The notes under the pieces: generated by a model
Databases searched by the model: none
Seen by the model: only the letters and a program-made list of their open reading frames with translations
Told to the model about the DNA's origin: nothing
Position numbers and translations under genes: made by a program
Source of the DNA: Aliikangiella sp. G2MR2-5
GTDB taxonomy: Bacteria; Pseudomonadota; Gammaproteobacteria; Enterobacterales; Kangiellaceae
Assembly: GCF_015687155.1 (NCBI RefSeq)
Contig: NZ_JADPQF010000001.1
Location: 1,116,001 to 1,180,000 of the forward strand
Length of the DNA: 64,000 bases
Reading direction: 5' to 3'
Shown here: piece after piece, positions 1 to 64,000 of the stretch
How positions within the stretch are numbered: position 1 is the first letter of the stretch
How the letters are laid out: each line of letters begins with the position of its first letter

Positions 1-621
1 GTAAGTTGAAAGCTCCATCGGGCAACGAACACCTTTTGGAATGTATACAAATGAACCATCGCTAAACACAGCTGAATTAAGTGCCGCGAAATAGTTGTCT
101 TTTTGTGGGACAACACTTCCTAAATACTTTTGAATTAGCTCAGGATACTGGTGAACAGCTTCAGAAATAGGGCAGAAGATAACACCTGCTTCAGCTAGTT
201 TTTCTTTAAATGTAGTAGCGACCGAAACCGAGTCGAAAACGACATCTACAGCAACCCCGGCAAGTACTTCTTGCTCGTGCAGTGGTATTCCTAACTTGTT
301 GTAGGTTTCTATTAACTCAGGGTCAACCTCGTCCAAACTTTTAGGTGCATCATTAATGCTTTTGGGCGCAGAGTAGAAAGACACTTCGTTTAGGTCTATT
401 TTTGGGTAGTTCAGATGTGCCCATTCAGGTTCTTCCATTTCGACAAATTGACGGTAAGCTTTTAAACGCCAATCAAGTAACCATTCAGGTTCATTCTTTT
501 TAGCCGAAATAAAACGAATGACTTCTTCGTTCAATCCAGGAGGTAGTGTTTCAGACTCAATATCTGTTACAAATCCAGCTTCGTATTCGGTCTTTACATA
601 CTGGTCAATAACTTCTGACAT
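1..621 (-). CDS. sufB: SufB, Fe-S cluster scaffold subunit (partial, C-terminus outside window)
   Basis: SufB is part of the cytosolic SufBCD scaffold that assembles Fe-S clusters. Reading leftward from an ATG at 621-619, 207 codons are open to the window edge. They include the SufB blocks [57 protein letters not shown] and [10 protein letters not shown]. The known family is about 470-500 aa, so roughly the first 40 percent is visible. It starts 32 nt after the iscR stop and so should be co-transcribed with it. This is the iscR-suf arrangement found where SUF is the IscR-controlled Fe-S system. Identification is secure; the rest of the operon lies outside the window. Confidence 0.95.
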
Positions 622-653
622 TAATTCGTTTCTCTCGTTTTATGGCAAATGAG

Positions 654-1130
654 TTAATTAACGGTTTTTAACTCGATTTCCTGTCTATGGGTGCTGTTAT
701 CTGATTCTTCTCTGACTTGAGCTTGTCTTTGGTTTTGTCTGATTAGCTCACCCAGAGTAATATTATCTAGAAAAGAGTTAATTCTATCGCTCAAATCAAC
801 CCACAAATTATGGGTAAGGCATTGTTTTCCGTCATGACAGTTGGCCCGTCCTTCACAACGAGAAACATCAATTGACTCGTTCACAGCATTAATAATGTTC
901 GCTACGCTAATATCATCACTGGAGCCGTTAAGCTGGTATCCGCCGCCAGGACCGCGGATACTTTTCACTAGTTCTTCTCTACGTAATTTGGAAAAAAGCT
1001 GTTCCAGGTACGAGAGAGAAATTGCTTGTCTCTCGGATATATCGTTTAAATTTACTGGGTGATTAAGGCCATTAATAGCCAAATCCAGCATTGCTGTTAC
1101 CGCGTACCTTCCTTTTGTTGTAAGTCGCAT
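654..1130 (-). CDS. iscR: IscR, Rrf2-family [2Fe-2S] transcriptional regulator
   Basis: IscR senses the cell's Fe-S status and controls Fe-S assembly genes. The 158 aa protein begins [18 protein letters not shown]. It has an Rrf2 winged helix at about residues 1-80 and three cluster cysteines at C92, C98 and C104, the same positions as in E. coli IscR. The likely fourth ligand, a His, is H107. After residue 135 a polar tail follows ([19 protein letters not shown]). It is the first gene of a leftward operon into sufB. Its promoter carries a type-1-like IscR operator (1200-1224), so holo-IscR autorepression is likely. The usual isc neighbours (iscS, iscU) are absent here; the regulator is wired to SUF instead. 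Confidence 0.95.
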
Positions 1131-1191
1131 AGATTACCTCTTAAACAGAGTCGTTAGACTCGATTATGGGCTTTCATTTGAAGCCGGTCAT

Positions 1192-1224
1192 ATTGTCTAA
1201 TAACCTACTATTTTGGTCAAGTAA
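1192..1224 (-). promoter_or_regulatory. iscR-sufB promoter with IscR type-1-like operator
   Basis: On the minus strand a TTGACC box (1215-1220) and a GACAAT box (1192-1197) are 17 nt apart, making a sigma-70-type promoter for iscR. The 25-bp stretch 1200-1224 overlaps this promoter. It matches the published IscR type 1 consensus (ATASYYGACT followed by a half-symmetric AGTCRRSTAT arm) at about 22 of 25 positions. The mismatches are one in the first base and one in each GACT/AGTC arm core, by eye. Operator overlap with the promoter fits autorepression by [2Fe-2S]-IscR. Confidence 0.65.
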
Positions 1225-1229
1225 TCATC

Positions 1230-1243
1230 TTGATCTTGATCAG
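1230..1243. promoter_or_regulatory. FNR-box-like site upstream of iscR
   Basis: TTGATCTTGATCAG matches the FNR consensus TTGAT-N4-ATCAA at 9 of 10 defined positions. Its centre is about 51 bp upstream of the start expected from the iscR -10 element. That is about 10 bp further upstream than a class II site, so activation or repression cannot be told from position. The flanking sequence repeats the GATC core, which could produce a chance match. Confidence 0.45.
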
Positions 1244-1357
1244 CATATTACGCTTTTAGTGCACTACTATAGGTTTTTTCTATACAGTAGCCCGGTATAG
1301 TTCAATATGACGGCTTTAGGGCCAAAAGGGGCCCCAGCTTAATACCTTGGGTATTGC

Positions 1358-2131
1358 CTATACCCTTTGATTGATCGCTTTTAACATACCTTTAAAGGTT
1401 TTTGGGTTTGCAGCAAGTATCGAGTCACTTGATGCAAAATCTGGATTCCCTTTAAAGTCTGAAATCATTCCGCCTGCTTCGTGCACGAGTAGTGCTCCAG
1501 CTGCTGTGTCCCATTCGTTTAAGTCATACTCCCAGAAACCATCAATTCGGCCTGAGGCAACATAAGCAAGATCCAGAGCTGCTGAGCCTGCTCGACGCAT
1601 ATCTGCACAGTGTGGGAAGAGGCGTTTAAAAATATCAAGATAATCGTCTATTCGAGATTTGTGGCGAAACGGAAAGCCCGTTGCCAATAGACCATTTTCT
1701 AGTCCATTTGAACTGCCGACTCTAATTCTGCGTCCGTTTAGCTGGGCGCCACCACCTCTGACTGCGGTAAATAGTTCATCTCTAACGGGATCAAATACCA
1801 GTCCGATCTCGGTACGGTTTTTGTGCTTGCAGGCAATCGAAATAGCCCAGTGAGGAATTTGCTGGATATAGTTTGAGGTGCCATCAATTGGGTCTATCAC
1901 CCACTGGTAGTCGCTGCTTCCGGATTGTCCGCTTTCTTCACCCAGAAATGAATGGTCTGAATATGAGTGCTTTATGGTGTCGATAATAATAGCTTCAGCC
2001 GTTTGATCGACATTGGTCACATAGTCGCCAGGGGATTTATTCTGAACGCTTCTGATTTTATCTGATTCACGAATGATGTAGTCGCCTGCTTTGCGTGCAG
2101 CACGAACAGCAATGGTCAAAAAAGCCTGCAT
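1358..2131 (-). CDS. suhB: Inositol-1-monophosphatase family protein SuhB
   Basis: SuhB hydrolyses myo-inositol 1-phosphate in vitro. In E. coli it also takes part in rRNA transcription antitermination and ribosome biogenesis. The 257 aa product has the metal-binding set of the family: FLGEESG (about residues 63-69), WVIDPIDGTSNY (about 77-88) and the C-terminal NEWDTAAGALLVHEAGG. Length is normal. In many gammaproteobacteria suhB is separated from iscR by trmJ and cysE; here they are direct neighbours on the same strand with 227 bp between, containing the iscR promoter. The stop codon lies inside a small inverted repeat (1348-1364, GGGTAT/ATACCC) without a T-tract. Confidence 0.92.
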   Translation of the reverse strand: MQAFLTIAVRAARKAGDYIIRESDKIRSVQNKSPGDYVTNVDQTAEAIIIDTIKHSYSDHSFLGEESGQSGSSDYQWVIDPIDGTSNYIQQIPHWAISIACKHKNRTEIGLVFDPVRDELFTAVRGGGAQLNGRRIRVGSSNGLENGLLATGFPFRHKSRIDDYLDIFKRLFPHCADMRRAGSAALDLAYVASGRIDGFWEYDLNEWDTAAGALLVHEAGGMISDFKGNPDFASSDSILAANPKTFKGMLKAINQRV

Positions 2132-2439
2132 AATTAACGATACCTAAATTGTTTAAAAGCGATTTAGTGCTCAAGAGCGTATACAGCTTGTTATGTGAGC
2201 GTTTAAAACTTCCCAACTATACACAAGCTAGCCCAAGGACTAAGCGGGCGCAAGTATATAGGAAATAAGAAAGGGGATAAACAGGAATTTCGACTATTGA
2301 TCTAGATTAAGGTTGTACCACATCGATGATTTCTATTGCCGATTAATTGGTGTATGCTCTTGAGCAAAAATTTCCCCTGATATTCAGGCTTAATGCAGTG
2401 TTCCGGGGATATTCTCGGATTATTTTTTGGAGGTTTTGA
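2132..2439. other. Divergent suhB/moaB intergenic region
   Basis: This 308 bp stretch separates two divergent genes. It holds the FNR-like site at 2297-2310 and the moaB ribosome binding site TTGGAGG at 2427-2433. I saw no additional ORF or terminator. Confidence 0.5.
2297..2310. promoter_or_regulatory. FNR-box-like site upstream of moaB
   Basis: TTGATCTAGATTAA matches TTGAT-N4-ATCAA at 9 of 10 defined positions. Its centre (2303.5) lies about 31 bp upstream of a weak -10-like TCTATT (2332-2337). That places it near -41 of a start around 2344, the class II FNR geometry. The leader to the moaB GTG would then be about 95 nt. Confidence 0.5.
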
Positions 2440-2940
2440 GTGTCTAAATTGAACATCGCTGTTTTGACAGTATCCGATACGCGAGAGGAGTCTACCGATA
2501 AATCTGGTGCTTTTTTGGTTAGTGGGGTATTGGAAGAAGGGCATCAGTTGGCAGAGAAGCAAATAGTTAAAGACGATATCTACGATATCAGAGCCGTTGT
2601 GTCGCGCTGGATAGCAGACCCTCAAGTCAATGTAATTCTGATCACTGGGGGAACCGGGTTCTATGGTCGCGACTCGACTCCGGAAGCTGTTGCCCCCTTG
2701 TTTGACAAGAATATGGAAGGGTTTGGAGAGTTGTTTCGCCAGATTTCTTTTCAGGAAATAGGTTCTTCGACTATACAAAGCCGAGCAATTGGCGGTTTTG
2801 CAAATAATACGGTTGTTTTCTGTATGCCTGGGTCTACCGGTGCCTGTCGTACCGGATGGGAAATGATCATTAAACAACAACTTGATGTCAATTTTAAGCC
2901 CTGCAATTTTGTAAAATTGATTACAACCGGAATTCATTGA
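2440..2940 (+). CDS. moaB: MoaB-type molybdopterin adenylyltransferase-like protein
   Basis: Members of the MoaB/Mog fold bind or adenylylate molybdopterin in molybdenum cofactor synthesis. The 166 aa product starts at GTG with a strong TTGGAGG ribosome binding site 6 nt upstream. It carries the family signatures NIAVLTVSDTR, ILITGGTGFYGRDSTPEAV and the C-terminal FCMPGSTGACRTGWEMII. In E. coli moaB is dispensable, so this single-domain protein may be the Mog-equivalent or an accessory copy; sequence alone does not tell. The rest of the pathway (mobA, moaA, moeA) is 15-18 kb away and, like this gene, has FNR-like sites. Confidence 0.9.
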   Translation: MSKLNIAVLTVSDTREESTDKSGAFLVSGVLEEGHQLAEKQIVKDDIYDIRAVVSRWIADPQVNVILITGGTGFYGRDSTPEAVAPLFDKNMEGFGELFRQISFQEIGSSTIQSRAIGGFANNTVVFCMPGSTGACRTGWEMIIKQQLDVNFKPCNFVKLITTGIH

Positions 2941-3053
2941 CATAAAGGTTTAGATAAACAAGCATAAAGTCTTTATAACAGTATGGTTTCATAACAATAA
3001 GGTTTCCGTTAGTTCAGATGTCGTGACCGGCAACATTTAAATTTGGTAGAGAA

Positions 3054-4838
3054 ATGAAAAAAAAAATAAGCACAGTAATAGTGATAGTGTTGATGTGTAT
3101 TGGTGGAGGGCTGTTTCCGGTTGAGGCCTCGGAACCTGGTGTTTCAGAAAATGATAAGCTTAAGTCATTGTTTGAGAGAGAGTGGCAAGCCCGAATAGAT
3201 CGAGATCCTGCATTAGCGTCACAAATGAGACAAAAGGGCAAAGACCACCTACTACTCGATGTTAGTCCAGTAGCGTATCAGGCATGGGCAAAACAAACAG
3301 AGCAGTTTCTCAAGAAACTAAAGGAAATAGACTTTAAACAGCTAACTCACGAGAATCAAATAAACTACCAAATATTTGAGTCTCAGTTGAAACGACGTAT
3401 TTCTGAGATAGAGTTCAAGTCGTATGAAATACCGTTTCTTTCAGATTCAGGTTTTCACACTTCTATTTTAAGGCTGGACCAGCTTGTAGAGTTCAGAGAG
3501 CAAAAGGATTTTCAAAATTACCTGAAGCGACTATCAGCAATCCCTCGATTTTTTGAGCAGAATAAAGAGAACATGAAAGCAGGGATAAGCCGTGGTTTTT
3601 CAATGCCAAAGATTGTTATGCATGGTTTTACTGACGTATTACGAAATGCATATGAGAAGCCGTATGATAAAAGCAGCTTTTATTTACCATTTAAAAAAAT
3701 GCCTGCTCACCTTAGTCAGGAGATGCAGGATTCATTGAAATCTAGCGCAAAACTTGTCATCAACAACGAGGTTTTTCCGGCTCTCAAAAGTATGGCGGAG
3801 TTCTTTGATAACTACTACATTCCTCAAACCAGAGAAACCTTAGCTGCCCATGCTTTGCCTAATGGGCAGTCTTACTACCAGGCCCAGATAAATCATTACA
3901 CAACTTTGAGTCTTAACGCAGAAGATATTCACGAAATAGGACTGGCTGAGGTTAAAAGAATCCGTAAGGAAATGGAGGAAGTCATTAAGCTAAGCGGCCA
4001 TCAAGGCTCATTTAAGTCATTCCTGTCTTTTCTCAGAGAATCTCCTCAGTTTTATGCAAAAACGGCGGAAGATTTAATCAAGGAAGCTTCTTACATCGCT
4101 AAAAGGATGGATGGAGAATTACCAAAACTATTTACCAGGTTACCCAGACAGCCTTATACAGTGAAACCGGTGCCTGCCGAAATAGCACCAAAATATACGA
4201 CTGGGCGCTATTCAGGTGCACCAATTGACAGCGACAGAGCAGGAGAATACTGGGTCAATACCTATGCTCTTGATAAAAGGCCTCTCTATGTTCTTGAAGC
4301 ATTGACGCTTCACGAAGCTGTTCCTGGTCATCATTTACAAACAGCGCTTAATCGAGAGTTAACGGATGTACCAGAGTTCAGAAGGGGATCGTATATTTCT
4401 GCTTTTGGCGAAGGGTGGGGGCTTTACAGTGAGCGATTAGGATTGGAAGTAGGATTTTATAAAGACCACTATAGTAACTTCGGGCGGCTAACTTACGAAA
4501 TGTGGCGTGCAGCCAGGCTAGTTATTGACACCGGAATTCATGCTAAGGGGTGGAGTAGAGAGCAGGCAATCAAATTATTAGAAGAAAATTCTGCATTATC
4601 AACTCATAATATCAGGACTGAAGTTGATCGCTATATTAGTTGGCCTGGTCAGGCTCTTTCCTACAAGCTGGGTGAGATTAAAATTAGAGAGTTGAGAGCC
4701 TTCGCTGAGAAGTCTCTCGGAAATAAATTCGATCTAAGACGTTTCCATGATTCAGTACTTGAAAATGGATCGATTCCACTATCTATTCTCGAAAACAAAA
4801 TTATAGAGTTTGTAGAAAGAGAAAAGATAAATAAATGA
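3054..4838 (+). CDS. Secreted DUF885-family putative metallopeptidase
   Basis: The family has a presumed zinc peptidase fold but no well-defined physiological substrate. The 594 aa product starts with a Sec signal peptide (MKKKISTVIVIVLM, cleavage probably near PVEA-SEP, residues 23-27), so it should act in the envelope or outside. The family motif HEAVPGHHLQ begins at about residue 420 and provides the HExxH-like zinc site; GEGWGLYSERLG follows about 30 residues later and supplies a further conserved Glu. Length is typical. It stands alone, converging on the next gene across a shared terminator. Its substrate cannot be read from context. Confidence 0.88.
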   Translation: MKKKISTVIVIVLMCIGGGLFPVEASEPGVSENDKLKSLFEREWQARIDRDPALASQMRQKGKDHLLLDVSPVAYQAWAKQTEQFLKKLKEIDFKQLTHENQINYQIFESQLKRRISEIEFKSYEIPFLSDSGFHTSILRLDQLVEFREQKDFQNYLKRLSAIPRFFEQNKENMKAGISRGFSMPKIVMHGFTDVLRNAYEKPYDKSSFYLPFKKMPAHLSQEMQDSLKSSAKLVINNEVFPALKSMAEFFDNYYIPQTRETLAAHALPNGQSYYQAQINHYTTLSLNAEDIHEIGLAEVKRIRKEMEEVIKLSGHQGSFKSFLSFLRESPQFYAKTAEDLIKEASYIAKRMDGELPKLFTRLPRQPYTVKPVPAEIAPKYTTGRYSGAPIDSDRAGEYWVNTYALDKRPLYVLEALTLHEAVPGHHLQTALNRELTDVPEFRRGSYISAFGEGWGLYSERLGLEVGFYKDHYSNFGRLTYEMWRAARLVIDTGIHAKGWSREQAIKLLEENSALSTHNIRTEVDRYISWPGQALSYKLGEIKIRELRAFAEKSLGNKFDLRRFHDSVLENGSIPLSILENKIIEFVEREKINK

Positions 4839-4855
4839 TAGAAAGAAAGTGATAT

Positions 4856-4882
4856 AAAAAACGCCCGAATAGGGCGTTTTTT
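4856..4882. terminator. Bidirectional intrinsic terminator
   Basis: AACGCCC-gaata-GGGCGTT with six A before and six T after. It can serve both the DUF885 gene and the convergent HD-GYP gene. Confidence 0.85.
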
Positions 4883-4902
4883 ATAGTGATTAAACGTAAA
4901 AA

Positions 4903-6210
4903 CTAGGCCCTTAGAAACCCAAAGAGCCCTTCGCCGCCAAATAGTTTATCGTGCAGCTCTTCAGAACTGACATCCAGGCTCGTACTTTTCAGGCTCTTAT
5001 CTATTTGCAGTGGCAAACCATATTCGTCTTTTGGGTTGTCTGCCAGGTTGATAATCTTCGACTTTTCTACGGCGTTATTTAGCCCATCTTTTACAATTGC
5101 AATGCGCGGTCTGAGTCTTGATTTCTCAGGTTGTTCGACTACAACCCCAACAGAATTATTGGATAGTCTCACTAAACTGCCAGTGGGATAGATTCCTACA
5201 GCCTGAATAAATTGCTCAACTAACTCAACCTGGAAGAGCATTCCTTTTTCAGAGTAGAGATGAGAAATCGCTTCTACTGGAGTTCTTGCCTCATTGTGGT
5301 CAAAAGGATTAATTAAGCTCTCATAATAATCGGCCAAGCCAGCTACTCTCGCCAAAAACGGAATTCTATTACCGACTAACTGTTTTGGATAACCGCTACC
5401 GTTATTTCTTTCGCAGTAGGCTCCAAGGATGTAATTTACCTGGTGGCTAGATGAGAATATCTTTTGAGTTTCTTCTAGCGTTAAGGTTATATGCTGTTGA
5501 TAAAGCTGGACCTCTTCCTGATTTTGCTGGCTGTAAAGAAGCTCTCTAGGGAGTTTACTCTTTCCTATCGGAGCTAATAATAAAGCCGTTCCAATATCGC
5601 GCAAGTCATGCTTGGAAAGGCCCAGGTGCCGAGCAAAAATAATCCCCCAAACTGCACTTCTGACAGCCTGTTGATGTAATGCTTTGTTATCGCTACTGAG
5701 ACGACATAACCACGCCAGGGCATTAGGGTTATTTACGATACTTTTTACCATATCGTTAGCAGCAGTTCGGAACTCGCTGACATTAATGAAACCTGTTTGA
5801 TCCATGTTGCGGTAAGCCGCTGCCATTTGCGAAGTAACACGAGTAAATACCGTCGAAGCAACTTTCACTTCTTTCTTCATCTTGGTCTTGACCGGATAGT
5901 CTTCTACTCGAGGCTTCATTCTCGCCTTTTCAGACATCAGCCTTGCTGTTCGAGCATCTACTTCTGATCGGTTTTTCTTACTGGTAGGAGGAGTGGATTT
6001 GAGAAGCTTCGCTGATACATCTACTTTGCTTAAAAAAGAATCGACGTACACAAAGTTGCAATAATGCGCAAGCAGATCAAGTTCATCTTGCTTGGTTATA
6101 TAAAAACCTTGAATAGGAAAGGGGGTTTGCACCCACGGTATATCCAGGCGAGAGACATACATGCCTATCTCCAGATTTTGTACCGGTATTTCTTGCGTGG
6201 TTAGGTGCAT
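4903..6210 (-). CDS. Degenerate HD-GYP domain protein with DUF3391 N-terminus
   Basis: Active HD-GYP proteins hydrolyse cyclic-di-GMP. This 435 aa protein has the usual DUF3391 start (PVQNLEIGMYVSRLDIPW, residues 9-26) followed by an HD-GYP fold at about 165-310. Nearly all metal ligands are lost. The HD pair expected before IGK is A213-P214 (APIGK), the HHExxDG loop reads YCERNNGSGYP (265-275), and the first helix His is replaced around residues 180-184. Only H240 and the GSGYP loop remain. It is therefore probably not a phosphodiesterase. It may act as a c-di-GMP-binding or protein-binding module like other degenerate HD-GYP/HDOD proteins. It is a single gene with a long AT-rich upstream region. 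Confidence 0.85.
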   Translation of the reverse strand: MHLTTQEIPVQNLEIGMYVSRLDIPWVQTPFPIQGFYITKQDELDLLAHYCNFVYVDSFLSKVDVSAKLLKSTPPTSKKNRSEVDARTARLMSEKARMKPRVEDYPVKTKMKKEVKVASTVFTRVTSQMAAAYRNMDQTGFINVSEFRTAANDMVKSIVNNPNALAWLCRLSSDNKALHQQAVRSAVWGIIFARHLGLSKHDLRDIGTALLLAPIGKSKLPRELLYSQQNQEEVQLYQQHITLTLEETQKIFSSSHQVNYILGAYCERNNGSGYPKQLVGNRIPFLARVAGLADYYESLINPFDHNEARTPVEAISHLYSEKGMLFQVELVEQFIQAVGIYPTGSLVRLSNNSVGVVVEQPEKSRLRPRIAIVKDGLNNAVEKSKIINLADNPKDEYGLPLQIDKSLKSTSLDVSSEELHDKLFGGEGLFGFLRA

Positions 6211-6764
6211 TAACGGGCCTCTGCTGTTAAATCTATGTGTAATTCATCCCGAACAACAATACAATCCCTATAATAGTGTTAATGTAAGAATAGCGAAATA
6301 TTCACACTAATTATTAGAACAGTATCACACTATTTAACAATTGTTGTCTATTTTCAATTTTTGTTCGACTAATACTAATACTGTTCAGCCATCACAAAAA
6401 TTTATTAAATTCAAATAGTTAATAGCTCTTTTTAATGGATATATTGAAGTTAGAGATAATGGCAGAAGGTTAACGCTTATCCTTGCTCTTAGAGTTCTCC
6501 ATCTTCAACTATATTTATTCTTAGCTAGCTCCCTGTCACTACGCAAAATAACGAAGTGGTTAAAACTAATACTATCATAACTTGTAAAACCTGCAATAAG
6601 AATAAATATTTCAATAGCTTAGAAGGTGATTTTAGGGCTAAATTGGTTTAAATATTTAATTTAATATTACTTAATGAGATATCTGTTTTCTGTTGAATAA
6701 AATGTGACTTTGCTAAACTTGCAGAATAGCATCTGGCTCCTATATTGAGTTAACCAGGGTTGGG
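6211..6764. other. AT-rich divergent intergenic region, 554 bp
   Basis: The region between the HD-GYP gene and the acyltransferase gene is very AT-rich and contains no ORF that I can support. Short repeats of the type CTAATACTAATACTG occur around 6369-6383. It must hold two outward promoters; a TATTAT box on the minus strand near 6268-6273 could be the HD-GYP -10. I recognised no known RNA or operator. Confidence 0.3.
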
Positions 6765-7466
6765 TTGAAATTGGCGCGTTTCCTAAGTTACTTATTGCTT
6801 AATCTGGTGAAGTATGTGTCGGCTTTGTTTTATCGTTACGATGAAAGATGGCTTAATACTTCGCGTAAAGATGTAGATTGGGAACAGATTAAGTTAATTG
6901 TATTTTTGAATCACACCAGTTTATTTGAACCTATTTTTCTGCGCCTTGCGCCCAACCACTTTCTCTGGAAAGCTTCTAAGCAACTGATTATTCCAGGAGC
7001 AGATATTACTTTAAAGCGACCATTAGTAGGACGTTTTTTCCATTTTCTATTGCCTGGTGTGATTCCGATAACTCGTAAGAAAGATCATAGCTGGCGTAGC
7101 TTCCTTGAAGCGATTAATAGCAAATCAATCGTAGCGATTTTGCCAGAGGGTAGAATGATGAGGCCCAATGGCTTAGATAAATCAGGAAAACAAATGAGTG
7201 TACGCGGAGGCATTGCCGATATTTTAAGTAGGCTAAAGGAGGGAAGTGCATTGTTCATCTATAGTGGAGGTCTGCATCACATTCAGGTTCCCGGACAAAA
7301 ACTACCGAAGCTGTTTAAACAGGTTAGAGTCAATTTGGAAGTACTCAATATTGCGCAATACAAGAAAAGTATTGGCAATGTTAATTTTGAAGACTTTAAA
7401 AGTAAGTTAGTAAAAGACCTGAACCATCGGCTTGCTCATCGAGTTCCTAAGCAGGAGCAAAGATAA
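6765..7466 (+). CDS. PlsC-like 1-acylglycerol-phosphate acyltransferase family protein
   Basis: The family transfers acyl chains to glycerophospholipid or related acceptors at the inner membrane. The 233 aa product has an N-terminal hydrophobic stretch (about residues 1-25). It carries the acyltransferase blocks NHTSLFEP (about residue 50, an NHxxxxD variant with Glu in place of Asp), PITRKK and ILPEGRMMR (about 125-133, the EGxR block). Start codon is TTG at 6765, or possibly the TTG at 6771; AGGG lies just upstream. The NHTSLFE variant means the substrate may differ from that of canonical PlsC. It stands ahead of nnrS on the same strand, 86 bp away, without obvious functional link. Confidence 0.75.
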   Translation: MKLARFLSYLLLNLVKYVSALFYRYDERWLNTSRKDVDWEQIKLIVFLNHTSLFEPIFLRLAPNHFLWKASKQLIIPGADITLKRPLVGRFFHFLLPGVIPITRKKDHSWRSFLEAINSKSIVAILPEGRMMRPNGLDKSGKQMSVRGGIADILSRLKEGSALFIYSGGLHHIQVPGQKLPKLFKQVRVNLEVLNIAQYKKSIGNVNFEDFKSKLVKDLNHRLAHRVPKQEQR

Positions 7467-7552
7467 CACCTTAAAATATCTATGGTTATTTCATTGCTAA
7501 ATTACTGATAGAATTGGCTTACTCTCAGTAATCACTATGAAGTCGTTCGTCG

Positions 7553-8770
7553 ATGAATATTCTCGATAATTCTACTAACCCTCAAGAATTTGCTATTCCC
7601 GTTTTTCGTTTACCTTTTCGTCCTCTGTTTTTAGGGGCAGGCATATTTTCTTTTATTGCTATTGGAATATGGGTACTTTTCTGGTCTAAGGTTCAAACTA
7701 TTTCACCCGCGTTTGGTGTTATGTGGTGGCATGGGCATGAAATGATATTTGGTTTTTCAGGTGCAGTACTTGTTGGTTTCTTACTGACTGCAGTAAAAAA
7801 CTGGACAGGACTACAAGGATTGGGAGGAGTAAAGTTAATAACGTTGTTCGTACTGTGGCTGATTCCCAGGTTAGTATATTTAACTTCAAGCGAGGCTCTT
7901 AACTGGATTGGGGTGTTCATTGAAACTCTTTTTTGGTTAACTGCTTGTCATTTCTTTTCACGTATGATCATCGTTAAAAAGATGTGGCGGAATGGTGTTT
8001 TTGCATTAGTATTGATTCTTATGGCAGCGTTAAGCTTTTTAAGTGTTCCTGGTATTGAAAAATACCTTCCTGTCTCTAGCTATGGATATCAACACAGCTT
8101 TCACTCTGCGATCCTCTTATTAAGTCTCTCGATAACCATCATTGGCGGAAGAATAATTCCATTTTTCACCGCCTCCGCGACGTCGAGTCAAAAGGTTGAT
8201 GGTAAGTCCTATATAGAGTTGCCAATCATTTTTCTTACAGTTAGTTTAGTGTTAGGAGCTCTTGTTGTTGGAATTCGCAATCCATCAAAAACTCTCGCAG
8301 TTTTGTTTTTGACTCTTGTCCTGTTCAGTTTATTCAGAATGTATCGTTGGCCAATCAAAAAAACACTGAGCAACTCACTTTTGTGGTCGCTCTATGCTGG
8401 ATATTTTTTACTGATCATAGGCTGGTTATTACTAGGGCTGTATCACCTTAAAGTACTCAGCAATCTTTCAGCCAGCCTTCATTCGATTACCATTGGCGCT
8501 ATCGGTTTAATGATAGTTAGTATGAGTTGTAGAGTAAGTCTGGGTCATACAGGTAGAAAAATCGTAGCTGACAGGTTGCTTACTTTGGCTTTTGTCTTAG
8601 TGATTTTATCTGCAATTATACGTAGTTTGTTGGTAGAGTTCGCAATTTTCGAAAGTCCTGTATATGCATACCTTATTTCCGGCATTTTATGGATCCTGGC
8701 CTTTCTAATTTGGTTGTGGATTTTCACGCCAATTCTTATTCGAAGTCGTATTGACGGTCTTCCTGGTTAA
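7553..8770 (+). CDS. nnrS: NnrS family heme-copper membrane protein
   Basis: NnrS proteins are multi-spanning membrane proteins associated with denitrification and nitric oxide stress relief. The 405 aa product has about twelve hydrophobic segments. Diagnostic blocks are PVFRLPFRPLFLGAGIF at the N-terminus and WWHGHEMIFGFSGAVLVGFLLTA with the following NWTG, whose histidines are proposed heme/metal ligands. No NO reductase or nitrite reductase gene lies in the window, so its role here is NO tolerance rather than proven denitrification. No FNR or NsrR-like site was evident in the 86 bp upstream. It converges with cmoB, the stops being 8 bp apart with no terminator hairpin seen. Confidence 0.92.
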   Translation: MNILDNSTNPQEFAIPVFRLPFRPLFLGAGIFSFIAIGIWVLFWSKVQTISPAFGVMWWHGHEMIFGFSGAVLVGFLLTAVKNWTGLQGLGGVKLITLFVLWLIPRLVYLTSSEALNWIGVFIETLFWLTACHFFSRMIIVKKMWRNGVFALVLILMAALSFLSVPGIEKYLPVSSYGYQHSFHSAILLLSLSITIIGGRIIPFFTASATSSQKVDGKSYIELPIIFLTVSLVLGALVVGIRNPSKTLAVLFLTLVLFSLFRMYRWPIKKTLSNSLLWSLYAGYFLLIIGWLLLGLYHLKVLSNLSASLHSITIGAIGLMIVSMSCRVSLGHTGRKIVADRLLTLAFVLVILSAIIRSLLVEFAIFESPVYAYLISGILWILAFLIWLWIFTPILIRSRIDGLPG

Positions 8771-8778
8771 AGTGGTTC

Positions 8779-9768
8779 TTATTGATTATTAGCAACTAAG
8801 ATTGCTCTTTTAGGTGCCGGATAGCCTTCCACGGTCAAAGTTTTATCGGTTGGATCGAGGTAGTTTGCCAAAGAGTGAAAATGCATCCAACCCGTGGCTC
8901 TTTGCTCATCCAGAGATGTCTGGTTAATATCAACTGTTCTGATATTAGTGAATCCGCATTTAAGGAGCCAAAGCTCTAGAGCTTTAACTGAAGGGATAAA
9001 CCATACGTTTCTCATTTGTGCATAGCGTCCTTTAGGAACCAACACCTGATTTTCGTCGCCGTCAATGACAAGCGTTTCCAAAATTAATTCACCTTTTTTG
9101 CCAAGCATATTTTTGAGCTCTAACAAGTGATCAATAGGCGACTTTCTATGATAGAGGACCCCCATTGAGAATACCGTGTCGAAACCTTTTTTCCCCATTT
9201 CGTTTGGCATATCTTCAATTCCAATAGGGAGTAAGTGTACTGGCGCAGGACCCACGTATTTTTTTATAACGCTAAATTGAGCAAGGAATTTTTGTGATGG
9301 ATCGATTCCCAAAACAAATTTTGCATCTTCACCTAGCATTCGCCAGCAATGATATCCATTGCCACACCCTACATCGAGAACAGTTCTGTTTGAAAGACTA
9401 CTGATATGAGGTAAGAGCCTTTCCCATTTCCAGTCCGATCGCCATTCAGTATCAATATGAATACCAAATAGATTAAAAGGGCCTTTGCGCCAAGGGTGCA
9501 AAATTTTTAAGTCATCTATAAATGCCTGTTTTTGATTTGAACTCAGTTGTTTTTCAATCGAGTCTGAACTGCCCACAGATACACCTGATTTAAGATCGAT
9601 AGCATCTGTTTTTAGTGCCGGTAATCGGTTAATTAAATCATCCCACTCATCGAGCTCCCCATGTGTATAGCTCGCTAGACGAGATTTTACAGCGCTAATT
9701 AAATTGTCTTTGATGTCAACAATAGGTGTACTCTGAAGATCGTTTGCTAACTGTTCGAAATCAATCAT
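8779..9768 (-). CDS. cmoB: CmoB, tRNA U34 carboxymethyltransferase
   Basis: CmoB transfers the carboxymethyl group from carboxy-SAM to 5-hydroxyuridine at tRNA position 34, forming cmo5U and widening wobble decoding. The 329 aa product shows [23 protein letters not shown], the SAM motif [15 protein letters not shown] (about residues 129-143), [13 protein letters not shown] and [13 protein letters not shown], all typical. It is the last gene of the leftward pepE-cmoA-cmoB run, 35 bp after cmoA. TrhP, which helps make the ho5U34 substrate, is encoded 13 kb away. Confidence 0.97.
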
Positions 9769-9803
9769 GGAATATTATTCTGGTTAATTATAAGGTTTTT
9801 ATG

Positions 9804-10532
9804 CTACTTGACGGCTAACAGTGAAATAAAGTTGTATTCTTGCAACCAGCAGGTGACATGTTTGAAGCCTACACTTTTCAGTCTTTCAATATGCTTGTTG
9901 AGGGGCTCAGGTAATAAAACATTTTCCAGTGCATTTCGTTTTTGACTAATTTCTAGATCGCTATAACCATTTTCTCTTTTGAATTGATGGTGAAGGTCAA
10001 TCATCAATTCATCAATTTGCTGGTCTTCGAAACAAATTTTTTCTGACAATACGAGTGCACCACCAACGACCATTCCATTGTAGATGTTTTCAATGAGCTG
10101 ATGCCGACTCTCTCTCGAGATAAATTGTAGTGTAAAATTAAGCACTATCAGGGATGCTTTGGAAATCTCCTGGGAAAGAATATCTGACTCAACTAACTCA
10201 ATTGGTACCCTATGTTTAAATGCATTAATGTGTTGTTTACAGCGAACTAGCATTGCATTGGAATTATCGACTCCAATGATACGAGTATTCTCTGTTTTTA
10301 TACCCGAACTGATTGCCAGACTCGCCGCTCCAAGTGAACAGCCTAAGTCGTAGCACTGGGTGCCGGGTTGAACGAAACGTTCAGCAAATTTGGACAAATT
10401 GTCTAGAATAGTTTGGTAACCTGGGACCGAGCGCTCGATCATGTCAGGAAAAACTTCTGCGACGTTTGCATCAAAAACGAAAGGTTGCTGCTCAACCGGG
10501 GCGGAGTATATTTTATCTTCTTTCTTCGCCAT
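9804..10532 (-). CDS. cmoA: CmoA, carboxy-S-adenosyl-L-methionine synthase
   Basis: CmoA converts SAM and prephenate to carboxy-SAM, the donor used by CmoB. The 242 aa protein has the family features FDANVAEVFPDMIERSVPGY, the nucleotide-binding YDLGCSLGAASLAI and LNFTLQFI. It begins 1 bp after the pepE stop, so translation is probably coupled. Confidence 0.97.
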   Translation of the reverse strand: MAKKEDKIYSAPVEQQPFVFDANVAEVFPDMIERSVPGYQTILDNLSKFAERFVQPGTQCYDLGCSLGAASLAISSGIKTENTRIIGVDNSNAMLVRCKQHINAFKHRVPIELVESDILSQEISKASLIVLNFTLQFISRESRHQLIENIYNGMVVGGALVLSEKICFEDQQIDELMIDLHHQFKRENGYSDLEISQKRNALENVLLPEPLNKHIERLKSVGFKHVTCWLQEYNFISLLAVK

Positions 10533-10533
10533 T

Positions 10534-11253
10534 TTAATTTTCCGACAAGTTCATCAGTGCGCTCAAATCAGTTCCAGGCGGGATTTCGATTTTTCCTTCA
10601 GCATAAGTAAAACAGAAACCATTCTTATGTCCAAGGAATTCTAACTGTCTACCATCGCACTTGAGTGCAGTTCCTTCAGGAATACCAATAACTGTTGTTT
10701 TCTGATTGAGTTGAAGGAATTCAAAAAGCCTTTGTTCTCTCGTCTCTCCGTTATGCCCAGGAGGGTTGCCATCAATATAGTGCGGGTTAATTTGGAAGGG
10801 AACAAGGTTAAGGGCATTAAAACTGGGTGGCTCAATGATCGGCATATCATTGGTTGTTTTTATTGTCGGCGAAGCTATATTTGAACCGGCACTCCATCCA
10901 ATATATGGCGTTCCTTCATTAATCTTTCGTTGGATTGTCGAAACCAAGTTTTGACTGTATAACTGGTTAAGTAAAGCGAAAGTATTTCCACCCCCCACTA
11001 AAATTGCTTCGGCGTCTTTAATCGCTTTAACAGGCTCCTCATAATGGTGGGTTGATTTCACCTGATATCCAAAAGAGTTAAAAGCATTGCTAACCATCTT
11101 TTCATAGGAATCGTAGTCAACGCTAACCCCGGCAAAAGGAATAAAAAGTGCCTTTTTAACACTTTGCTTTAGGTGATCCTGAATAAGTTGTCGTGCGTGT
11201 TCAAGGTATTCTGTTTGGTCAACTCTGGAGCTGGACAGGAGTAGTAGGTTCAT
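10534..11253 (-). CDS. pepE: PepE, alpha-aspartyl dipeptidase
   Basis: PepE is a cytoplasmic serine peptidase (family S51) that cleaves Asp-X dipeptides. The 239 aa product has the nucleophile elbow GWSAGSN with S121, and the catalytic partners H158 (NPHYID) and E193 (IPEGTA), matching the Ser-His-Glu triad of the family. It is the first gene of the pepE-cmoA-cmoB operon. No functional link to tRNA modification is known; co-transcription looks incidental. Confidence 0.93.
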   Translation of the reverse strand: MNLLLLSSSRVDQTEYLEHARQLIQDHLKQSVKKALFIPFAGVSVDYDSYEKMVSNAFNSFGYQVKSTHHYEEPVKAIKDAEAILVGGGNTFALLNQLYSQNLVSTIQRKINEGTPYIGWSAGSNIASPTIKTTNDMPIIEPPSFNALNLVPFQINPHYIDGNPPGHNGETREQRLFEFLQLNQKTTVIGIPEGTALKCDGRQLEFLGHKNGFCFTYAEGKIEIPPGTDLSALMNLSEN

Positions 11254-11324
11254 ACCGGTTAATTAGTCGCTAGTTTTATTTGAGCGCTATTTTAACCGGT
11301 ATTGCAGGTTGTTCGCAAAGCGAT

Positions 11325-11966
11325 TTATTTGGATTGTAACCCAAGAAGTGTATTGTCAATCGCGTTGCTGATTAAAGACTGTTTTTCTTTCCAGTCCACG
11401 GTAGGCAAGCTATAAAAAGCCCCGTAAATGCCGTAAACACTTAAGCCAATCAATTGAGAAACCATTAGCATGTCGTCAATTCTAAAAACGCCCTCGTTAA
11501 TACACTTTTGTACGTTTTCATGCATGAGATCGATATATTCTCTGGTCCCAGGTGCTTTGTAGACGTCAAAATTTTCACATTTGTCTGCTTTGAAATCTTG
11601 AGTGGCAATGCCAAGTTGGTAGCTTTTTGGGTTGCTTAACCAGTAATTAACGTTTTTATTCATTAAAAAGCGAATTACTTCAATGGCGGGACCTTCAAGA
11701 ACTTCCTGAGGCGGTTTACAAGCCCTCCATAGCTCTTCTGCAATATCATTCCAAAAATGACGCAAAATCGCTTTCTTATTTTCAAAATAGTAGTAGATTT
11801 TGGTAGGAGCGAACCCGGCCTGCGCTGCAATTTTTCGCATGCTGGTGTTTTCGTAACCTTCATTAATAAAGAGCTCGCGAGCAATTGAGATTATATTGTC
11901 ACGAATTTCTTGTCTTTGTTCCTCTGATAGAGAGGGCCTACCCGGTTTTCTTTTCGTTACTGCCAC
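11325..11966 (-). CDS. TetR/AcrR family transcriptional regulator
   Basis: The 213 aa product has a basic N-terminus (MAVTKRKPGRPSLSEEQRQ) and a TetR helix-turn-helix at about residues 20-65, containing NTSMRKIAAQAGFAPTKIYYYFENKKAIL. The C-terminal ligand domain includes a WHG-like region. The ligand is unknown. It is transcribed away from the bax-like gene. By analogy with similar regulators it may sense fatty acyl or hydrophobic compounds, but nothing here shows it. Confidence 0.85.
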   Translation of the reverse strand: MAVTKRKPGRPSLSEEQRQEIRDNIISIARELFINEGYENTSMRKIAAQAGFAPTKIYYYFENKKAILRHFWNDIAEELWRACKPPQEVLEGPAIEVIRFLMNKNVNYWLSNPKSYQLGIATQDFKADKCENFDVYKAPGTREYIDLMHENVQKCINEGVFRIDDMLMVSQLIGLSVYGIYGAFYSLPTVDWKEKQSLISNAIDNTLLGLQSK

Positions 11967-12334
11967 GACTCATTCCCCAAGCTGTTTTTATTTTCAACCA
12001 TCCGATTAGTTCAGAAACAATTATATCGCTTAGGCTACTGGCAGCTAAACGTAAATTTGACACACTTTTTACAAACATTGCACAAAAAACGCTCAAAATA
12101 AGTGCATAGGCAATAATAAAGTATTGGTTTTATATTGTATGAAATAACTTTATTAGGTCTGAATGAGAAATTACGGACTTGTATTAGCTTGGTCTTTATT
12201 AGTATGTTCTAAAATAATGTCGAGCATAGTAGAAGGGATAGCCGCTAATATGTCATAAGTCAGAAGTGCTTGTGTCATAAAAGAGTTGTGATATCCTTTG
12301 GCGCCCGATGGTAAGGGCAAAAAGGTGATTTAAG
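11967..12334. other. Divergent tetR/bax-like intergenic region
   Basis: 368 bp, AT-rich, with no ORF I can support. It must contain the promoters for both flanking genes. The ribosome binding site AAAGGTGA (12321-12328) precedes the TTG start of the rightward gene. No clean TetR-type palindrome was found by eye. Confidence 0.3.
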
Positions 12335-13159
12335 TTGTATAGAAAAGATAAGCTGGCAAATGAGTTAAGTAAGCAGCTGATTAAGCAGGAAAAAGTTGAA
12401 CTGATCATAGCGCTATTTTTAGCTATAATTTTTACCGGCATATTGCTGGGCTCCAAGCAGACAACTATTTCCAGGACTCCGATAAATCTGGCAAAGACGA
12501 CTGAGGTCGTATTCCATTTACCCGATTTTGCTCAAATTCAAAATACCAAACAGAAGAAACAAGCCTTTATCGAATACCTAAGACCCATCGTCAGAATGGA
12601 AAACTTAAAGAACAAAGAAAAGAAAGCCCTGTTGGAAAAACTTAGAAATGACTTGTCAAATTCGGGAAGTCACCGACAATCGGCTCTGGAAAAGCTTAAA
12701 CGACTAGCAAAGTCTTATCGTGTGAATGCGACAGATATATCGAGGATCCTACAAGAGCTTGAAACTAAGATTGACGAGATTCCTGAGTCTTTGGTTATTG
12801 CTCAGGCGGCAAATGAGTCAGGTTGGGGAACGTCTCGATTTGCAAAGGAAGCAAATAATCTATTTGGCCAATGGTGTTACAGCAAGAACTGCGGAATTAT
12901 TCCGAGTGGACGTTCGCAAGGGGCTAAGCACCAGGTTAGAGTCTTTAAAGATCCGGTTGAATCCGTTGCAAGTTATATGAAAAATATTAATAGCCACCCC
13001 GCGTATGAAGAGCTCAGGTCATTAAGAAAAGCACTCAAACAAAAAGGAAGCGTGGTAAGTGGTATCGCTTTAGCGCAAGGACTGACTAATTACTCTGAAA
13101 GACGTCAGGAGTATGTTGACGAAATCACAACATTAATTCGACAAAATAGTCTGGAGTAA
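12335..13159 (+). CDS. Bax-like glucosaminidase domain protein
   Basis: Proteins of this type have an endo-beta-N-acetylglucosaminidase fold and presumably cut peptidoglycan. The 274 aa product starts at TTG after AAAGGTGA. It has one N-terminal membrane anchor (about residues 23-41, ELIIALFLAIIFTGILLG), a charged linker to about 150 and the enzymatic core with VIAQAANESGWGTSRFAKEANNLFGQWCY (Glu is the presumed catalytic acid). E. coli Bax shares this core. It should sit in the periplasm tethered to the inner membrane. Its stop codon lies in a 15-bp tandem repeat (see next entry). Confidence 0.85.
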   Translation: MYRKDKLANELSKQLIKQEKVELIIALFLAIIFTGILLGSKQTTISRTPINLAKTTEVVFHLPDFAQIQNTKQKKQAFIEYLRPIVRMENLKNKEKKALLEKLRNDLSNSGSHRQSALEKLKRLAKSYRVNATDISRILQELETKIDEIPESLVIAQAANESGWGTSRFAKEANNLFGQWCYSKNCGIIPSGRSQGAKHQVRVFKDPVESVASYMKNINSHPAYEELRSLRKALKQKGSVVSGIALAQGLTNYSERRQEYVDEITTLIRQNSLE

Positions 13160-13187
13160 AATAGTCTGGAGTAAAATAGTCTGGAGT
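13143..13187 (+). repeat. Three perfect copies of a 15-bp tandem repeat over a stop codon
   Basis: AAAATAGTCTGGAGT occurs three times without change. The TAA stop of the bax-like gene is formed at the junction of copies 1 and 2, and the unit is in frame (15 = 5 codons). Changes in copy number would leave the protein unaltered. The extra copies look like a recent slippage duplication of the gene's last codons. Confidence 0.95.
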
Positions 13188-13250
13188 GCGGCGAAAACTA
13201 AGCTTAAGCTCAATAAGATTGGCCTTTTTAAGTCGGTCTTGTATCCATAG

Positions 13251-13264
13251 GTGATCCAGATCAT
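13251..13264 (+). promoter_or_regulatory. FNR-box-like site and promoter of hemN
   Basis: GTGATCCAGATCAT matches TTGAT-N4-ATCAA at 8 of 10 defined positions. A -10-like TATCTT lies at 13286-13291, placing the box centre near -41 of a start at about 13298 (class II FNR position). hemN is a classic FNR target, which supports the call. Confidence 0.6.
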
Positions 13265-13337
13265 TTCAACTTGCTACCATCATGGTATCTTAGCTTCCAA
13301 TAATTAAACCAATTCGGCCAACACAGGAAGCTAACAA

Positions 13338-14720
13338 TTGAAAGCTACCAAACTTGAATGGGATGAATCCATTCTAAAAAAATACAATGTTTCAGGTCCA
13401 AGATATACTTCGTATCCAACAGCACTAGAGTTTTCAGGTGACTATCAGCTGGAAGACTATGTGTCATGCATAGAGTCGATTGATAAGGATAAATCTTTAT
13501 CACTCTATATCCATATCCCTTTTTGTCAGAATATTTGTTATTACTGCGCTTGTAATAAGGTTATCACGAAAGATCATTCTAAATCAGAACGTTACGTAAG
13601 TAACCTGATAAAAGAGATTAAAATGGTGGCCGCCAAATCACCGGCGAAGGTATTGCGCCAGATTCATTGGGGTGGGGGAACTCCAACTTTTCTGCTGATG
13701 GAACAGATAGCGGCAATAATGGAGACAATAAGAGAATCTTTCATCGTTCCGGATGAGAGTTCAACTGAGATTTCAATTGAAGTCGATCCGAGGGCATTAA
13801 GGATTGAGGATATAAAAACATTAGCCCACATGGGCTTTAATAGAATGAGCATGGGAGTCCAGGATTTCGATCCTGATGTGCAAAAGTCTATTAATCGTAT
13901 TCAGCCTTACGAAATGACCAGAGATATGGTTGTTGAAGCTCGTAAATATGGTTTCCAGTCAATCAACCTTGATTTAATTTACGGTCTGCCACTGCAAACC
14001 CGCGAAACTTTTAAAGATACGCTGGAGAAAGTAATCGAGATTTCTCCGGACAGAATTTCTGTGTTTAACTATGCGCATTTGCCTCATCGGTTTAAACCAC
14101 AGAGAAGAATTATCGCTGCGCAGCTACCATCTCCCTCTGTAAAGCTTTCAATCTTTGAGTACATAATAGAAACCTTACAAAAGGATGGATACCTCTATAT
14201 AGGTATGGATCATTTTGCTAAACCCGATGATGAGCTAGCGATTGCACAGCAAAACAATTGTTTACACAGAAACTTTCAGGGTTATACGACTCATGAAGAA
14301 TATGAATTAATTGGTGTAGGCGTGTCTTCAATCGGCTCGATGAATGGGCAGTATCACCAGAATGTGCGTGATCTGGAAGATTACTACGAAGCTCTCGATG
14401 CCGGCCGATTGCCAAGTTGGAGGGGCGTTGGTATGACTTTCGATGACAAGGTAAGAAAGAAAGTGATATTTGATCTTATTTGTCATTTTGAGACTAACAA
14501 GAAAGAAGTGGAGCAGGAGTTCGACATCAATTTTGACAGCTATTTCAGTAAGGAGCTCTCACTACTCGACGAATTCAAAAATGATGGTTTGCTAACCGAA
14601 GATGAGGTAGCTCTAAAGGTAACTGGAAAGGGCAGGCTATTGATAAGGAATATTTGTATGATGTTTGACGCTTATCTTAACGAATTACAGGTCACTACCA
14701 GTTTCTCTAAAGTGATATAA
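13338..14720 (+). CDS. hemN: HemN, oxygen-independent coproporphyrinogen III oxidase
   Basis: HemN is a radical-SAM enzyme that makes protoporphyrinogen IX without oxygen. The 460 aa protein starts at TTG with AGGAAG upstream. It shows GPRYTSYPTA near the N-terminus and the cluster motif CQNICYYCAC (CxxxCxxCxC), which separates true HemN from HemW. It also shows HWGGGTPTFL, SMGVQDFDPDVQKSINR and the C-terminal HemN domain. It is followed by fnr, 124 bp downstream, and preceded by an FNR-like box, an arrangement well known near anr/hemN in other gammaproteobacteria. Confidence 0.96.
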   Translation: MKATKLEWDESILKKYNVSGPRYTSYPTALEFSGDYQLEDYVSCIESIDKDKSLSLYIHIPFCQNICYYCACNKVITKDHSKSERYVSNLIKEIKMVAAKSPAKVLRQIHWGGGTPTFLLMEQIAAIMETIRESFIVPDESSTEISIEVDPRALRIEDIKTLAHMGFNRMSMGVQDFDPDVQKSINRIQPYEMTRDMVVEARKYGFQSINLDLIYGLPLQTRETFKDTLEKVIEISPDRISVFNYAHLPHRFKPQRRIIAAQLPSPSVKLSIFEYIIETLQKDGYLYIGMDHFAKPDDELAIAQQNNCLHRNFQGYTTHEEYELIGVGVSSIGSMNGQYHQNVRDLEDYYEALDAGRLPSWRGVGMTFDDKVRKKVIFDLICHFETNKKEVEQEFDINFDSYFSKELSLLDEFKNDGLLTEDEVALKVTGKGRLLIRNICMMFDAYLNELQVTTSFSKVI

Positions 14721-14822
14721 AGCTAGCAAGCTAGTTAATTTTGCCAGTCTTCTACATGGACACCAGAAGTCGGCTAAATTCAAATTTTAAGATTTTTGAC
14801 TCCCGTTTTTAGAAAATTCGAG

Positions 14823-14828
14823 TATAAT
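14823..14828 (+). promoter_or_regulatory. Consensus -10 box of the fnr promoter
   Basis: A perfect TATAAT lies 22 bp before the first possible TTG start of fnr. A TTGACT upstream is 21 nt away, too far for a normal -35, so the -35 is unclear. The transcription start would be near 14835. This leaves almost no leader before the TTG at 14845 and favours a start at the TTG at 14857 or 14863. Confidence 0.5.
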
Positions 14829-14844
14829 ATCTTAAAATGACCGT

Positions 14845-15591
14845 TTGGATGAAAGATTGAAATTGTCTGCTAACAGCTCTCTGCACAGTGAAATCAGGTG
14901 TCAAACCTGTAGTATTCGTAGACTCTGCTTGCCAGTAATGCTTGCCGATTCTGAAATCGAACACTTGGAAAATATCGTTCAAAGAAAGAAGGTTCTGAAA
15001 AAGGGCGAATTTCTCTTTCATGCTGGTGACGATTTTGATGCTATCCATGCAATTCGTTCCGGCAGCCTAAAAACCTATACCATTAGTTCCGATGGTACAG
15101 AGCAAATTACCGGATTTCATTTGCCGGGTGAAATTGTCGGACTCAATGCAATTAGTAGTACTCAATACCCGAGTTTTGCCAAGGCATTGGAAACCTCTTT
15201 AGTTTGCTCGATCCCTTTTGATAAACTGGAAACATTGTCGAGAGATATTCCGGGATTACAGAAGCAGTTATTCAAGGTTATGAGCGGAGAAATTCGCGAT
15301 GAGCAGGAGTTGATGATGCTGTTAAGTAAGAAGAATGCAGACGAAAGATTCGCCGCATTTGTTATGAATCTTTCTGCTCGTTTTGGGCGACGAGGTCTTA
15401 GTGAAAAAGAATTCCAGCTTACCATGACGCGTGGAGATATCGGAAACTATCTTGGACTTGCGGTTGAAACAGTTAGTCGACTGGTTACTCGTCTTCAAAA
15501 GAAAGAACTTATTTCTATTCAGGATCGTTACATTCAAATTACCAATATGGATGAGCTCAGCGAGCTTGCAGGCACGGCTTGTCATACCTGA
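14845..15591 (+). CDS. fnr: Fnr/Anr-type oxygen-sensing transcriptional regulator
   Basis: Fnr binds an oxygen-labile [4Fe-4S] cluster and activates anaerobic genes. The 248 aa product has all four ligands: C19, C22 and C28 ([13 protein letters not shown]) and C121. A CRP-like sensor domain follows, and the recognition helix has [13 protein letters not shown] with the E-xx-SR pattern that reads TTGAT half-sites. The start is uncertain: TTG at 14845, 14857 or 14863 are all in frame and upstream of the first Cys. It sits next to hemN and among five FNR-like sites in this window. Confidence 0.95.
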
Positions 15592-15610
15592 TAATCCTCT
15601 ATTTATAATT

Positions 15611-15643
15611 AAAAAAAGCGCATTTTTAAATGCGCTTTTTTTT
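15611..15643. terminator. Bidirectional intrinsic terminator
   Basis: Seven A, GCGCAT-ttttaa-ATGCGC stem, eight T. It ends fnr and, in the other direction, overlaps the last codon of the PLP decarboxylase-like gene. Confidence 0.85.
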
Positions 15644-17606
15644 AGCAATTTTCCTTTATTATCTTTTCAAGAAATTGAAAATACTCATCGATATGTTCTG
15701 TTGGGGTATCGCCGGTAAGTAACCAGGGATTCATCAATGAATGTTTTAAGACCTTTAGTGACGATTGCTGCGAGCCTATAATATCAGGCTCCTTGATTCC
15801 GAGGCTTTCCATTTGTCTGTTGGCTTCTGCTTCCGAGAGCTTTCTCATATCCATTTCACTAATTGAGCAAAGGTAGTCTTTAATTTGAACCGATTGTTGT
15901 GTGTCGTGTGCTAGCCTTTTAAATATACTATCAACGAATTCATTCGTTGCTTTCAATTGATTATTTGCTTTTGGGTTTAACGCGATACAAACGAGAAAAC
16001 TATCAGGTTCAAAAGGTAAGGTCACGCTTACTAAATCTTTAAGACGATGCTCTAGCTCTTGCACTTTGTAAGCAAAATATTGAGCGGCGATTATTGATCC
16101 CCTTATTACTCTACCAAAGCCCTCAGAGTTTAGCGGCAAAATCCGGTGGGTAACATATAGCGACGCTGCATTTGCTCCTGGTTTTGTTCCTTCTAGAATA
16201 TAGTGACTTAATTGGAGCAGATCTAGTTGATCCTTATTATCAACAATGTTCTTTTCTCTAGGATTGAGCAGTTTTACAATTTCTCGGTTACGAGTTACAA
16301 ATCCGCCAATACCTTGAGGTAAGTAGCCTAGAGTATGTGGAGCTATTGTAATGCTGTCAGCTTCTCCCAACTGATCAAATGCCTGATATACAAGAGTAGA
16401 AGGAAAGTCGCTGTTTTCACTGATTACTTCATTTCTACTGACACGTCTGCCATTATTATCAACAAACAATGTTTTTAGGTAGCCCCCCTGGGAGGCGTCA
16501 ACGTGGATGTAAAAACAAAGTCCTTTCTTGGCATATTTATCCCTAAGTTCTACTATTTTGTGTATTGGATCGATTGATCCAAATTCAGTAGTGCCTAATA
16601 CTCCAACTACGGATAATACAGGAATGTTTTGTGATAAAAGCTTGCCAAGAATACGATCTAGCTCGCCGATATCCATACGCATATGTTGGTCAATAGGGAC
16701 TTCAATAAGGGAAGCACTGCCAAATCCCATAAGACGCATCGCTTTGGTCCAAAAATCAAAAGCAGTAGAAGGTACTAAAACCACCGGTTGATGTAATCGA
16801 TAGTGTTCTGCGAAAAACTGCGAGGGTCCAATAGTTTCTATACGACTTTTCTGAAGAAGACGATAGAACTCCCTTACGCTATCAACTCCTAGTTTGGATT
16901 TGATTTTCTCAAACACCTTCGATCTGAAGGAAAGAACCTCATCGATCGACAGGTTAACCAGCTCCCACGCTGAATATTCAAATGGATCTTTTAAAACTCT
17001 ATCATTGAGTGAAATATTGAGTCGCATTTCCTTGAGTGCCTCTACTACGGCAACAGGATGATACTTTACTGTCCTAAAATTCCATAGGCTTTCATAATTA
17101 GCATCAGAACCGCCACTAGTAACATGACCCCAGGCACAAGGTGTTTGGTTTGGATCTGTATTGAATCCAAAAAGCTTGGCGAACTCTAAGCCGACTTTCA
17201 ATTCCATTCTAATGGCTGTTTCGCCTAAATCATTTAAACTGTTGTTCGGGTTGTAAAACGTCGTAATTAGTTGAGCCAGTAAAGATGGAACCATTAAATC
17301 TGATGCCGATTGCCCTAAGTAGCGTGGATTATATACTGGTGCCGAATGTTGAAGCTTTTTAGTCAACTCTTCCAGCTCAGTTCTTATTTTTTCTGCAGTA
17401 GGACTATGCAAATTTAAATCTAATGCTTCCTTAATTTGGTCATCTTCCGGGTGGAAATTTGTTCGCCATGCCAAGTGTTCATTAATGCTGTTGGATAAAA
17501 GTGACTTAACCAGTTCTGTATTCTCACCTTTAGAGCCAAGAAAAAGGGAAGAGATAAACAAGCGATCTTCTTTTGAGTACAAGCTGTTAGCTGCTGCTTT
17601 TTTCAT
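15642..17606 (-). CDS. Group II PLP-dependent decarboxylase homologue lacking the catalytic lysine
   Basis: The family decarboxylates amino acids such as Glu, Tyr or Asp using pyridoxal phosphate. The 654 aa product is longer than common members (about 480-620 aa). It keeps the phosphate/ring-binding region GHVTSGGSDANYESLWNFR and the H368-V-D370-A pair that binds the pyridine nitrogen. The expected DPHK motif, whose Lys forms the Schiff base, is instead A422-P-H-T425 within ADSITIAPHTLGYLP. I re-read this from the DNA (16332-16343) and it is not a frame error. Catalysis as a normal decarboxylase is therefore doubtful. It is divergent from mobA across an FNR box; whether that box also controls it is unclear. 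Confidence 0.85.
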   Translation of the reverse strand: MKKAAANSLYSKEDRLFISSLFLGSKGENTELVKSLLSNSINEHLAWRTNFHPEDDQIKEALDLNLHSPTAEKIRTELEELTKKLQHSAPVYNPRYLGQSASDLMVPSLLAQLITTFYNPNNSLNDLGETAIRMELKVGLEFAKLFGFNTDPNQTPCAWGHVTSGGSDANYESLWNFRTVKYHPVAVVEALKEMRLNISLNDRVLKDPFEYSAWELVNLSIDEVLSFRSKVFEKIKSKLGVDSVREFYRLLQKSRIETIGPSQFFAEHYRLHQPVVLVPSTAFDFWTKAMRLMGFGSASLIEVPIDQHMRMDIGELDRILGKLLSQNIPVLSVVGVLGTTEFGSIDPIHKIVELRDKYAKKGLCFYIHVDASQGGYLKTLFVDNNGRRVSRNEVISENSDFPSTLVYQAFDQLGEADSITIAPHTLGYLPQGIGGFVTRNREIVKLLNPREKNIVDNKDQLDLLQLSHYILEGTKPGANAASLYVTHRILPLNSEGFGRVIRGSIIAAQYFAYKVQELEHRLKDLVSVTLPFEPDSFLVCIALNPKANNQLKATNEFVDSIFKRLAHDTQQSVQIKDYLCSISEMDMRKLSEAEANRQMESLGIKEPDIIGSQQSSLKVLKHSLMNPWLLTGDTPTEHIDEYFQFLEKIIKENC

Positions 17607-17701
17607 TTATGACTCTCTCAAAATAATAAATTAGTGATTTTTAAGCATCGCGTCAGACAATTTTGATAGACAGAGTTTCTCAGGATTCGCATAATGGGCT
17701 C

Positions 17702-17715
17702 TTGATCTGAATCAA
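17702..17715 (+). promoter_or_regulatory. Perfect FNR box at the mobA promoter
   Basis: TTGATCTGAATCAA matches TTGAT-N4-ATCAA at all 10 defined positions. A -10-like TTTACT (17739-17744) places the box centre near -41.5 of a start at about 17750, class II FNR geometry for mobA. Toward the divergent decarboxylase gene no matching -10 was seen at the equivalent distance. Confidence 0.75.
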
Positions 17716-17755
17716 CGGGGAAGTTATCAAATTCCCTGTTTACTAACCTGAAAAA

Positions 17756-18361
17756 ATGGAAAATAGAGATATTTTGAGTGATATAAAGGTGAAAAGTGTA
17801 AGTGGAATAATTCTCGCTGGTGGACGCGGCCGTCGTGTGGGAGGTCTTGATAAAGGGCTTCTTAAGTTTAAAGGTGATGAGTTGATTAAACATCAGGTCA
17901 GATGGTTGTCACCACAGGTAGATGAACTGCTCATCTCGGCGAATCGAAATCTCGAACATTATAAAAGCTTTGGTTACCCGGTTGTTAGTGACAGCGACCA
18001 AAACTTTAACGGACCATTAGCGGGAATTCTTGAAGGTTTAAAAAATTGTACCAATGATTGGTTATTTACCACACCTGTTGATGTTCCCTGCTTGCCTGAT
18101 GATCTGCTTACCAAGTTCTTCAATGAGTTTGGTTGCAGGGCACAGGTGGGCTACTTAAAGACAAATACACGAGACCATTATTTGAATATGCTCGTTAATA
18201 AATCTTCAATAGGATTACTTGAAAAAGCATGTGACCATGGTCGACTCCGAGTAAGGGACTTTCTGAGTTCTGCTGATGCTGTACCGATCGATCTTGGTTT
18301 AGACGAAGTATATTTTAGCAACTTGAACAATCTTGAGCAGTATGATTTCCCTACAAAATAG
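17756..18361 (+). CDS. mobA: MobA, molybdenum cofactor guanylyltransferase
   Basis: MobA adds GMP to molybdenum cofactor, giving the bis-MGD form used by DMSO-reductase-family enzymes such as nitrate and formate dehydrogenases. The 201 aa product has IILAGGRGRRVGGLDKGLL (residues 18-36, GTP-binding) and DVPCLPDDLL. The ATG at 17756 is only about 5 nt from the inferred transcription start and has no ribosome binding site. Translation may therefore begin at an in-frame TTG (17774) or GTG (17789) downstream; residues before SVSGIILAGG are not conserved in the family. Confidence 0.93.
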   Translation: MENRDILSDIKVKSVSGIILAGGRGRRVGGLDKGLLKFKGDELIKHQVRWLSPQVDELLISANRNLEHYKSFGYPVVSDSDQNFNGPLAGILEGLKNCTNDWLFTTPVDVPCLPDDLLTKFFNEFGCRAQVGYLKTNTRDHYLNMLVNKSSIGLLEKACDHGRLRVRDFLSSADAVPIDLGLDEVYFSNLNNLEQYDFPTK

Positions 18362-18421
18362 AGTTAAGTAGATTGATGATAAGAAGTTAGCGAAATTTAA
18401 AAGGGTTACTTATATTGAAGT

Positions 18422-18453
18422 TTACTTTCTTACTTTCTTACTTTCTTACTTTC
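18422..18453. repeat. Four copies of an 8-bp repeat (TTACTTTC)
   Basis: TTACTTTC is repeated four times without change. On the minus strand this is GAAAGTAA, and the TAA stop of the DUF7009-like gene is inside the array. The unit carries a stop in the reading frame, so the encoded C-terminus (KKVRK) stays the same provided at least two units remain. Confidence 0.95.
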
Positions 18454-18758
18454 TTTAAATCGATTTCCAAAAAGGCAGCAGGAACCTCACTGTTCGAATT
18501 AATTTTAATGCCTTGTTTGCTTGGTCTCGCAGATATTTCTTCGATTATTTCTGTTTTATTAACAGATAAAATAATTTGGTGAGAATCCTCATTGTATTGC
18601 AGATAACTCTCATTAGAAGTGGACTTGATCTGATACGTTAGTAAAAACTTGTCATTCAATTTAATCGAGTCTGAGCATAGATATCCATCAATAAGGGACT
18701 TTGCTTCATCTTGTGATACTCTGAAGCGGATCTGATTATCCTGTATTCTAATATACAT
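18438..18758 (-). CDS. Small DUF7009-like protein in the moaA-moeA operon
   Basis: 106 aa, function unknown. The start MYIRIQDNQIRFRVSQDEAKSLIDG resembles the DUF7009 pattern (MKIRIxxNSIRxRLxxxE), followed by LLTYQI and a C-terminal LEIDLKK where the family has an EKDF-type segment. No signal peptide or membrane segment. It is the third gene after moaA and moeA, 15 bp behind moeA, so a role in molybdenum cofactor or molybdoenzyme handling is suggested by context only. The family name is from memory of its N-terminal pattern. Confidence 0.6.
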   Translation of the reverse strand: MYIRIQDNQIRFRVSQDEAKSLIDGYLCSDSIKLNDKFLLTYQIKSTSNESYLQYNEDSHQIILSVNKTEIIEEISARPSKQGIKINSNSEVPAAFLEIDLKKVRK

Positions 18759-18773
18759 ATTTAGGATACCTTT

Positions 18774-20039
18774 CTATTGCCAGGTTAGTTTCGACGGATA
18801 GAAATCTATAACGTCACCAGGCTTCACTGAAACTTTATTTTCATCTATCATCACCCAGCCATTTGAACGCATTAGCGGCTTGAGTTTAAACGATTCCTGG
18901 CCATCTAGAATTTTTACCTGTAGGCTTGCAGCACTATCTACTTCAGCACTAGCTTTCCAGATGGAGCGAAAACCCTGTTTTTTGTTCATGTTATTTGAAG
19001 CAATCGCTTTCAAAGGCATTTCTGGCGGTTGTCCAAGAATAGTTCGCAACAATGTTGAAACATAGAACCTAAGACCGATTGCTGCAGATATCGGATTACC
19101 AGGCAATCCAAAATAGAAGCTGCCATTAGGAAAGGTCGCAAATAAAATTGGTTTTCCTGGCTTAATTCTGTTTTTATGAAAAACGATGGTGCCACCGAGT
19201 TTAATAATCGTCTGTGGAATAAAGTCGAAATCTCCCATAGATACAGCGCCACTACTGATAATTATTTTGCTACCAAGTTCGAGTTCGCGTTTTAAGTCGG
19301 ATTCGAATTTACCGACTTCGTCATAATTTGTTCCAGCATCAATACATTCAACCGGAAGATTCGACAGCCAATTTAAGATAAAAGGTTTGTTTGAATTTCT
19401 AATTTGTCCAGGTTTTAAAGGTGTGTTTAGATCATCAACCAGTTCTTTGCCGGTAGAAAAAACGGAAACTCTAACTCTTTTATAAACTTGGACCTTGGGT
19501 ACTCCAATCGCGATTAATCCGGTAATAACATTCGTATTGATGACTTCTCCCTTAGACGCAACTGTCTCGCCCTCAATAAAATCTTCGCCAATTTTCCGAA
19601 TATGTGCACCTTGGTCGACACAAGAGAAACAGATCACATTGTTACCATCAAGCTGGGTGTTTTCCACTGGTATGATGCTGTCAAAACCACCAGCTACAGG
19701 TGCGCCAGTCATAATCTTACAGGCCTTTCCTTGAGAGTCAGAAATTTCGTTCGATTCATCACCCGCTGCAGTGACTCCGGAAAGTAACAACGTGACGGGG
19801 GAGTCTGGGCTTGCGTTTAGCAAGTCGGCGGCATTGACCGCATAGCCATCCATTGCCGAGTTGTTAAATGGAGGTAAAGAGCTCGGAGAATGGATGTCAG
19901 AAAAAAGAACTCTTCCTATAGAGTCATGAGTATCTATCCACTCTGGCTCTACTGGTTGAGCTGATTCCATGATAAGCTCTTGCCCCTGCTTAAACTCGAT
20001 CATATAGTTGTTTGTGTATTGATTTCTATTATCATTCAT
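18774..20039 (-). CDS. moeA: MoeA, molybdopterin molybdenumtransferase
   Basis: MoeA inserts molybdate into adenylylated molybdopterin. The 421 aa product has PPFNNSAMDGYAV (about residues 56-68), ACKIMTGAPVAGGFDSIIPVE, the MPT-binding domain with VSVFSTGKEL and IISSGAVSMGDFDF, and the C-terminal FGLPGNPISAAIGL. GAGAAG 7 nt before the ATG supports this start. It begins 18 bp after moaA. Confidence 0.96.
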   Translation of the reverse strand: MNDNRNQYTNNYMIEFKQGQELIMESAQPVEPEWIDTHDSIGRVLFSDIHSPSSLPPFNNSAMDGYAVNAADLLNASPDSPVTLLLSGVTAAGDESNEISDSQGKACKIMTGAPVAGGFDSIIPVENTQLDGNNVICFSCVDQGAHIRKIGEDFIEGETVASKGEVINTNVITGLIAIGVPKVQVYKRVRVSVFSTGKELVDDLNTPLKPGQIRNSNKPFILNWLSNLPVECIDAGTNYDEVGKFESDLKRELELGSKIIISSGAVSMGDFDFIPQTIIKLGGTIVFHKNRIKPGKPILFATFPNGSFYFGLPGNPISAAIGLRFYVSTLLRTILGQPPEMPLKAIASNNMNKKQGFRSIWKASAEVDSAASLQVKILDGQESFKLKPLMRSNGWVMIDENKVSVKPGDVIDFYPSKLTWQ

Positions 20040-20057
20040 TATTGACTTCTCGTAAAT

Positions 20058-21044
20058 CTAACCACCAACCGATGCTAAATGTGGTGTTATACCGGTATCG
20101 CCATCATGTAAAAAATGCTGTTTTCTTTTCTTGCCAAGCAGACGGCACAATGTCTCTTTCAGCTCAGTTTTTTGCTCGTCTGTTTTAAGTAAATGTCTGA
20201 TGCTAAACCCCTGTTCACCAAACAGACATAAATGAAAATCTCCGGTCGACGATATTCGCAGGCGATTACAGCTATCGCAAAAATCTTTAGAGTAGGGAGC
20301 AATTATTCCAAAGCTTCCTTTATGCTCAGGGTGTACAAATTCTACTGCTGGGCCAGCACCAGGACTTTTTATTTTTTCACTCCAGCCCTGAGCTTTTAGG
20401 TAGTTTTTCAGATCGTTAGCTGACACATGATATTGATTGAAATATTCTAGATTATCACCGGTCTGCATTAGCTCGATGAAACGCATACTTATAGGCTTAT
20501 CTTTTAAAAGTTGTGAATACTGATCTATTTGGTGGGAATTAATATTTTTAAGTAGTACTGCGTTGAGTTTAACACTTCTAAGATTGTTAAGGGTAAGTGC
20601 GTAATCTATCCCTTCAAGAATCTGGGGGAGACGATTGTGTCCGGTTAGATCTGCAAATAGGCGAGGATCTAGACTATCAACACTTACATTTAGATTAGTT
20701 AAACCTGCATCAACCCATTGACCAATCTTTTCTTTGAGCTTGTATCCATTGGTCGTCATAGCGATTTGTTTAATGCCGTCGACAGAACGGAGCGACTTAA
20801 TTATATCGACAAAATCTTTTCGAACACTGGGCTCGCCACCAGTCAATCTGATTTTCCATGTTCCCAACTCGGCAAATGCGGTAACTAATCGGCGGATTTC
20901 ATCAATAGATAAATAGTTCTTGGGAGAATCACATTGATAACCTTCGGGCAGGCAATAACTACACGAAAAATTACAAACGTCAGTTAACGAAAGCCTCAGG
21001 TATGGGAAGCTTCGACCTTGAGAGTCGACGAGTTGATTATTCAA
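20058..21044 (-). CDS. moaA: MoaA, GTP 3',8-cyclase
   Basis: MoaA is the radical-SAM enzyme that starts molybdenum cofactor synthesis from GTP, together with MoaC (not in the window). The protein has YLRLSLTDVCNFSCSYCLPEGY (CxxxCxxC), LTGGEPSVRKD, the second cluster CDSCNRLRISSTGDFHLCLF and the conserved C-terminal GG. I place the start at TTG 21044. AAAGGAGA lies 6 nt upstream (21051-21058), and the protein then begins MNNQLVDSQGRSFPYLRLS as family members do. The longer reading frame to 21080 would run through this ribosome binding site. Confidence 0.95.
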   Translation of the reverse strand: MNNQLVDSQGRSFPYLRLSLTDVCNFSCSYCLPEGYQCDSPKNYLSIDEIRRLVTAFAELGTWKIRLTGGEPSVRKDFVDIIKSLRSVDGIKQIAMTTNGYKLKEKIGQWVDAGLTNLNVSVDSLDPRLFADLTGHNRLPQILEGIDYALTLNNLRSVKLNAVLLKNINSHQIDQYSQLLKDKPISMRFIELMQTGDNLEYFNQYHVSANDLKNYLKAQGWSEKIKSPGAGPAVEFVHPEHKGSFGIIAPYSKDFCDSCNRLRISSTGDFHLCLFGEQGFSIRHLLKTDEQKTELKETLCRLLGKKRKQHFLHDGDTGITPHLASVGG

Positions 21045-21280
21045 TTCAAATCTCCTTTCCAAATACGGGAGGAATGACAATTTCTCATCAAACCCTGGCA
21101 GCCATTTGATTGCTGCGGCAATGCAAGCCTATTCTTGGTTGAACTTAGCTAAACATTGCTCGGAGTAACACATAAGTCTATTTTAGAGTAATTACCTATA
21201 TAGATAAATCACTCTCCTGAATTAAACAAGGTAAAAATCGTAAATAATCATTTTTATTCGCTAATTACCCTATCTTGATG
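21045..21280 (-). promoter_or_regulatory. Long moaA 5' leader with two mutually exclusive hairpins
   Basis: From the inferred start near 21280 the moaA leader is about 235 nt. Within it GCAGC-aatcaaatg-GCTGC (minus strand, about 21116-21098) competes with ATCAAA-tggctgccaggg-TTTGAT (about 21110-21087), because both use overlapping bases. A long leader on moaA is typical of the molybdenum cofactor RNA motif in other bacteria. I could not match that motif's conserved core here, so only the structure and length are claimed. Confidence 0.35.
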
Positions 21281-21286
21281 GTTTCC

Positions 21287-21354
21287 ATTTTATTGAATTG
21301 ACGCAAATTTTTGTTGATATGGATCAAGAAATTTCTTTTGTGAAAGAGTAGATT
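21287..21354. promoter_or_regulatory. Bidirectional FNR-dependent promoter pair for moaA and the porin gene
   Basis: A perfect FNR box TTGATATGGATCAA (21314-21327) lies midway between two -10 elements. TAAAAT on the minus strand (21287-21292) puts moaA's start near 21280, with the box centred near -40.5. TAGATT on the plus strand (21349-21354) puts the porin start near 21361, with the box at about -40.5. One palindromic site can thus be class II for both genes. Confidence 0.75.
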
Positions 21355-21355
21355 A

Positions 21356-21381
21356 GGCAGCGTACCCGGGCGGTACATGCC
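21356..21381 (+). other. Stem-loop at the predicted 5' end of the porin mRNA
   Basis: GTACC-cgggc-GGTAC (21362-21376) with an outer GGCA/TGCC extension begins at or next to the predicted transcription start. Such 5' hairpins often stabilise outer-membrane protein mRNAs; that role is inferred. Confidence 0.45.
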
Positions 21382-21433
21382 TAACATTTTAATACGCGAC
21401 TTAAAGCGAACGATCCTGCTAAGGGGATGAATA

Positions 21434-22621
21434 ATGAAGAATCAATTCAAAATGAGTATGGTTGCAGCAGCAGTAATTGCGGCTGGTTCAACTGGGGTTT
21501 ATGCTGAAGAAGGTGTTAGCAGCACTGTCGATGTAAGTTTCCGGTATCGAATTGAAACTGTTGATCAAGAAAGCATGGTTGAAGATGCGCAAGCGTCCAC
21601 CTTGAGAACCCGTGCAACGATAAAAACCAAGTGGAATGATAAGTTCGACTCGGTTCTAGAGTTTGATGATGTGACCGAAATCGGGATGGATGAATTTAAT
21701 GCCGGCCAAGGAAATACTCCAGATAGAAGTCAATATCCAGTGGTTGCTGATCCAGAAGGAACGGAAGTAAATCAAGCTTTCGTACGTTACAATGGTGACA
21801 GTACCAAAGTTGCCTACGGTCGGCAAAGAATCCTGATTGAAAACCAGCGGTTTGTAGGTGGAGTTGGTTGGCGACAAAACGAGCAGACTTATGATGGCCT
21901 GACAGTTAATACGAAGTTTGGTGAAGTCAATTTCAACTACGCCTATGTGTCAAATGTTAACCGAATCTTTGGTGAAGATGTTGATGCAGGCGATCATGAG
22001 CACAATACACACTTAATCAATGCTGACATGAAGCTTGGTGATGGAAAATTATCAGGTTACTACTTTGCGATAGAAAATGAAACCGCCCAGGGGGCTTCAA
22101 ATGATACCTTTGGGGTTCGTTACTCTGGTAAGGCTGGCACCTTTGCCTACACCGCAGAGCTAGCTACTCAGTCTGCCGGAAGTGATAATCCAAATGACTA
22201 TGATGCTAGTTACTACTTATTGGAAGGCGCATATAAGCCGGATGGCTATTCAATAGGCGCCGGGATCGAAGTGCTTGGCGGCGATTCAGCAAATGGCCAG
22301 GGGTTTACTACTTCTTTAGCAACGCTTCATAAATTCCAGGGTTGGGCAGACGTTTTTCTTGGAACGCCAGCTTCCGGTATAGAAGATATGTACCTTAACG
22401 GCTCTGTCAAATTAGGTGAGTTCAATTTGAAAGCTGTTTATCACACATTTGCTACAGATGAAGGTGGTGTTGATTTAGGTACGGAATTTGATTTAGCGCT
22501 CTCAAGAAAAATCAACAAAAAGACCTCTATGTTAATAAAGTACGCTAGCTTTGATAGTGACAATGAATTACTTTACTCTTCTAGAGATAAAATGTGGTTT
22601 ATGCTTACTTATAAGCTTTAG
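21434..22621 (+). CDS. Outer-membrane porin of the alginate-export type
   Basis: The 395 aa product has a signal peptide (MKNQFKMSMVAAAVIAAGS, cleavage near VYA-EEG, residues 24-25). The mature sequence is rich in alternating hydrophobic strands and ends in a C-terminal aromatic beta-signal (WFMLTYKL), so it should form an outer-membrane barrel. The pattern VDVSFRYRIETVDQ, TLRTRATIKTKWNDKF and VAYGRQRILIENQRFVGGVGWRQNEQTYDGL is that of the alginate_exp family. Substrate is unknown; members are often found with denitrification or anaerobic genes. Its promoter carries a perfect FNR box shared with moaA. It is monocistronic, ended by a strong terminator. Confidence 0.85.
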   Translation: MKNQFKMSMVAAAVIAAGSTGVYAEEGVSSTVDVSFRYRIETVDQESMVEDAQASTLRTRATIKTKWNDKFDSVLEFDDVTEIGMDEFNAGQGNTPDRSQYPVVADPEGTEVNQAFVRYNGDSTKVAYGRQRILIENQRFVGGVGWRQNEQTYDGLTVNTKFGEVNFNYAYVSNVNRIFGEDVDAGDHEHNTHLINADMKLGDGKLSGYYFAIENETAQGASNDTFGVRYSGKAGTFAYTAELATQSAGSDNPNDYDASYYLLEGAYKPDGYSIGAGIEVLGGDSANGQGFTTSLATLHKFQGWADVFLGTPASGIEDMYLNGSVKLGEFNLKAVYHTFATDEGGVDLGTEFDLALSRKINKKTSMLIKYASFDSDNELLYSSRDKMWFMLTYKL

Positions 22622-22635
22622 ACATTATTACTACT

Positions 22636-22664
22636 AAAAAAAGGGGCTCATCGAGCCCCTTTTT
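22636..22664 (+). terminator. Intrinsic terminator of the porin gene
   Basis: GGGGCTC-atc-GAGCCCC stem, seven A before and five T after. The A-run also allows function in the opposite direction for trhP. Confidence 0.9.
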
Positions 22665-22682
22665 ATTGAACAGAAAAAAGCG

Positions 22683-24017
22683 TCAGCCAGCTTTAACTAC
22701 TTGCGGCTGTGCGGCATTTTCTTTGACAATTAACCCCATTTGACTGTCATAGCCTTCGGGTTTTTGTATCCATACCTGATGTCCAGAGCCAGGAGCAACG
22801 ATCATTTCACCACCGTAAGGGTTAGTCATCCATTCAAGTCTTTGCTGAATATCGCCCTGCGGTGACATAAATATCAGTTCATCTCCAATTTGAAAGCGAT
22901 TTTTGACATCCACTAATAGTCTATTGTCTTCAGTTTCCAGTACTTCTCCGACAAATAACTGGTTATGGCGCTCAGGGCTTCCATTGAGATAATTCTGATA
23001 GTCGTCATGTACATGACGTCTAAAGAAGCCTTCGGTATAACCACGGTTCGCCATGCCTTGTAAAGTATCCATAAGACCCATGTCGAATGGTTTTCCAGCC
23101 ATCGCATCATCGATAGCTTTGCGATAGACCTGAGAGGTTCTCGCTGCATAGAAGTGGGATTTAGTTCGGCCTTCGATTTTAAGACAATCAACTCCGATTT
23201 CAATCAACTTTTCAACGTGCTGTATCGCACGTAAGTCCTTGGAATTGAAGATATAAGTGCCGTGCTCGTCTTCATACATTGGCATAAATTCGCCAGGGCG
23301 TTGATTTTCTTCAAGAAGCACAAGTTTGTCACTGGTCTCACCAATCCCAATTTGAGGCTCAGGTTTAACAACCTGAATGTCTCCGGTTTCTTGCATTTCA
23401 GCTTCGTGAACTTTATATCCCCAACGGCAAGCATTAGTGCAAGTACCTTGATTTGGATCTCTGTGATTGAAGTAACCAGATAATAAGCAGCGTCCGGAAT
23501 AAGCAATACAAAGCGCGCCGTGGACGAAAACTTCGAGCTCGATATCCGGACATTGTTGCCTGATTTCAGCGACCTCATCCAAAGATAACTCTCGCGACAA
23601 GATAACTCGCTTAATCCCGAAGGACTGCCAGAACTTCACTGCAGCATAATTGACTGTATTTGCTTGAACAGAAAGGTGAAGAACTGCTTCAGGCCACTTT
23701 TCTTTGACCATCATCATTAACCCAGGATCTGACATTATTAAAGCGTCAGGTTGCATATTAACAATCGGTTCTATGTCCTTGAGGAAGGTTTTTACTTTGC
23801 TATTATGTGGGGCGATATTGGCAGCAACGAAAAACTGCTTTCCCATCGACTGGGCTTCTTTAATTCCCAGGTCGATATTTTCCATGTTGAAGCTATTATT
23901 TCGTACGCGCAGGCTATAGCGTGGTAGACCTGCATAAACCGCATCTGCTCCATAGGCAAACGCATAGCGCATATGTTTTAAAGAGCCCGCTGGGGCTAGT
24001 AGTTCTGGCTTTAGCAT
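22683..24017 (-). CDS. trhP: TrhP (YegQ), U32-family tRNA hydroxylation protein
   Basis: TrhP takes part in prephenate-dependent, oxygen-independent formation of 5-hydroxyuridine at tRNA position 34. The 444 aa product has the U32 blocks ELLAPAGSLKHMRYAFAYGADAVYAG and FVHGALCIAYSGRCLLSGYFNHRDPNQGTCTNACRW, whose cysteines bind an Fe-S cluster. It also has LKIEGRTKSHFYAARTSQVYR and a C-terminal beta-barrel domain. Close to the E. coli length. It is functionally tied to cmoA and cmoB, which finish the cmo5U modification and whose CmoA also uses prephenate. Confidence 0.93.
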   Translation of the reverse strand: MLKPELLAPAGSLKHMRYAFAYGADAVYAGLPRYSLRVRNNSFNMENIDLGIKEAQSMGKQFFVAANIAPHNSKVKTFLKDIEPIVNMQPDALIMSDPGLMMMVKEKWPEAVLHLSVQANTVNYAAVKFWQSFGIKRVILSRELSLDEVAEIRQQCPDIELEVFVHGALCIAYSGRCLLSGYFNHRDPNQGTCTNACRWGYKVHEAEMQETGDIQVVKPEPQIGIGETSDKLVLLEENQRPGEFMPMYEDEHGTYIFNSKDLRAIQHVEKLIEIGVDCLKIEGRTKSHFYAARTSQVYRKAIDDAMAGKPFDMGLMDTLQGMANRGYTEGFFRRHVHDDYQNYLNGSPERHNQLFVGEVLETEDNRLLVDVKNRFQIGDELIFMSPQGDIQQRLEWMTNPYGGEMIVAPGSGHQVWIQKPEGYDSQMGLIVKENAAQPQVVKAG

Positions 24018-24126
24018 ACTGATTCCGGGTCAATAAACTAATTAAAAGGTGCGCGATTATAGAGGATATTTGCTTAAAATCCCAGCAAAGTAGACGAAAT
24101 GTTAAATCAGAACAGTTTTATTCAAT

Positions 24127-24816
24127 TTAGTGATGGTGATGAACTACCTGCTCGGCGAAGAAGAGTCCCCACAGAATATAGACTCCATAGGCGATCATTA
24201 AGACTGCGATTGGGTATCTGAGCCAATAAGAGTTCAGAATAGCCTTTGCCTTCTGGCTGGCAGCCCCTACGAGTAGAGTCGCTGGAACTGTGCCCAGCCC
24301 GAAAGCCAGCATAGAGCTCATACTAGCAAGTGCTGATGCTGTTGATACTGAGTAGCCCAAAGCGGTATATACCAGACCACAGGGAAGCCAGCCCCATACA
24401 GCGCCTAGTCCAATCGCTTGCCTGAGTGACCTGACCGGTAGGAAAGGCTTGGACAGTGGACTAATTCGTTTCCAGAGAAAACCACCAAGTTTTTCGAAGT
24501 AAGATAGCGCCATCCAAAGCCGGGACAGGTATAGGCCCATCAAAATTAACAAACCAGCAGATATTACAGGAAGGACAGGTATTTTAAGCAGGTTGTTAAC
24601 TTGTTCGCTGAACAGACCAAAAATAAGGCCGATGATAGTATAACTACTCACTCTACCGAACTGATAACCAATAATTTTGCGCCACTGATTATTTCTGTTT
24701 TCCGTTGCAGCCGACAAGCCACTAATAATACCTCCACACATGCCGATACAATGTCCAGCCCCCATCAGGCCAAGAATAAACATAGAAAACAGGCTGAAAT
24801 CGTTTGTAAAGGGCAT
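24127..24816 (-). CDS. UreH-like/sulfite exporter TauE-SafE-type membrane protein
   Basis: 229 aa with about six membrane segments. The opening GLMGAGHCIGMCGGIISGL is diagnostic of the UreH_2 type found beside cbb3 oxidase assembly genes; its His and two Cys could bind metal. WGWLPCGLVYTALG is the second repeat's motif. The C-terminus ends in a natural HHHH, also a candidate metal site. In other proteobacteria this gene follows ccoS, which is nearby here (25.7 kb). Together with that context, a role in copper supply or assembly of cbb3 oxidase is a reasonable inference. Confidence 0.8.
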   Translation of the reverse strand: MPFTNDFSLFSMFILGLMGAGHCIGMCGGIISGLSAATENRNNQWRKIIGYQFGRVSSYTIIGLIFGLFSEQVNNLLKIPVLPVISAGLLILMGLYLSRLWMALSYFEKLGGFLWKRISPLSKPFLPVRSLRQAIGLGAVWGWLPCGLVYTALGYSVSTASALASMSSMLAFGLGTVPATLLVGAASQKAKAILNSYWLRYPIAVLMIAYGVYILWGLFFAEQVVHHHH

Positions 24817-24867
24817 GCTACAACCTTAACTGAAGTCGGCTAGTAAAGCGTTAGGCTCAGTAACAAG

Positions 24868-25596
24868 CTATTGCTTTTTAATTGAGTTAAGAAAGGCTTC
24901 CTTTTCTTCAGCTGAAGCTTGAGCCCACCAATAAACCAGCATATCAAGTGCACGAGATTTACTATTAGAAACTTTGGAAGTAGGGGGAGCCGATTCGCTT
25001 TCGGGACCAGAAATTGGTTGCAAGCTAGAAAGTTTGCTAGCGTCATCCTTTGAATAGGATAAGTCAATCGATGCATTTGGCCTTAGTTTGGTGCTGGCAA
25101 CGAGATAATCTTGTTTGTCACTTTGCAATAAAGAAAAATTGAAAGGGATATCTTTGTCAGATATATTTACAATATCAGATGACACGTCAGTCTTTTTTGA
25201 GTTTAAACGGCGTATTCTGAATAATGGATTCTTGATAAACTTTCGAGCTGAAATTGCATCACCTGGTTTAACCAGGCTTTGCATATATGAGGTGTCTTTG
25301 TTCAGATACACTTGAAGTAAATAGGGGCTTGATCTTACTATATCAAAGTCATCTTCAGTATCGCCTTCGTAGACAGCTTCGAATTGCAGTACAATGCGAT
25401 TCAAACCCGATTTTAACTCCAATCTTCGGTTTTGCCCAAAAAAAAACTGTTTAGCAGCTTCGCCATTAACCGCCAGAATGTTGAATTCTTCAGCAATTGA
25501 CAAAGTTGTTTTAGCTTGTGCAAAAGGGATGATGTTAACAATACTCATACTAACCAGAAGAATAATCACTTTTGTTAAATTATACAGGAATTGCAT
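24868..25596 (-). CDS. DUF2057 (UPF0319) family secreted protein
   Basis: 242 aa, function unknown. An N-terminal signal peptide (MQFLYNLTKVIILLVSM, cleavage near AQA-KTT, about residue 28) sends it to the periplasm. FEILAVNG-like EFNILAVNGEAA and the C-terminal LDMLVYWWAQASAEEKEAFLNSIKKQ are the family's landmarks (LKYWWxxAsxeErxxFL). Family members occur throughout gammaproteobacteria (E. coli YccT). It interrupts the ccoS and UreH-like pair, which are normally adjacent. Confidence 0.82.
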   Translation of the reverse strand: MQFLYNLTKVIILLVSMSIVNIIPFAQAKTTLSIAEEFNILAVNGEAAKQFFFGQNRRLELKSGLNRIVLQFEAVYEGDTEDDFDIVRSSPYLLQVYLNKDTSYMQSLVKPGDAISARKFIKNPLFRIRRLNSKKTDVSSDIVNISDKDIPFNFSLLQSDKQDYLVASTKLRPNASIDLSYSKDDASKLSSLQPISGPESESAPPTSKVSNSKSRALDMLVYWWAQASAEEKEAFLNSIKKQ

Positions 25597-25658
25597 TTTG
25601 GAATCCTTACACTACTGCTCGTACAAAAAAGGTTGCTGCTTATTTTAATAGCTTTTAG

Positions 25659-25823
25659 CTATTCCTTTTTGTCGTTTTGAACCTCGTCGTCGTCAAACAG
25701 AATATCGACAGCGGGGGAGTCCAGGTCTTGAAACTGTCCATTACGTACAGCCCAAAATAGAATGGCTATGGCAACAATTAGAACTAGAACGGAAAGGGGA
25801 ATTAACCAATATATTACATCCAA
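25659..25823 (-). CDS. ccoS: CcoS, cbb3-type cytochrome oxidase assembly protein
   Basis: This 54 aa gene is too short for most ORF filters. Reading leftward from TTG at 25823 it gives MDVIYWLIPLSVLVLIVAIA, then ILFWAVRNGQFQDLDSPAVD and ILFDDDE. That is the CcoS pattern: LIPlS, one membrane helix, WAVrsGQFdDLEgPA, ILfDdd. AGGTAGG lies about 8 nt before the TTG. CcoS is needed for heme/copper insertion into the cbb3 oxidase. The oxidase genes ccoNOQP and ccoGHI are not in this window. Confidence 0.9.
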   Translation of the reverse strand: MDVIYWLIPLSVLVLIVAIAILFWAVRNGQFQDLDSPAVDILFDDDEVQNDKKE

Positions 25824-25879
25824 GAGATTACCTACCTATATAAACACTCGCCTAATAAGTTATATTCCCCTGTATTTGA

Positions 25880-26482
25880 CTATGAAGTGAATACTGGAGA
25901 AAGACCCGAGCCCCAGAAGACAATGGTTATGGCTAACATTCCAACCAGACTTACCATGCAAACTGTGAGAATGGAGCTGGCAAATAAAAAACCTTTTTCC
26001 TGGTTAATCCCCATGATCTTCGGAACGCCTTTATAAAGTAAGTTTACCGCCATAGCAATAGCTATCAGGCTAAAAAGCATATCGAGCCATAAAATTGGGA
26101 AGCTTCCAAGAATGCCGACTAGAAAGAGAGGCGTGCAACTATAGGCTGTCAGATTGACACATTCTGCCAGTGATGGAGCCGCGCCGTAGGTCTTCGCCAT
26201 CCACTGGATAAAGGCCGATATTACAAAGACTGCTACTAATATTGCAAAATAGGCAACAATTGAAAGATAAAGAGCACTATCGGAAGTCAACTTATGAGTC
26301 GCTCCGTCACCAACTGACCAGCCGACATATGTTGCGCCAATAAAGGCTGATACTGGGGGTATGGCTGCGAAAAAAATCAAAAAGGTCAAATAGATGTGAC
26401 TAATGCTCTGTTTTTGTTCACTTATCTTTTGCCACTCTTGAGATGGTCCGTAAAGTAGCGCTATTGCGTTGGTTAAAGACAT
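25880..26482 (-). CDS. Yip1-family integral membrane protein
   Basis: 200 aa with about five membrane helices. It begins with the characteristic cytoplasmic segment PSQEWQKISEQKQSI, followed by repeated helices and the GAAPSLAECVNLTAYSCTPLFLVG motif of bacterial Yip1/DUF1282 proteins. Function unknown. It lies 56 bp before ccoS on the same strand and could be co-transcribed. Confidence 0.75.
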   Translation of the reverse strand: MSLTNAIALLYGPSQEWQKISEQKQSISHIYLTFLIFFAAIPPVSAFIGATYVGWSVGDGATHKLTSDSALYLSIVAYFAILVAVFVISAFIQWMAKTYGAAPSLAECVNLTAYSCTPLFLVGILGSFPILWLDMLFSLIAIAMAVNLLYKGVPKIMGINQEKGFLFASSILTVCMVSLVGMLAITIVFWGSGLSPVFTS

Positions 26483-26579
26483 CTTATTCCCCTTGTTCTT
26501 ATATTAGGTCCTAGGGTTAATAATACACCTTGTCTAGGAATTATCAATTTCAGAAATATGTCGAACCAACGCGAATTAG

Positions 26580-27287
26580 TTAAGATAGAGCAAATGTTGA
26601 CAACAATCCTATAACGGCGCCGAAAACACCTCCCCAGACTACCAACCAGCCAAGATGCTTTTTAATCATATCTTGAACAATCTGTTTGACCAGAGAGGGA
26701 GTTAGTTCTTCCAGGCGAGCCGCAATTATTGATTCTACCTTGGACTTTATATCAGAAAGTACCTCTGGACTTTCTATTTCATCTTTAACAAGTTGTGAAA
26801 AGCTTTCTTCTTCAGTCATTTCAATTAGTGCAAACTTCATGTTTTCCATGAAAGGTTCTTTTAACGGTAAGAGCGCCTCCTGACCGCCGAACATATTAAG
26901 CATGCCGCCGAATGAAGACTCCATAATGGTTTTAAGAAGCTTTTCAAAAGCAGGGCTCATATCTACTTTCTCGATAACTGGAGCCAGATTCAATTTAACC
27001 TGTGTATTTTCATTGGTAGAAAGAAACTTATCTATATTGTCATCAGTAAAAAACTGTTCCATCATCATCGTTTTGATCGCTAATTTAAAGTCCTCAAAGC
27101 GAGCTGGAATAACGCCAGAGCCGTAAAGACCGGGTACTCTCTCAAAAAGCATGTGAACGGCTAGCCAGTTGGTAATGGCGCCTGAGAATGAGAAAAGGCC
27201 AATATTTAATATCAACGCGCTCTGAGTAAACAGTCCTAGAATGCAGCAGGCAAAAGATACTAGATTTGTTATTAAGCTCTTATTCAA
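26580..27287 (-). CDS. DUF445-family membrane protein
   Basis: 235 aa. Hydrophobic segments at both ends (about residues 5-40 and 212-233) flank a helical, charged middle. The N-terminal FSFSGAITNWLAVHMLFERVPGLYGSGVIPARFEDFK is the DUF445 hallmark. Function unknown. Confidence 0.82.
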   Translation of the reverse strand: MNKSLITNLVSFACCILGLFTQSALILNIGLFSFSGAITNWLAVHMLFERVPGLYGSGVIPARFEDFKLAIKTMMMEQFFTDDNIDKFLSTNENTQVKLNLAPVIEKVDMSPAFEKLLKTIMESSFGGMLNMFGGQEALLPLKEPFMENMKFALIEMTEEESFSQLVKDEIESPEVLSDIKSKVESIIAARLEELTPSLVKQIVQDMIKKHLGWLVVWGGVFGAVIGLLSTFALS

Positions 27288-27417
27288 AACAACTCCTTAA
27301 CACATAAAACAGTAATCAAAATTAAGACGGGTATTCTAGCAGAAAGATTGTCGTTGACTAGCTCGGGTGTTATCTTCATTAACATTAGAGGTTGCAACCT
27401 AATGGCGAGCGATTTTT

Positions 27418-28560
27418 GTGGAAGTCAGGTTTGTCGAAAGTATTGAGAAGATTGGAAAGGAGGTATGGAATTCTGTCGTAGATACTGATTATCCCTTCAT
27501 CCAGTACGAGTTTCTTCACCTTTTAGAGAGTTCAGGCTCGGTATGCTCTGACTCAGGATGGGAGACCTGTCATATCGTTGTTGAAAGCGGAAAAAAGGTA
27601 GTCGCGCTTGCTCCTTGTTACATAAAGCATCATGGTTTCGGAGAGTATGTTTTCGATTATCAATGGGCTCGAGCTTATCAACAACTCGGCTTTACCTATT
27701 ATCCGAAACTGGTAACGGCTATTCCATTTACTCCTGCTACAGGGAAACGTATCTATTGTTGCAGTGAAGTGAATAGAGCTGAAGTATTTAATTATATATT
27801 CGAAGCTGTGAATAAAGAAATTAAGTTGGAGCGTTTTCACAGTTGGCACTTATTGTTTGAAAGTCAGCCGTTGGAGAAAATCAGTGATAGGCTTCCTTTA
27901 CTAAAACGTACTGGAATTCAATATCATTGGTTTAACAAAGGCTATAACTCATTCGATGACTTCCTGAATGATTGCCGAAAGAAAAACAGGAAAAACATTA
28001 AAAGAGAACGTAAAAAGGTTGTCGAACAAAACTTAAAAATCAGGCGCATTCACGGACACGATGTAACTGAAGAGATGGCAAGTAAACTATTTGATTTTTA
28101 TCGTTTAACCTATCTGAAACGAAGTGGGCATCTGGGATATTTAAAAAAGGAATTTTTCACTCAACTATATTCCGATTTGCCGGGAAATACATTGTTAGTA
28201 GCAGCAGAGCGAGGTAAAAAGCTTGTTGCTGCATCATTATTCTTTCACGACAGTGACTCGCTTTACGGTCGATATTGGGGAGCCTTAGAAGAGTATGACT
28301 CTTTACATTTTGAGTTGTGCTATTACCAGGGAATAGAGTTTGCGATCAAAAACAAGTTAAAAAAGCTGGATGCTGGAGCGCAGGGTGAGCATAAGATTTC
28401 TAGAGGGTTCAAACCTGTAATGACTTCTTCGTTTCATCATATAGGCCTTGAATGCCTGCAAGCACCGATTGCTAAATTTCTACGAGAAGAAAACCGGTAT
28501 TTGAAGGCAATGTCTAGCCAACTTGAATCGAGATTGCCGTTTAAAAATGAAAATAAATAA
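27418..28560 (+). CDS. FemAB-like (DUF482) GNAT-fold acyltransferase
   Basis: 380 aa, starts at GTG. The sequence fits the COG3146/FemAB_like family of putative acyltransferases: PFIQYEFLHLLESSGSV, then the central KNRKNIKRERKKV and the conserved C-terminal GRYWGALEEYDSLHFELCYYQGIEFAI with DAGAQGEHKISRGFKP. No signal peptide, so cytosolic. The acceptor is unknown. It stands alone between DUF445 (divergent) and the M14 peptidase. Confidence 0.82.
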   Translation: MEVRFVESIEKIGKEVWNSVVDTDYPFIQYEFLHLLESSGSVCSDSGWETCHIVVESGKKVVALAPCYIKHHGFGEYVFDYQWARAYQQLGFTYYPKLVTAIPFTPATGKRIYCCSEVNRAEVFNYIFEAVNKEIKLERFHSWHLLFESQPLEKISDRLPLLKRTGIQYHWFNKGYNSFDDFLNDCRKKNRKNIKRERKKVVEQNLKIRRIHGHDVTEEMASKLFDFYRLTYLKRSGHLGYLKKEFFTQLYSDLPGNTLLVAAERGKKLVAASLFFHDSDSLYGRYWGALEEYDSLHFELCYYQGIEFAIKNKLKKLDAGAQGEHKISRGFKPVMTSSFHHIGLECLQAPIAKFLREENRYLKAMSSQLESRLPFKNENK

Positions 28561-28690
28561 TAGGTATTGAGTATTACTAAAGCTGTTTAATATTTACAGG
28601 GCGGTAATATTACCTTGTTATTGGCTCTACGAAGGTATTAGTATTTTTGAAGATAATAATAGATGTATTTTTTTGGAGCTAGCAAAGTCA

Positions 28691-30775
28691 ATGAACAAGC
28701 AATTAATCAAGGGGCCAAAGACAAAAATCTACAGCTCTGTCAGGAAAGCCGTTTTGGCCGCTCTTGCAATAACTTCCGCGTCATCCGGAGCAGCCGCTAC
28801 ATTGTCGGATTCTGTATCCCCTTATCTAGTTACGGCTCCTAGTTCTGATGTCGCAAGAAAGGTCGCTATATCCTACCATCACGGCATACTTAAAACCGAC
28901 TTTAAAAACAAACAGCTTGTTATCGACTTGACGCCTGATGAGGTAGAGAAATTAAGATTTCATGGCATTCAGGTAAAGTACAGTACTGAATGGGAAACTA
29001 AGTTTCGTGATTATCAGTTAAGTATTCAACAAAAGAAATTGGAAAACTCGGTTAATAAGTCTGCAGGCATCCCAGGTTTTGAATGCTATCCTACAGTAGA
29101 AGAAACGATGCAACAGGGAGCGTTGTTAGCAAGTGAAAACGATCAATATGCAGAGTGGATCGATATCGGGGATTCATGGAAAAAGGCAAATAGTTCGGGC
29201 GGCTATGACTTAATGGTCTTGAAAATCACCAACCGAAATATCGAAAAAGAAAAACCCGTTCTGTTTATTCATAGCGCGATGCACGCTCGAGAACTGACTC
29301 CCGCTGCGTTGACTTTGGACTTTGCTAAAAAACTTTTAAATGAAAAAGATACCGACGCAGACATTCAATGGCTTTTAGATGAAAGGGAAATTCATATTTT
29401 GTTTCATATGAATCCAGACGGAAGAAAGATTGCCGAAACAGGAGAGTACCAACGTAAAAACGCCAACAGCAACCACTGTCCGGGTGGCAATGTCGGGGTA
29501 GACTTGAATAGAAATTTTGCCTATTTCTGGAATACTACGGAATATGGTTCGAGCGGAAACGAGTGCGATCAAACTTATCGAGGAAAATCTGCAGAGTCAG
29601 AGCCAGAAACTCAGGCTGTATCCAATTACATTCGCAGTTTATTTGCAGATAGCCGGGGTGATAATGAGAGTGATGCTGCTCCGGCTGATACATCAGGCAT
29701 GCACCTGGATATTCATAGTTATAGCCAGTTGATTTTATGGCCCTATGGTCACACAGATACTCCATCACCAAATGCTAACGGATTTGAAGAACTTGGGAAT
29801 AAACTTGCATGGTTCAACAATTACACTCCGCAGCAAAGTGTAGGGCTTTACCCGACCGATGGTACTAGCGATGATGTTAGTTATGGCGAGCTTGGGGTCG
29901 CGGCAATAACCTATGAGCTTGGAACAGATTTTTTTCAAGCCTGTAATGATTATACATCTAAAATAAAGCCTGATAACTTACGTTCTTTAATTTATGCGGC
30001 GAAAGTCACTGAGGCTCCTTATTTGTTAAGTTCCGGGCCGGAAGTTGAGTTGATAAAGCTCAATGGTAGTAGTGAAAATGTGGTTGTTGCTCGAGGTGCT
30101 AATTTGGATATCGTTGCCCAAGCGAGCGCGATAAATACCAAGAAAAGTAGCCTGGGTAGAAGTGTGAGCAAGGTCGAATACTCTATTGACAAACACTTTA
30201 ACGATGCTCAGTCGACAGTGAGCGAGCTACCCGATAATGACGGAAATTTAACTGGTGTTGAGGAGTTCTCTGGGCAAATAAACACTGCTGAACTTAGTGA
30301 AGGAAGACATACCATTTATTTTAGAGCCTATAATCAGAGTGGCCAATCCGGAGTTGTTTCTGCAATGTTTTTTACAATTGGCGAAAATAGTTTGCCGGCA
30401 GCATCATTTGAATATAGTTGCCAGGAGCTAAGTTGCAGCTTTAATGCCGGAAATAGTTCCGATAGTGATGGCGATATTACAAATTTTCAATGGCAATTTG
30501 GAGATGGTGTTGAAGGATACGGCGAAATCATTGAGCATACGTATCCTGGTGAGGGGAGTTACGAGGTCGTGTTAACCGTCTATGACGATAAAGGAGCAAG
30601 AGCATCTACTGCACAGTCATTTGATGTTAAACAAGAGTCGACAGAAGAGGAAGACGAGGAAGAAGAAAACGAGCCAGAAGAAGAAAATGTGAGTTCTTCA
30701 AGTGGTGGAGGTTCTTTGGGTGGATGGTTAATCGCTATGTTTGCCTTTACCTATTTTCGCAGAATATTAAAATAG
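28691..30775 (+). CDS. Secreted M14 zinc carboxypeptidase with PKD domain and GlyGly-CTERM tail
   Basis: 694 aa from the ATG at 28691; a TTG at 28673 is possible but lies over the GGAG ribosome binding site. A signal peptide ends around residue 33-34 (SSGAAA). The M14 domain has the zinc pair H198 and E201 (MHARELTP), MNPDGR, VDLNRNF, LDIHSYSQLILWPYG (third zinc His) and ITYELGTDFF (catalytic Glu). A PKD domain (FNAGNSSDSDGDITNFQWQF) covers roughly residues 570-650. An acidic linker and the C-terminal GGGSLGGWLIAMFAFTYFRR form a GlyGly-CTERM signal, so a rhombosortase should process it after type II secretion. That protease gene is not in the window. Confidence 0.9.
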   Translation: MNKQLIKGPKTKIYSSVRKAVLAALAITSASSGAAATLSDSVSPYLVTAPSSDVARKVAISYHHGILKTDFKNKQLVIDLTPDEVEKLRFHGIQVKYSTEWETKFRDYQLSIQQKKLENSVNKSAGIPGFECYPTVEETMQQGALLASENDQYAEWIDIGDSWKKANSSGGYDLMVLKITNRNIEKEKPVLFIHSAMHARELTPAALTLDFAKKLLNEKDTDADIQWLLDEREIHILFHMNPDGRKIAETGEYQRKNANSNHCPGGNVGVDLNRNFAYFWNTTEYGSSGNECDQTYRGKSAESEPETQAVSNYIRSLFADSRGDNESDAAPADTSGMHLDIHSYSQLILWPYGHTDTPSPNANGFEELGNKLAWFNNYTPQQSVGLYPTDGTSDDVSYGELGVAAITYELGTDFFQACNDYTSKIKPDNLRSLIYAAKVTEAPYLLSSGPEVELIKLNGSSENVVVARGANLDIVAQASAINTKKSSLGRSVSKVEYSIDKHFNDAQSTVSELPDNDGNLTGVEEFSGQINTAELSEGRHTIYFRAYNQSGQSGVVSAMFFTIGENSLPAASFEYSCQELSCSFNAGNSSDSDGDITNFQWQFGDGVEGYGEIIEHTYPGEGSYEVVLTVYDDKGARASTAQSFDVKQESTEEEDEEEENEPEEENVSSSSGGGSLGGWLIAMFAFTYFRRILK

Positions 30776-30793
30776 AAAATTTTTAGTAAAAGG

Positions 30794-30823
30794 AAAAAAG
30801 CGCGAAACAATCGCGCTTTTTTT
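30794..30823 (+). terminator. Intrinsic terminator of the M14 peptidase gene
   Basis: Six A, GCGCG-aaacaat-CGCGC stem, seven T. The IS200 element begins 15 bp beyond it. Confidence 0.85.
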
Positions 30824-30837
30824 ATTGCCAACAGAAA

Positions 30838-30858
30838 ACCACGTCCTGAGGACGTGGT
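30838..30858 (+). repeat. IS200 left-end hairpin
   Basis: Perfect 9-bp stem with a TGA loop. In IS200-type elements single-stranded end hairpins are recognised by TnpA. Confidence 0.8.
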
Positions 30859-30950
30859 CATCTATGGTCGGCTTAGCCTGCCATAAGAATGACTGCTCAC
30901 GCACAATCCTTTGTTGAGTTATCCCCATAACTTAAACAAGAGGAAAATAC

Positions 30951-31382
30951 ATGAGCAGATTCAAGAGGGCGTCACATGTGCTATGGCATTGCCAATATCA
31001 TATAGTGTGGACGCCAAAATACCGATTCAGAATTTTAAAAGGCAATATGGGCCGAGCCGTTTATGGTTCGATAATTATATTCTGTGAGCAGCAAGGTTGT
31101 GAAGTGGTAGAGTTAAATGTACAAGTAGATCATGTGCATTTGTTAGTACTGGTGCCACCTAAACTGAGTATTTCAAAGTTAGTTGGCGTGCTAAAAGGGC
31201 GTTCGGCGATAAGGATATTTAACAAGTTTCCTCATCTGAGAAAGAAGCCCTTTTGGGGCAATCACTTTTGGGCAAAAGGATATTGTGTAGATACGGTAGG
31301 TGTGGATTCGGAGATGATTCGAAAGTACGTTAAGTACCAACAGAAACAGGAAGAACTTCAACAGAGTTTAGAGTTGAAATGA
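30951..31382 (+). CDS. tnpA: IS200-type Y1 transposase TnpA
   Basis: The 143 aa protein catalyses single-strand transposition. It starts HVLWHCQYHIVWTPKYRF, contains the HUH motif as VDHVHLLVLVPP (about residues 58-69) and the catalytic Tyr in the C-terminal helix IRKYVKYQQKQEE. Length and motifs are complete, so it may be active. AAGAGG lies about 8 nt before the ATG. Confidence 0.93.
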   Translation: MSRFKRASHVLWHCQYHIVWTPKYRFRILKGNMGRAVYGSIIIFCEQQGCEVVELNVQVDHVHLLVLVPPKLSISKLVGVLKGRSAIRIFNKFPHLRKKPFWGNHFWAKGYCVDTVGVDSEMIRKYVKYQQKQEELQQSLELK

Positions 31383-31403
31383 AGGCTGAATAGGGATAAC
31401 GAT

Positions 31404-31478
31404 GAGTGCCTTCTAAGATGGCACTCTCATGGCCCCCTTTTAGGGGGCTTAGTGCAAGACCACCTTCTAAGAAGGTGG
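31404..31478 (+). repeat. IS200 right-end hairpin series
   Basis: Three stems: GAGTGCC/GGCACTC (31404-31426), GCCCCC/GGGGGC (31432-31448) and CCACCTTC/GAAGGTGG (31460-31478). The first and last share the loop-side sequence CCTTCTAAGA, suggesting one was copied from the other. The last is the likely TnpA recognition hairpin; the middle one could act as a transcription stop. Confidence 0.75.
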
Positions 31479-31505
31479 ATTTTTACTATTGACTTATTTT
31501 GCTAA

Positions 31506-34433
31506 TCACAGTTTTGTAATTGGCTGACTTGTGCCTAGTCCTACGCCATAAACTAAAGCATTTAGAAATAGGCGATTAGTTGCTTTTGTTGAGCCTCGAA
31601 AAGCCGGTTGAGTAGCAAAAATTATGATTTGTCCATTACCTTTGCTTTCTCTGGTTAAAAGTGCAGCATTGGCAATTCTGTTACTAGCTTCAGGCCATAA
31701 TAAGCCACTCATTCTTAATTTGAGCTCGTATCCATCCGGCATGCTGGCCCATCCAATTTTTCGTGAGTTAGTTTTATCCTTAAAAGAAGCTGAAATTTTT
31801 TGCCAGACGTTTTTGTCCATTTCTTTATAGTAGCCGAATCTGGCTGGCGCTTGTGAACCCTGACCAGACATTAATATCGGTACATTTTGGACCAGTGCAG
31901 GGATAAACTCAGGTGTCCCATAAGTTAGCCAATGCTTCTGATCCATACGAGCTGAAACGATCGCGCCCGAAGGCATAAAGCGAGATTGCCAGGACTCTCG
32001 CTTCTGAAGTTCCTCAGTATTTAACTGAGAGGAGTCCTTGTCCCACGGAAAATCGACTTTTTCGAAAGCATTGTGTTGCCACGCTTGATCTACTTGTTCA
32101 AATTTTTCATTACCGGCTAACCATTCGCGAGTTAGATCGAGGTTGTATTTATCGATTTCCGGAAAGACGTCGGATAACTGTTTTATCTGAGAAATTCCTT
32201 TTTCAGACTTTACAAAGTCTAAAGCTGAGTGTCCGATTAATATTAGCGTTCCGCCTGTGTTAACCCAATCTTCGATTGCGTTTAACTCGTTTTCTCCAAA
32301 ATTGCCGTAAAAACGATCCGGAATTACAAGAGTGTTGTATCTCCGAAGATCAGCAAAAGTTAAGGTCGCACTGTCGAGGTGTGAGTGTCTTATTCCAAGA
32401 TTTTTATCAATGGTATGCCAGATTGCTCCGAAGTCATAGGTACTAATGCCGTTGCCTGTGAGTAATGCAATCTGCGGCTTCTTTAATATGTTAAAGTGGG
32501 CACCACCGATGTCGGGATAGTCGCCGTCACCTAATCCCTTGGTTATCGTACTTGCTTTTATTTTTACCTCTTTTGCTGTTTGCTCAACCAACGCTTCGAG
32601 ATTGCCGCTAAAAAACTCATTATCGTATTTGTTGACGATAATTGAGCCGCGAGAAAGAGATAAGTCAGCAAGCTTGGTTGGTTTATCTAAAATTCTAACC
32701 TGTACGCCTTGCTCCATAAGTCGAGCTGCAAAAGCAACCGATGCATCATCATCACCATCTACGCTATAGGCAATTACATTTTTGCTTTTTTCAAGGTTGT
32801 TAGAAGTCTTAGTTTCCGAGTAGGGTTGAATATTGCTGTCGATATATTGATTCAAGGTATAACCTTCAATTCCATGCATCATGGAAAGGTTCCAGGCTGT
32901 AGTGTCATACATTAGGCTCGAACCGTCTCTTAATACTCTTTGTCGCTCTTCAACCAAAACAGCATCCTCTATTTTTGCGTCAAATTCGAGTATAGCTGAT
33001 AGCAATCGGGCTTCAGGCTGTCTGTTACGTACTATTAAACTTCCTTTTGGAAGACCAATACTTCTTTTTTCTCCAAGTTGATTAACGGCATTTGAGAAAG
33101 CTGAATCTTTAGTTAATTCGTGGAGTTCAAAGCCCTGTAATTGGAGTAGAGCAACAAATTCTCTCCATCGTTTTAAATTTTTTGAAGGAGGGAAGGCAAA
33201 AGTTGTGTCTGCGTAGGGACTATCGGCAGAAATAACTTTTCTGCGGTCTTCCAGGTATTCGCGATAAATCGCTTTGGAATGTTTAGCTAGTGTGTCCAGG
33301 TTTTGAAGTGTGCTTAACAATTGATGATGAACAGATTCACGGTAGGTTAAAATCCGATCATTAGTTTGCCTTACACCATCTTCAGCCATTCGAGCCTGTT
33401 CGTAAAGTATATGAATGCTGCCTCTGAACTCTGCATAACTTGAGTAACCTGGATACAGGTTTTCGAACCACTCACCAGTAAAGTAAGGCCAGTTTTTTCG
33501 GTCAAAAGCGTTGGCCTGATCTTGAGCAAATTTCTCTCCCCATTTTTTAAATGCTTTAGCAAGGTTCTTATTGATTGGTTCTCGGGCTGGTGCAAATAAA
33601 AACGTTGATTGGGCACCCATTTCATGTGCATCAATCATTAGCTGCGGGTGCCATTCATTTATTGCTCTTACACGGCCTCTGGTCTCCGGGTGGACTCCCA
33701 ATATAAAGTCTCTGTTCAAATCAAAGAGGTAATGGTTTGTTCTTCCATAAGGCCAGATACCTGCATGCAAAAGCGACTGATCATCAATATTAGGCGCAAC
33801 ACCACGATTTTGTTGTAGAGCTTTGGTGAATCTAGCGCGCCCATCTGGGTTCATAGAAGGGTCGATCACTATTACCGAGCTATTTAACAGATTCAGCGTT
33901 TCCGGCTTTTGGGAGGCAATAAGGTGGTAAATGGCTGCCAGCGAGGCATCTGAGCCTGATGATTCATTACCATGTATAGAGTAGGCCATCCAGGCTACCG
34001 CTGGAAGCCTGGCAATGATGTTTTCTCCTTCAGTCTTACTTAATCCAACAGGGTTAGCCAGCTTTGCCAGGTCTGACTTGATACGATCAACTTTTTCCAA
34101 GTTATCTCTAGAAGAAATGATTGCGTAATAGAGAGGACGACCTTCATGGCTTCTGGCGTACTCGACTAGTCTTAAGTTATTACTTTGACTTTCCCAAGTT
34201 TTAATTACCTGTACTATTTGTTCAGGAGTAGCTGTTTTTTGTCCTACTGGAAAGTTGAGTAATTTGTTCGGACTTGTTATTTCCGGCCTGAACGGACCAT
34301 CTAAAAGTTGTCCTTTATAATCGATCCCAGGCAAAGGTGTTGGCTTCATCAGGAATGCTGCATTGGCTACAAAGGATGTAGATACCGTATAAATAACCAG
34401 ACTAAGGATTAAAAAGCTTTTTAAACCTCTCAT
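31506..34433 (-). CDS. Large secreted M14 zinc carboxypeptidase family protein
   Basis: 975 aa with a signal peptide (cleavage near VANA-AFL, residue 26). The M14 domain is at about residues 70-390: IHGNESSGSD gives zinc ligands H154 and E157, MNPDGRARF follows, and IDAHEMGAQ (H270) provides the third zinc ligand. The remaining 600 residues include a Rossmann-like, glutamine-amidotransferase-type region (VIPDRFYGNFGENELNAIEDWVNTGGTLILIGHSA), as in other large M14 proteins of marine bacteria. Probably an exported peptidase acting on peptides as nutrients. It converges on the GlyGly-CTERM M14 gene with the IS200 between them. Confidence 0.88.
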   Translation of the reverse strand: MRGLKSFLILSLVIYTVSTSFVANAAFLMKPTPLPGIDYKGQLLDGPFRPEITSPNKLLNFPVGQKTATPEQIVQVIKTWESQSNNLRLVEYARSHEGRPLYYAIISSRDNLEKVDRIKSDLAKLANPVGLSKTEGENIIARLPAVAWMAYSIHGNESSGSDASLAAIYHLIASQKPETLNLLNSSVIVIDPSMNPDGRARFTKALQQNRGVAPNIDDQSLLHAGIWPYGRTNHYLFDLNRDFILGVHPETRGRVRAINEWHPQLMIDAHEMGAQSTFLFAPAREPINKNLAKAFKKWGEKFAQDQANAFDRKNWPYFTGEWFENLYPGYSSYAEFRGSIHILYEQARMAEDGVRQTNDRILTYRESVHHQLLSTLQNLDTLAKHSKAIYREYLEDRRKVISADSPYADTTFAFPPSKNLKRWREFVALLQLQGFELHELTKDSAFSNAVNQLGEKRSIGLPKGSLIVRNRQPEARLLSAILEFDAKIEDAVLVEERQRVLRDGSSLMYDTTAWNLSMMHGIEGYTLNQYIDSNIQPYSETKTSNNLEKSKNVIAYSVDGDDDASVAFAARLMEQGVQVRILDKPTKLADLSLSRGSIIVNKYDNEFFSGNLEALVEQTAKEVKIKASTITKGLGDGDYPDIGGAHFNILKKPQIALLTGNGISTYDFGAIWHTIDKNLGIRHSHLDSATLTFADLRRYNTLVIPDRFYGNFGENELNAIEDWVNTGGTLILIGHSALDFVKSEKGISQIKQLSDVFPEIDKYNLDLTREWLAGNEKFEQVDQAWQHNAFEKVDFPWDKDSSQLNTEELQKRESWQSRFMPSGAIVSARMDQKHWLTYGTPEFIPALVQNVPILMSGQGSQAPARFGYYKEMDKNVWQKISASFKDKTNSRKIGWASMPDGYELKLRMSGLLWPEASNRIANAALLTRESKGNGQIIIFATQPAFRGSTKATNRLFLNALVYGVGLGTSQPITKL

Positions 34434-34595
34434 GTTACGACCCTTTATTATCAGTTGTTTGTTTAAATGCGTGTTTTTTTGAGGTTGGTAAGATGCTGTG
34501 TATTTTTAATAATATACTCCGAGCTAGCCGACATTAACATCGGCATATAAGTCGGTCAATAAAACCTCATAGTTATTTACAATTGAAACAAACAG

Positions 34596-35330
34596 TTAGA
34601 ATAGGTCCTTTGGATTAGCACTGGAAACTCGATTTTCCCCTGGCTTCAAATCCTTGAGAGACCAGCGGCCTACTGCGACCCTTATTAAGCGAAGGGTTGG
34701 GTAGCCGACTGCAGCAGTCATTCGCCGTACTTGCCGGTTTTTACCTTCAGTAATCTTTAGTTCTAACCAGCTTGTTGGAATATTTTTTCTTTCTCTAACT
34801 GGTGGGTTACGTTGCCACAGTTTGAAGTCTTCTTTGCTCAAATCAACTAGCCTGGCTTTAGCGGGTTTGGTGATACCATCTTTCAACAGAACGCCTTTGC
34901 AAAGAGACTCAAGTGCAGTCTGAGATACGCTCCCTTCAACCTGTACCCAGTAAGTTTTTTCCAGTTTATGCCTGGGGTGACTTATTCTGGCTTGAAGTGC
35001 ACCATTATTGGTCAGCACCAATAAACCTTCAGAATCTTTGTCAAGTCGTCCTGCTGGGTAAATATCCTTTATTTTAATGAAGTCGGCTAGGGTAGTATCC
35101 GCTTTCTCTCCGGTAAATTGACATAAGGTATTGAAAGGCTTGTTGAAAAGTACAACCAGTGTATCCTCTAGCTTTACTGAGGCTTTCTTTCTTGTCAGGC
35201 GACCACCAGCGTTATTGGAGCGCATTACATTGTTTTTGCTTGCACCTTTTCCTTGAAAAAGGCGACTGACTTTGTTTTGTCTAGGTGCACTATTCTTCTG
35301 AGATAGATTCTTTTTATTTTTGGCAGTCAT
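34596..35330 (-). CDS. rluE: RluE-type 23S rRNA pseudouridine synthase
   Basis: RluE makes pseudouridine at position 2457 (E. coli numbering) of 23S rRNA. The conserved core is [25 protein letters not shown], followed by [24 protein letters not shown] with the catalytic Asp in GRLDKDSEG, and [26 protein letters not shown] use the ATG at 35330. The longer frame to 35510 adds 60 residues with no family similarity that run into the icd promoter region. A basic N-terminal extension of about 50 residues still precedes the core; no good ribosome binding site is visible for any start. Confidence 0.88.
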
Positions 35331-35508
35331 GAGAAGGCGGCAAATTGACCAGGTTGAAGTACTAAGATGTTGTCTGAATTTTAATCTAAACTTTATCGAA
35401 ATTGTAGCTAGATCAAGAAATGCTATGATTATTGCGCTATCGGCTAGGATTTCGAAGGCTTGATAGCGTATAATTCGCGCAACAAAAGAAAGGCACCTAT
35501 TATTCAGC

Positions 35509-35527
35509 ATACTGCGTTTTGCAGTAT
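35509..35527 (+). promoter_or_regulatory. Stem-loop in the icd leader with upstream -10 box
   Basis: ATACTGC-gtttt-GCAGTAT, a perfect 7-bp stem, lies about 60 bp before the icd start and downstream of a perfect TATAAT (35469-35474). It may stabilise the mRNA or mark a protein site; nothing specific is known. Confidence 0.4.
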
Positions 35528-35587
35528 CCCACGTTGGCCAGGCAAGTTAACTTTCACTTATTCATAGTAATAAAATTAGGAATGTAA

Positions 35588-37810
<2,223 letters not shown>

Positions 37811-37829
37811 AAAATTTGCTAAAATTGTT

Positions 37830-37865
37830 AAAAAGGCAGTGGCTTATTAAGTCGCTGCCTTTTTT
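37830..37865 (+). terminator. Intrinsic terminator of icd
   Basis: GGCAGTGGC-ttattaa-GTCGCTGCC, a 9-bp stem with two G-T pairs, then six T. Confidence 0.85.
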
Positions 37866-38165
37866 GTTGTCGGAATGAATATTAGTTAATGACAAAGCTT
37901 CCTATTGGACTAATCCATTAGATCTCCTCAAAAATAAATGAAATCAGCAACAGCTTTATCAACCTGTGCGGAATTAGCTCAGTATAAAGCTTGGCAGAAT
38001 CAGGTTTCTAATTTGTGCGTAGCAACATGAAAACTAGCTGGAGCGGTATAGCGATTAGTGATAGAAGAGAGTCGTACTTTTTGGGGTCGAACACGAAAAT
38101 TGCGAGACATCGCAATAAGTGAATTACAGGTGCGAAACAGAGCCTAAACTGCAGGCCTATCGTTT
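37866..38165. other. icd/cspD intergenic region
   Basis: 300 bp between the icd terminator and the cspD stop. No ORF is supported. GCGGAATTAGCTCAG at 37968-37982 resembles the 5' end of a tRNA (acceptor plus D-arm start). The matching 3' acceptor strand, anticodon arm and T-arm are not found, so it is at best a remnant. Confidence 0.3.
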
Positions 38166-38396
38166 CTAGCTTTCCGATTCGTCCAAAATTGAATTTACTG
38201 GAGAAATCGCTTGTGCATGTAATCCTTTGGGACCTTCACAAGTTTCGAAGGATACTTCTTGTCCCGCTTTAAGGCTTTTGTAGCCATCCATCTCTATGGT
38301 TGAATAATGAGCGAAGATGTCATCCCCACCATTATCAGGACGGATAAAGCCATAGCCTTTTGCGTTATTGAACCACTTAACTGTGCCTGTCGCCAT
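38166..38396 (-). CDS. cspD: CspD-type cold-shock-domain protein
   Basis: 76 aa cold-shock domain with both RNA-binding motifs (KGYGFIRP and DIFAHYS). The sequence [31 protein letters not shown] and [10 protein letters not shown] is closest to CspD, an inhibitor of replication in non-growing E. coli cells, not to the cold-inducible CspA. Its divergent position next to clpS-clpA is the same as in E. coli and supports the call. Confidence 0.9.
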
Positions 38397-38740
38397 TTTA
38401 TACTCCTCTTAATTCCCTTACTCAGTGATAAACAACCGGCTAAACAGATGCCATTATCAGAATGAAGAAGCCATCGACTCAATCATCCTCTTACTTCAAC
38501 TGTTACTACCCGATTAAGAGCGGTTCAATGAATCTCATAAAACCTAATTAATGTCAACCCTAATAGCGAAGTTTTATAAGCAACAATTTGTACTTGAGAT
38601 TTGGTATTGAAAAAAGTCTGGTATGACCCCATACATGTCTCATAGAATAGAGATACGCGCCGATAATAATAGAAAGGCTGTTATTCCAAAGCTTTTTTTA
38701 TAAATGAGGCATTTTTCAAACCTTTGACTAGAATTAAGAT
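38397..38740. other. Divergent cspD/clpS promoter region
   Basis: 344 bp with no gene that I can support. It must contain the promoters of cspD and clpS. No strong palindrome or terminator was recognised. Confidence 0.3.
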
Positions 38741-39061
38741 ATGAGCGACGAGAATACTCGCGATAAAGAACATGGCGTTGCGGTCGCCGAAGCTAAACCG
38801 GAAATTAAACAACCGCGAATGTATAAAGTATTGTTGTTAAATGATGACTATACACCGATGGATTTTGTGGTTCAGGTACTGAGAAAGTTTTTCCACAAAT
38901 CCACAGAGGCGGCGACAAAGGTAATGTTGCAAGTCCATTACGAAGGACAAGGGGTTGCTGGTATCTATACCGCCGAAATTGCAGAAACTAAAGTTGCTCA
39001 GGTGAATGATTTTTCCAGAGCACATGATCATCCTCTAATGTGTACAATGGAGGAGGAATGA
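38741..39061 (+). CDS. clpS: ClpS, N-degron adaptor for ClpAP
   Basis: ClpS recognises N-terminal Leu, Phe, Tyr or Trp and passes such proteins to ClpAP. The 106 aa product has the typical disordered start then YKVLLLNDDYTPMDFVVQVLRKFF (the NDD segment forms the residue pocket) and the VHYEGQGVAGIYTAEIAETKVAQV strand region. It is 67 bp ahead of clpA. Confidence 0.96.
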   Translation: MSDENTRDKEHGVAVAEAKPEIKQPRMYKVLLLNDDYTPMDFVVQVLRKFFHKSTEAATKVMLQVHYEGQGVAGIYTAEIAETKVAQVNDFSRAHDHPLMCTMEEE

Positions 39062-39128
39062 TGGAGAGTTTAACAGTAAGGATTGTTCGGCAATTTGTTC
39101 AACCAGTAGTAAATAAGGTGTGACCACG

Positions 39129-41408
39129 ATGTTAAGTAAAGATTTAGAGTTAACCCTTAACCTGGCATTTACCGATGCTCGCGAAAAACGTCATGAATAC
39201 ATGACAGTAGAACACCTCCTTTTAGCTCTACTCGATAATGCTCATGCAGTTACTGTACTTAGAGCTTGTGGCGCTGATATTGAAGTGTTACACCGCCAGC
39301 TGGCCAATTTCATAGAAGAAACCAGTCACATACTACCTGAAGATGTTGGCGAGGTTGATACTCAGCCGACACTGGGATTTCAGAGAGTTTTACAGCGTGC
39401 TGTTTTCCATGTTCAATCATCTGGTAAAAAAGAGGTTACTGGAGCTAATATTCTGGTCGCTATATTCAGTGAACAGGAAAGTCAGGCTGTCTATTTCCTC
39501 CAACAGCAAGATATTTCAAGGCTGGACATCGTCAACTATATCTCCCATGGTATTTCAAAAATTCCAGGAGAGGAAGGCGAGCATGAAGGTCCGGAGTTTG
39601 ATAATCCCGGGGAAGAACAGACAACTAAACAGCCCACGGCACTAGAAGCCTATACGGTTCATCTAAACCAAATGGCAAAGGATGGAAAGATTGATCCCCT
39701 CATTGGTCGCGATCTGGAGTTAGAAAGAACCATTCAGATTTTGTCCCGACGTCGCAAAAACAACCCTCTATTTGTTGGCGAAGCTGGTGTTGGTAAAACG
39801 GCAATCGCGGAAGGATTAGCAAAACGTATTGTTGATGAAGAAGTACCAAATGTTATAAAAGATTGTCATGTATATTCACTAGACCTCGGAGCTCTGCTTG
39901 CCGGTACAAAGTACAGAGGAGATTTTGAGAAAAGGTTAAAGGCTGTCCTCGCAGAATTAAAAGCGCAGGAACACGCGGTACTGTTCATCGATGAGATCCA
40001 TACCATTATTGGTGCTGGAAGTGCTTCTGGCGGTGTGATGGATGCTTCAAATCTTATTAAGCCAATGTTGGCAAATGGTGAACTTAAGTGCATGGGATCC
40101 ACCACATTCCAGGAATATCGCGGTATTTTTGAAAAAGACCGAGCTTTAGCTCGTAGGTTCCAGAAAGTCGATATTGAGGAACCAAGCGTCAGGGATACAA
40201 TTGATATTCTGAAAGGATTAAAAAGTCGTTATGAAAAGCATCATGGCGTTTCCTATTCTGAGGCAGCATTGCAGTCTGCAGCCGAGCTGTCTGCTCGTTA
40301 TATAAACGATCGTCATTTACCAGATAAAGCTATCGATGTAATCGATGAGGCTGGTGCTAATCGCCAATTAGTGGACTCTCAGGAAAGAGACAACAGAATA
40401 TCAGTGAAAGATATCGAAAGCATTATTGCCAAAATGGCAAAAATTCCAGCAAAGACGGTTTCTACCTCAGATAAAAAATCTCTGGAAAACCTGGAACGCA
40501 ATCTAAAAATGGTTGTATTTGGTCAGGATCAGGCAATAGAGACGCTAGCAAATGCAATAAAGCTTTCACGTTCTGGTCTTGGGTTAGAAGATAAACCTAT
40601 TGGTAGTTTCCTGTTTGCCGGGCCAACAGGTGTTGGTAAAACAGAAGTGACAAAACAGCTTGCTCAAATCATGGGAATAGAATTCATTCGCTTTGATATG
40701 TCCGAGTATATGGAAGCTCACACGGTGTCTCGTTTGATTGGTGCTCCTCCAGGATATGTTGGCTATGATCAGGGCGGGTTATTAACTGAAGCTGTAACCA
40801 AACACCCTTATTCGGTTGTCCTTTTGGATGAAATCGAAAAAGCTCATAACGATGTGTATAACCTGTTATTGCAGGTTATGGATCACGGTACTCTTACCGA
40901 TAACAATGGGCGAAAAGCAGACTTTAGAAATGTAATACTGGTCATGACTACCAATGCAGGTGCCGCTGAAATTGCCCGCCCGAGCATTGGTTTTAAAAAG
41001 CAGGATAACACTCAGGACAATCTTGATGTGATTAATCGAGTGTTTAGTCCAGAGTTTAGAAATAGACTTGATGCGATTGTTTGGTTTAAGTCTCTGGACA
41101 TGAATGTCATATGTTCGGTCGTAGACAAGTTTATCGTTGAGCTTCAAAGCCAGCTGGATAAGAAAGGCGTGTCTCTGGAGGTAACTCAAGATGCGAGACA
41201 TTGGTTAGCTGAACAGGGCTTTGATGCCACGATGGGAGCACGTCCTATGGCCAGAGTTATGCGTGAGAAGATTAAGAAAGAACTAGCAGAAGAGTTGCTC
41301 TTCGGTCGTCTGGCAAATGGTGGGCAAGTTGTTGTTGGTTTTGACAAGGATGCAGAGAAGTTAACTTTTCAGATATCGAAAAAACAAGAGATAGTGATTA
41401 AAAGTTAA
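39129..41408 (+). CDS. clpA: ClpA, ATPase subunit of the ClpAP protease
   Basis: ClpA unfolds substrates and feeds them to ClpP. The protein has a Clp-N domain ([28 protein letters not shown]). Two AAA+ modules follow: Walker [14 protein letters not shown] with Walker [11 protein letters not shown], and [15 protein letters not shown] with [11 protein letters not shown]; the C-terminal D2-small domain includes [10 protein letters not shown] choose the ATG at 39129: AAGGTG ends 8 nt before it, and the protein then starts [14 protein letters not shown] like E. coli ClpA. The in-frame GTG at 39120 lies within that ribosome binding site. Confidence 0.96.
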
Positions 41409-41454
41409 ACAATTCAAGGGGGCTTTTGTATTTAAAGGAAAGTTTCTAAGTAAT

Positions 41455-41481
41455 AAAAAGCAGGCTTAATGCCTGCTTTTT
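41455..41481 (+). terminator. Intrinsic terminator of clpS-clpA
   Basis: AAAAAGCAGGC-ttaat-GCCTGCTTTTT; symmetric A and T runs, so it can also stop infA transcription from the other side. Confidence 0.88.
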
Positions 41482-41536
41482 ATTACTAAATTTATTCTGT
41501 AATTAACTTGGCGCAAATCAAAACAGCGCAAAGGAG

Positions 41537-41800
<264 letters not shown>

Positions 41801-41836
41801 TTAAATTTAAGCAATAATCAAAGCAAATTTCTGATT

Positions 41837-42559
41837 TTAGCTGATTTCCACCCATCGATTTTTAACAAAACACTCTAGAGGGCGATATTTACCTTTATAG
41901 GACATTTTGCTGCATTCTTTTATCCAATAGCCGAGATAAACATAGGGGAGCTTCAGTTGCTTTGCTCTTTCGATCAGTTTCAAGATAGCTAACTTGCCTA
42001 GACTGTAGGATTCCAGTGAGACATCGAAGTATGTGTAGACGGCTGATAGTCCGTCGTTGACCGTGTCAAATACACAACAGGCAGAAAGTTTACCGGTTTG
42101 TATATCTATGAAGTTAAGGTGATTGGTTTCTAACCAGTCACTGAGCAAAAATTCTTTAAACTGCTGTGGGCTGGTAGGGAACATGTCACCATCACGATGG
42201 CGAGCGCTGATGTATTGATCAAACAGTAAGTAATGCTTCTGATCAAATTTTGCAGGCTCGACGGATATATTAAACTTTCCTGCTTTTTTTAAAATTCTTT
42301 TTTCACTTCTGGAGTAAGAGTAGTGATCTACCGGAATACGAACAGAAATGCATGCCTGGCAATTATTGCACTGTGGTCTATAAATGTGCTCACCACTACG
42401 ACGAAATCCCTGATTAATTAGAGCTGTGTAAAGCAAAGTATCTGCATGAATTTCCGGAGAAAGAAAAATTGTCTGGGATTTTTGCTCAATGAGATATGGG
42501 CAGTCATGTGGCGGTGTAATAAAGAAGCTTAATTGTGAAGGATTTATTGGACTGGTCAT
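41837..42559 (-). CDS. bpt: Bpt, aspartate/glutamate leucyltransferase
   Basis: Bpt adds Leu to proteins beginning with Asp or Glu, making them ClpS substrates. The 240 aa product has CPYLIEQKSQTIFL, NQGFRRSGEHIYRPQCNNCQACISVRIPV (the conserved cysteines), the RHRDGDMFP block and LPYVYLGYWIKECSKMSYKGKYRPLE. It lies 80 bp after aat. Confidence 0.95.
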   Translation of the reverse strand: MTSPINPSQLSFFITPPHDCPYLIEQKSQTIFLSPEIHADTLLYTALINQGFRRSGEHIYRPQCNNCQACISVRIPVDHYSYSRSEKRILKKAGKFNISVEPAKFDQKHYLLFDQYISARHRDGDMFPTSPQQFKEFLLSDWLETNHLNFIDIQTGKLSACCVFDTVNDGLSAVYTYFDVSLESYSLGKLAILKLIERAKQLKLPYVYLGYWIKECSKMSYKGKYRPLECFVKNRWVEIS

Positions 42560-42639
42560 ATCTCGCTTAATGAAAATTTGCTCGAACCAATAAAATAATA
42601 GCGGCTTTGTAGCAGCTTATCCAGTTAACTCGAACCTAC

Positions 42640-43374
42640 TTATAGTTTTGAGCAAGTCTTATCATTGAAGATTAGTTGAGCCCAGTCCAGATTTTGTGTT
42701 CTCCATATCATTTGTTGTGAAGCGTGCGGATTTTTTTGTTGAAGTATTTTTAAGTATTGCTCTCTTGGAATGTTGATTGCACCCAGACTGGTCAGGTGCG
42801 GATTTTCAACCTGACAGTCGATAAGTTTGTAATCAAATTGCCAGAGATACTTGATCAGGCAAGAAAGGGCGATTTTAGAGCCATTGGAGATCTCGCTAAA
42901 CATCGATTCGCCACAAAACACGCCATTGAAAGCAACTCCGTAAATCCCTCCGACTAGCTGCTTGTCTATCCATACTTCGAGCGAATGAGCGTACCCTAAC
43001 TGGTGAAGCAATGAGTAGGCTTCAATCATTTCGTCGGTAATCCAGGTACCGTTGTCATCGCTCCGTGGAAGCGAACAACGCCTTATAACCTGGTCGAAAT
43101 CCTGGTTGACTGTAATGATTGGTAGTTTTCGCTTGAGAGTTTGCTTAACACTTTTTTTAACTTTAAAACTGTCGATGTCAAACACGGTTCTAGGATTCGG
43201 TGACCACCAGAGAATAGGCTCTCCTTCAGAATACCAGGGGAAGATTCCATTTCTGTATGCATCTATTAAACGAGGAGGGGATAGATCAGCTCCAGCCGCC
43301 AACAAACCGTTTGGATCTTCCAACGCTTTATCTACGGGGGGAAATGGGCAATTGGTTGATAAATACGGCAACAT
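42640..43374 (-). CDS. aat: Aat, leucyl/phenylalanyl-tRNA--protein transferase
   Basis: Aat attaches Leu or Phe to proteins with N-terminal Lys or Arg. 244 aa with DPNGLLAAGADLSPPRLIDAYRNGIFPWYSEGEPILWWSPNPR, GTWITDEMIEAY, FCGESMFS and LIDCQVENPHLTSLGA. First gene of the leftward aat-bpt-infA run. Confidence 0.96.
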   Translation of the reverse strand: MLPYLSTNCPFPPVDKALEDPNGLLAAGADLSPPRLIDAYRNGIFPWYSEGEPILWWSPNPRTVFDIDSFKVKKSVKQTLKRKLPIITVNQDFDQVIRRCSLPRSDDNGTWITDEMIEAYSLLHQLGYAHSLEVWIDKQLVGGIYGVAFNGVFCGESMFSEISNGSKIALSCLIKYLWQFDYKLIDCQVENPHLTSLGAINIPREQYLKILQQKNPHASQQMIWRTQNLDWAQLIFNDKTCSKL

Positions 43375-43512
43375 CTAAATACTATGACCAAAACTGGGCT
43401 TTACGAGGAAAATTTAAAGCCTTCTATTTAATTATATCACTTTAATAAATACTTAAAGAAAAATTTAACTTATGAGCGTTTTCCTGTCGTTCCAAATGTT
43501 CAGGGATTGTTA

Positions 43513-43541
43513 GTAAAAAATAAGGCGCTTTACGCGCCTTA
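43513..43541 (-). terminator. Intrinsic terminator of the liu operon
   Basis: On the minus strand AAGGCGC-gtaaa-GCGCCTT is followed by ATTTTTT. It lies 31 bp after the scoB stop. Confidence 0.8.
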
Positions 43542-43571
43542 ACTAGAAAATATAAATATTGGTTTATTATA

Positions 43572-44228
43572 TCAGAATTCCATTTCGGGAATATCGCCTT
43601 CTATAATCAAGTTTCCAGCAGTTTTTTCCTTGATCTCATCCACTGAAACTCCCGGTGCTCTTTCTATCAAATAAAATGCGCCATTTCTGATTTCCATCAC
43701 TGCCAGATCTGTAACGACTTTCCTAATACAATCAACACCAGTCAACGGAAGAGTACAACTCTCTAATAACTTTGAATTACCATGTTTGTCCGCATGAGTC
43801 ATAGTAACGACAATGTTTTGCGCGCCGGCAACTAGATCCATAGCGCCACCCATTCCTTTTACTAATTTACCTGGGATCATATAAGAGGCAATATTTCCTT
43901 GCTGATCTACTTCAAAAGCGCCAAGGACAGTTAAGTCGACATGACCTCCTCGAATCATTGCAAAACTTTCGGCTGAGGAAAAAATTGATGCGCCTTTTAT
44001 GGCGGTAACAGTTTCTTTGCCTGCATTAATCATATCCGCATCAACCTGGTCCTCAGTTGGATAGGGGCCCATCCCAAGCAAACCGTTTTCAGACTGTAGC
44101 ATAACTTCAATTCCGTCAGGCACATAGTTGGCGACGAGCGTTGGAATACCGATGCCAAGATTAACATAATAACCATCTTTTAACTCTTGAGCGACACGCT
44201 TTGCAATTTGTTCTCTAGTTAAAGCCAT
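43572..44228 (-). CDS. scoB: 3-oxoacid CoA-transferase subunit B
   Basis: With subunit A this enzyme transfers CoA from succinyl-CoA to acetoacetate. The 218 aa product has GYYVNLGIGIPTLVANY, the active-site Glu in QSENGLLGMGP and VKGMGGAMDLVAGAQ. Last gene of the liu operon, 11 bp after scoA. It uses the acetoacetate released by HMG-CoA lyase. Confidence 0.93.
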   Translation of the reverse strand: MALTREQIAKRVAQELKDGYYVNLGIGIPTLVANYVPDGIEVMLQSENGLLGMGPYPTEDQVDADMINAGKETVTAIKGASIFSSAESFAMIRGGHVDLTVLGAFEVDQQGNIASYMIPGKLVKGMGGAMDLVAGAQNIVVTMTHADKHGNSKLLESCTLPLTGVDCIRKVVTDLAVMEIRNGAFYLIERAPGVSVDEIKEKTAGNLIIEGDIPEMEF

Positions 44229-44239
44229 TGTTATTCTCC

Positions 44240-44941
44240 TTATGATTTAGCCAGAGTTAGTCTTTCAATGCGTTTTTCAAAACTGCCTTGAATGACTCTA
44301 TCAACGTAGATACCAGGAGTATGGATTTCGGTTGGCTTTAACTCACCGACTTCCACAATCTCTTCAACTTCAACAACCGTAATTTTTCCTGCTGTAGCAG
44401 CCATAGGGTTAAAATTCATTGCTGTATCGCGATAAACAAGATTACCTGTTTTGTCTGCCTTCCATGCTCGAATGATTGCGAAATCACCAGTTATAGATTC
44501 TTCGAGAATATAATGACGACCATTAAATTCCCTCGATTCTTTACCTTCTGCTACAGGCGTCCCGTAACCGGTTGCAGTGTAGAAAGCAGGAATTCCTGCT
44601 CCACCGGCGCGCATTTTCTCCGCTAAAGTACCTTGAGGAGTTAATTCAACTTCAAGTTCACCTGAAAGAAATTGTCTTTCAAATTCCGCATTTTCGCCAA
44701 CATAAGAGGAAATCATTTTCTTAATCTGCTTGTCTTGTAAGAGCAGACCTAAACCGAAATCATCAACGCCACAGTTATTTGAAACGAAAGTCAGTTCTCT
44801 TGTTTGCATCTTTTTTATTTGTGCAATGAGTCCTTCAGGAATTCCACACAGTCCAAAGCCTCCGGCAATTACGGTCATGCCGTCTTCGAGTCCTTGCATT
44901 GCCTCTTCGTAACTTGAGACGACCTTGTTAAAGCCGGCCAT
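44240..44941 (-). CDS. scoA: 3-oxoacid CoA-transferase subunit A
   Basis: 233 aa, CoA-binding subunit partner of ScoB. Markers are [57 protein letters not shown] and [21 protein letters not shown]. Follows liuE by 83 bp. Confidence 0.93.
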
Positions 44942-45024
44942 AAGATACTCCTCTATATTGTTCTTTTGATTAAAAAGATTGTGTTAATATTTAAAATTGA
45001 TTACACGCTTGTCGAGCTGAGCTC

Positions 45025-45927
45025 TTAGTTTTTATTTTGCGCCAGCAAGGCATTTGCAACTTTAGAATTGTTTGTTCGTTTCAAAAAGTTACTAATATAA
45101 TCTCCAGCCGCTACCAATTTATTCAAATCGATACCACTATTCATGCCAAGCCCGTTAAGCATATAAACGACATCTTCTGTTGCGACATTACCTGATGCGC
45201 CTTTTGCATAAGGACAGCCTCCAAGACCGGCAACAGATGAATCAATACTACGCACGCCCATTTCCAGTGCGGCGTATATATTAGCTAAAGCCTGACCATA
45301 TGTATCGTGAAAATGAACTGCGAGATGATTTATTGGAATCAAATTTTTGATAGATTCGATCAAACTTTTAGTTTTTCCAGGGGTGCCGACGCCGACCGTG
45401 TCTCCTAGAGATATTTCATAGCTACCTGATTCATAGAGCTTTTGAGCAACTTTGGCGACTTTGTTAACCTCAATTTCGCCTTCATAAGGGCAGCCAAGTA
45501 CACAAGATACATAACCACGAACACGTATTCCTAATGACTGGGCTTTTTCAAAAATGGGTTTAAAGCGTTCAATGCTTTCGTCGATGGAACAATTAATGTT
45601 TTTTTGTGAGAAGCTTTCTGAAGCGGCCGCAAATACAGCAACTTCCTTAGCACCTGCGGCAACAGCATTTTCGAAGCCTTTCATATTGGGCGTGAGTACC
45701 GGAAAGCTTATATCGCTATTTTTAGGTAGTTGTTCCAGGACTTCCTTATGATCCGCCATTTGTGGAACCCATTTGGGCGAAACAAAACTGGTCGCTTCAA
45801 TCGACTTAAGTCCGCTCGCGGCTAAACGATTAATTAACTCTAGTTTAACTTCAGTCGGAACCGGGGTAGCTTCATTCTGTAACCCGTCACGTACTCCAAC
45901 TTCAATTATTTTCACCTGTTCAGTCAT
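45025..45927 (-). CDS. liuE: Hydroxymethylglutaryl-CoA lyase
   Basis: Splits HMG-CoA into acetyl-CoA and acetoacetate, the final step of the leucine route. From the ATG at 45927 (300 aa) the protein starts [19 protein letters not shown], with Asp and Arg of the active site. It also has [30 protein letters not shown] and the catalytic Cys in [23 protein letters not shown]. The upstream in-frame ATG at 45981 overlaps liuD's last codons and its extra 18 residues are not family-like. Confidence 0.94.
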
Positions 45928-45961
45928 AATTCCGAAGCCTTTTATAGATTTATTACACCAA

Positions 45962-47956
45962 TTATTCTTCTTCAAACGCAATTAATTCAGCGCCTTCGTC
46001 GACCAGATCTCCGACTTGATAGAGGACTTCAGCAATTACTGTATCTTTATGAGCTTTGATAGTGTGTTCCATTTTCATTGCTTCCATCACGATGAGCGCT
46101 TGTCCTTCTTCAACGCTATCGCCCTTACTAACCAAAACATCAATTACAGTGCCAGGCATTGGAGCGGTTAGGTTCGCTTGAGAATCTGAATCCAGATTCA
46201 CCAGTGAGTTGTCCTTGATTTCGATTTCCCAGGAACGAGCGTTTTTAAATAGAACTAAACCATTTTCCTGCTCAGCTAAAGAAACAGTTGATTTATGTCC
46301 ATCAAGATCGAGTTGAAGTTTATTGCCTTTTAACTCGCCGCAAACCTTTAATTCCTTCCCATCTAATTCAAGCAAAAAATGACCGTTTCTAAAGTGAGCG
46401 GTGATTAAGTAATGTTGTCCCTGGAATACAAGCTCAACGATATGGTGATTGTCTTCATTTAGTCGCCAGCCGCTACTTTCATTCCATGGAGAGTAGGGAT
46501 CGGCTTCATCAAAAGTGTTTTGTGAAGACTGTTTTATCATAACGTATAAAGTAGCTGCGGCAATAATATCGTCGCTAAGGCTTGGATCACTGGTGGTTAG
46601 CTCTTCACCATGCTTATCGAGGAAATGAGTATCCAGATCGGCCTGAATAAAATCATCATTACTTGCTAGTTGATGTAAAAATTCGATATTGGTTGTTAAA
46701 CCTGCAACGTGGAAGTCACTCAAAGCACCACGCAGACGGGCGAGAGCGCTGTTTCTATCTGAATCCCATACGATCAGTTTCGCGATCATCGGATCGTAAT
46801 AAACGCTGACTGTGTCGCCGGAAACGATACCTGAATCAACTCGAACATTAGCATTAGTTACAGGCAAGCCCATATAATTGATTTTACCTGTAGCAGGTAA
46901 GAAGTCATTAGTTGGATCTTCTGCATAAATTCGAGCTTCAAATGCGTGGCCATTGATTTCCAACTGGTCCTGCGATAGTGGTAGTGTAAGACCATTGGCG
47001 ACAACAATCTGCCATTCAACCAGGTCGAGACCTGTGATCATTTCTGTTACCGGGTGCTCAACTTGAAGGCGGGTATTCATTTCCATAAAATAGAAAGAGC
47101 CATCTTCGTCGTACAAAAACTCAACCGTACCTGCACCAGTGTAACCAATTGCTTTTGCGGCAGTAATAGCAACTTGTCCCATAGCTTCACGAGTATCTTC
47201 GCTAAGCCCTGGAGCAGGAGCTTCTTCAATTACTTTTTGATGACGACGCTGTACACTGCAATCTCTTTCAAACAGATGAACAGCGTTTCCATGAGAATCT
47301 GCAAAAACCTGTATTTCAACATGGCGAGGTTTAGTTAGATATTTTTCTATGAGAACTTTGTCATCACCAAATGACGAAATAGCTTCACGCTTACAGGATT
47401 CAAGCGACTCTATGAACTGCTCGCTACTTTCGACAACGCGCATACCCTTACCGCCGCCGCCTGCTGTAGCTTTGATGAGAAGAGGGTAACCTATTTTATC
47501 CGCTTCCTGCTGTAACAAGTCTGCCGACTGGTCATCACCATGATACCCTTGTACCAATGGCACTCCAGCGTCAGCCATAATCGATTTGGCTTCACTCTTT
47601 GAGCCCATTGCCTCAATCGCTGAAACCGGAGGGCCAACAAAAATGATGTTATTTTCGCTACATTTGCGACAAAAATCAGCGTTCTCGGATAGAAAGCCGT
47701 AACCGGGATGAACTGCGTTAGCGCCGGACTTTTTGGCAATATTAATAATCGTATCGACTTTAAGGTAGCTATCCTTCGCCGCAGATCCACCAATATGCCA
47801 GGCTTCATCGGCTAACTTTACATGCTGCGCATCTTTATCTGCGTCCGAATAAACTGCGACACATTCGATACCCATTCTTTGCGCTGTTCTGATGACACGA
47901 CAGGCAATTTCTCCACGATTTGCAATTAGTAGCTTATGTATACTCATTTGAGCCAT
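45962..47956 (-). CDS. liuD: Methylcrotonyl-CoA carboxylase biotin-containing alpha subunit
   Basis: Carboxylates biotin for conversion of 3-methylcrotonyl-CoA to 3-methylglutaconyl-CoA. 664 aa with a biotin carboxylase domain ([68 protein letters not shown]), a BT linker and a C-terminal biotinyl domain. The biotinylated Lys is in [13 protein letters not shown]. Between liuC and liuE. Confidence 0.93.
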
Positions 47957-48013
47957 TTTTTTATTCCTAATAATTCGATTCTTATCCTAAAATTCGATAA
48001 TTTTCTCAGCGAG

Positions 48014-48811
48014 TTACAGGTCCAGACCTTTCCAGTTAGCAGGACGCTTTTCAAGGAATGCTGTAATTCCTTCACGGCCTTCCTGTGAAGCTCGAATATC
48101 CGCAATTCTCTGTGCGGTTTCCCGAATAAGATCTTCGTTAATCGGTTGGTTATGAACAAAATTAATCAGCTTTTTTGCTTGATAGACAGCATTCGGTCCA
48201 TTGGCAATTAGCCCGGATAAAAATGACTGACATTTCTGCTCGAAGTCTTCCAACGAGTAAATTGTATGAATCAGGCCCATGTGTTTCGCTTCTTCGGCGT
48301 TAAAGCGTTCTGCTGTTGCAAAGTAACGTTTTGCATTTCGTTCGCCGATTGCTTTTACTACATAGGGTGAAATAACCGCGGGAATTAACCCAAGTTTTAC
48401 TTCAGATAAACAAAACTGTGCTTTTTCGCTCGCCAGCGCTATATCACAGCAGGCAACTAAACCGACACCACCGCCGAAAGCCGCGCCTTGAACCAGAGCA
48501 ACAGTTGTTTTACTACAATCGTGCAGGGTTTGCATCAAGCTGGCAAGCTGTAGTGAATCCTGATAATTTTGCTCCCAGCTATAACCGGCCATTTTTTTCA
48601 TCCAGTTCAAATCAGCGCCAGCAGAAAAACTTTTTCCTTTAGCGGCTAACACAATCACTCTGATCTCTTTATCCGAGTCAACTTTTTGGATAGTTTTGAC
48701 TAATTCAGCTATCAGCTTGTCATCAAAAGCATTGTGAAGTTCTGCTCGATTCATGGTAATGGTTGCTATACCATTGCTATTTTTTTCGACTAATAAATTT
48801 GCTTCTGACAT
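48014..48811 (-). CDS. liuC: Methylglutaconyl-CoA hydratase
   Basis: Hydrates 3-methylglutaconyl-CoA to HMG-CoA. Crotonase fold with MNRAELHNAFDDKLIAEL, the oxyanion loop GKSFSAGADLNWMKKMA (typical of this subfamily) and AAFGGGVGLVACCDIALAS. I use the ATG at 48811 (265 aa; MSEANLLVEKNSNGIATITMN), which has AGGACAAAAG upstream; the ORF from 48850 adds 13 unlikely residues. Confidence 0.92.
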   Translation of the reverse strand: MSEANLLVEKNSNGIATITMNRAELHNAFDDKLIAELVKTIQKVDSDKEIRVIVLAAKGKSFSAGADLNWMKKMAGYSWEQNYQDSLQLASLMQTLHDCSKTTVALVQGAAFGGGVGLVACCDIALASEKAQFCLSEVKLGLIPAVISPYVVKAIGERNAKRYFATAERFNAEEAKHMGLIHTIYSLEDFEQKCQSFLSGLIANGPNAVYQAKKLINFVHNQPINEDLIRETAQRIADIRASQEGREGITAFLEKRPANWKGLDL

Positions 48812-48884
48812 ATCTTTTGTCCTGATATTTTCTACAAAAACACAATGCACTCATTTAGCATGTGTTATTGGAATCATTATCTTT

Positions 48885-48905
48885 TTATTACTTATTACTT
48901 ATTAC
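48885..48905. repeat. Three copies of a 7-bp repeat (TTATTAC)
   Basis: TTATTAC occurs three times in a row, 8 bp beyond the liuB stop in the direction of transcription (minus strand GTAATAA). It is non-coding and contains TAA in each unit. Confidence 0.9.
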
Positions 48906-48912
48906 TTGAAAG

Positions 48913-50520
48913 CTACATTCTAAATACGCCAAACCTGGTTTCTTCAACCGGAGCATTTAAGGTCGATGAAAGTCCAAGCCCCAGAACCTGACGCGTATCA
49001 GCCGGATCGATAATGCCATCATCCCAAAGTCTGGCACTGGCGTAGTAGGGGTGACCCTGAGTCTCATACATCTCTTGAATGGGAGCTTTAAACTTTGCTT
49101 CATCTTCAGCAGACCATTCGACGCCTTTACGATCAAAATTATCTCTTTTAACCTGAGCCAGAACATTTGCAGCCTGTTCTCCACCCATTACCGAAATTCG
49201 TGCATTTGGCCACATCCAGAGAAAACGCGGACTATAGGCGCGTCCACACATTCCATAGTTTCCTGCGCCAAAACTTCCGCCAACAATTACCGTAAATTTA
49301 GGAACCTTTGCACAAGCCACAGCGGTTACCATTTTGGCGCCGTTTTTAGCGATACCTGAATTTTCATATTTGCGACCAACCATAAATCCGGTGATATTCT
49401 GCAGAAATACCAGCGGGATATTTCGCTGACAGCAAAGCTCAATAAAGTGTGCGCCTTTTAGTGCTGATTCAGAAAAGAGGATACCGTTATTAGCGATAAT
49501 GCCGACAGGGTAACCCCAAATTCTAGCAAATCCACAAACTAGTGTGTTGCCGTAAAGAGGTTTGAATTCGTCAAACTCACTACCGTCGACAACGCGCGCG
49601 ATAATTTCACGAATATCAAAGGGCTTTCGCGAGTCAGTTGGAATAATGCCGTAAATTTCCTCTTTCGGGTAAAGCGGTTGAACCGGCTTTTTAATATCCC
49701 AGGGCATGTGTTTACTTTTGTTCAAACGAGAAACAACGTTTCGTGTAAGTGCTAAAGCATGCTTATCATCTTGTGCGTAATGATCCGTTACGCCGGAAAT
49801 TTTACAGTGAACATCCGCACCACCAAGATCTTCTGCGCTTACTTCTTCACCGGTTGCAGCTTTTACCAAGGGTGGTCCGCCGAGAAAAATAGTACCTTGT
49901 TCTTTAACGATGATACTTTCATCAGCCATTGCCGGAACATAAGCGCCACCCGCAGTACAGCTTCCCATAACCACCGCAATTTGAGCGATTCCTTTTGAAG
50001 AAAGATTCGCTTGATTGAAAAAAATTCGTCCGAAATGATCGCGGTCCGGAAAAACCTGATCTTGTTGAGGCAAGTTCGCACCGCCGGAATCAACGAGATA
50101 GATACAAGGCAAATGATTTTGTTCCGCGATCTCCTGAGCCCTCAAGTGTTTTTTTACCGTTTCTGGAAAATAGGTCCCGCCTTTTACTGTTGCATCGTTA
50201 GCGACAATGACACATTCCTGACCATTAACTCGGCCTATACCGGTAATAATGCCTGCTGCCGGAACCTGATCATCATACATTCCGTAGGCAGCAAATTGAG
50301 AAAACTCTAGAAAAGGGGAGCCAACATCTAAAAGCTGACGAATCCTTTCTCTTGGTAATAGCTTTCCGCGGCTGGTATGTTTGTCTTGTCTCTCTTGACC
50401 ACCGCCTTGTGCGATACGTTGCATTTTATCTTTCAGGTCATCTACCAGTGATTGCATCTGTTCTGCGTTCGCCTGAAAGTCACCGCTTCGCGCGTTTAAC
50501 TTTGATTTTATTGCTGGCAT
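48913..50520 (-). CDS. liuB: Methylcrotonyl-CoA carboxylase beta (carboxyltransferase) subunit
   Basis: Carboxyltransferase partner of LiuD. 535 aa with [50 protein letters not shown], the MCC-type [46 protein letters not shown] and [37 protein letters not shown]. Follows the acyl-CoA dehydrogenase by 151 bp. Confidence 0.96.
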
Positions 50521-50671
50521 AGTTTTATCCGTACAATTTTTATTAGTAGAGTATTAATGCAATCGACTATTTAGTATTACGTTTGCATAAGACTCAAATT
50601 TTAGCACTGAAATTATTTTTTGTTCCTTAGCCACTAAGGGAGAAATATATCCTCGATAACAGAGCAAAAAA

Positions 50672-51811
50672 TCATTGCTCATTCATTACCGAACGACTGA
50701 TAACCAGTTTTTGGACTTCGCTAGTTCCTTCATAAATCTGGCAAATTCGAACATCTCGATAATATTTCTCGACAGGGAAGTCTCTCAGGTAACCATATCC
50801 CCCGAATACCTGAATGGCATCGGAGCAGATTTTTTCAGCCGCCTCTGATGCAAAAAGTTTTGCCATTGAGGCTTCTTTTAAACAGGGCTTGCCGGCATCT
50901 TTCAATCTGGCTGCGTTGTGAACCATTAGGCGAGCGGCTTCCAGCTGTGTTGCCATATCGGCGATCTTAAATCCAATTGCCTGATGCATATGAATCGGCT
51001 TACCGAAAGCTTCTCGTTCTTCTGCGTATTGCTTTGCTGCTTCCAAAGCAGCGCGGGCGATACCAACGCACTGCGCTGCAATACCAATTCGTCCGCCTTC
51101 CAATCCGGAAAGGGCGATCTTGTATCCTTCGCCTTCCTTACCTAAAAGGTATTCTTTCGGAATGACGCAATCTTCAAAAACAATCTGTGCTGTATCCGAT
51201 GCGTGCTGCCCCATCTTTTCTTCAATGTTAGCTACAATATAACCTTTGGTATCTGTCGGGACGATAAATGCGGAAATGCCTTTTTTACCGGCGTCAGGAT
51301 CGGTCACAGCAAAAACAATGGCTACGTCTGCATGTTTACCTGAAGTGATAAACTGTTTAACGCCATTAATGATATAGTTATCACCATCCTTAACAGCCTT
51401 AGTTCTCAGATCAGAAGCATCAGATCCTGCATGAGGCTCGGTCAGACAAAAAGCTGCGAGTTTTTCTCCGGCAGCCAGCGGCTTCAAAAACTTCTCTTTC
51501 TGTTCGTCGTTACCAAAATTTAAAATTGGCATACAACCAACAGAGTTGGTTACGCTGATTACTGTTGAGCAGGCCGCATCGCCAGCAGCAATTTCTTCAA
51601 GAACCAAAGCAGTAGAAAAATATCCGATGTTGCATCCGTTCCACTCTTCAGGCACCAGCATTCCATAGAAACCTAGGTCACCCAGACCTTGAAGTGCTTC
51701 GGCCGGAAAGGTTTTGTTTTTATCCCATTCGGCGGCATTAGGCGCGATAACTTCTTGCACATATTGATGCGCAGCGTCTTTTATCATCGATTGTTCTTCG
51801 GTTAGCAACAT
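50672..51811 (-). CDS. Short/branched-chain acyl-CoA dehydrogenase
   Basis: FAD enzyme that introduces a 2,3-double bond into acyl-CoA. 379 aa with the flavin-binding [38 protein letters not shown] and the catalytic Glu in [17 protein letters not shown], the position typical of short- and medium-chain members and different from the LiuA-type. Inside the liu operon it may oxidise butyryl-, isobutyryl- or 2-methylbutyryl-CoA, widening the operon beyond leucine; exact substrate not readable. Confidence 0.88.
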
Positions 51812-51907
51812 AAATGATTCTCTTTGATTAAAGTCTTTGATTCGTACACTACTGAAAAATATCAGAGTGTTTTAAAATTCTAAAATAAATACTCAGCTTG
51901 ATTTCAA

Positions 51908-51931
51908 AAGCCTTCTCTACAGAAAAGGCTT
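51908..51931 (-). terminator. Weak internal hairpin in the liu operon
   Basis: AAGCCTT-loop of 10-AAGGCTT on the minus strand, followed by only two more T, between the thiolase and dehydrogenase genes. It could attenuate transcription or set mRNA ends in the long operon. Confidence 0.4.
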
Positions 51932-51959
51932 CAAAAATTAGCTAATAAAATTGCAAAAA

Positions 51960-53141
51960 TTAAATTAGTTCAATCGCCATTGCAGTTGCTTCACCACCGC
52001 CGATACAAAGTGATGCAACACCTTTTGACTTGCCATACTTTTTGAGAGCGGCAATCAAGGTAACCAGAATACGAGTTCCGCTGGTTCCGATAGGATGACC
52101 TAAAGCACAAGCGCCACCGTGTACGTTAACTTTGGCCGGATCCAGTTCAAGATCTTTAATCGCTGCCATAGTGACAACTGCAAAAGCTTCATTAATTTCA
52201 AAGAGGTCTACATCATTAACTGACCATTCAACTTTTTCGAGTAGATTTTTAACCGCAGTTACCGGCGCAATAGTAAATTCGGCTGGCTTACGAGCGTGAG
52301 TCGAGTGTCCGACAATTTTCGCTAAAGGTTTCAAGCCACGTTTCTCAGCTTCTGATTGACGCATCAGGACTACTGCTGCTGCACCATCAGAAATTGAAGA
52401 AGCGTTTGCAGCGGTAACTGTCCCGTCTTTTTTGAAAGCAGGGCGCAATTGTGGGATCTTGTCTGGACGACCTTTCAGTGGCTGCTCGTCATTTTCAACC
52501 AACAAATCGCCTTTACGTGATTTGATAGAAACTGGTACGATTTCCTCTTTGAAAGAGCCATTCTCAACAGCTTCTTTTGCTCTTGCTAACGAGGTGATAG
52601 CAAATTCATCCTGTTGCTCACGAGAGAAAGAATAACTGTCAGCGCAAGACTCGGCAAAAACGCCCATAGCTTTACCTTCGTAGGCATCTTCCAATCCGTC
52701 GAATGCCATGTGGTCAAGCGCTTGAACGTGACCAAAACGATAGCCGACACGTGCTTTTGGTAACATATGCGGTGCATTGCTCATGCTTTCCATACCACCG
52801 GCTACCATTACAGAATTTGTCCCTGCTGTTAGCAGGTCGTTTGCTAACATCACTGATTTCATGCCGGAGCCGCAAACTTTGTTAATGGTGGTACAACCGG
52901 CAGAAAGAGGCAAGTCTGCACTTAAAGCAGCTTGGCGAGCTGGAGCTTGACCTAAAGCCGCAGGAAGTACGCAGCCCATGATAACTTCTTCAACGTCTTC
53001 GCCTGAAATGCCCGCACGCTCTACCGCGGCTTTTATAGCCGTCGCGCCCAGCTCGGTAGTTTTCAGTGAAGAAAGTTCACCCATAAAACCGCCCATTGGA
53101 GTACGCGCCATACCAACAATTACAATTGGATCCTGAGACAT
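51960..53141 (-). CDS. Acetyl-CoA C-acetyltransferase (thiolase)
   Basis: Cleaves acetoacetyl-CoA (or a longer 3-oxoacyl-CoA) to acetyl-CoA. 393 aa from the ATG at 53141, which has GAGGAAA upstream. It has INKVCGSGMKSV with nucleophile C90, NEAFAVVTMAAIKDL, GGACALGHPIGTSGTRILVTL and the C-terminal CIGGGEATAMAIE. In the liu operon it finishes the acetoacetyl-CoA made by ScoAB. The ORF's first 16 residues (MSPNLLINIIEIEEII) are not family-like. Confidence 0.93.
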   Translation of the reverse strand: MSQDPIVIVGMARTPMGGFMGELSSLKTTELGATAIKAAVERAGISGEDVEEVIMGCVLPAALGQAPARQAALSADLPLSAGCTTINKVCGSGMKSVMLANDLLTAGTNSVMVAGGMESMSNAPHMLPKARVGYRFGHVQALDHMAFDGLEDAYEGKAMGVFAESCADSYSFSREQQDEFAITSLARAKEAVENGSFKEEIVPVSIKSRKGDLLVENDEQPLKGRPDKIPQLRPAFKKDGTVTAANASSISDGAAAVVLMRQSEAEKRGLKPLAKIVGHSTHARKPAEFTIAPVTAVKNLLEKVEWSVNDVDLFEINEAFAVVTMAAIKDLELDPAKVNVHGGACALGHPIGTSGTRILVTLIAALKKYGKSKGVASLCIGGGEATAMAIELI

Positions 53142-53309
53142 AATAATTTCCTCAATTTCGATAATATTTATTAATAGATTAGGAGACAAAAACTGGTGCC
53201 GTCATAATAGCCCTGATAGCACAGATTTAACATCGTCTCCGGCTTCTTTTGAATCAATATAAAGAACCATTCTTAAAATGGCTCTTTAATTTATCTTGCG
53301 ATAGACGAA

Positions 53310-54470
53310 TTATCTGGTTTCGTTAAACAACTCGCGGCCAATCAGCATGCGTCGAACTTCTGAAGTACCGGCGCCAATTTCGTAAAGCTTGGCATCGCGG
53401 AGTAAACGTCCGGTAGCAAATTCATTAATGTAGCCGTTGCCACCGAGACACTGAATCGCTTCAAGCGCCATTTGGGTTGCTTTTTCGGCAGAGTAGAGGA
53501 TAACTCCAGCCGCATCTTTACGGGTTGTTTCGCCTCTGTCACATGCCATGGCAACGTTATACACGTATGACTTACAGGCGTTCATGGTGGTGTACATATC
53601 TGCCAGTTTGCCTTGCATTAACTGGAACTCACCTATGGCTTTACCAAATTGCTTACGCTCGTGAATATAAGGAACAACAATATCCATACAGGCTTGCATA
53701 ATACCGGTTGGGCCACCGGATAAAACAACGCGCTCATAGTCCAGACCGCTCATTAAAACGGCAACGCCGCCGTTAATTTCGCCCAGTACATTTTCCTTAG
53801 GTACGATGCAGTCATCGAAAACCAGTTCACAGGTGTTAGAGCCGCGCATGCCCAGTTTGTCCAGTTTTTGCGCAGTTGAAAAGCCTTCAAATTCTTTTTC
53901 GATAATAAAAGCGGTAATACCGCGCGAGCCGGCTTGCGGATCGGTTTTGGCGTATACAATGAGAACATTCGCGTCAGGACCATTGGTGATCCACATTTTA
54001 TTACCATTAAGTAAGAAATGGTCGCCTTTATCTTCAGCTTTTAAACGCATGCCGACAACGTCAGAACCTGCGCCAGGCTCACTCATGGCCAGAGCGCCAA
54101 TGTGTTCACCGCTGCAGAGCTTTGGAAGATATTTACTTTTTTGTTCGTGAGTACCATTTTTACGAAGCTGATTCAGACAAAGATTTGAATGCGCTCCATA
54201 GCTTAGGCCAATACTCGCAGAAGCGCGGCTTATTTCTTCCATCGCAACGACGTGTTCAAGATAACCCAGTCCGGACCCGCCGAATTCTTCTTCTACCGTC
54301 ATACCTAACAGACCCATTTCGCCAAGTTTTGGCCAAAGGTCATTAGGAAATTCGTTTTCCTGATCAACGCGCTCAGCAATAGGAGCGATTTCCTTTGCTG
54401 CAAATGCGCGAACCGTATCGCGGATCATATCTGCAGTTTCACCAAGGTTGAAATTTAAGCCTGAATACAT
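53310..54470 (-). CDS. liuA: Isovaleryl-CoA dehydrogenase
   Basis: Oxidises isovaleryl-CoA to 3-methylcrotonyl-CoA. 386 aa. The decisive feature is the catalytic Glu in [18 protein letters not shown], the isovaleryl-type position, while the C-terminal site reads [18 protein letters not shown]. Also [17 protein letters not shown] and [14 protein letters not shown]. First metabolic gene after liuR, 12 bp apart. Confidence 0.95.
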
Positions 54471-54482
54471 GGTGTTCCTCTA

Positions 54483-54854
54483 TTATTGGTTTAGTCGTGC
54501 TTCCAGTCGGTCCAGTTCGGCCAACATGGTTTTTATGTCTTGTTGTTGTTGAAACAGGGCTTCGCGACGCTCTTCGATTTTAGTCAGAAGAAACTCGGTC
54601 TGTTTTTCTTCGCCGCCGCTTGGCTCGTCATACATACTGATAATTTCGCGGATTTCAGACAGGGAAAAGCCGATGCGCTTTCCACGCAAAATCAGCTGCA
54701 AGCGTATGCGATCACCCTTGCGATAGATGCGTTGGGAGCCATTTCTTTCGGGAGAAATCAGCTTTTCATCTTCGTAATGGCGAATAGAGCGGGGTGTTAT
54801 CCCGAATTCTTTAGCGAGGTCGCTAATGCTGTATGTGGTATCTATATCGTTCAT
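54483..54854 (-). CDS. liuR: LiuR, MerR-family regulator of the liu operon
   Basis: 123 aa with a MerR-type N-terminus YSISDLAKEFGITPRSIRHYEDEKLISPER, wing IYRKGDRIRLQLILRGKRIGFSLSEIREI and a short coiled coil (about residues 80-123). No Cys for metal binding, consistent with an acyl-CoA-type effector. It is the first gene of the operon it should control, and a perfect palindrome lies just upstream. Confidence 0.92.
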   Translation of the reverse strand: MNDIDTTYSISDLAKEFGITPRSIRHYEDEKLISPERNGSQRIYRKGDRIRLQLILRGKRIGFSLSEIREIISMYDEPSGGEEKQTEFLLTKIEERREALFQQQQDIKTMLAELDRLEARLNQ

Positions 54855-54872
54855 GGGAGTATTTTAGTTGCC

Positions 54873-54890
54873 CTTTACGTTAACGTAAAG
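54873..54890. promoter_or_regulatory. LiuR operator (18-bp perfect palindrome) within the liu promoter
   Basis: CTTTACGTTAACGTAAAG is perfectly symmetric and resembles the ACGT-containing LiuR motif described in gammaproteobacteria. On the minus strand TTTACG within it and TAAAAT (54859-54864) are 17 nt apart and could form the promoter; the transcript would then have almost no leader before the liuR ATG. Confidence 0.75.
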
Positions 54891-54956
54891 CTCTGTGGTG
54901 AGATATCTATATGGTTAGACCAGATTAAAACTTGAGCGATGGTGAGAATCCACATT

Positions 54957-54983
54957 AATTACAATCCATAACCTATTGTAATT
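54957..54983. promoter_or_regulatory. 9-bp perfect inverted repeat between liuR and hutI
   Basis: AATTACAAT and ATTGTAATT are separated by 9 nt. Half-site centres are 18 bp apart, compatible with a dimeric regulator. No T-run follows, so a terminator is unlikely. Regulator unknown. Confidence 0.45.
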
Positions 54984-55206
54984 GTGATATTTATTAATGT
55001 ACTAAGATTGACCTACTGGTCATTGGCACGAGAAAATCGTCTGCTAATAGGTTTTATTCTGGTTGTGATGAGTCATTTCCAAAGTTAATTTCTACTTAAA
55101 ATTGGCTTCTTATGTAGACGGCAAAAAGATTATCTCTATTTGAAAAAAGCGATTGAACTTGAGGCCCGCCATATAATGTAAGTTCAAGCAGGCCTGGAAT
55201 GAAACT
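54984..55206. other. Rest of the liuR/hutI gap
   Basis: The 352 bp gap between liuR and the hutI stop holds the two palindromes listed above. The remainder, including AGGCC/GGCCT arms about 30 bp apart near 55162-55195, contains no supported gene. Confidence 0.3.
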
Positions 55207-56439
55207 TTATCTGGAAAGAACCACTTCACCATTTTTGATAACTGTTTTACAAGGGTTTCCTCCAATTCGATAAACCAGCTCTGCAGGTGAATCAATATCC
55301 CAGATAACCAGATCCGCCTGTTTACCTTCCTCAATGCTACCAACTCTATCATCACGATTGAGCGCTTTTGCCGCATTGATAGTTGTTCCCTTTAATGCTT
55401 CTAGCGGGGTGAGTTTAAAAAAGGTCGCGGCCATATTCATGACTAACAGAAGTGACAGGCAAGGGGAGCTTCCAGGGTTTGAGTCGGTTGCAATGGCGAT
55501 AGGAACTTGTTGCTGTCGTAACGCTTCGATAGGGGGCAGTTTGGTTTCACTGAGGAAATAGAAGGCGCCAGGTAGCAGGGTGGCGACAACGTCTTTTTCT
55601 TTGAGTTTGGCGACATCTTCGGGATTTAAAAATTCAAGATGATCAACCGACCAGGCGTCGAACTCGCAGGCCAGTCTTGAACCGCCCAGATCAGAAAGTT
55701 GTTCAGCGTGCAGCTTAACCGGTAAATCCAGACTTTTAGCTTTTTCAAAAACACGACGAGTCTGTGCTTCGCTAAATCCTATCCCTTCACAAAATGCATC
55801 AACACAATCTATCAAGCCTTTTTCTGCCAGTACCGGCATCATGGTTTCACAAACCAGTTCAATGTAATCGTCAGCTTTGTCTTTATATTCGACAGGTACA
55901 GCGTGCGCGCCGAGAAAGGTTTTGCTGACTTCAACAGGCGAGAAGTCTTCTAGTTCCTTGGCAATTTCGAGCATTTTTTGCTCGGTTTCAAGATCCAGGC
56001 CATAACCAGACTTAATTTCGACCGTTGTTACGCCCTCGTCAATCAGGTAGCTAAGACGTTTGGCGGCTAAATTAAATAGCTCTTTCTTACCAGTTTCCCG
56101 AGTTGCTTTTACGGTAGAGACAATTCCACCACCCGCTTTAGCGATTTCTTCATAACTGGCTCCTTCGAGGCGCATTTCAAATTCATTTGCCCGATTTCCG
56201 CCGTACACCAGGTGAGTATGACAATCAATCAAGCCGGGGGTCATCCATTTTCCCTGACCATCAATCGCTTCTTCAGTTTCCAGCTCGCCAGCGGCTTCAG
56301 TGATATTGGGAATGATTTTGGCGATTTTCCCGTCTTTAATACAAATGCCAGCATTCTTAATCACGCCGTAACTGTCGTCACTATCATTTATAGTGGCCAG
56401 ATTAATATTGTGGATCACAAGGTCATAGACAATCGACAT
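55207..56439 (-). CDS. hutI: Imidazolonepropionase
   Basis: Third step of histidine degradation: imidazolonepropionate to formiminoglutamate. 410 aa amidohydrolase with MTPGLIDCHTHLVYGGNRANEFEMRL (zinc HxH), VEIKSGYGLDLETEQKMLEIA, LGAHAVP, KLHAEQLSDLGGS, VDHLEFL and ATDSNPGSSP. Divergent from hutF. hutH and hutU are not in the window. Confidence 0.96.
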   Translation of the reverse strand: MSIVYDLVIHNINLATINDSDDSYGVIKNAGICIKDGKIAKIIPNITEAAGELETEEAIDGQGKWMTPGLIDCHTHLVYGGNRANEFEMRLEGASYEEIAKAGGGIVSTVKATRETGKKELFNLAAKRLSYLIDEGVTTVEIKSGYGLDLETEQKMLEIAKELEDFSPVEVSKTFLGAHAVPVEYKDKADDYIELVCETMMPVLAEKGLIDCVDAFCEGIGFSEAQTRRVFEKAKSLDLPVKLHAEQLSDLGGSRLACEFDAWSVDHLEFLNPEDVAKLKEKDVVATLLPGAFYFLSETKLPPIEALRQQQVPIAIATDSNPGSSPCLSLLLVMNMAATFFKLTPLEALKGTTINAAKALNRDDRVGSIEEGKQADLVIWDIDSPAELVYRIGGNPCKTVIKNGEVVLSR

Positions 56440-56573
56440 AGTCTGCTTTATTACCTAAATACTTGGGGCAGATTTCAATCGGTTATACCAGCTGAATTCT
56501 GCTTGATATTTGACTACTCGCTGGGTATCGTTGCCATCTTATTTGGCAAGATAACCCGACGGTTTGAAAGAAA

Positions 56574-57941
56574 GTGAAATTATACGCAGAAAAGGTTTTG
56601 GTTGAAAACCAATGGTTGAAGAATCAGTCCATATCGATTGACAATAAAGGGGTTATTACGGCAATTGAACCCGGAATGGCCGACGGTGCTGAAATAATAG
56701 AAGGAGCCGTAATCCCGGGCATGGTCAACTGCCACTCGCACGCCTTTCAGCGCGCCTTCGCCGGATTCTCCGAGTACCGTGCTAATGAAGCCGATAGTTT
56801 CTGGAGTTGGCGGGATATCATGTACCGCTTTGTTGCCAAAATGTCACCGGCGGACGCTCATATAGTCGCCAGATATCTTTATCTTGAAATGTTGAAAGCC
56901 GGATATACCAGTGTTGCCGAATTTCATTACCTGCATCATCAGGTGGGCGGCAAGTTTTACGATAATCCTGCCGAGATGTCGGAGCAGGTGATTAATGCAG
57001 CAAAAAGCGCCGGGATAGCAATTACCCATTTACCGGTTTTATATACCTACGCGGGTTTTGGTAAGCAAGCTCCTAGCGAAGGGCAGGGACGTTTTATTCA
57101 TCAGCTGGATCAGTATCAGCAATTAATAGAAACCTTGTTCGACAGCTATCGTTCCGATCCACAAGTGCAAATCGGAGTGGCGCCACACTCATTGCGCGCT
57201 GTAAGTGAAAATCAGCTAAAAGCTTTGGTTCCTTTTATCCACAATCTGGATGCTAATGCGCCAATTCATATCCACATAGCTGAGCAATTAAAGGAAGTCG
57301 AAGATTGTATTGATTTCTACAAGCAACGCCCTGTTGAATGGTTATTGAACAATGTCGAAATGGACAAGAACTGGTGTCTTATCCACGCAACGCATTTAAC
57401 TGATGAAGAAGTTTCCCGACTGGCAAAGAGTCCTGCGGTTGCCGGTATATGCCCGACGACTGAAGCAAACCTCGGCGACGGCATTTACCCAACAAAAGAC
57501 TTTATGGCTCAGGGGGGTAAAGTTGCGATTGGTTCTGACTCTCACATAGCGGTTAATGTTGCCGATGAATTGAGAACTCTGGAATACGGTCAAAGGTTGA
57601 CCAGCCATCAACGAGCGGTATTAACCGGGGAAGACTCATCATCAGTAGGTCAGTACCTTTATTCCCATTGTGCAAGAGAGGGTGCTAAAACGGTAAATCA
57701 AAATGTTGGTGAAATCGCAGCTGGAAAACAGGCGAACCTGGTTGTTCTGGATAGCAATCACCCGACTTTATTCTTAAAAGAAGAGAGCTTTATTCTTGAT
57801 GCCGCGATTTTCGCCTGTGATAGCTTACCAGTGAAGGATGTTATGGTCAGTGGGCAATGGAAAATTATCGATGGTAATCATACTGATGAAGCGACTATAG
57901 TTAATGATTATTTACAAGTGATCAAGAAGCTTACTCAATAA
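56574..57941 (+). CDS. hutF: Formimidoylglutamate deiminase
   Basis: HutF removes ammonia from formiminoglutamate giving formylglutamate, so this organism uses the five-step histidine route with HutF and a formylglutamate amidohydrolase. 455 aa with the zinc motif CHSHAFQRAFAGFSEYR, DSFWSWRDIMYRF, EFHYLHH, APHSLRAV, HIHIAEQ and GSDSHIAVN. Start is GTG. The 134 bp shared promoter region with hutI contains GGTTATACC- and GGGTATC-type repeats but no clear HutC site. Confidence 0.95.
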   Translation: MKLYAEKVLVENQWLKNQSISIDNKGVITAIEPGMADGAEIIEGAVIPGMVNCHSHAFQRAFAGFSEYRANEADSFWSWRDIMYRFVAKMSPADAHIVARYLYLEMLKAGYTSVAEFHYLHHQVGGKFYDNPAEMSEQVINAAKSAGIAITHLPVLYTYAGFGKQAPSEGQGRFIHQLDQYQQLIETLFDSYRSDPQVQIGVAPHSLRAVSENQLKALVPFIHNLDANAPIHIHIAEQLKEVEDCIDFYKQRPVEWLLNNVEMDKNWCLIHATHLTDEEVSRLAKSPAVAGICPTTEANLGDGIYPTKDFMAQGGKVAIGSDSHIAVNVADELRTLEYGQRLTSHQRAVLTGEDSSSVGQYLYSHCAREGAKTVNQNVGEIAAGKQANLVVLDSNHPTLFLKEESFILDAAIFACDSLPVKDVMVSGQWKIIDGNHTDEATIVNDYLQVIKKLTQ

Positions 57942-58145
57942 ACGATCTGTCAGTATTTTGGAGATAGTTTATGACTAAAATTGGATGCTCGACTTTTTTA
58001 TTGTAAAGGTATTATTAGCCTCATCCTTTGAATTTTGTGATTTACTATCGCTCTGAGTTTCAGGAGCGAGGTAAACTCCCAATGAATTTGATTTTTTAAA
58101 ATTATTATCTCGTTCTCAATAGCCTACAAATTAGATTTGAACAGA

Positions 58146-58550
58146 ATGAATAAATTTGTTTTTAGGGTTTCGTTTGTTTTTATTTTATTCCTTACAGCTT
58201 GTACAGAGTTAGTAAAAACTAGTTTAGTAGCCAAGAAGAGTTCAAGTGCCATATCAACGATAACAGGTGGTAGAGCAAATTTACGTTATGCAGAAACCAT
58301 AGAAGAATATAAGGTACAGATTTTTGAGATTTATAAATTGAATCTCAGCACTAACCCAGGATTAAAAGGGAGAATAGAATTTATTATCCATGTTTTAGAA
58401 AATGGCCTTGTTACAAGTTGTGTACCAAAAGTCAAAGATAAACAAATGAAAGTAACAGCCGAAAAAATTTGTGGAATTATTCAGGAAATGAACTTTGGGA
58501 ATGGAGAGGAGTTTGATTTATCGTATATTATGAATTTTTTCCCAAATTAG
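58146..58550 (+). CDS. Small lipoprotein with AgmX/PglI-like C-terminal domain
   Basis: About 134 aa from the ATG at 58146. A lipobox LTAC ends the signal peptide (Cys about residue 19). The rest resembles the AgmX/PglI C-terminal domain: ITGGRANLRY, EIYKLNLSTNPGLKGRIEFIIHVLENGLVTSC and IIQEMNFGNGEEF, a TonB-like fold. This points to an envelope protein of unknown function. It lies in an AT-rich strip next to a pseudogene. Confidence 0.65.
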   Translation: MNKFVFRVSFVFILFLTACTELVKTSLVAKKSSSAISTITGGRANLRYAETIEEYKVQIFEIYKLNLSTNPGLKGRIEFIIHVLENGLVTSCVPKVKDKQMKVTAEKICGIIQEMNFGNGEEFDLSYIMNFFPN

Positions 58551-58636
58551 CAATGATGTCTATTCTAGAGCTTAAGTGATTACCGAAATGAATAGCTGTT
58601 TAGCAGGAATTTCCGATAAAGCAGGGGCTTTTTATT

Positions 58637-59238
58637 TTGATTGAACTAATAGTAGGAACCAACTCGACCTGGTCTCTTAGAGCATGGATTTGCGCGCAAT
58701 TAGTCGATGTTTCTGTAGAGGTTATTGTTATTAATCTAGAGCGTAACGATGCAAAGTTACAGCTTTCAAAATTAACACCTTCAGAAAAAGTCCCATGTTT
58801 GAAAGTTGACAATGTTTCCATACACGATTCTTTGTCCATCGCTGAATATTTTTAGGAGCTTTCGAGTGGACAACTCTATCCGCAGGATAATAGTCAAAGC
58901 GCTTTATCAAGAAGTTTCTGTGCCGAGTTACATTCCGGCTTTTTAAAATCAGGACATTGTGTCCCTTTAGTACTGGTTCCGTAGAACCAGTAAAGATCTT
59001 TTCACAAGATCTCGTAAACGAATTAAAAAGAATAGAGTCTATTTTTAATAATGCAAAGCTCCCATTTATGTTTGAACGCCCGAGTGCGGTTGACGCTTTC
59101 TATTCCATTCTCGCATATAGGCTAGATTTGTATGGTATTCGATTGAAAGGCAAGGCTGGCGAATATCAACAATGCCTTCTTGACTGGCCTTTATTAATTG
59201 ATGCTATTTCTACTTGTCAAGAATGGGACAAAATATAA
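58637..59238 (+). pseudogene. Decayed glutathione S-transferase
   Basis: The first part (from TTG 58637) reads IELIVGTNSTWSLRAWICAQL, ending SEKVPCLKVDNVSIHDSLSIAEYF, a GST thioredoxin-like domain. An in-frame TAG follows at 58853. Reading on in the same frame continues the family sequence (ELSSGQLYPQDNSQSALS, then CAELHSGFL) to a second stop. The C-terminal helical domain (FERPSAVDAFYSILAYRLDLYGI) resumes in another frame from about 58957. So there is one nonsense change and at least one frameshift near 58960-58990, where a 22-bp palindrome lies. The conserved ADAmYaPv region is recognisable but altered. Confidence 0.85.
58971..58992. repeat. Perfect 9-bp hairpin inside the GST pseudogene
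   Basis: TACTGGTTC-cgta-GAACCAGTA. It sits at the point where the reading frame is lost and may be a small insertion or a palindrome-templated mutation. Confidence 0.7.
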
Positions 59239-59440
59239 CACGAACTTTCTCTATGGTTTTGACTAAAATCTTGAAAGGTCAGAAACCTCATTTTTTAGAT
59301 TCAAACTATAAAAAACGAGTTCAATTAGCCACCTAAAAATACTGGGGGTAAAACTCTCCATTACACAAGGTTCAGAAGTTCTAGTGCTCAGATTTGAAGA
59401 GTGGAGAGGAAATAAAAAATCCGCAAACGTGAGAAATGGC
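59239..59440. other. Gap after the GST pseudogene
   Basis: 202 bp, AT-rich, without a gene or terminator that I can support. Confidence 0.3.
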
Positions 59441-60799
59441 TCAAGTGTTCAAAAATTTTGACATATGCATCCATCGACGGAATAACAATAAAGCTGCCGT
59501 TGAGAGACCTGCAATTAATCCAATCCAATAACCGCTTGCCTGCATCTGATAATTTTCTGCCAGCAAATAACCTACCGGAAAACCAACTAGCCAGTAAGAA
59601 ACTGCAGTAATTATCATTGGGATTTTCGTATCTTTTACACCACGCAACGCTCCGGCAGAAGAAACCTGTAGTGCATCCGAAAATTGAAAGATCGCTGCAA
59701 AGAAAAGCAAGCTCACTGCGATATCAGAGACTCTAATATCGCTTGTATAAAATCCAACCAGTAATGCAGGGATGACGACCATAGTTGTCGCTGAAAATCC
59801 GGAAATTAACGCTGAAGTACCGATACCAGTAAAACCAGCCAGTTGAGTTTTTAGGGGGTCTTTCTTACCTGCGAAATATCCGACACGCGCGGTAATTGCC
59901 TGAGAAATGCCCAGTGGGATCATAAAACTGATAGAAGCAATATTAACTGCTATCTGATGGGCGCCCATTACTTCGGTTGGATATCTTGCGATCATCAAAG
60001 AGACAGCAGCAAACATGGTTATTTCAAAGCCTAAAGTAATTGCCATCGGAAATCCAAGCTTTAGTACGTCTTTAATTTCATGCCAGCCCGGTAATGTTTT
60101 ATGTGTAAAGATCTCCAGATTTTTATATTTGGGAGTGAAAGCAGTATAAAGCCAAAGACCTATACACATCATGGTCCAAACGAGACTGGTTGCGTAGCCA
60201 ACACCGACTGCACCCATTTCCTCTACATGAAAAATGCCCATGAACGTACCACCATACATAAACCAGTAGTTAAAAACGATATTAAAGGGAATGGATATGA
60301 GCGTCGCTATCATGATAGCTGTTGTCGAAAATAGTCCTTCATTACAAAAGCGTAGGGCAAGGAATATTAAAAGGCCGGGCATCCCCCAAACAGTTGCATG
60401 CAGATATCCGGTAGCAAGCTCGGCAACTTGTTGGTTAACATTGAGGAAGACCAAAATATATTGAGCGTTAAGTAAAATCAGTATCGCAATAGGGCAAAAG
60501 ATAACCGCAAGAAAAATTCCCAGCCTGAAGTGGCTGGCAATTTTCTCTTCGGTGTTGCCCCCCTTAAAATGAGCGACAATTGGATTAAATGCGAGAAACA
60601 AGCCAAGAAAAAATACTAATACCGGATGTAACAAACTGGTACCGATTGCAATTGCAGCAAGGGCTTCATTGGAATAGTGACCAGCCATTAAAGTATCGAT
60701 GACACCCATCGCCATTTGTGCCAGTTGAGATAGCACTGCTGGAATGGCAATTGGCATGAGCTGTTTAAACTCTGAATAGGCAGAGCTGAAAATTTTCAT
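59441..60799 (-). CDS. MATE-family (NorM-type) multidrug/sodium antiporter
   Basis: 452 aa with twelve hydrophobic segments in two related halves. Starts with LMPIAIPAVLSQLAQMAMGVIDTLMAGHYSNEALAAIAIGTSL, the NorM pattern, and the second half contains FPMAITLGFEITMFAAVSLMIARY and GISQAITARVGYFAGKKD. It should export cationic compounds in exchange for Na+ or H+. No local regulator. Confidence 0.92.
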   Translation of the reverse strand: MKIFSSAYSEFKQLMPIAIPAVLSQLAQMAMGVIDTLMAGHYSNEALAAIAIGTSLLHPVLVFFLGLFLAFNPIVAHFKGGNTEEKIASHFRLGIFLAVIFCPIAILILLNAQYILVFLNVNQQVAELATGYLHATVWGMPGLLIFLALRFCNEGLFSTTAIMIATLISIPFNIVFNYWFMYGGTFMGIFHVEEMGAVGVGYATSLVWTMMCIGLWLYTAFTPKYKNLEIFTHKTLPGWHEIKDVLKLGFPMAITLGFEITMFAAVSLMIARYPTEVMGAHQIAVNIASISFMIPLGISQAITARVGYFAGKKDPLKTQLAGFTGIGTSALISGFSATTMVVIPALLVGFYTSDIRVSDIAVSLLFFAAIFQFSDALQVSSAGALRGVKDTKIPMIITAVSYWLVGFPVGYLLAENYQMQASGYWIGLIAGLSTAALLLFRRWMHMSKFLNT

Positions 60800-61004
60800 T
60801 TATAAGTGGCCTGGAAATATTTCAAGGGATGCGTCCAACAAGTTAGACCGTTAACTGCGCATCGATGCGAGCAAAAACTGAAGTCTCTATAGCTGATTTA
60901 GAGGTTCAGTGGACCAAATAATATACGTGATTTTAAACTGCCTCTCCAGAAAAACCAGCTCAGAATCTCCTAACTTTTAGTTTGGTCTCATAGGTTGAGT
61001 GAAA

Positions 61005-61787
61005 TTATTCTGCTGAAGAGAGTACACGCAAATAGAACCAGCGCTTTTCGCTCATCATTCCCTGGGTGCTATGGCGATTTTTAGCAGAACTATTGGGTTG
61101 TGATTCACTTGCAGCTATAAGTATCCAGTTTCCTTCTTTGGCATTAAAAACGGTAGCAGCCTTAGCGGTATTCGTGGTTTGCGAATAGCGTGATTGTCTA
61201 TTTTGTTGTTGCGCACTGATCGCAATGCGGAAATCATCTTGCGGTGTCTTATTGATGTTAACGTAAAAACCACTTTTGGCCTCTCGCTGTCTGGTTTGAG
61301 GAATGAATCCACCATAATGGCTTACCAGCTGATGCACTGGAAAGGCAATCCCTGTTGAAACAAAGCTCTGATAACCCTCCAAAGTCCGAACGCGAAAAGT
61401 TTGATCGAAATTGTTCCGTCCAACTCGATATGTCTGACCGATTTTTACCGAACTTTCTTTATTGATAATCTTGATTTCACTTTTAGAAAGCTCCCAGTTA
61501 TCTAGTTTACGATCGAGGATACGTACTTCAACCATTAATGTTAATGGCTTCTTGTCGAGTTGAGTGAGTAACGATTTGATTTTCTCGTACTCTTCCTGAG
61601 AGCCGTTGATAATAAGCTGATAGTCCTTTGCTGTGACCAGAGTATTATTATCTAAATGCGGCTTTATTGTCGGAATAACTTGCTCTGCTTTTAAATAGTG
61701 CATCTGATGTACAAAAATCTCGGCTTTCAGATTACCCATAGACAGGTTTAAGACGATTATTATGTATAGGATCGATTTATAAATCAC
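61005..61787 (-). CDS. Secretin N-domain-like periplasmic protein
   Basis: 260 aa. Signal peptide ends near LKA-EIF (residue 22). The next 55 residues (VHQMHYLKAEQVIPTIKPHLDNNTLVTAKDYQLIINGSQEEYEKIKSLLTQLDKKP) match the NolW/secretin short domain found in GspD-like and PilQ-like secretins, but the channel domain is absent. The remainder is unrecognised beta-rich sequence. It may be an envelope accessory protein. Confidence 0.6.
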   Translation of the reverse strand: MIYKSILYIIIVLNLSMGNLKAEIFVHQMHYLKAEQVIPTIKPHLDNNTLVTAKDYQLIINGSQEEYEKIKSLLTQLDKKPLTLMVEVRILDRKLDNWELSKSEIKIINKESSVKIGQTYRVGRNNFDQTFRVRTLEGYQSFVSTGIAFPVHQLVSHYGGFIPQTRQREAKSGFYVNINKTPQDDFRIAISAQQQNRQSRYSQTTNTAKAATVFNAKEGNWILIAASESQPNSSAKNRHSTQGMMSEKRWFYLRVLSSAE

Positions 61788-61862
61788 TGAAGTGTTCCTG
61801 CGCTAAAGGGCTACAATTCAAAAACTTTTAGAGATAAATAGACAACTCGAGTTCATTTCAAT

Positions 61863-62498
61863 TTAAAGATGAAGTGCTCTGAGGTGGACTGCAGGTGATG
61901 CCTGCTCCCAAACTTCCTTAAAATACTTGGCCTTTTCAATTATTTTGCTGTCAGGTAATTCATGAATGCTTGATTCATATCGATCTGCGTAAGTCCTATA
62001 AATTAGCAAACGACCGTCTATTAGATAAAACGCAAAGGGGTTTTCGTAGAAATCCTTCGGGATTAACTTAATCTTGGCAAAACTTGTATAGTTTTGTGAA
62101 AGTGAAACCAACCTGTGATCCTGACCTTGTACCGCTTTTTCATCACGAATGAGAATCTCTACCCGGAAATTTCTATTGTTTCTTATCGCCAAATTTAACC
62201 GACGCTCTATATCTCTATTATTTAGTACCCTTGGATCCAGCAGAGGCGAATAAATTTGAAGCGAGTATTTTGCATTTGCAATTAACGATAGGCAAATCTT
62301 TTGTAAGTCGCTCAGAGATTCAACTTTTAATGTTTCCTTGGAAGCTTCCTGGGATAGCTCAAACTGGTGTTCATCAGTCTCGGAATTATGATTTTCTAAT
62401 TCGGATTCTTCAGGCATCATTCTATACTCGTTGTTCATTCTGGAAAGAGGTACTAATGCGCAAAGAGATGGCAAGTCTGTTTCAGTCAACTCTCGCAA
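61863..62498 (-). CDS. PLD-like (DUF7931-like) protein
   Basis: 211 aa, no signal peptide. A variable acidic N-terminus (about residues 1-60) is followed by a conserved-looking region: KYSLQIYSPLLDPRVLNNRDI, the VEILIRDEKAVQGQDHRLVSLSQNY segment and KEVWEQASPAVHLRALHL. The middle resembles a phospholipase-D-like half that lacks HxK. From memory such domains occur fused behind a GNAT domain in other gammaproteobacteria, and a matching GNAT gene lies 1 kb away; function unknown. Confidence 0.55.
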   Translation of the reverse strand: MRELTETDLPSLCALVPLSRMNNEYRMMPEESELENHNSETDEHQFELSQEASKETLKVESLSDLQKICLSLIANAKYSLQIYSPLLDPRVLNNRDIERRLNLAIRNNRNFRVEILIRDEKAVQGQDHRLVSLSQNYTSFAKIKLIPKDFYENPFAFYLIDGRLLIYRTYADRYESSIHELPDSKIIEKAKYFKEVWEQASPAVHLRALHL

Positions 62499-62596
62499 TT
62501 TAAAGGGTCGATCTTTGCTTGTTTTAACAACATAACCTGTGCCAAACTGTGGCCTCTATTGATAATCCTACATCTGTTTAGAAAAGATAACAAATA

Positions 62597-63106
62597 ATGG
62601 TAGAAAAATATTTTGAACAATTAATGTACGCCAGTCGTTGGGTGTTGGCACCTATTTATTTGGGCCTCAGCCTGGGCCTATTGATGCTAGGTGTAAAGTT
62701 TTTTCAGGAGGTCATTCATACACTGCCTGTTTTACTATCGGTAGGTGAAGCTGAATTGATATTGATTATTCTTTCACTGGTAGATATGGCTCTGGTTGGC
62801 GGTTTGATCGTCATGGTTATGTTTTCAGGTTATGAGAATTTTGTGTCTCAACTTGATATCCATGATAATAGTGAAAAACTTTCCTGGTTAGGCAAGCTTG
62901 ACTCAGGATCATTGAAGCAAAAAGTGGCTGCTTCAATCGTTGCCATATCATCAATCCACCTGCTGCAAAAGTTTATGAATGTTGCCGGGGAGAAAGCGCC
63001 AACCGAGAATCAATTGATGTGGTATGTAATTATCCATTTGACATTTGTCCTGTCTGCCCTCGGTATGGCTTGGGTTGATAAGATTAATAGTCAATCTAAA
63101 AACTAA
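62597..63106 (+). CDS. YqhA/UPF0114-family membrane protein
   Basis: 169 aa with four membrane helices. [30 protein letters not shown] and [27 protein letters not shown] are typical of the TIGR00645 family. Function unknown. Confidence 0.88.
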
Positions 63107-63142
63107 TCTATTAAAATACCTGATTCATTGAGGAAGTCGTTA

Positions 63143-63562
63143 ATGCCTATCTGGAAAAAGCCCGTATCACTAGAGCATTTGCAAGAACGTCGACGTAATA
63201 CTATGGTTGAACATCTTGGGATAGAGCTTGTTGAAGTCGGCGATGATTATATGACAGCCTCTATGCCAGTAGACAATAGGACGCATCAACCAATGGGGAT
63301 TTTACATGGCGGTGCTTCCATAGCCCTTGCTGAAACAGTGGGAAGCATGGCCGCAAATATGGCCGTTGACGAGGAGCATTACTGCGTTGGTCTCGAAGTT
63401 AATGGCAACCATTTGCGTTCGGTTAAATCGGGTAGGGTATTCGCAACCGCGAGTCCGCTCCATTTAGGACGTACAACCCAAGTGTGGGATATTCGAATAA
63501 GGGATGAACAAGGTCGAAAAGTATGTATATCCAGATTAACGATGGCTGTGTTGAAGAGGTAG
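63143..63562 (+). CDS. menI: Hotdog-fold acyl-CoA thioesterase, MenI-like
   Basis: 140 aa. MenI hydrolyses 1,4-dihydroxy-2-naphthoyl-CoA in menaquinone synthesis; close relatives such as EntH proofread other thioesters. Motifs THQPMGILHGGASIALAETVGSMAA (His and catalytic Glu) and GLEVNGNHLRSVKSG fit the MenI/PaaI group. Start at ATG 63143, with GAGGAAG 6 nt upstream; the TTG at 63128 lies before this site. No menaquinone genes are nearby, so the substrate is not certain. Confidence 0.82.
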   Translation: MPIWKKPVSLEHLQERRRNTMVEHLGIELVEVGDDYMTASMPVDNRTHQPMGILHGGASIALAETVGSMAANMAVDEEHYCVGLEVNGNHLRSVKSGRVFATASPLHLGRTTQVWDIRIRDEQGRKVCISRLTMAVLKR

Positions 63563-63587
63563 TGGGCTTAAATAAACATCGCTTTCT

Positions 63588-64000
63588 TCAGGCTAGTCTC
63601 TTAGTCATTCTCTGGTAAGGGACACCCTGTTTCATATAGACAGGACCATCGGCGGAAAAATTCTGTTGGTCATAAAAGTGGCTAAGGTCTGTTTCTGCGT
63701 TGAGTGAAAGCCTGGGGATATGGCTTTGTTGTGCTATCTTGATGAGTTCTGACAAAATCCGAGTACCAACCCCTAGTCCGCGATAATTCATTAAAACTGC
63801 TATCCGTCCGATTCTTCCATCCTGATTAAGCCTGCCTGAACCTATTGCTTCGCCTTGCTGATTTGACACGAGGATATGGTGGCAGTAGGGATCGTGTCTG
63901 TCTTTCAACATCTTATGATTAAATCGTTGCTCGATAATGAACACTTTATGTCGTACAGCCATAATGCTGTGGGCTGAAGTTGACCAGTCAACTTCGTAAA
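63588..64000 (-). CDS. GNAT-family N-acetyltransferase (partial, N-terminus outside window)
   Basis: The frame is open to the window edge. Upstream of the ATG at 63962 it reads YEVDWSTSAHSIMAVRHKVF, a normal GNAT N-terminus, so the true start lies beyond 64000. Features are VRHKVFIIEQRF, acetyl-CoA-binding IGRIAVLMNYRGLGVGTRIL and LNAETDLSHFYDQQNF. It matches the GNAT part of proteins that elsewhere carry a DUF7931-like C-terminus; here the protein ends after the GNAT domain. Confidence 0.85.
   Translation of the reverse strand, partial: YEVDWSTSAHSIMAVRHKVFIIEQRFNHKMLKDRHDPYCHHILVSNQQGEAIGSGRLNQDGRIGRIAVLMNYRGLGVGTRILSELIKIAQQSHIPRLSLNAETDLSHFYDQQNFSADGPVYMKQGVPYQRMTKRLA

Follow-up and report, generated by a model that had tools for sequence, protein, structure and literature searches.

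The window analyzed here (the whole stretch of 64,000 nucleotides of Aliikangiella sp. G2MR2-5) harbors on its reverse strand an intact open reading frame of 654 codons, whose product resembles bacterial tyrosine decarboxylases (TDC) but lacks the Schiff-base lysine for pyridoxal phosphate (PLP). The gene is flanked by fnr and mobA, and its residues were mapped by alignment to the TDC of L. brevis (LbTDC). The features referred to below are as follows:

15642..17606, reverse strand: lysine-less TDC-like gene, 654 aa, stop codon included (TIGR03811, PF00282, and PDB 5hsi matches)
16332..16343, reverse strand: codons 422–425, APHT replacing DPHK (LbTDC D389–K392), from the PDB alignment and codon read-out
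16752..16760, reverse strand: codons 283–285, F-D-F replacing H-Y-S, with F283 as the counterpart of the PLP-stacking His (LbTDC H241)
16497..16499, reverse strand: codon 370, a retained Asp corresponding to LbTDC D328 (pyridine nitrogen)
16491..16493, reverse strand: codon 372, Ser in 4/4 members of the lysine-less clade vs. Ala in 19/19 DPHK orthologues (LbTDC A330)
16242..16256, reverse strand: codons 451–455, flexible catalytic loop, with N453 as the counterpart of the catalytic Tyr (LbTDC Y420)
17702..17715, no strand: perfect FNR-type palindrome TTGATnnnnATCAA, between the TDC-like gene (start 17606) and the divergent mobA (start 17756)
14845..15591, forward strand: fnr, an oxygen-response gene, the convergent neighbor (NF008365, 344.6 bits, cut-off 228)
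17756..18361, forward strand: mobA, the divergent neighbor, molybdenum cofactor guanylyltransferase (TIGR02665, 163.6 bits, cut-off 151.85)
13338..14720, forward strand: hemN, oxygen-independent coproporphyrinogen III oxidase, adjoining fnr (TIGR00538, 610 bits, cut-off 325)

The affiliation of the protein with the group II PLP decarboxylase superfamily is indicated both by its PF00282 score (53.2 bits vs. the curated cut-off of 27) and by its fold. The TIGR03811 match extends over nearly the full length (E 1.5e-99), and its 334.1 bits fall far below the equivalog cut-off of 905.3, so the protein does not qualify as a TDC equivalog. The best PDB relatives found by phmmer were the TDC of L. brevis and E. 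faecalis (EfTDC), with E 1.3e-78 for 5hsi. A Foldseek search with the AlphaFold2 model also placed TDC structures at the top (probability 1.00, TM about 0.7–0.8, rmsd 5–6), so the overall fold, held to be kept by the initial annotation, seemingly is. The model (mean pLDDT 72.9) has a poorly modeled N-terminus and low confidence across much of residues 1–127 and in 449–474; it informs on the core fold, not on the pocket geometry.

The gene is present in four of the seven genomes of the genus (the window genome, G000, along with G002, G003, and G004). In these four and in four genomes of a sister genus, where the DPHK motif is retained, it is convergent to fnr (8/8). The mobA gene lies on the other side in seven of the eight, being absent from the short G003 stretch, and hemN or part of it is found beyond fnr in six of the eight; in G003, hemN is located on the contig of fnr but some 18 kb away, and none was found in G010. 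In two members of another family, fnr also stands beside the TDC-like gene; in the stretches examined from Kangiella, Pleionea, and Microbulbifer, the fnr/mobA neighborhood is not kept. Since the lysine-less genes occupy the same fnr/mobA locus as their DPHK relatives, they are to be regarded as orthologues of the DPHK enzyme, not as second copies. The DPHK orthologues (Kangiella aquimarina, Pleionea sp., Microbulbifer marinus, and others) are 40–48% identical to the window protein and similar in length, and those of the four sister-genus genomes share its fnr and mobA synteny; unlike it, they have intact catalytic residues and are presumed to be active. The sister-genus orthologues can serve as natural controls.

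We regard G002 as A. marina, and the genus as Aliikangiella: the G002 protein is identical to that of Aliikangiella marina GYP-15 over 651 aligned residues, and the two share the same two-copy layout. In A. marina (NZ_VIKR01000006.1; L034, L035), the fnr–gene–mobA region occurs twice, ~19.6 kb apart, with at least 8,319 bases matching exactly; the repeat either arose by a recent duplication event or is an artefact of the assembly.

The initial annotation had drawn attention to positions 16329–16346, i.e., the motif plus one codon on either side, where DPHK was said to read APHT at residues 422–425. This reading was confirmed: the stretch 16343–16332 aligns to D389-P-H-K392 of LbTDC, with the codons GCT for Ala, CAT for His, and ACT for Thr. 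The lysine is absent from 4/4 genus members holding the gene, the motif being APHT in G000, G003, and G004 and SPHS in G002, so the change is conserved in a clade, and the alternative that homologues of the same length all carry DPHK fails within the genus. At position 425, the three other genomes have threonine (ACA), serine (TCT), and threonine (ACT); the distance from a lysine codon amounts to two bases in G000 and G003 and to three in A. marina. Because ACT is two bases away from AAA/AAG and three other genomes agree, the change can be ascribed neither to chance nor to a base-calling error. A sequencing or assembly error, or a one-off mutation of the strain, deserves virtually no credence, since the four genomes, including that of the named isolate A. 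marina GYP-15, concur and other pocket codons have changed as well.

Outside the clade, the Schiff-base lysine is retained in 32/32 other aligned bacterial homologues, as are the stacking His and the phosphate Asp; the loop Tyr is present in 31/32. These 32 sequences comprise 19 treated as orthologues, several of which are close Kangiella relatives and so not independent, and 13 wider homologues, several of them distant, including a 790-aa paralogue from G003; the lysine-less clade is defined by four sequences only. Left out of both counts (19 and 32) were L022/L049 (runs of unknown letters; DPHK), L023/L031 (broken frame; DPHK), and L024/L050 (a fragment without the motif); all omitted rows of true relatives covering the motif read DPHK. 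Repeat finds of one gene were left out too, as was the duplicate A. marina copy, which is identical; the weak partial matches L025–L029 and L033 (E 1e-13 to 1e-3, 489–564 aa) were considered to belong to other PF00282 subfamilies and stand outside the counts. The L023/L031 row is a DPHK orthologue on contig 77 of G011 with its frame broken in the draft genome.

The four lysine-less proteins form one clade (support 100/99), which holds without the 17 changed columns described below; hence, the simplest reading is that the lysine was lost once, in the ancestor of the clade. A tree of Fnr and HemN did not resolve the species order within the genus. No viral relatives of the gene were found in viral_contigs. 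Relocation of the lysine elsewhere in the sequence was also considered and rejected: no alignment column has Lys in 4/4 clade members and in 0/19 DPHK orthologues.

The loss goes beyond the lysine. Like the bacterial TDC (LbTDC, 5HSI/5HSJ; EfTDC, 7CWX), of which it is a full-length homologue, the window protein retains the counterparts of Asp328 and His391; it is only ~28% identical to them, however, and has K392, H241, D389, and Y420 all replaced. Across the clade, the replacements are found in 4/4 at K392 (T/S; T425 in the window protein), H241 (Y/F; F283), D389 (A/S), Y420 (N/D; N453), and A330 (S), while DPHK, the stacking His, and the catalytic Tyr are intact in 19/19 DPHK orthologues. 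The counterparts of D328, H391, and G158 stay in 4/4, and that of T298 reads T, R, L, and T. Thus, Asp370, the pyridine-nitrogen residue, is kept as the initial annotation stated. Its claim of a kept phosphate region stands in part: G166, S/T167, and the hydroxyl of residue 474 (S/T) remain, but the phosphate-contacting Asp (LbTDC D389) is lost, its place being taken by the A of APHT. As judged from the alignment, then, the PLP site is not otherwise intact, and more has gone from it than was noticed earlier, i.e., the stacking His, the loop Tyr, and further pocket residues.

The neighboring histidine had been suggested as a substitute for the lysine, as in ColD. That lysine-free PLP sugar dehydratase carries His at the lysine position itself, where the clade has T/S in 4/4; moreover, His424 also occurs in 32/32 DPHK homologues and in LbTDC (H391), which deprives the suggestion of its basis.

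Of the alignment columns that do not vary among the 19 DPHK orthologues (161 in all), the lysine-less proteins retain 101 in 4/4 and have lost 17 in 4/4; five of the nine LbTDC cofactor/catalytic residues among the 161 fall within these 17 (hypergeometric P 0.0007, which assumes independent columns, and neighboring columns are not independent). The flexible catalytic loop contains four of the invariant columns, each of them lost in 4/4, and 65 of the 81 in the large domain are kept in 4/4; most of the conserved core remains. The control set comprised the 177 columns that do not vary among the other 15 DPHK orthologues: 21 of them are lost in the lysine-less clade vs. six in its DPHK sister clade, and no cofactor/catalytic residue is among the six. 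The residues F285, S372, and Q431 are identical in 4/4 clade members. At six changed pocket positions (283, 285, 372, 422, 425, and 453), picked after seeing them, the within-clade mean BLOSUM is 4.0 vs. 2.3 for DPHK-variable sites (P 0.034; P 0.13 vs. all sites); the 17 lost columns together average 2.09 and are no better conserved than the variable sites (2.30). The similar letters at the six positions hint at a pocket with a new use, and constraint on such a pocket is weakly supported.

The consequences for catalysis can be gauged from mutants. In LbTDC, the activity of Y420A and Y420F was not measurable, and most of the H241 mutants, in a set including H241F, were inactive, N and Q alone being named as partly active (PMC4904194). 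The same paper cites a 1,500-fold decrease, not zero, for K303A of DDC, and it lists His192, along with some further pocket residues of that enzyme, as nonessential (PMC4904194). Trace activity after the lysine change alone is therefore conceivable, and the case for a dead enzyme rests on the joint loss of the lysine and the catalytic tyrosine. With both gone, the protein is very probably dead for decarboxylation. This is a warning for annotation: PF00282 scores the gene well above its cut-off, though the label “decarboxylase” is unwarranted.

Could the protein still be an enzyme, holding PLP or PMP noncovalently (by Asp370, G166, S/T167, S/T474, and the stacking aromatic residue) and running a different, ColD-like reaction? 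The pocket has some of what this would take: Asp370 is kept in 4/4, His283 has given way only to the aromatic Y/F, and the phosphate-cup G166 and hydroxyls persist. Also, the PDB holds a crystal of EfTDC K392A, by its entry title “in complex with the cofactor PLP”, so the lysine is dispensable for seating PLP, and binding without it is physically possible; no open paper naming EfTDC K392A was found among the matches listed. New chemistry of this kind is nevertheless unlikely, as the catalytic Tyr and the loop are gone, no new Lys is common to the clade, and most of the LbTDC H241 mutants, H241F belonging to the set, were inactive (PMC4904194). It is possible that the protein binds PLP and is not a decarboxylase.

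A further proposal, also raised in the initial annotation, is that of a noncatalytic partner subunit of an active decarboxylase. LbTDC is a homodimer whose active site is formed at the subunit interface by residues of both chains (PMC4904194), and a precedent exists in LCB1/SPTLC1 of serine palmitoyltransferase, a retained PLP-enzyme homologue lacking the PLP lysine and paired with the lysine-bearing LCB2 (PMC3794620). LCB1 belongs to another family, and no TDC-like counterpart that could play the part of LCB2 was found in the window genome. Specifically, no TDC-like paralogue was found among the PF00282 proteins of G000: the best scores of the other two are those of a diaminobutyrate/PanP-like decarboxylase (below the models' cut-offs) and a histidine decarboxylase (above the cut-off). 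In G000 (two), G002 (three), and G004 (two), the other PF00282 proteins all score highest with diaminobutyrate/PanP-like or histidine decarboxylase models and not with TDC; a partnership with proteins this distant is conceivable. A TDC-like DPHK copy is thus absent from three of the four lysine-less genomes; the fourth, G003, encodes on contig 197 (L032) an additional TDC-like paralogue of 790 aa in which DPHK is intact, the one such case in the seven genus genomes, which would suit a partnership there. With no obvious partner elsewhere, and with the gene being the orthologue of the DPHK enzyme instead of a second copy beside one, the proposal is improbable.

The clade frames of 654–670 codons are all open at 51–56% pairwise protein identity, and differences among the four amount to 0.37–0.42 at the first codon position, 0.22–0.26 at the second, and 0.62–0.64 at the third. 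In a branch model, fixing the clade omega at 1 was worse than leaving it free by more than 450 log-likelihood units with both branch-length caps; the synonymous sites are saturated and several branch lengths lie at the cap, so the rejection of neutrality is used and no size of omega or strength of selection is derived. The view that the gene is intact and under selection, expressed in the initial annotation, is therefore borne out. At the same time, the TDC-like protein has changed more rapidly in the lysine-less clade than in the DPHK sister clade, although HemN and Fnr have diverged to a similar extent in both: G000 and G002 share 70% identity in HemN, 87% in Fnr, and 51% in the TDC-like protein vs. 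68%, 80%, and 71%, respectively, in the DPHK pair G008 and G012. Furthermore, in G001 and G005 fnr directly adjoins mobA, the TDC-like gene being absent, and neither the TDC-like gene nor mobA is present in the 6 kb running from fnr in G006 (82% complete). Since neutrality is rejected and the gene is missing from G001 and G005, it is under constraint in the genomes that keep it and dispensable in others.

The faster evolution and the absence between fnr and mobA in two genomes would suit a decaying remnant, catalytically lost, with fading constraint and heading to deletion. Such decay is nonetheless rather unlikely: four full-length frames have remained open after deep divergence with a strong codon-position bias and neutrality rejected, the large-domain columns are mostly kept (65/81 in 4/4), and a perfect FNR-type box is preserved in two members.

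The palindrome TTGATnnnnATCAA, which we take to be the FNR consensus, occurs in its perfect form twice in the 64-kb window vs. 0.19 expected. Within 200 bp upstream of the TDC-like gene, a perfect box is present in 2/4 lysine-less genes and 10/19 DPHK orthologues (12/23 together), the shuffle means being <0.01 in either group; 8 of the 10 DPHK carriers are from the Kangiella–Pleionea side, with the box at −67 to −71, and are not independent. Two Microbulbifer and three other-family rows have no box. In the window, the box lies upstream of the TDC-like gene, though nearer to mobA, which is 41 bp away and which it could serve equally well. In Kangiella aquimarina, the box is situated between a small DGC-domain gene and the TDC-like gene, with no mobA in the stretch examined and with the anaerobic ribonucleotide reductase gene nrdD and its activase close by; in Microbulbifer donghaiensis, the nearby genes include those for a NarK-like transporter (below the model cut-off) and nnrS. 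The FNR-type boxes and the anaerobic-metabolism neighbors make the TDC-like family look like a part of an oxygen-limitation programme.

Taken together, the best explanation, to which we assign a probability of about 0.6, is that of a lineage-specific pseudo-decarboxylase: a TDC-like orthologue, probably controlled by FNR, that has lost catalysis and is retained as a pseudoenzyme. Pseudoenzymes are defined in PMC10211241 by the absence of conserved catalytic motifs; such motifs are missing here, and the open frames and the rejected neutrality indicate that the gene is kept by selection. The partner-subunit, new-chemistry, and remnant readings are weaker. According to the pseudoenzyme reading, a TDC-like decarboxylase ancestor would have become catalytically inactive, most simply in a single event ancestral to the lysine-less clade of these marine Aliikangiella, and the known route of amino acid decarboxylation would no longer be open to the protein. 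It would fold as the usual homodimer, with the remodeled pocket (Y/F283, F285, S372, A/S422, T/S425, and N/D453) either holding a PLP-like or amino-acid-like ligand noncovalently or being closed, and it may act as a sensor, scaffold, or regulator under low oxygen, perhaps as a ligand-binding or regulatory homodimer. A more specific version is tentative: an in-place conversion of an oxygen-responsive amino-acid decarboxylase to a non-covalent sensor of PLP, a PLP–amino-acid adduct, or an amino acid, tuning anaerobic metabolism via ligand-dependent closure of the dimer. If this version is true, it would represent a signaling use of the group II decarboxylase fold.

Lysine-less PLP-enzyme homologues and pseudoenzymes are already known kinds. 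Thus, Rv3778c of M. tuberculosis is a bacterial PLP-enzyme homologue without the PLP lysine, described in PMC12910592 as likely noncatalytic; it is a relative of cysteine desulfurases, not a group II decarboxylase. In plants, a noncatalytic TSB-like paralogue with two residues changed activates its partner TSA (PMC12727527). No lysine-less clade of group II decarboxylases was found in the open literature among the best matches listed (e.g., the best 12 of 220), nor in the accessible part of the pseudoenzyme review PMC10211241, which is weak evidence for the absence of a prior one. What sets the present case apart is that the orthologue at a conserved locus itself seems to have lost catalysis with the gene retained; LCB1 works instead beside a lysine-bearing partner. 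The clade offers a clean system for studying the role of a decarboxylase fold without chemistry, the order of active-site losses, and the survival of an apparently FNR-linked gene.

Several minor observations concern the surroundings. The second perfect FNR-type palindrome of the window is located at 21314–21327, about 107 bp upstream of an open reading frame at 21434–22621 on the forward strand, for which no NCBIfam match was obtained at E 1e-15. A gene for a DUF7009 protein (18438–18758, reverse strand) lies beside mobA, and small open reading frames resembling it by eye are seen in the same block of G004, G001, and the sister genus. Finally, the window carries a gene for a TrhP-type U32 protein (22683–24017, reverse strand), and the same U32 family also adjoins the DPHK decarboxylase in Microbulbifer donghaiensis (L047).
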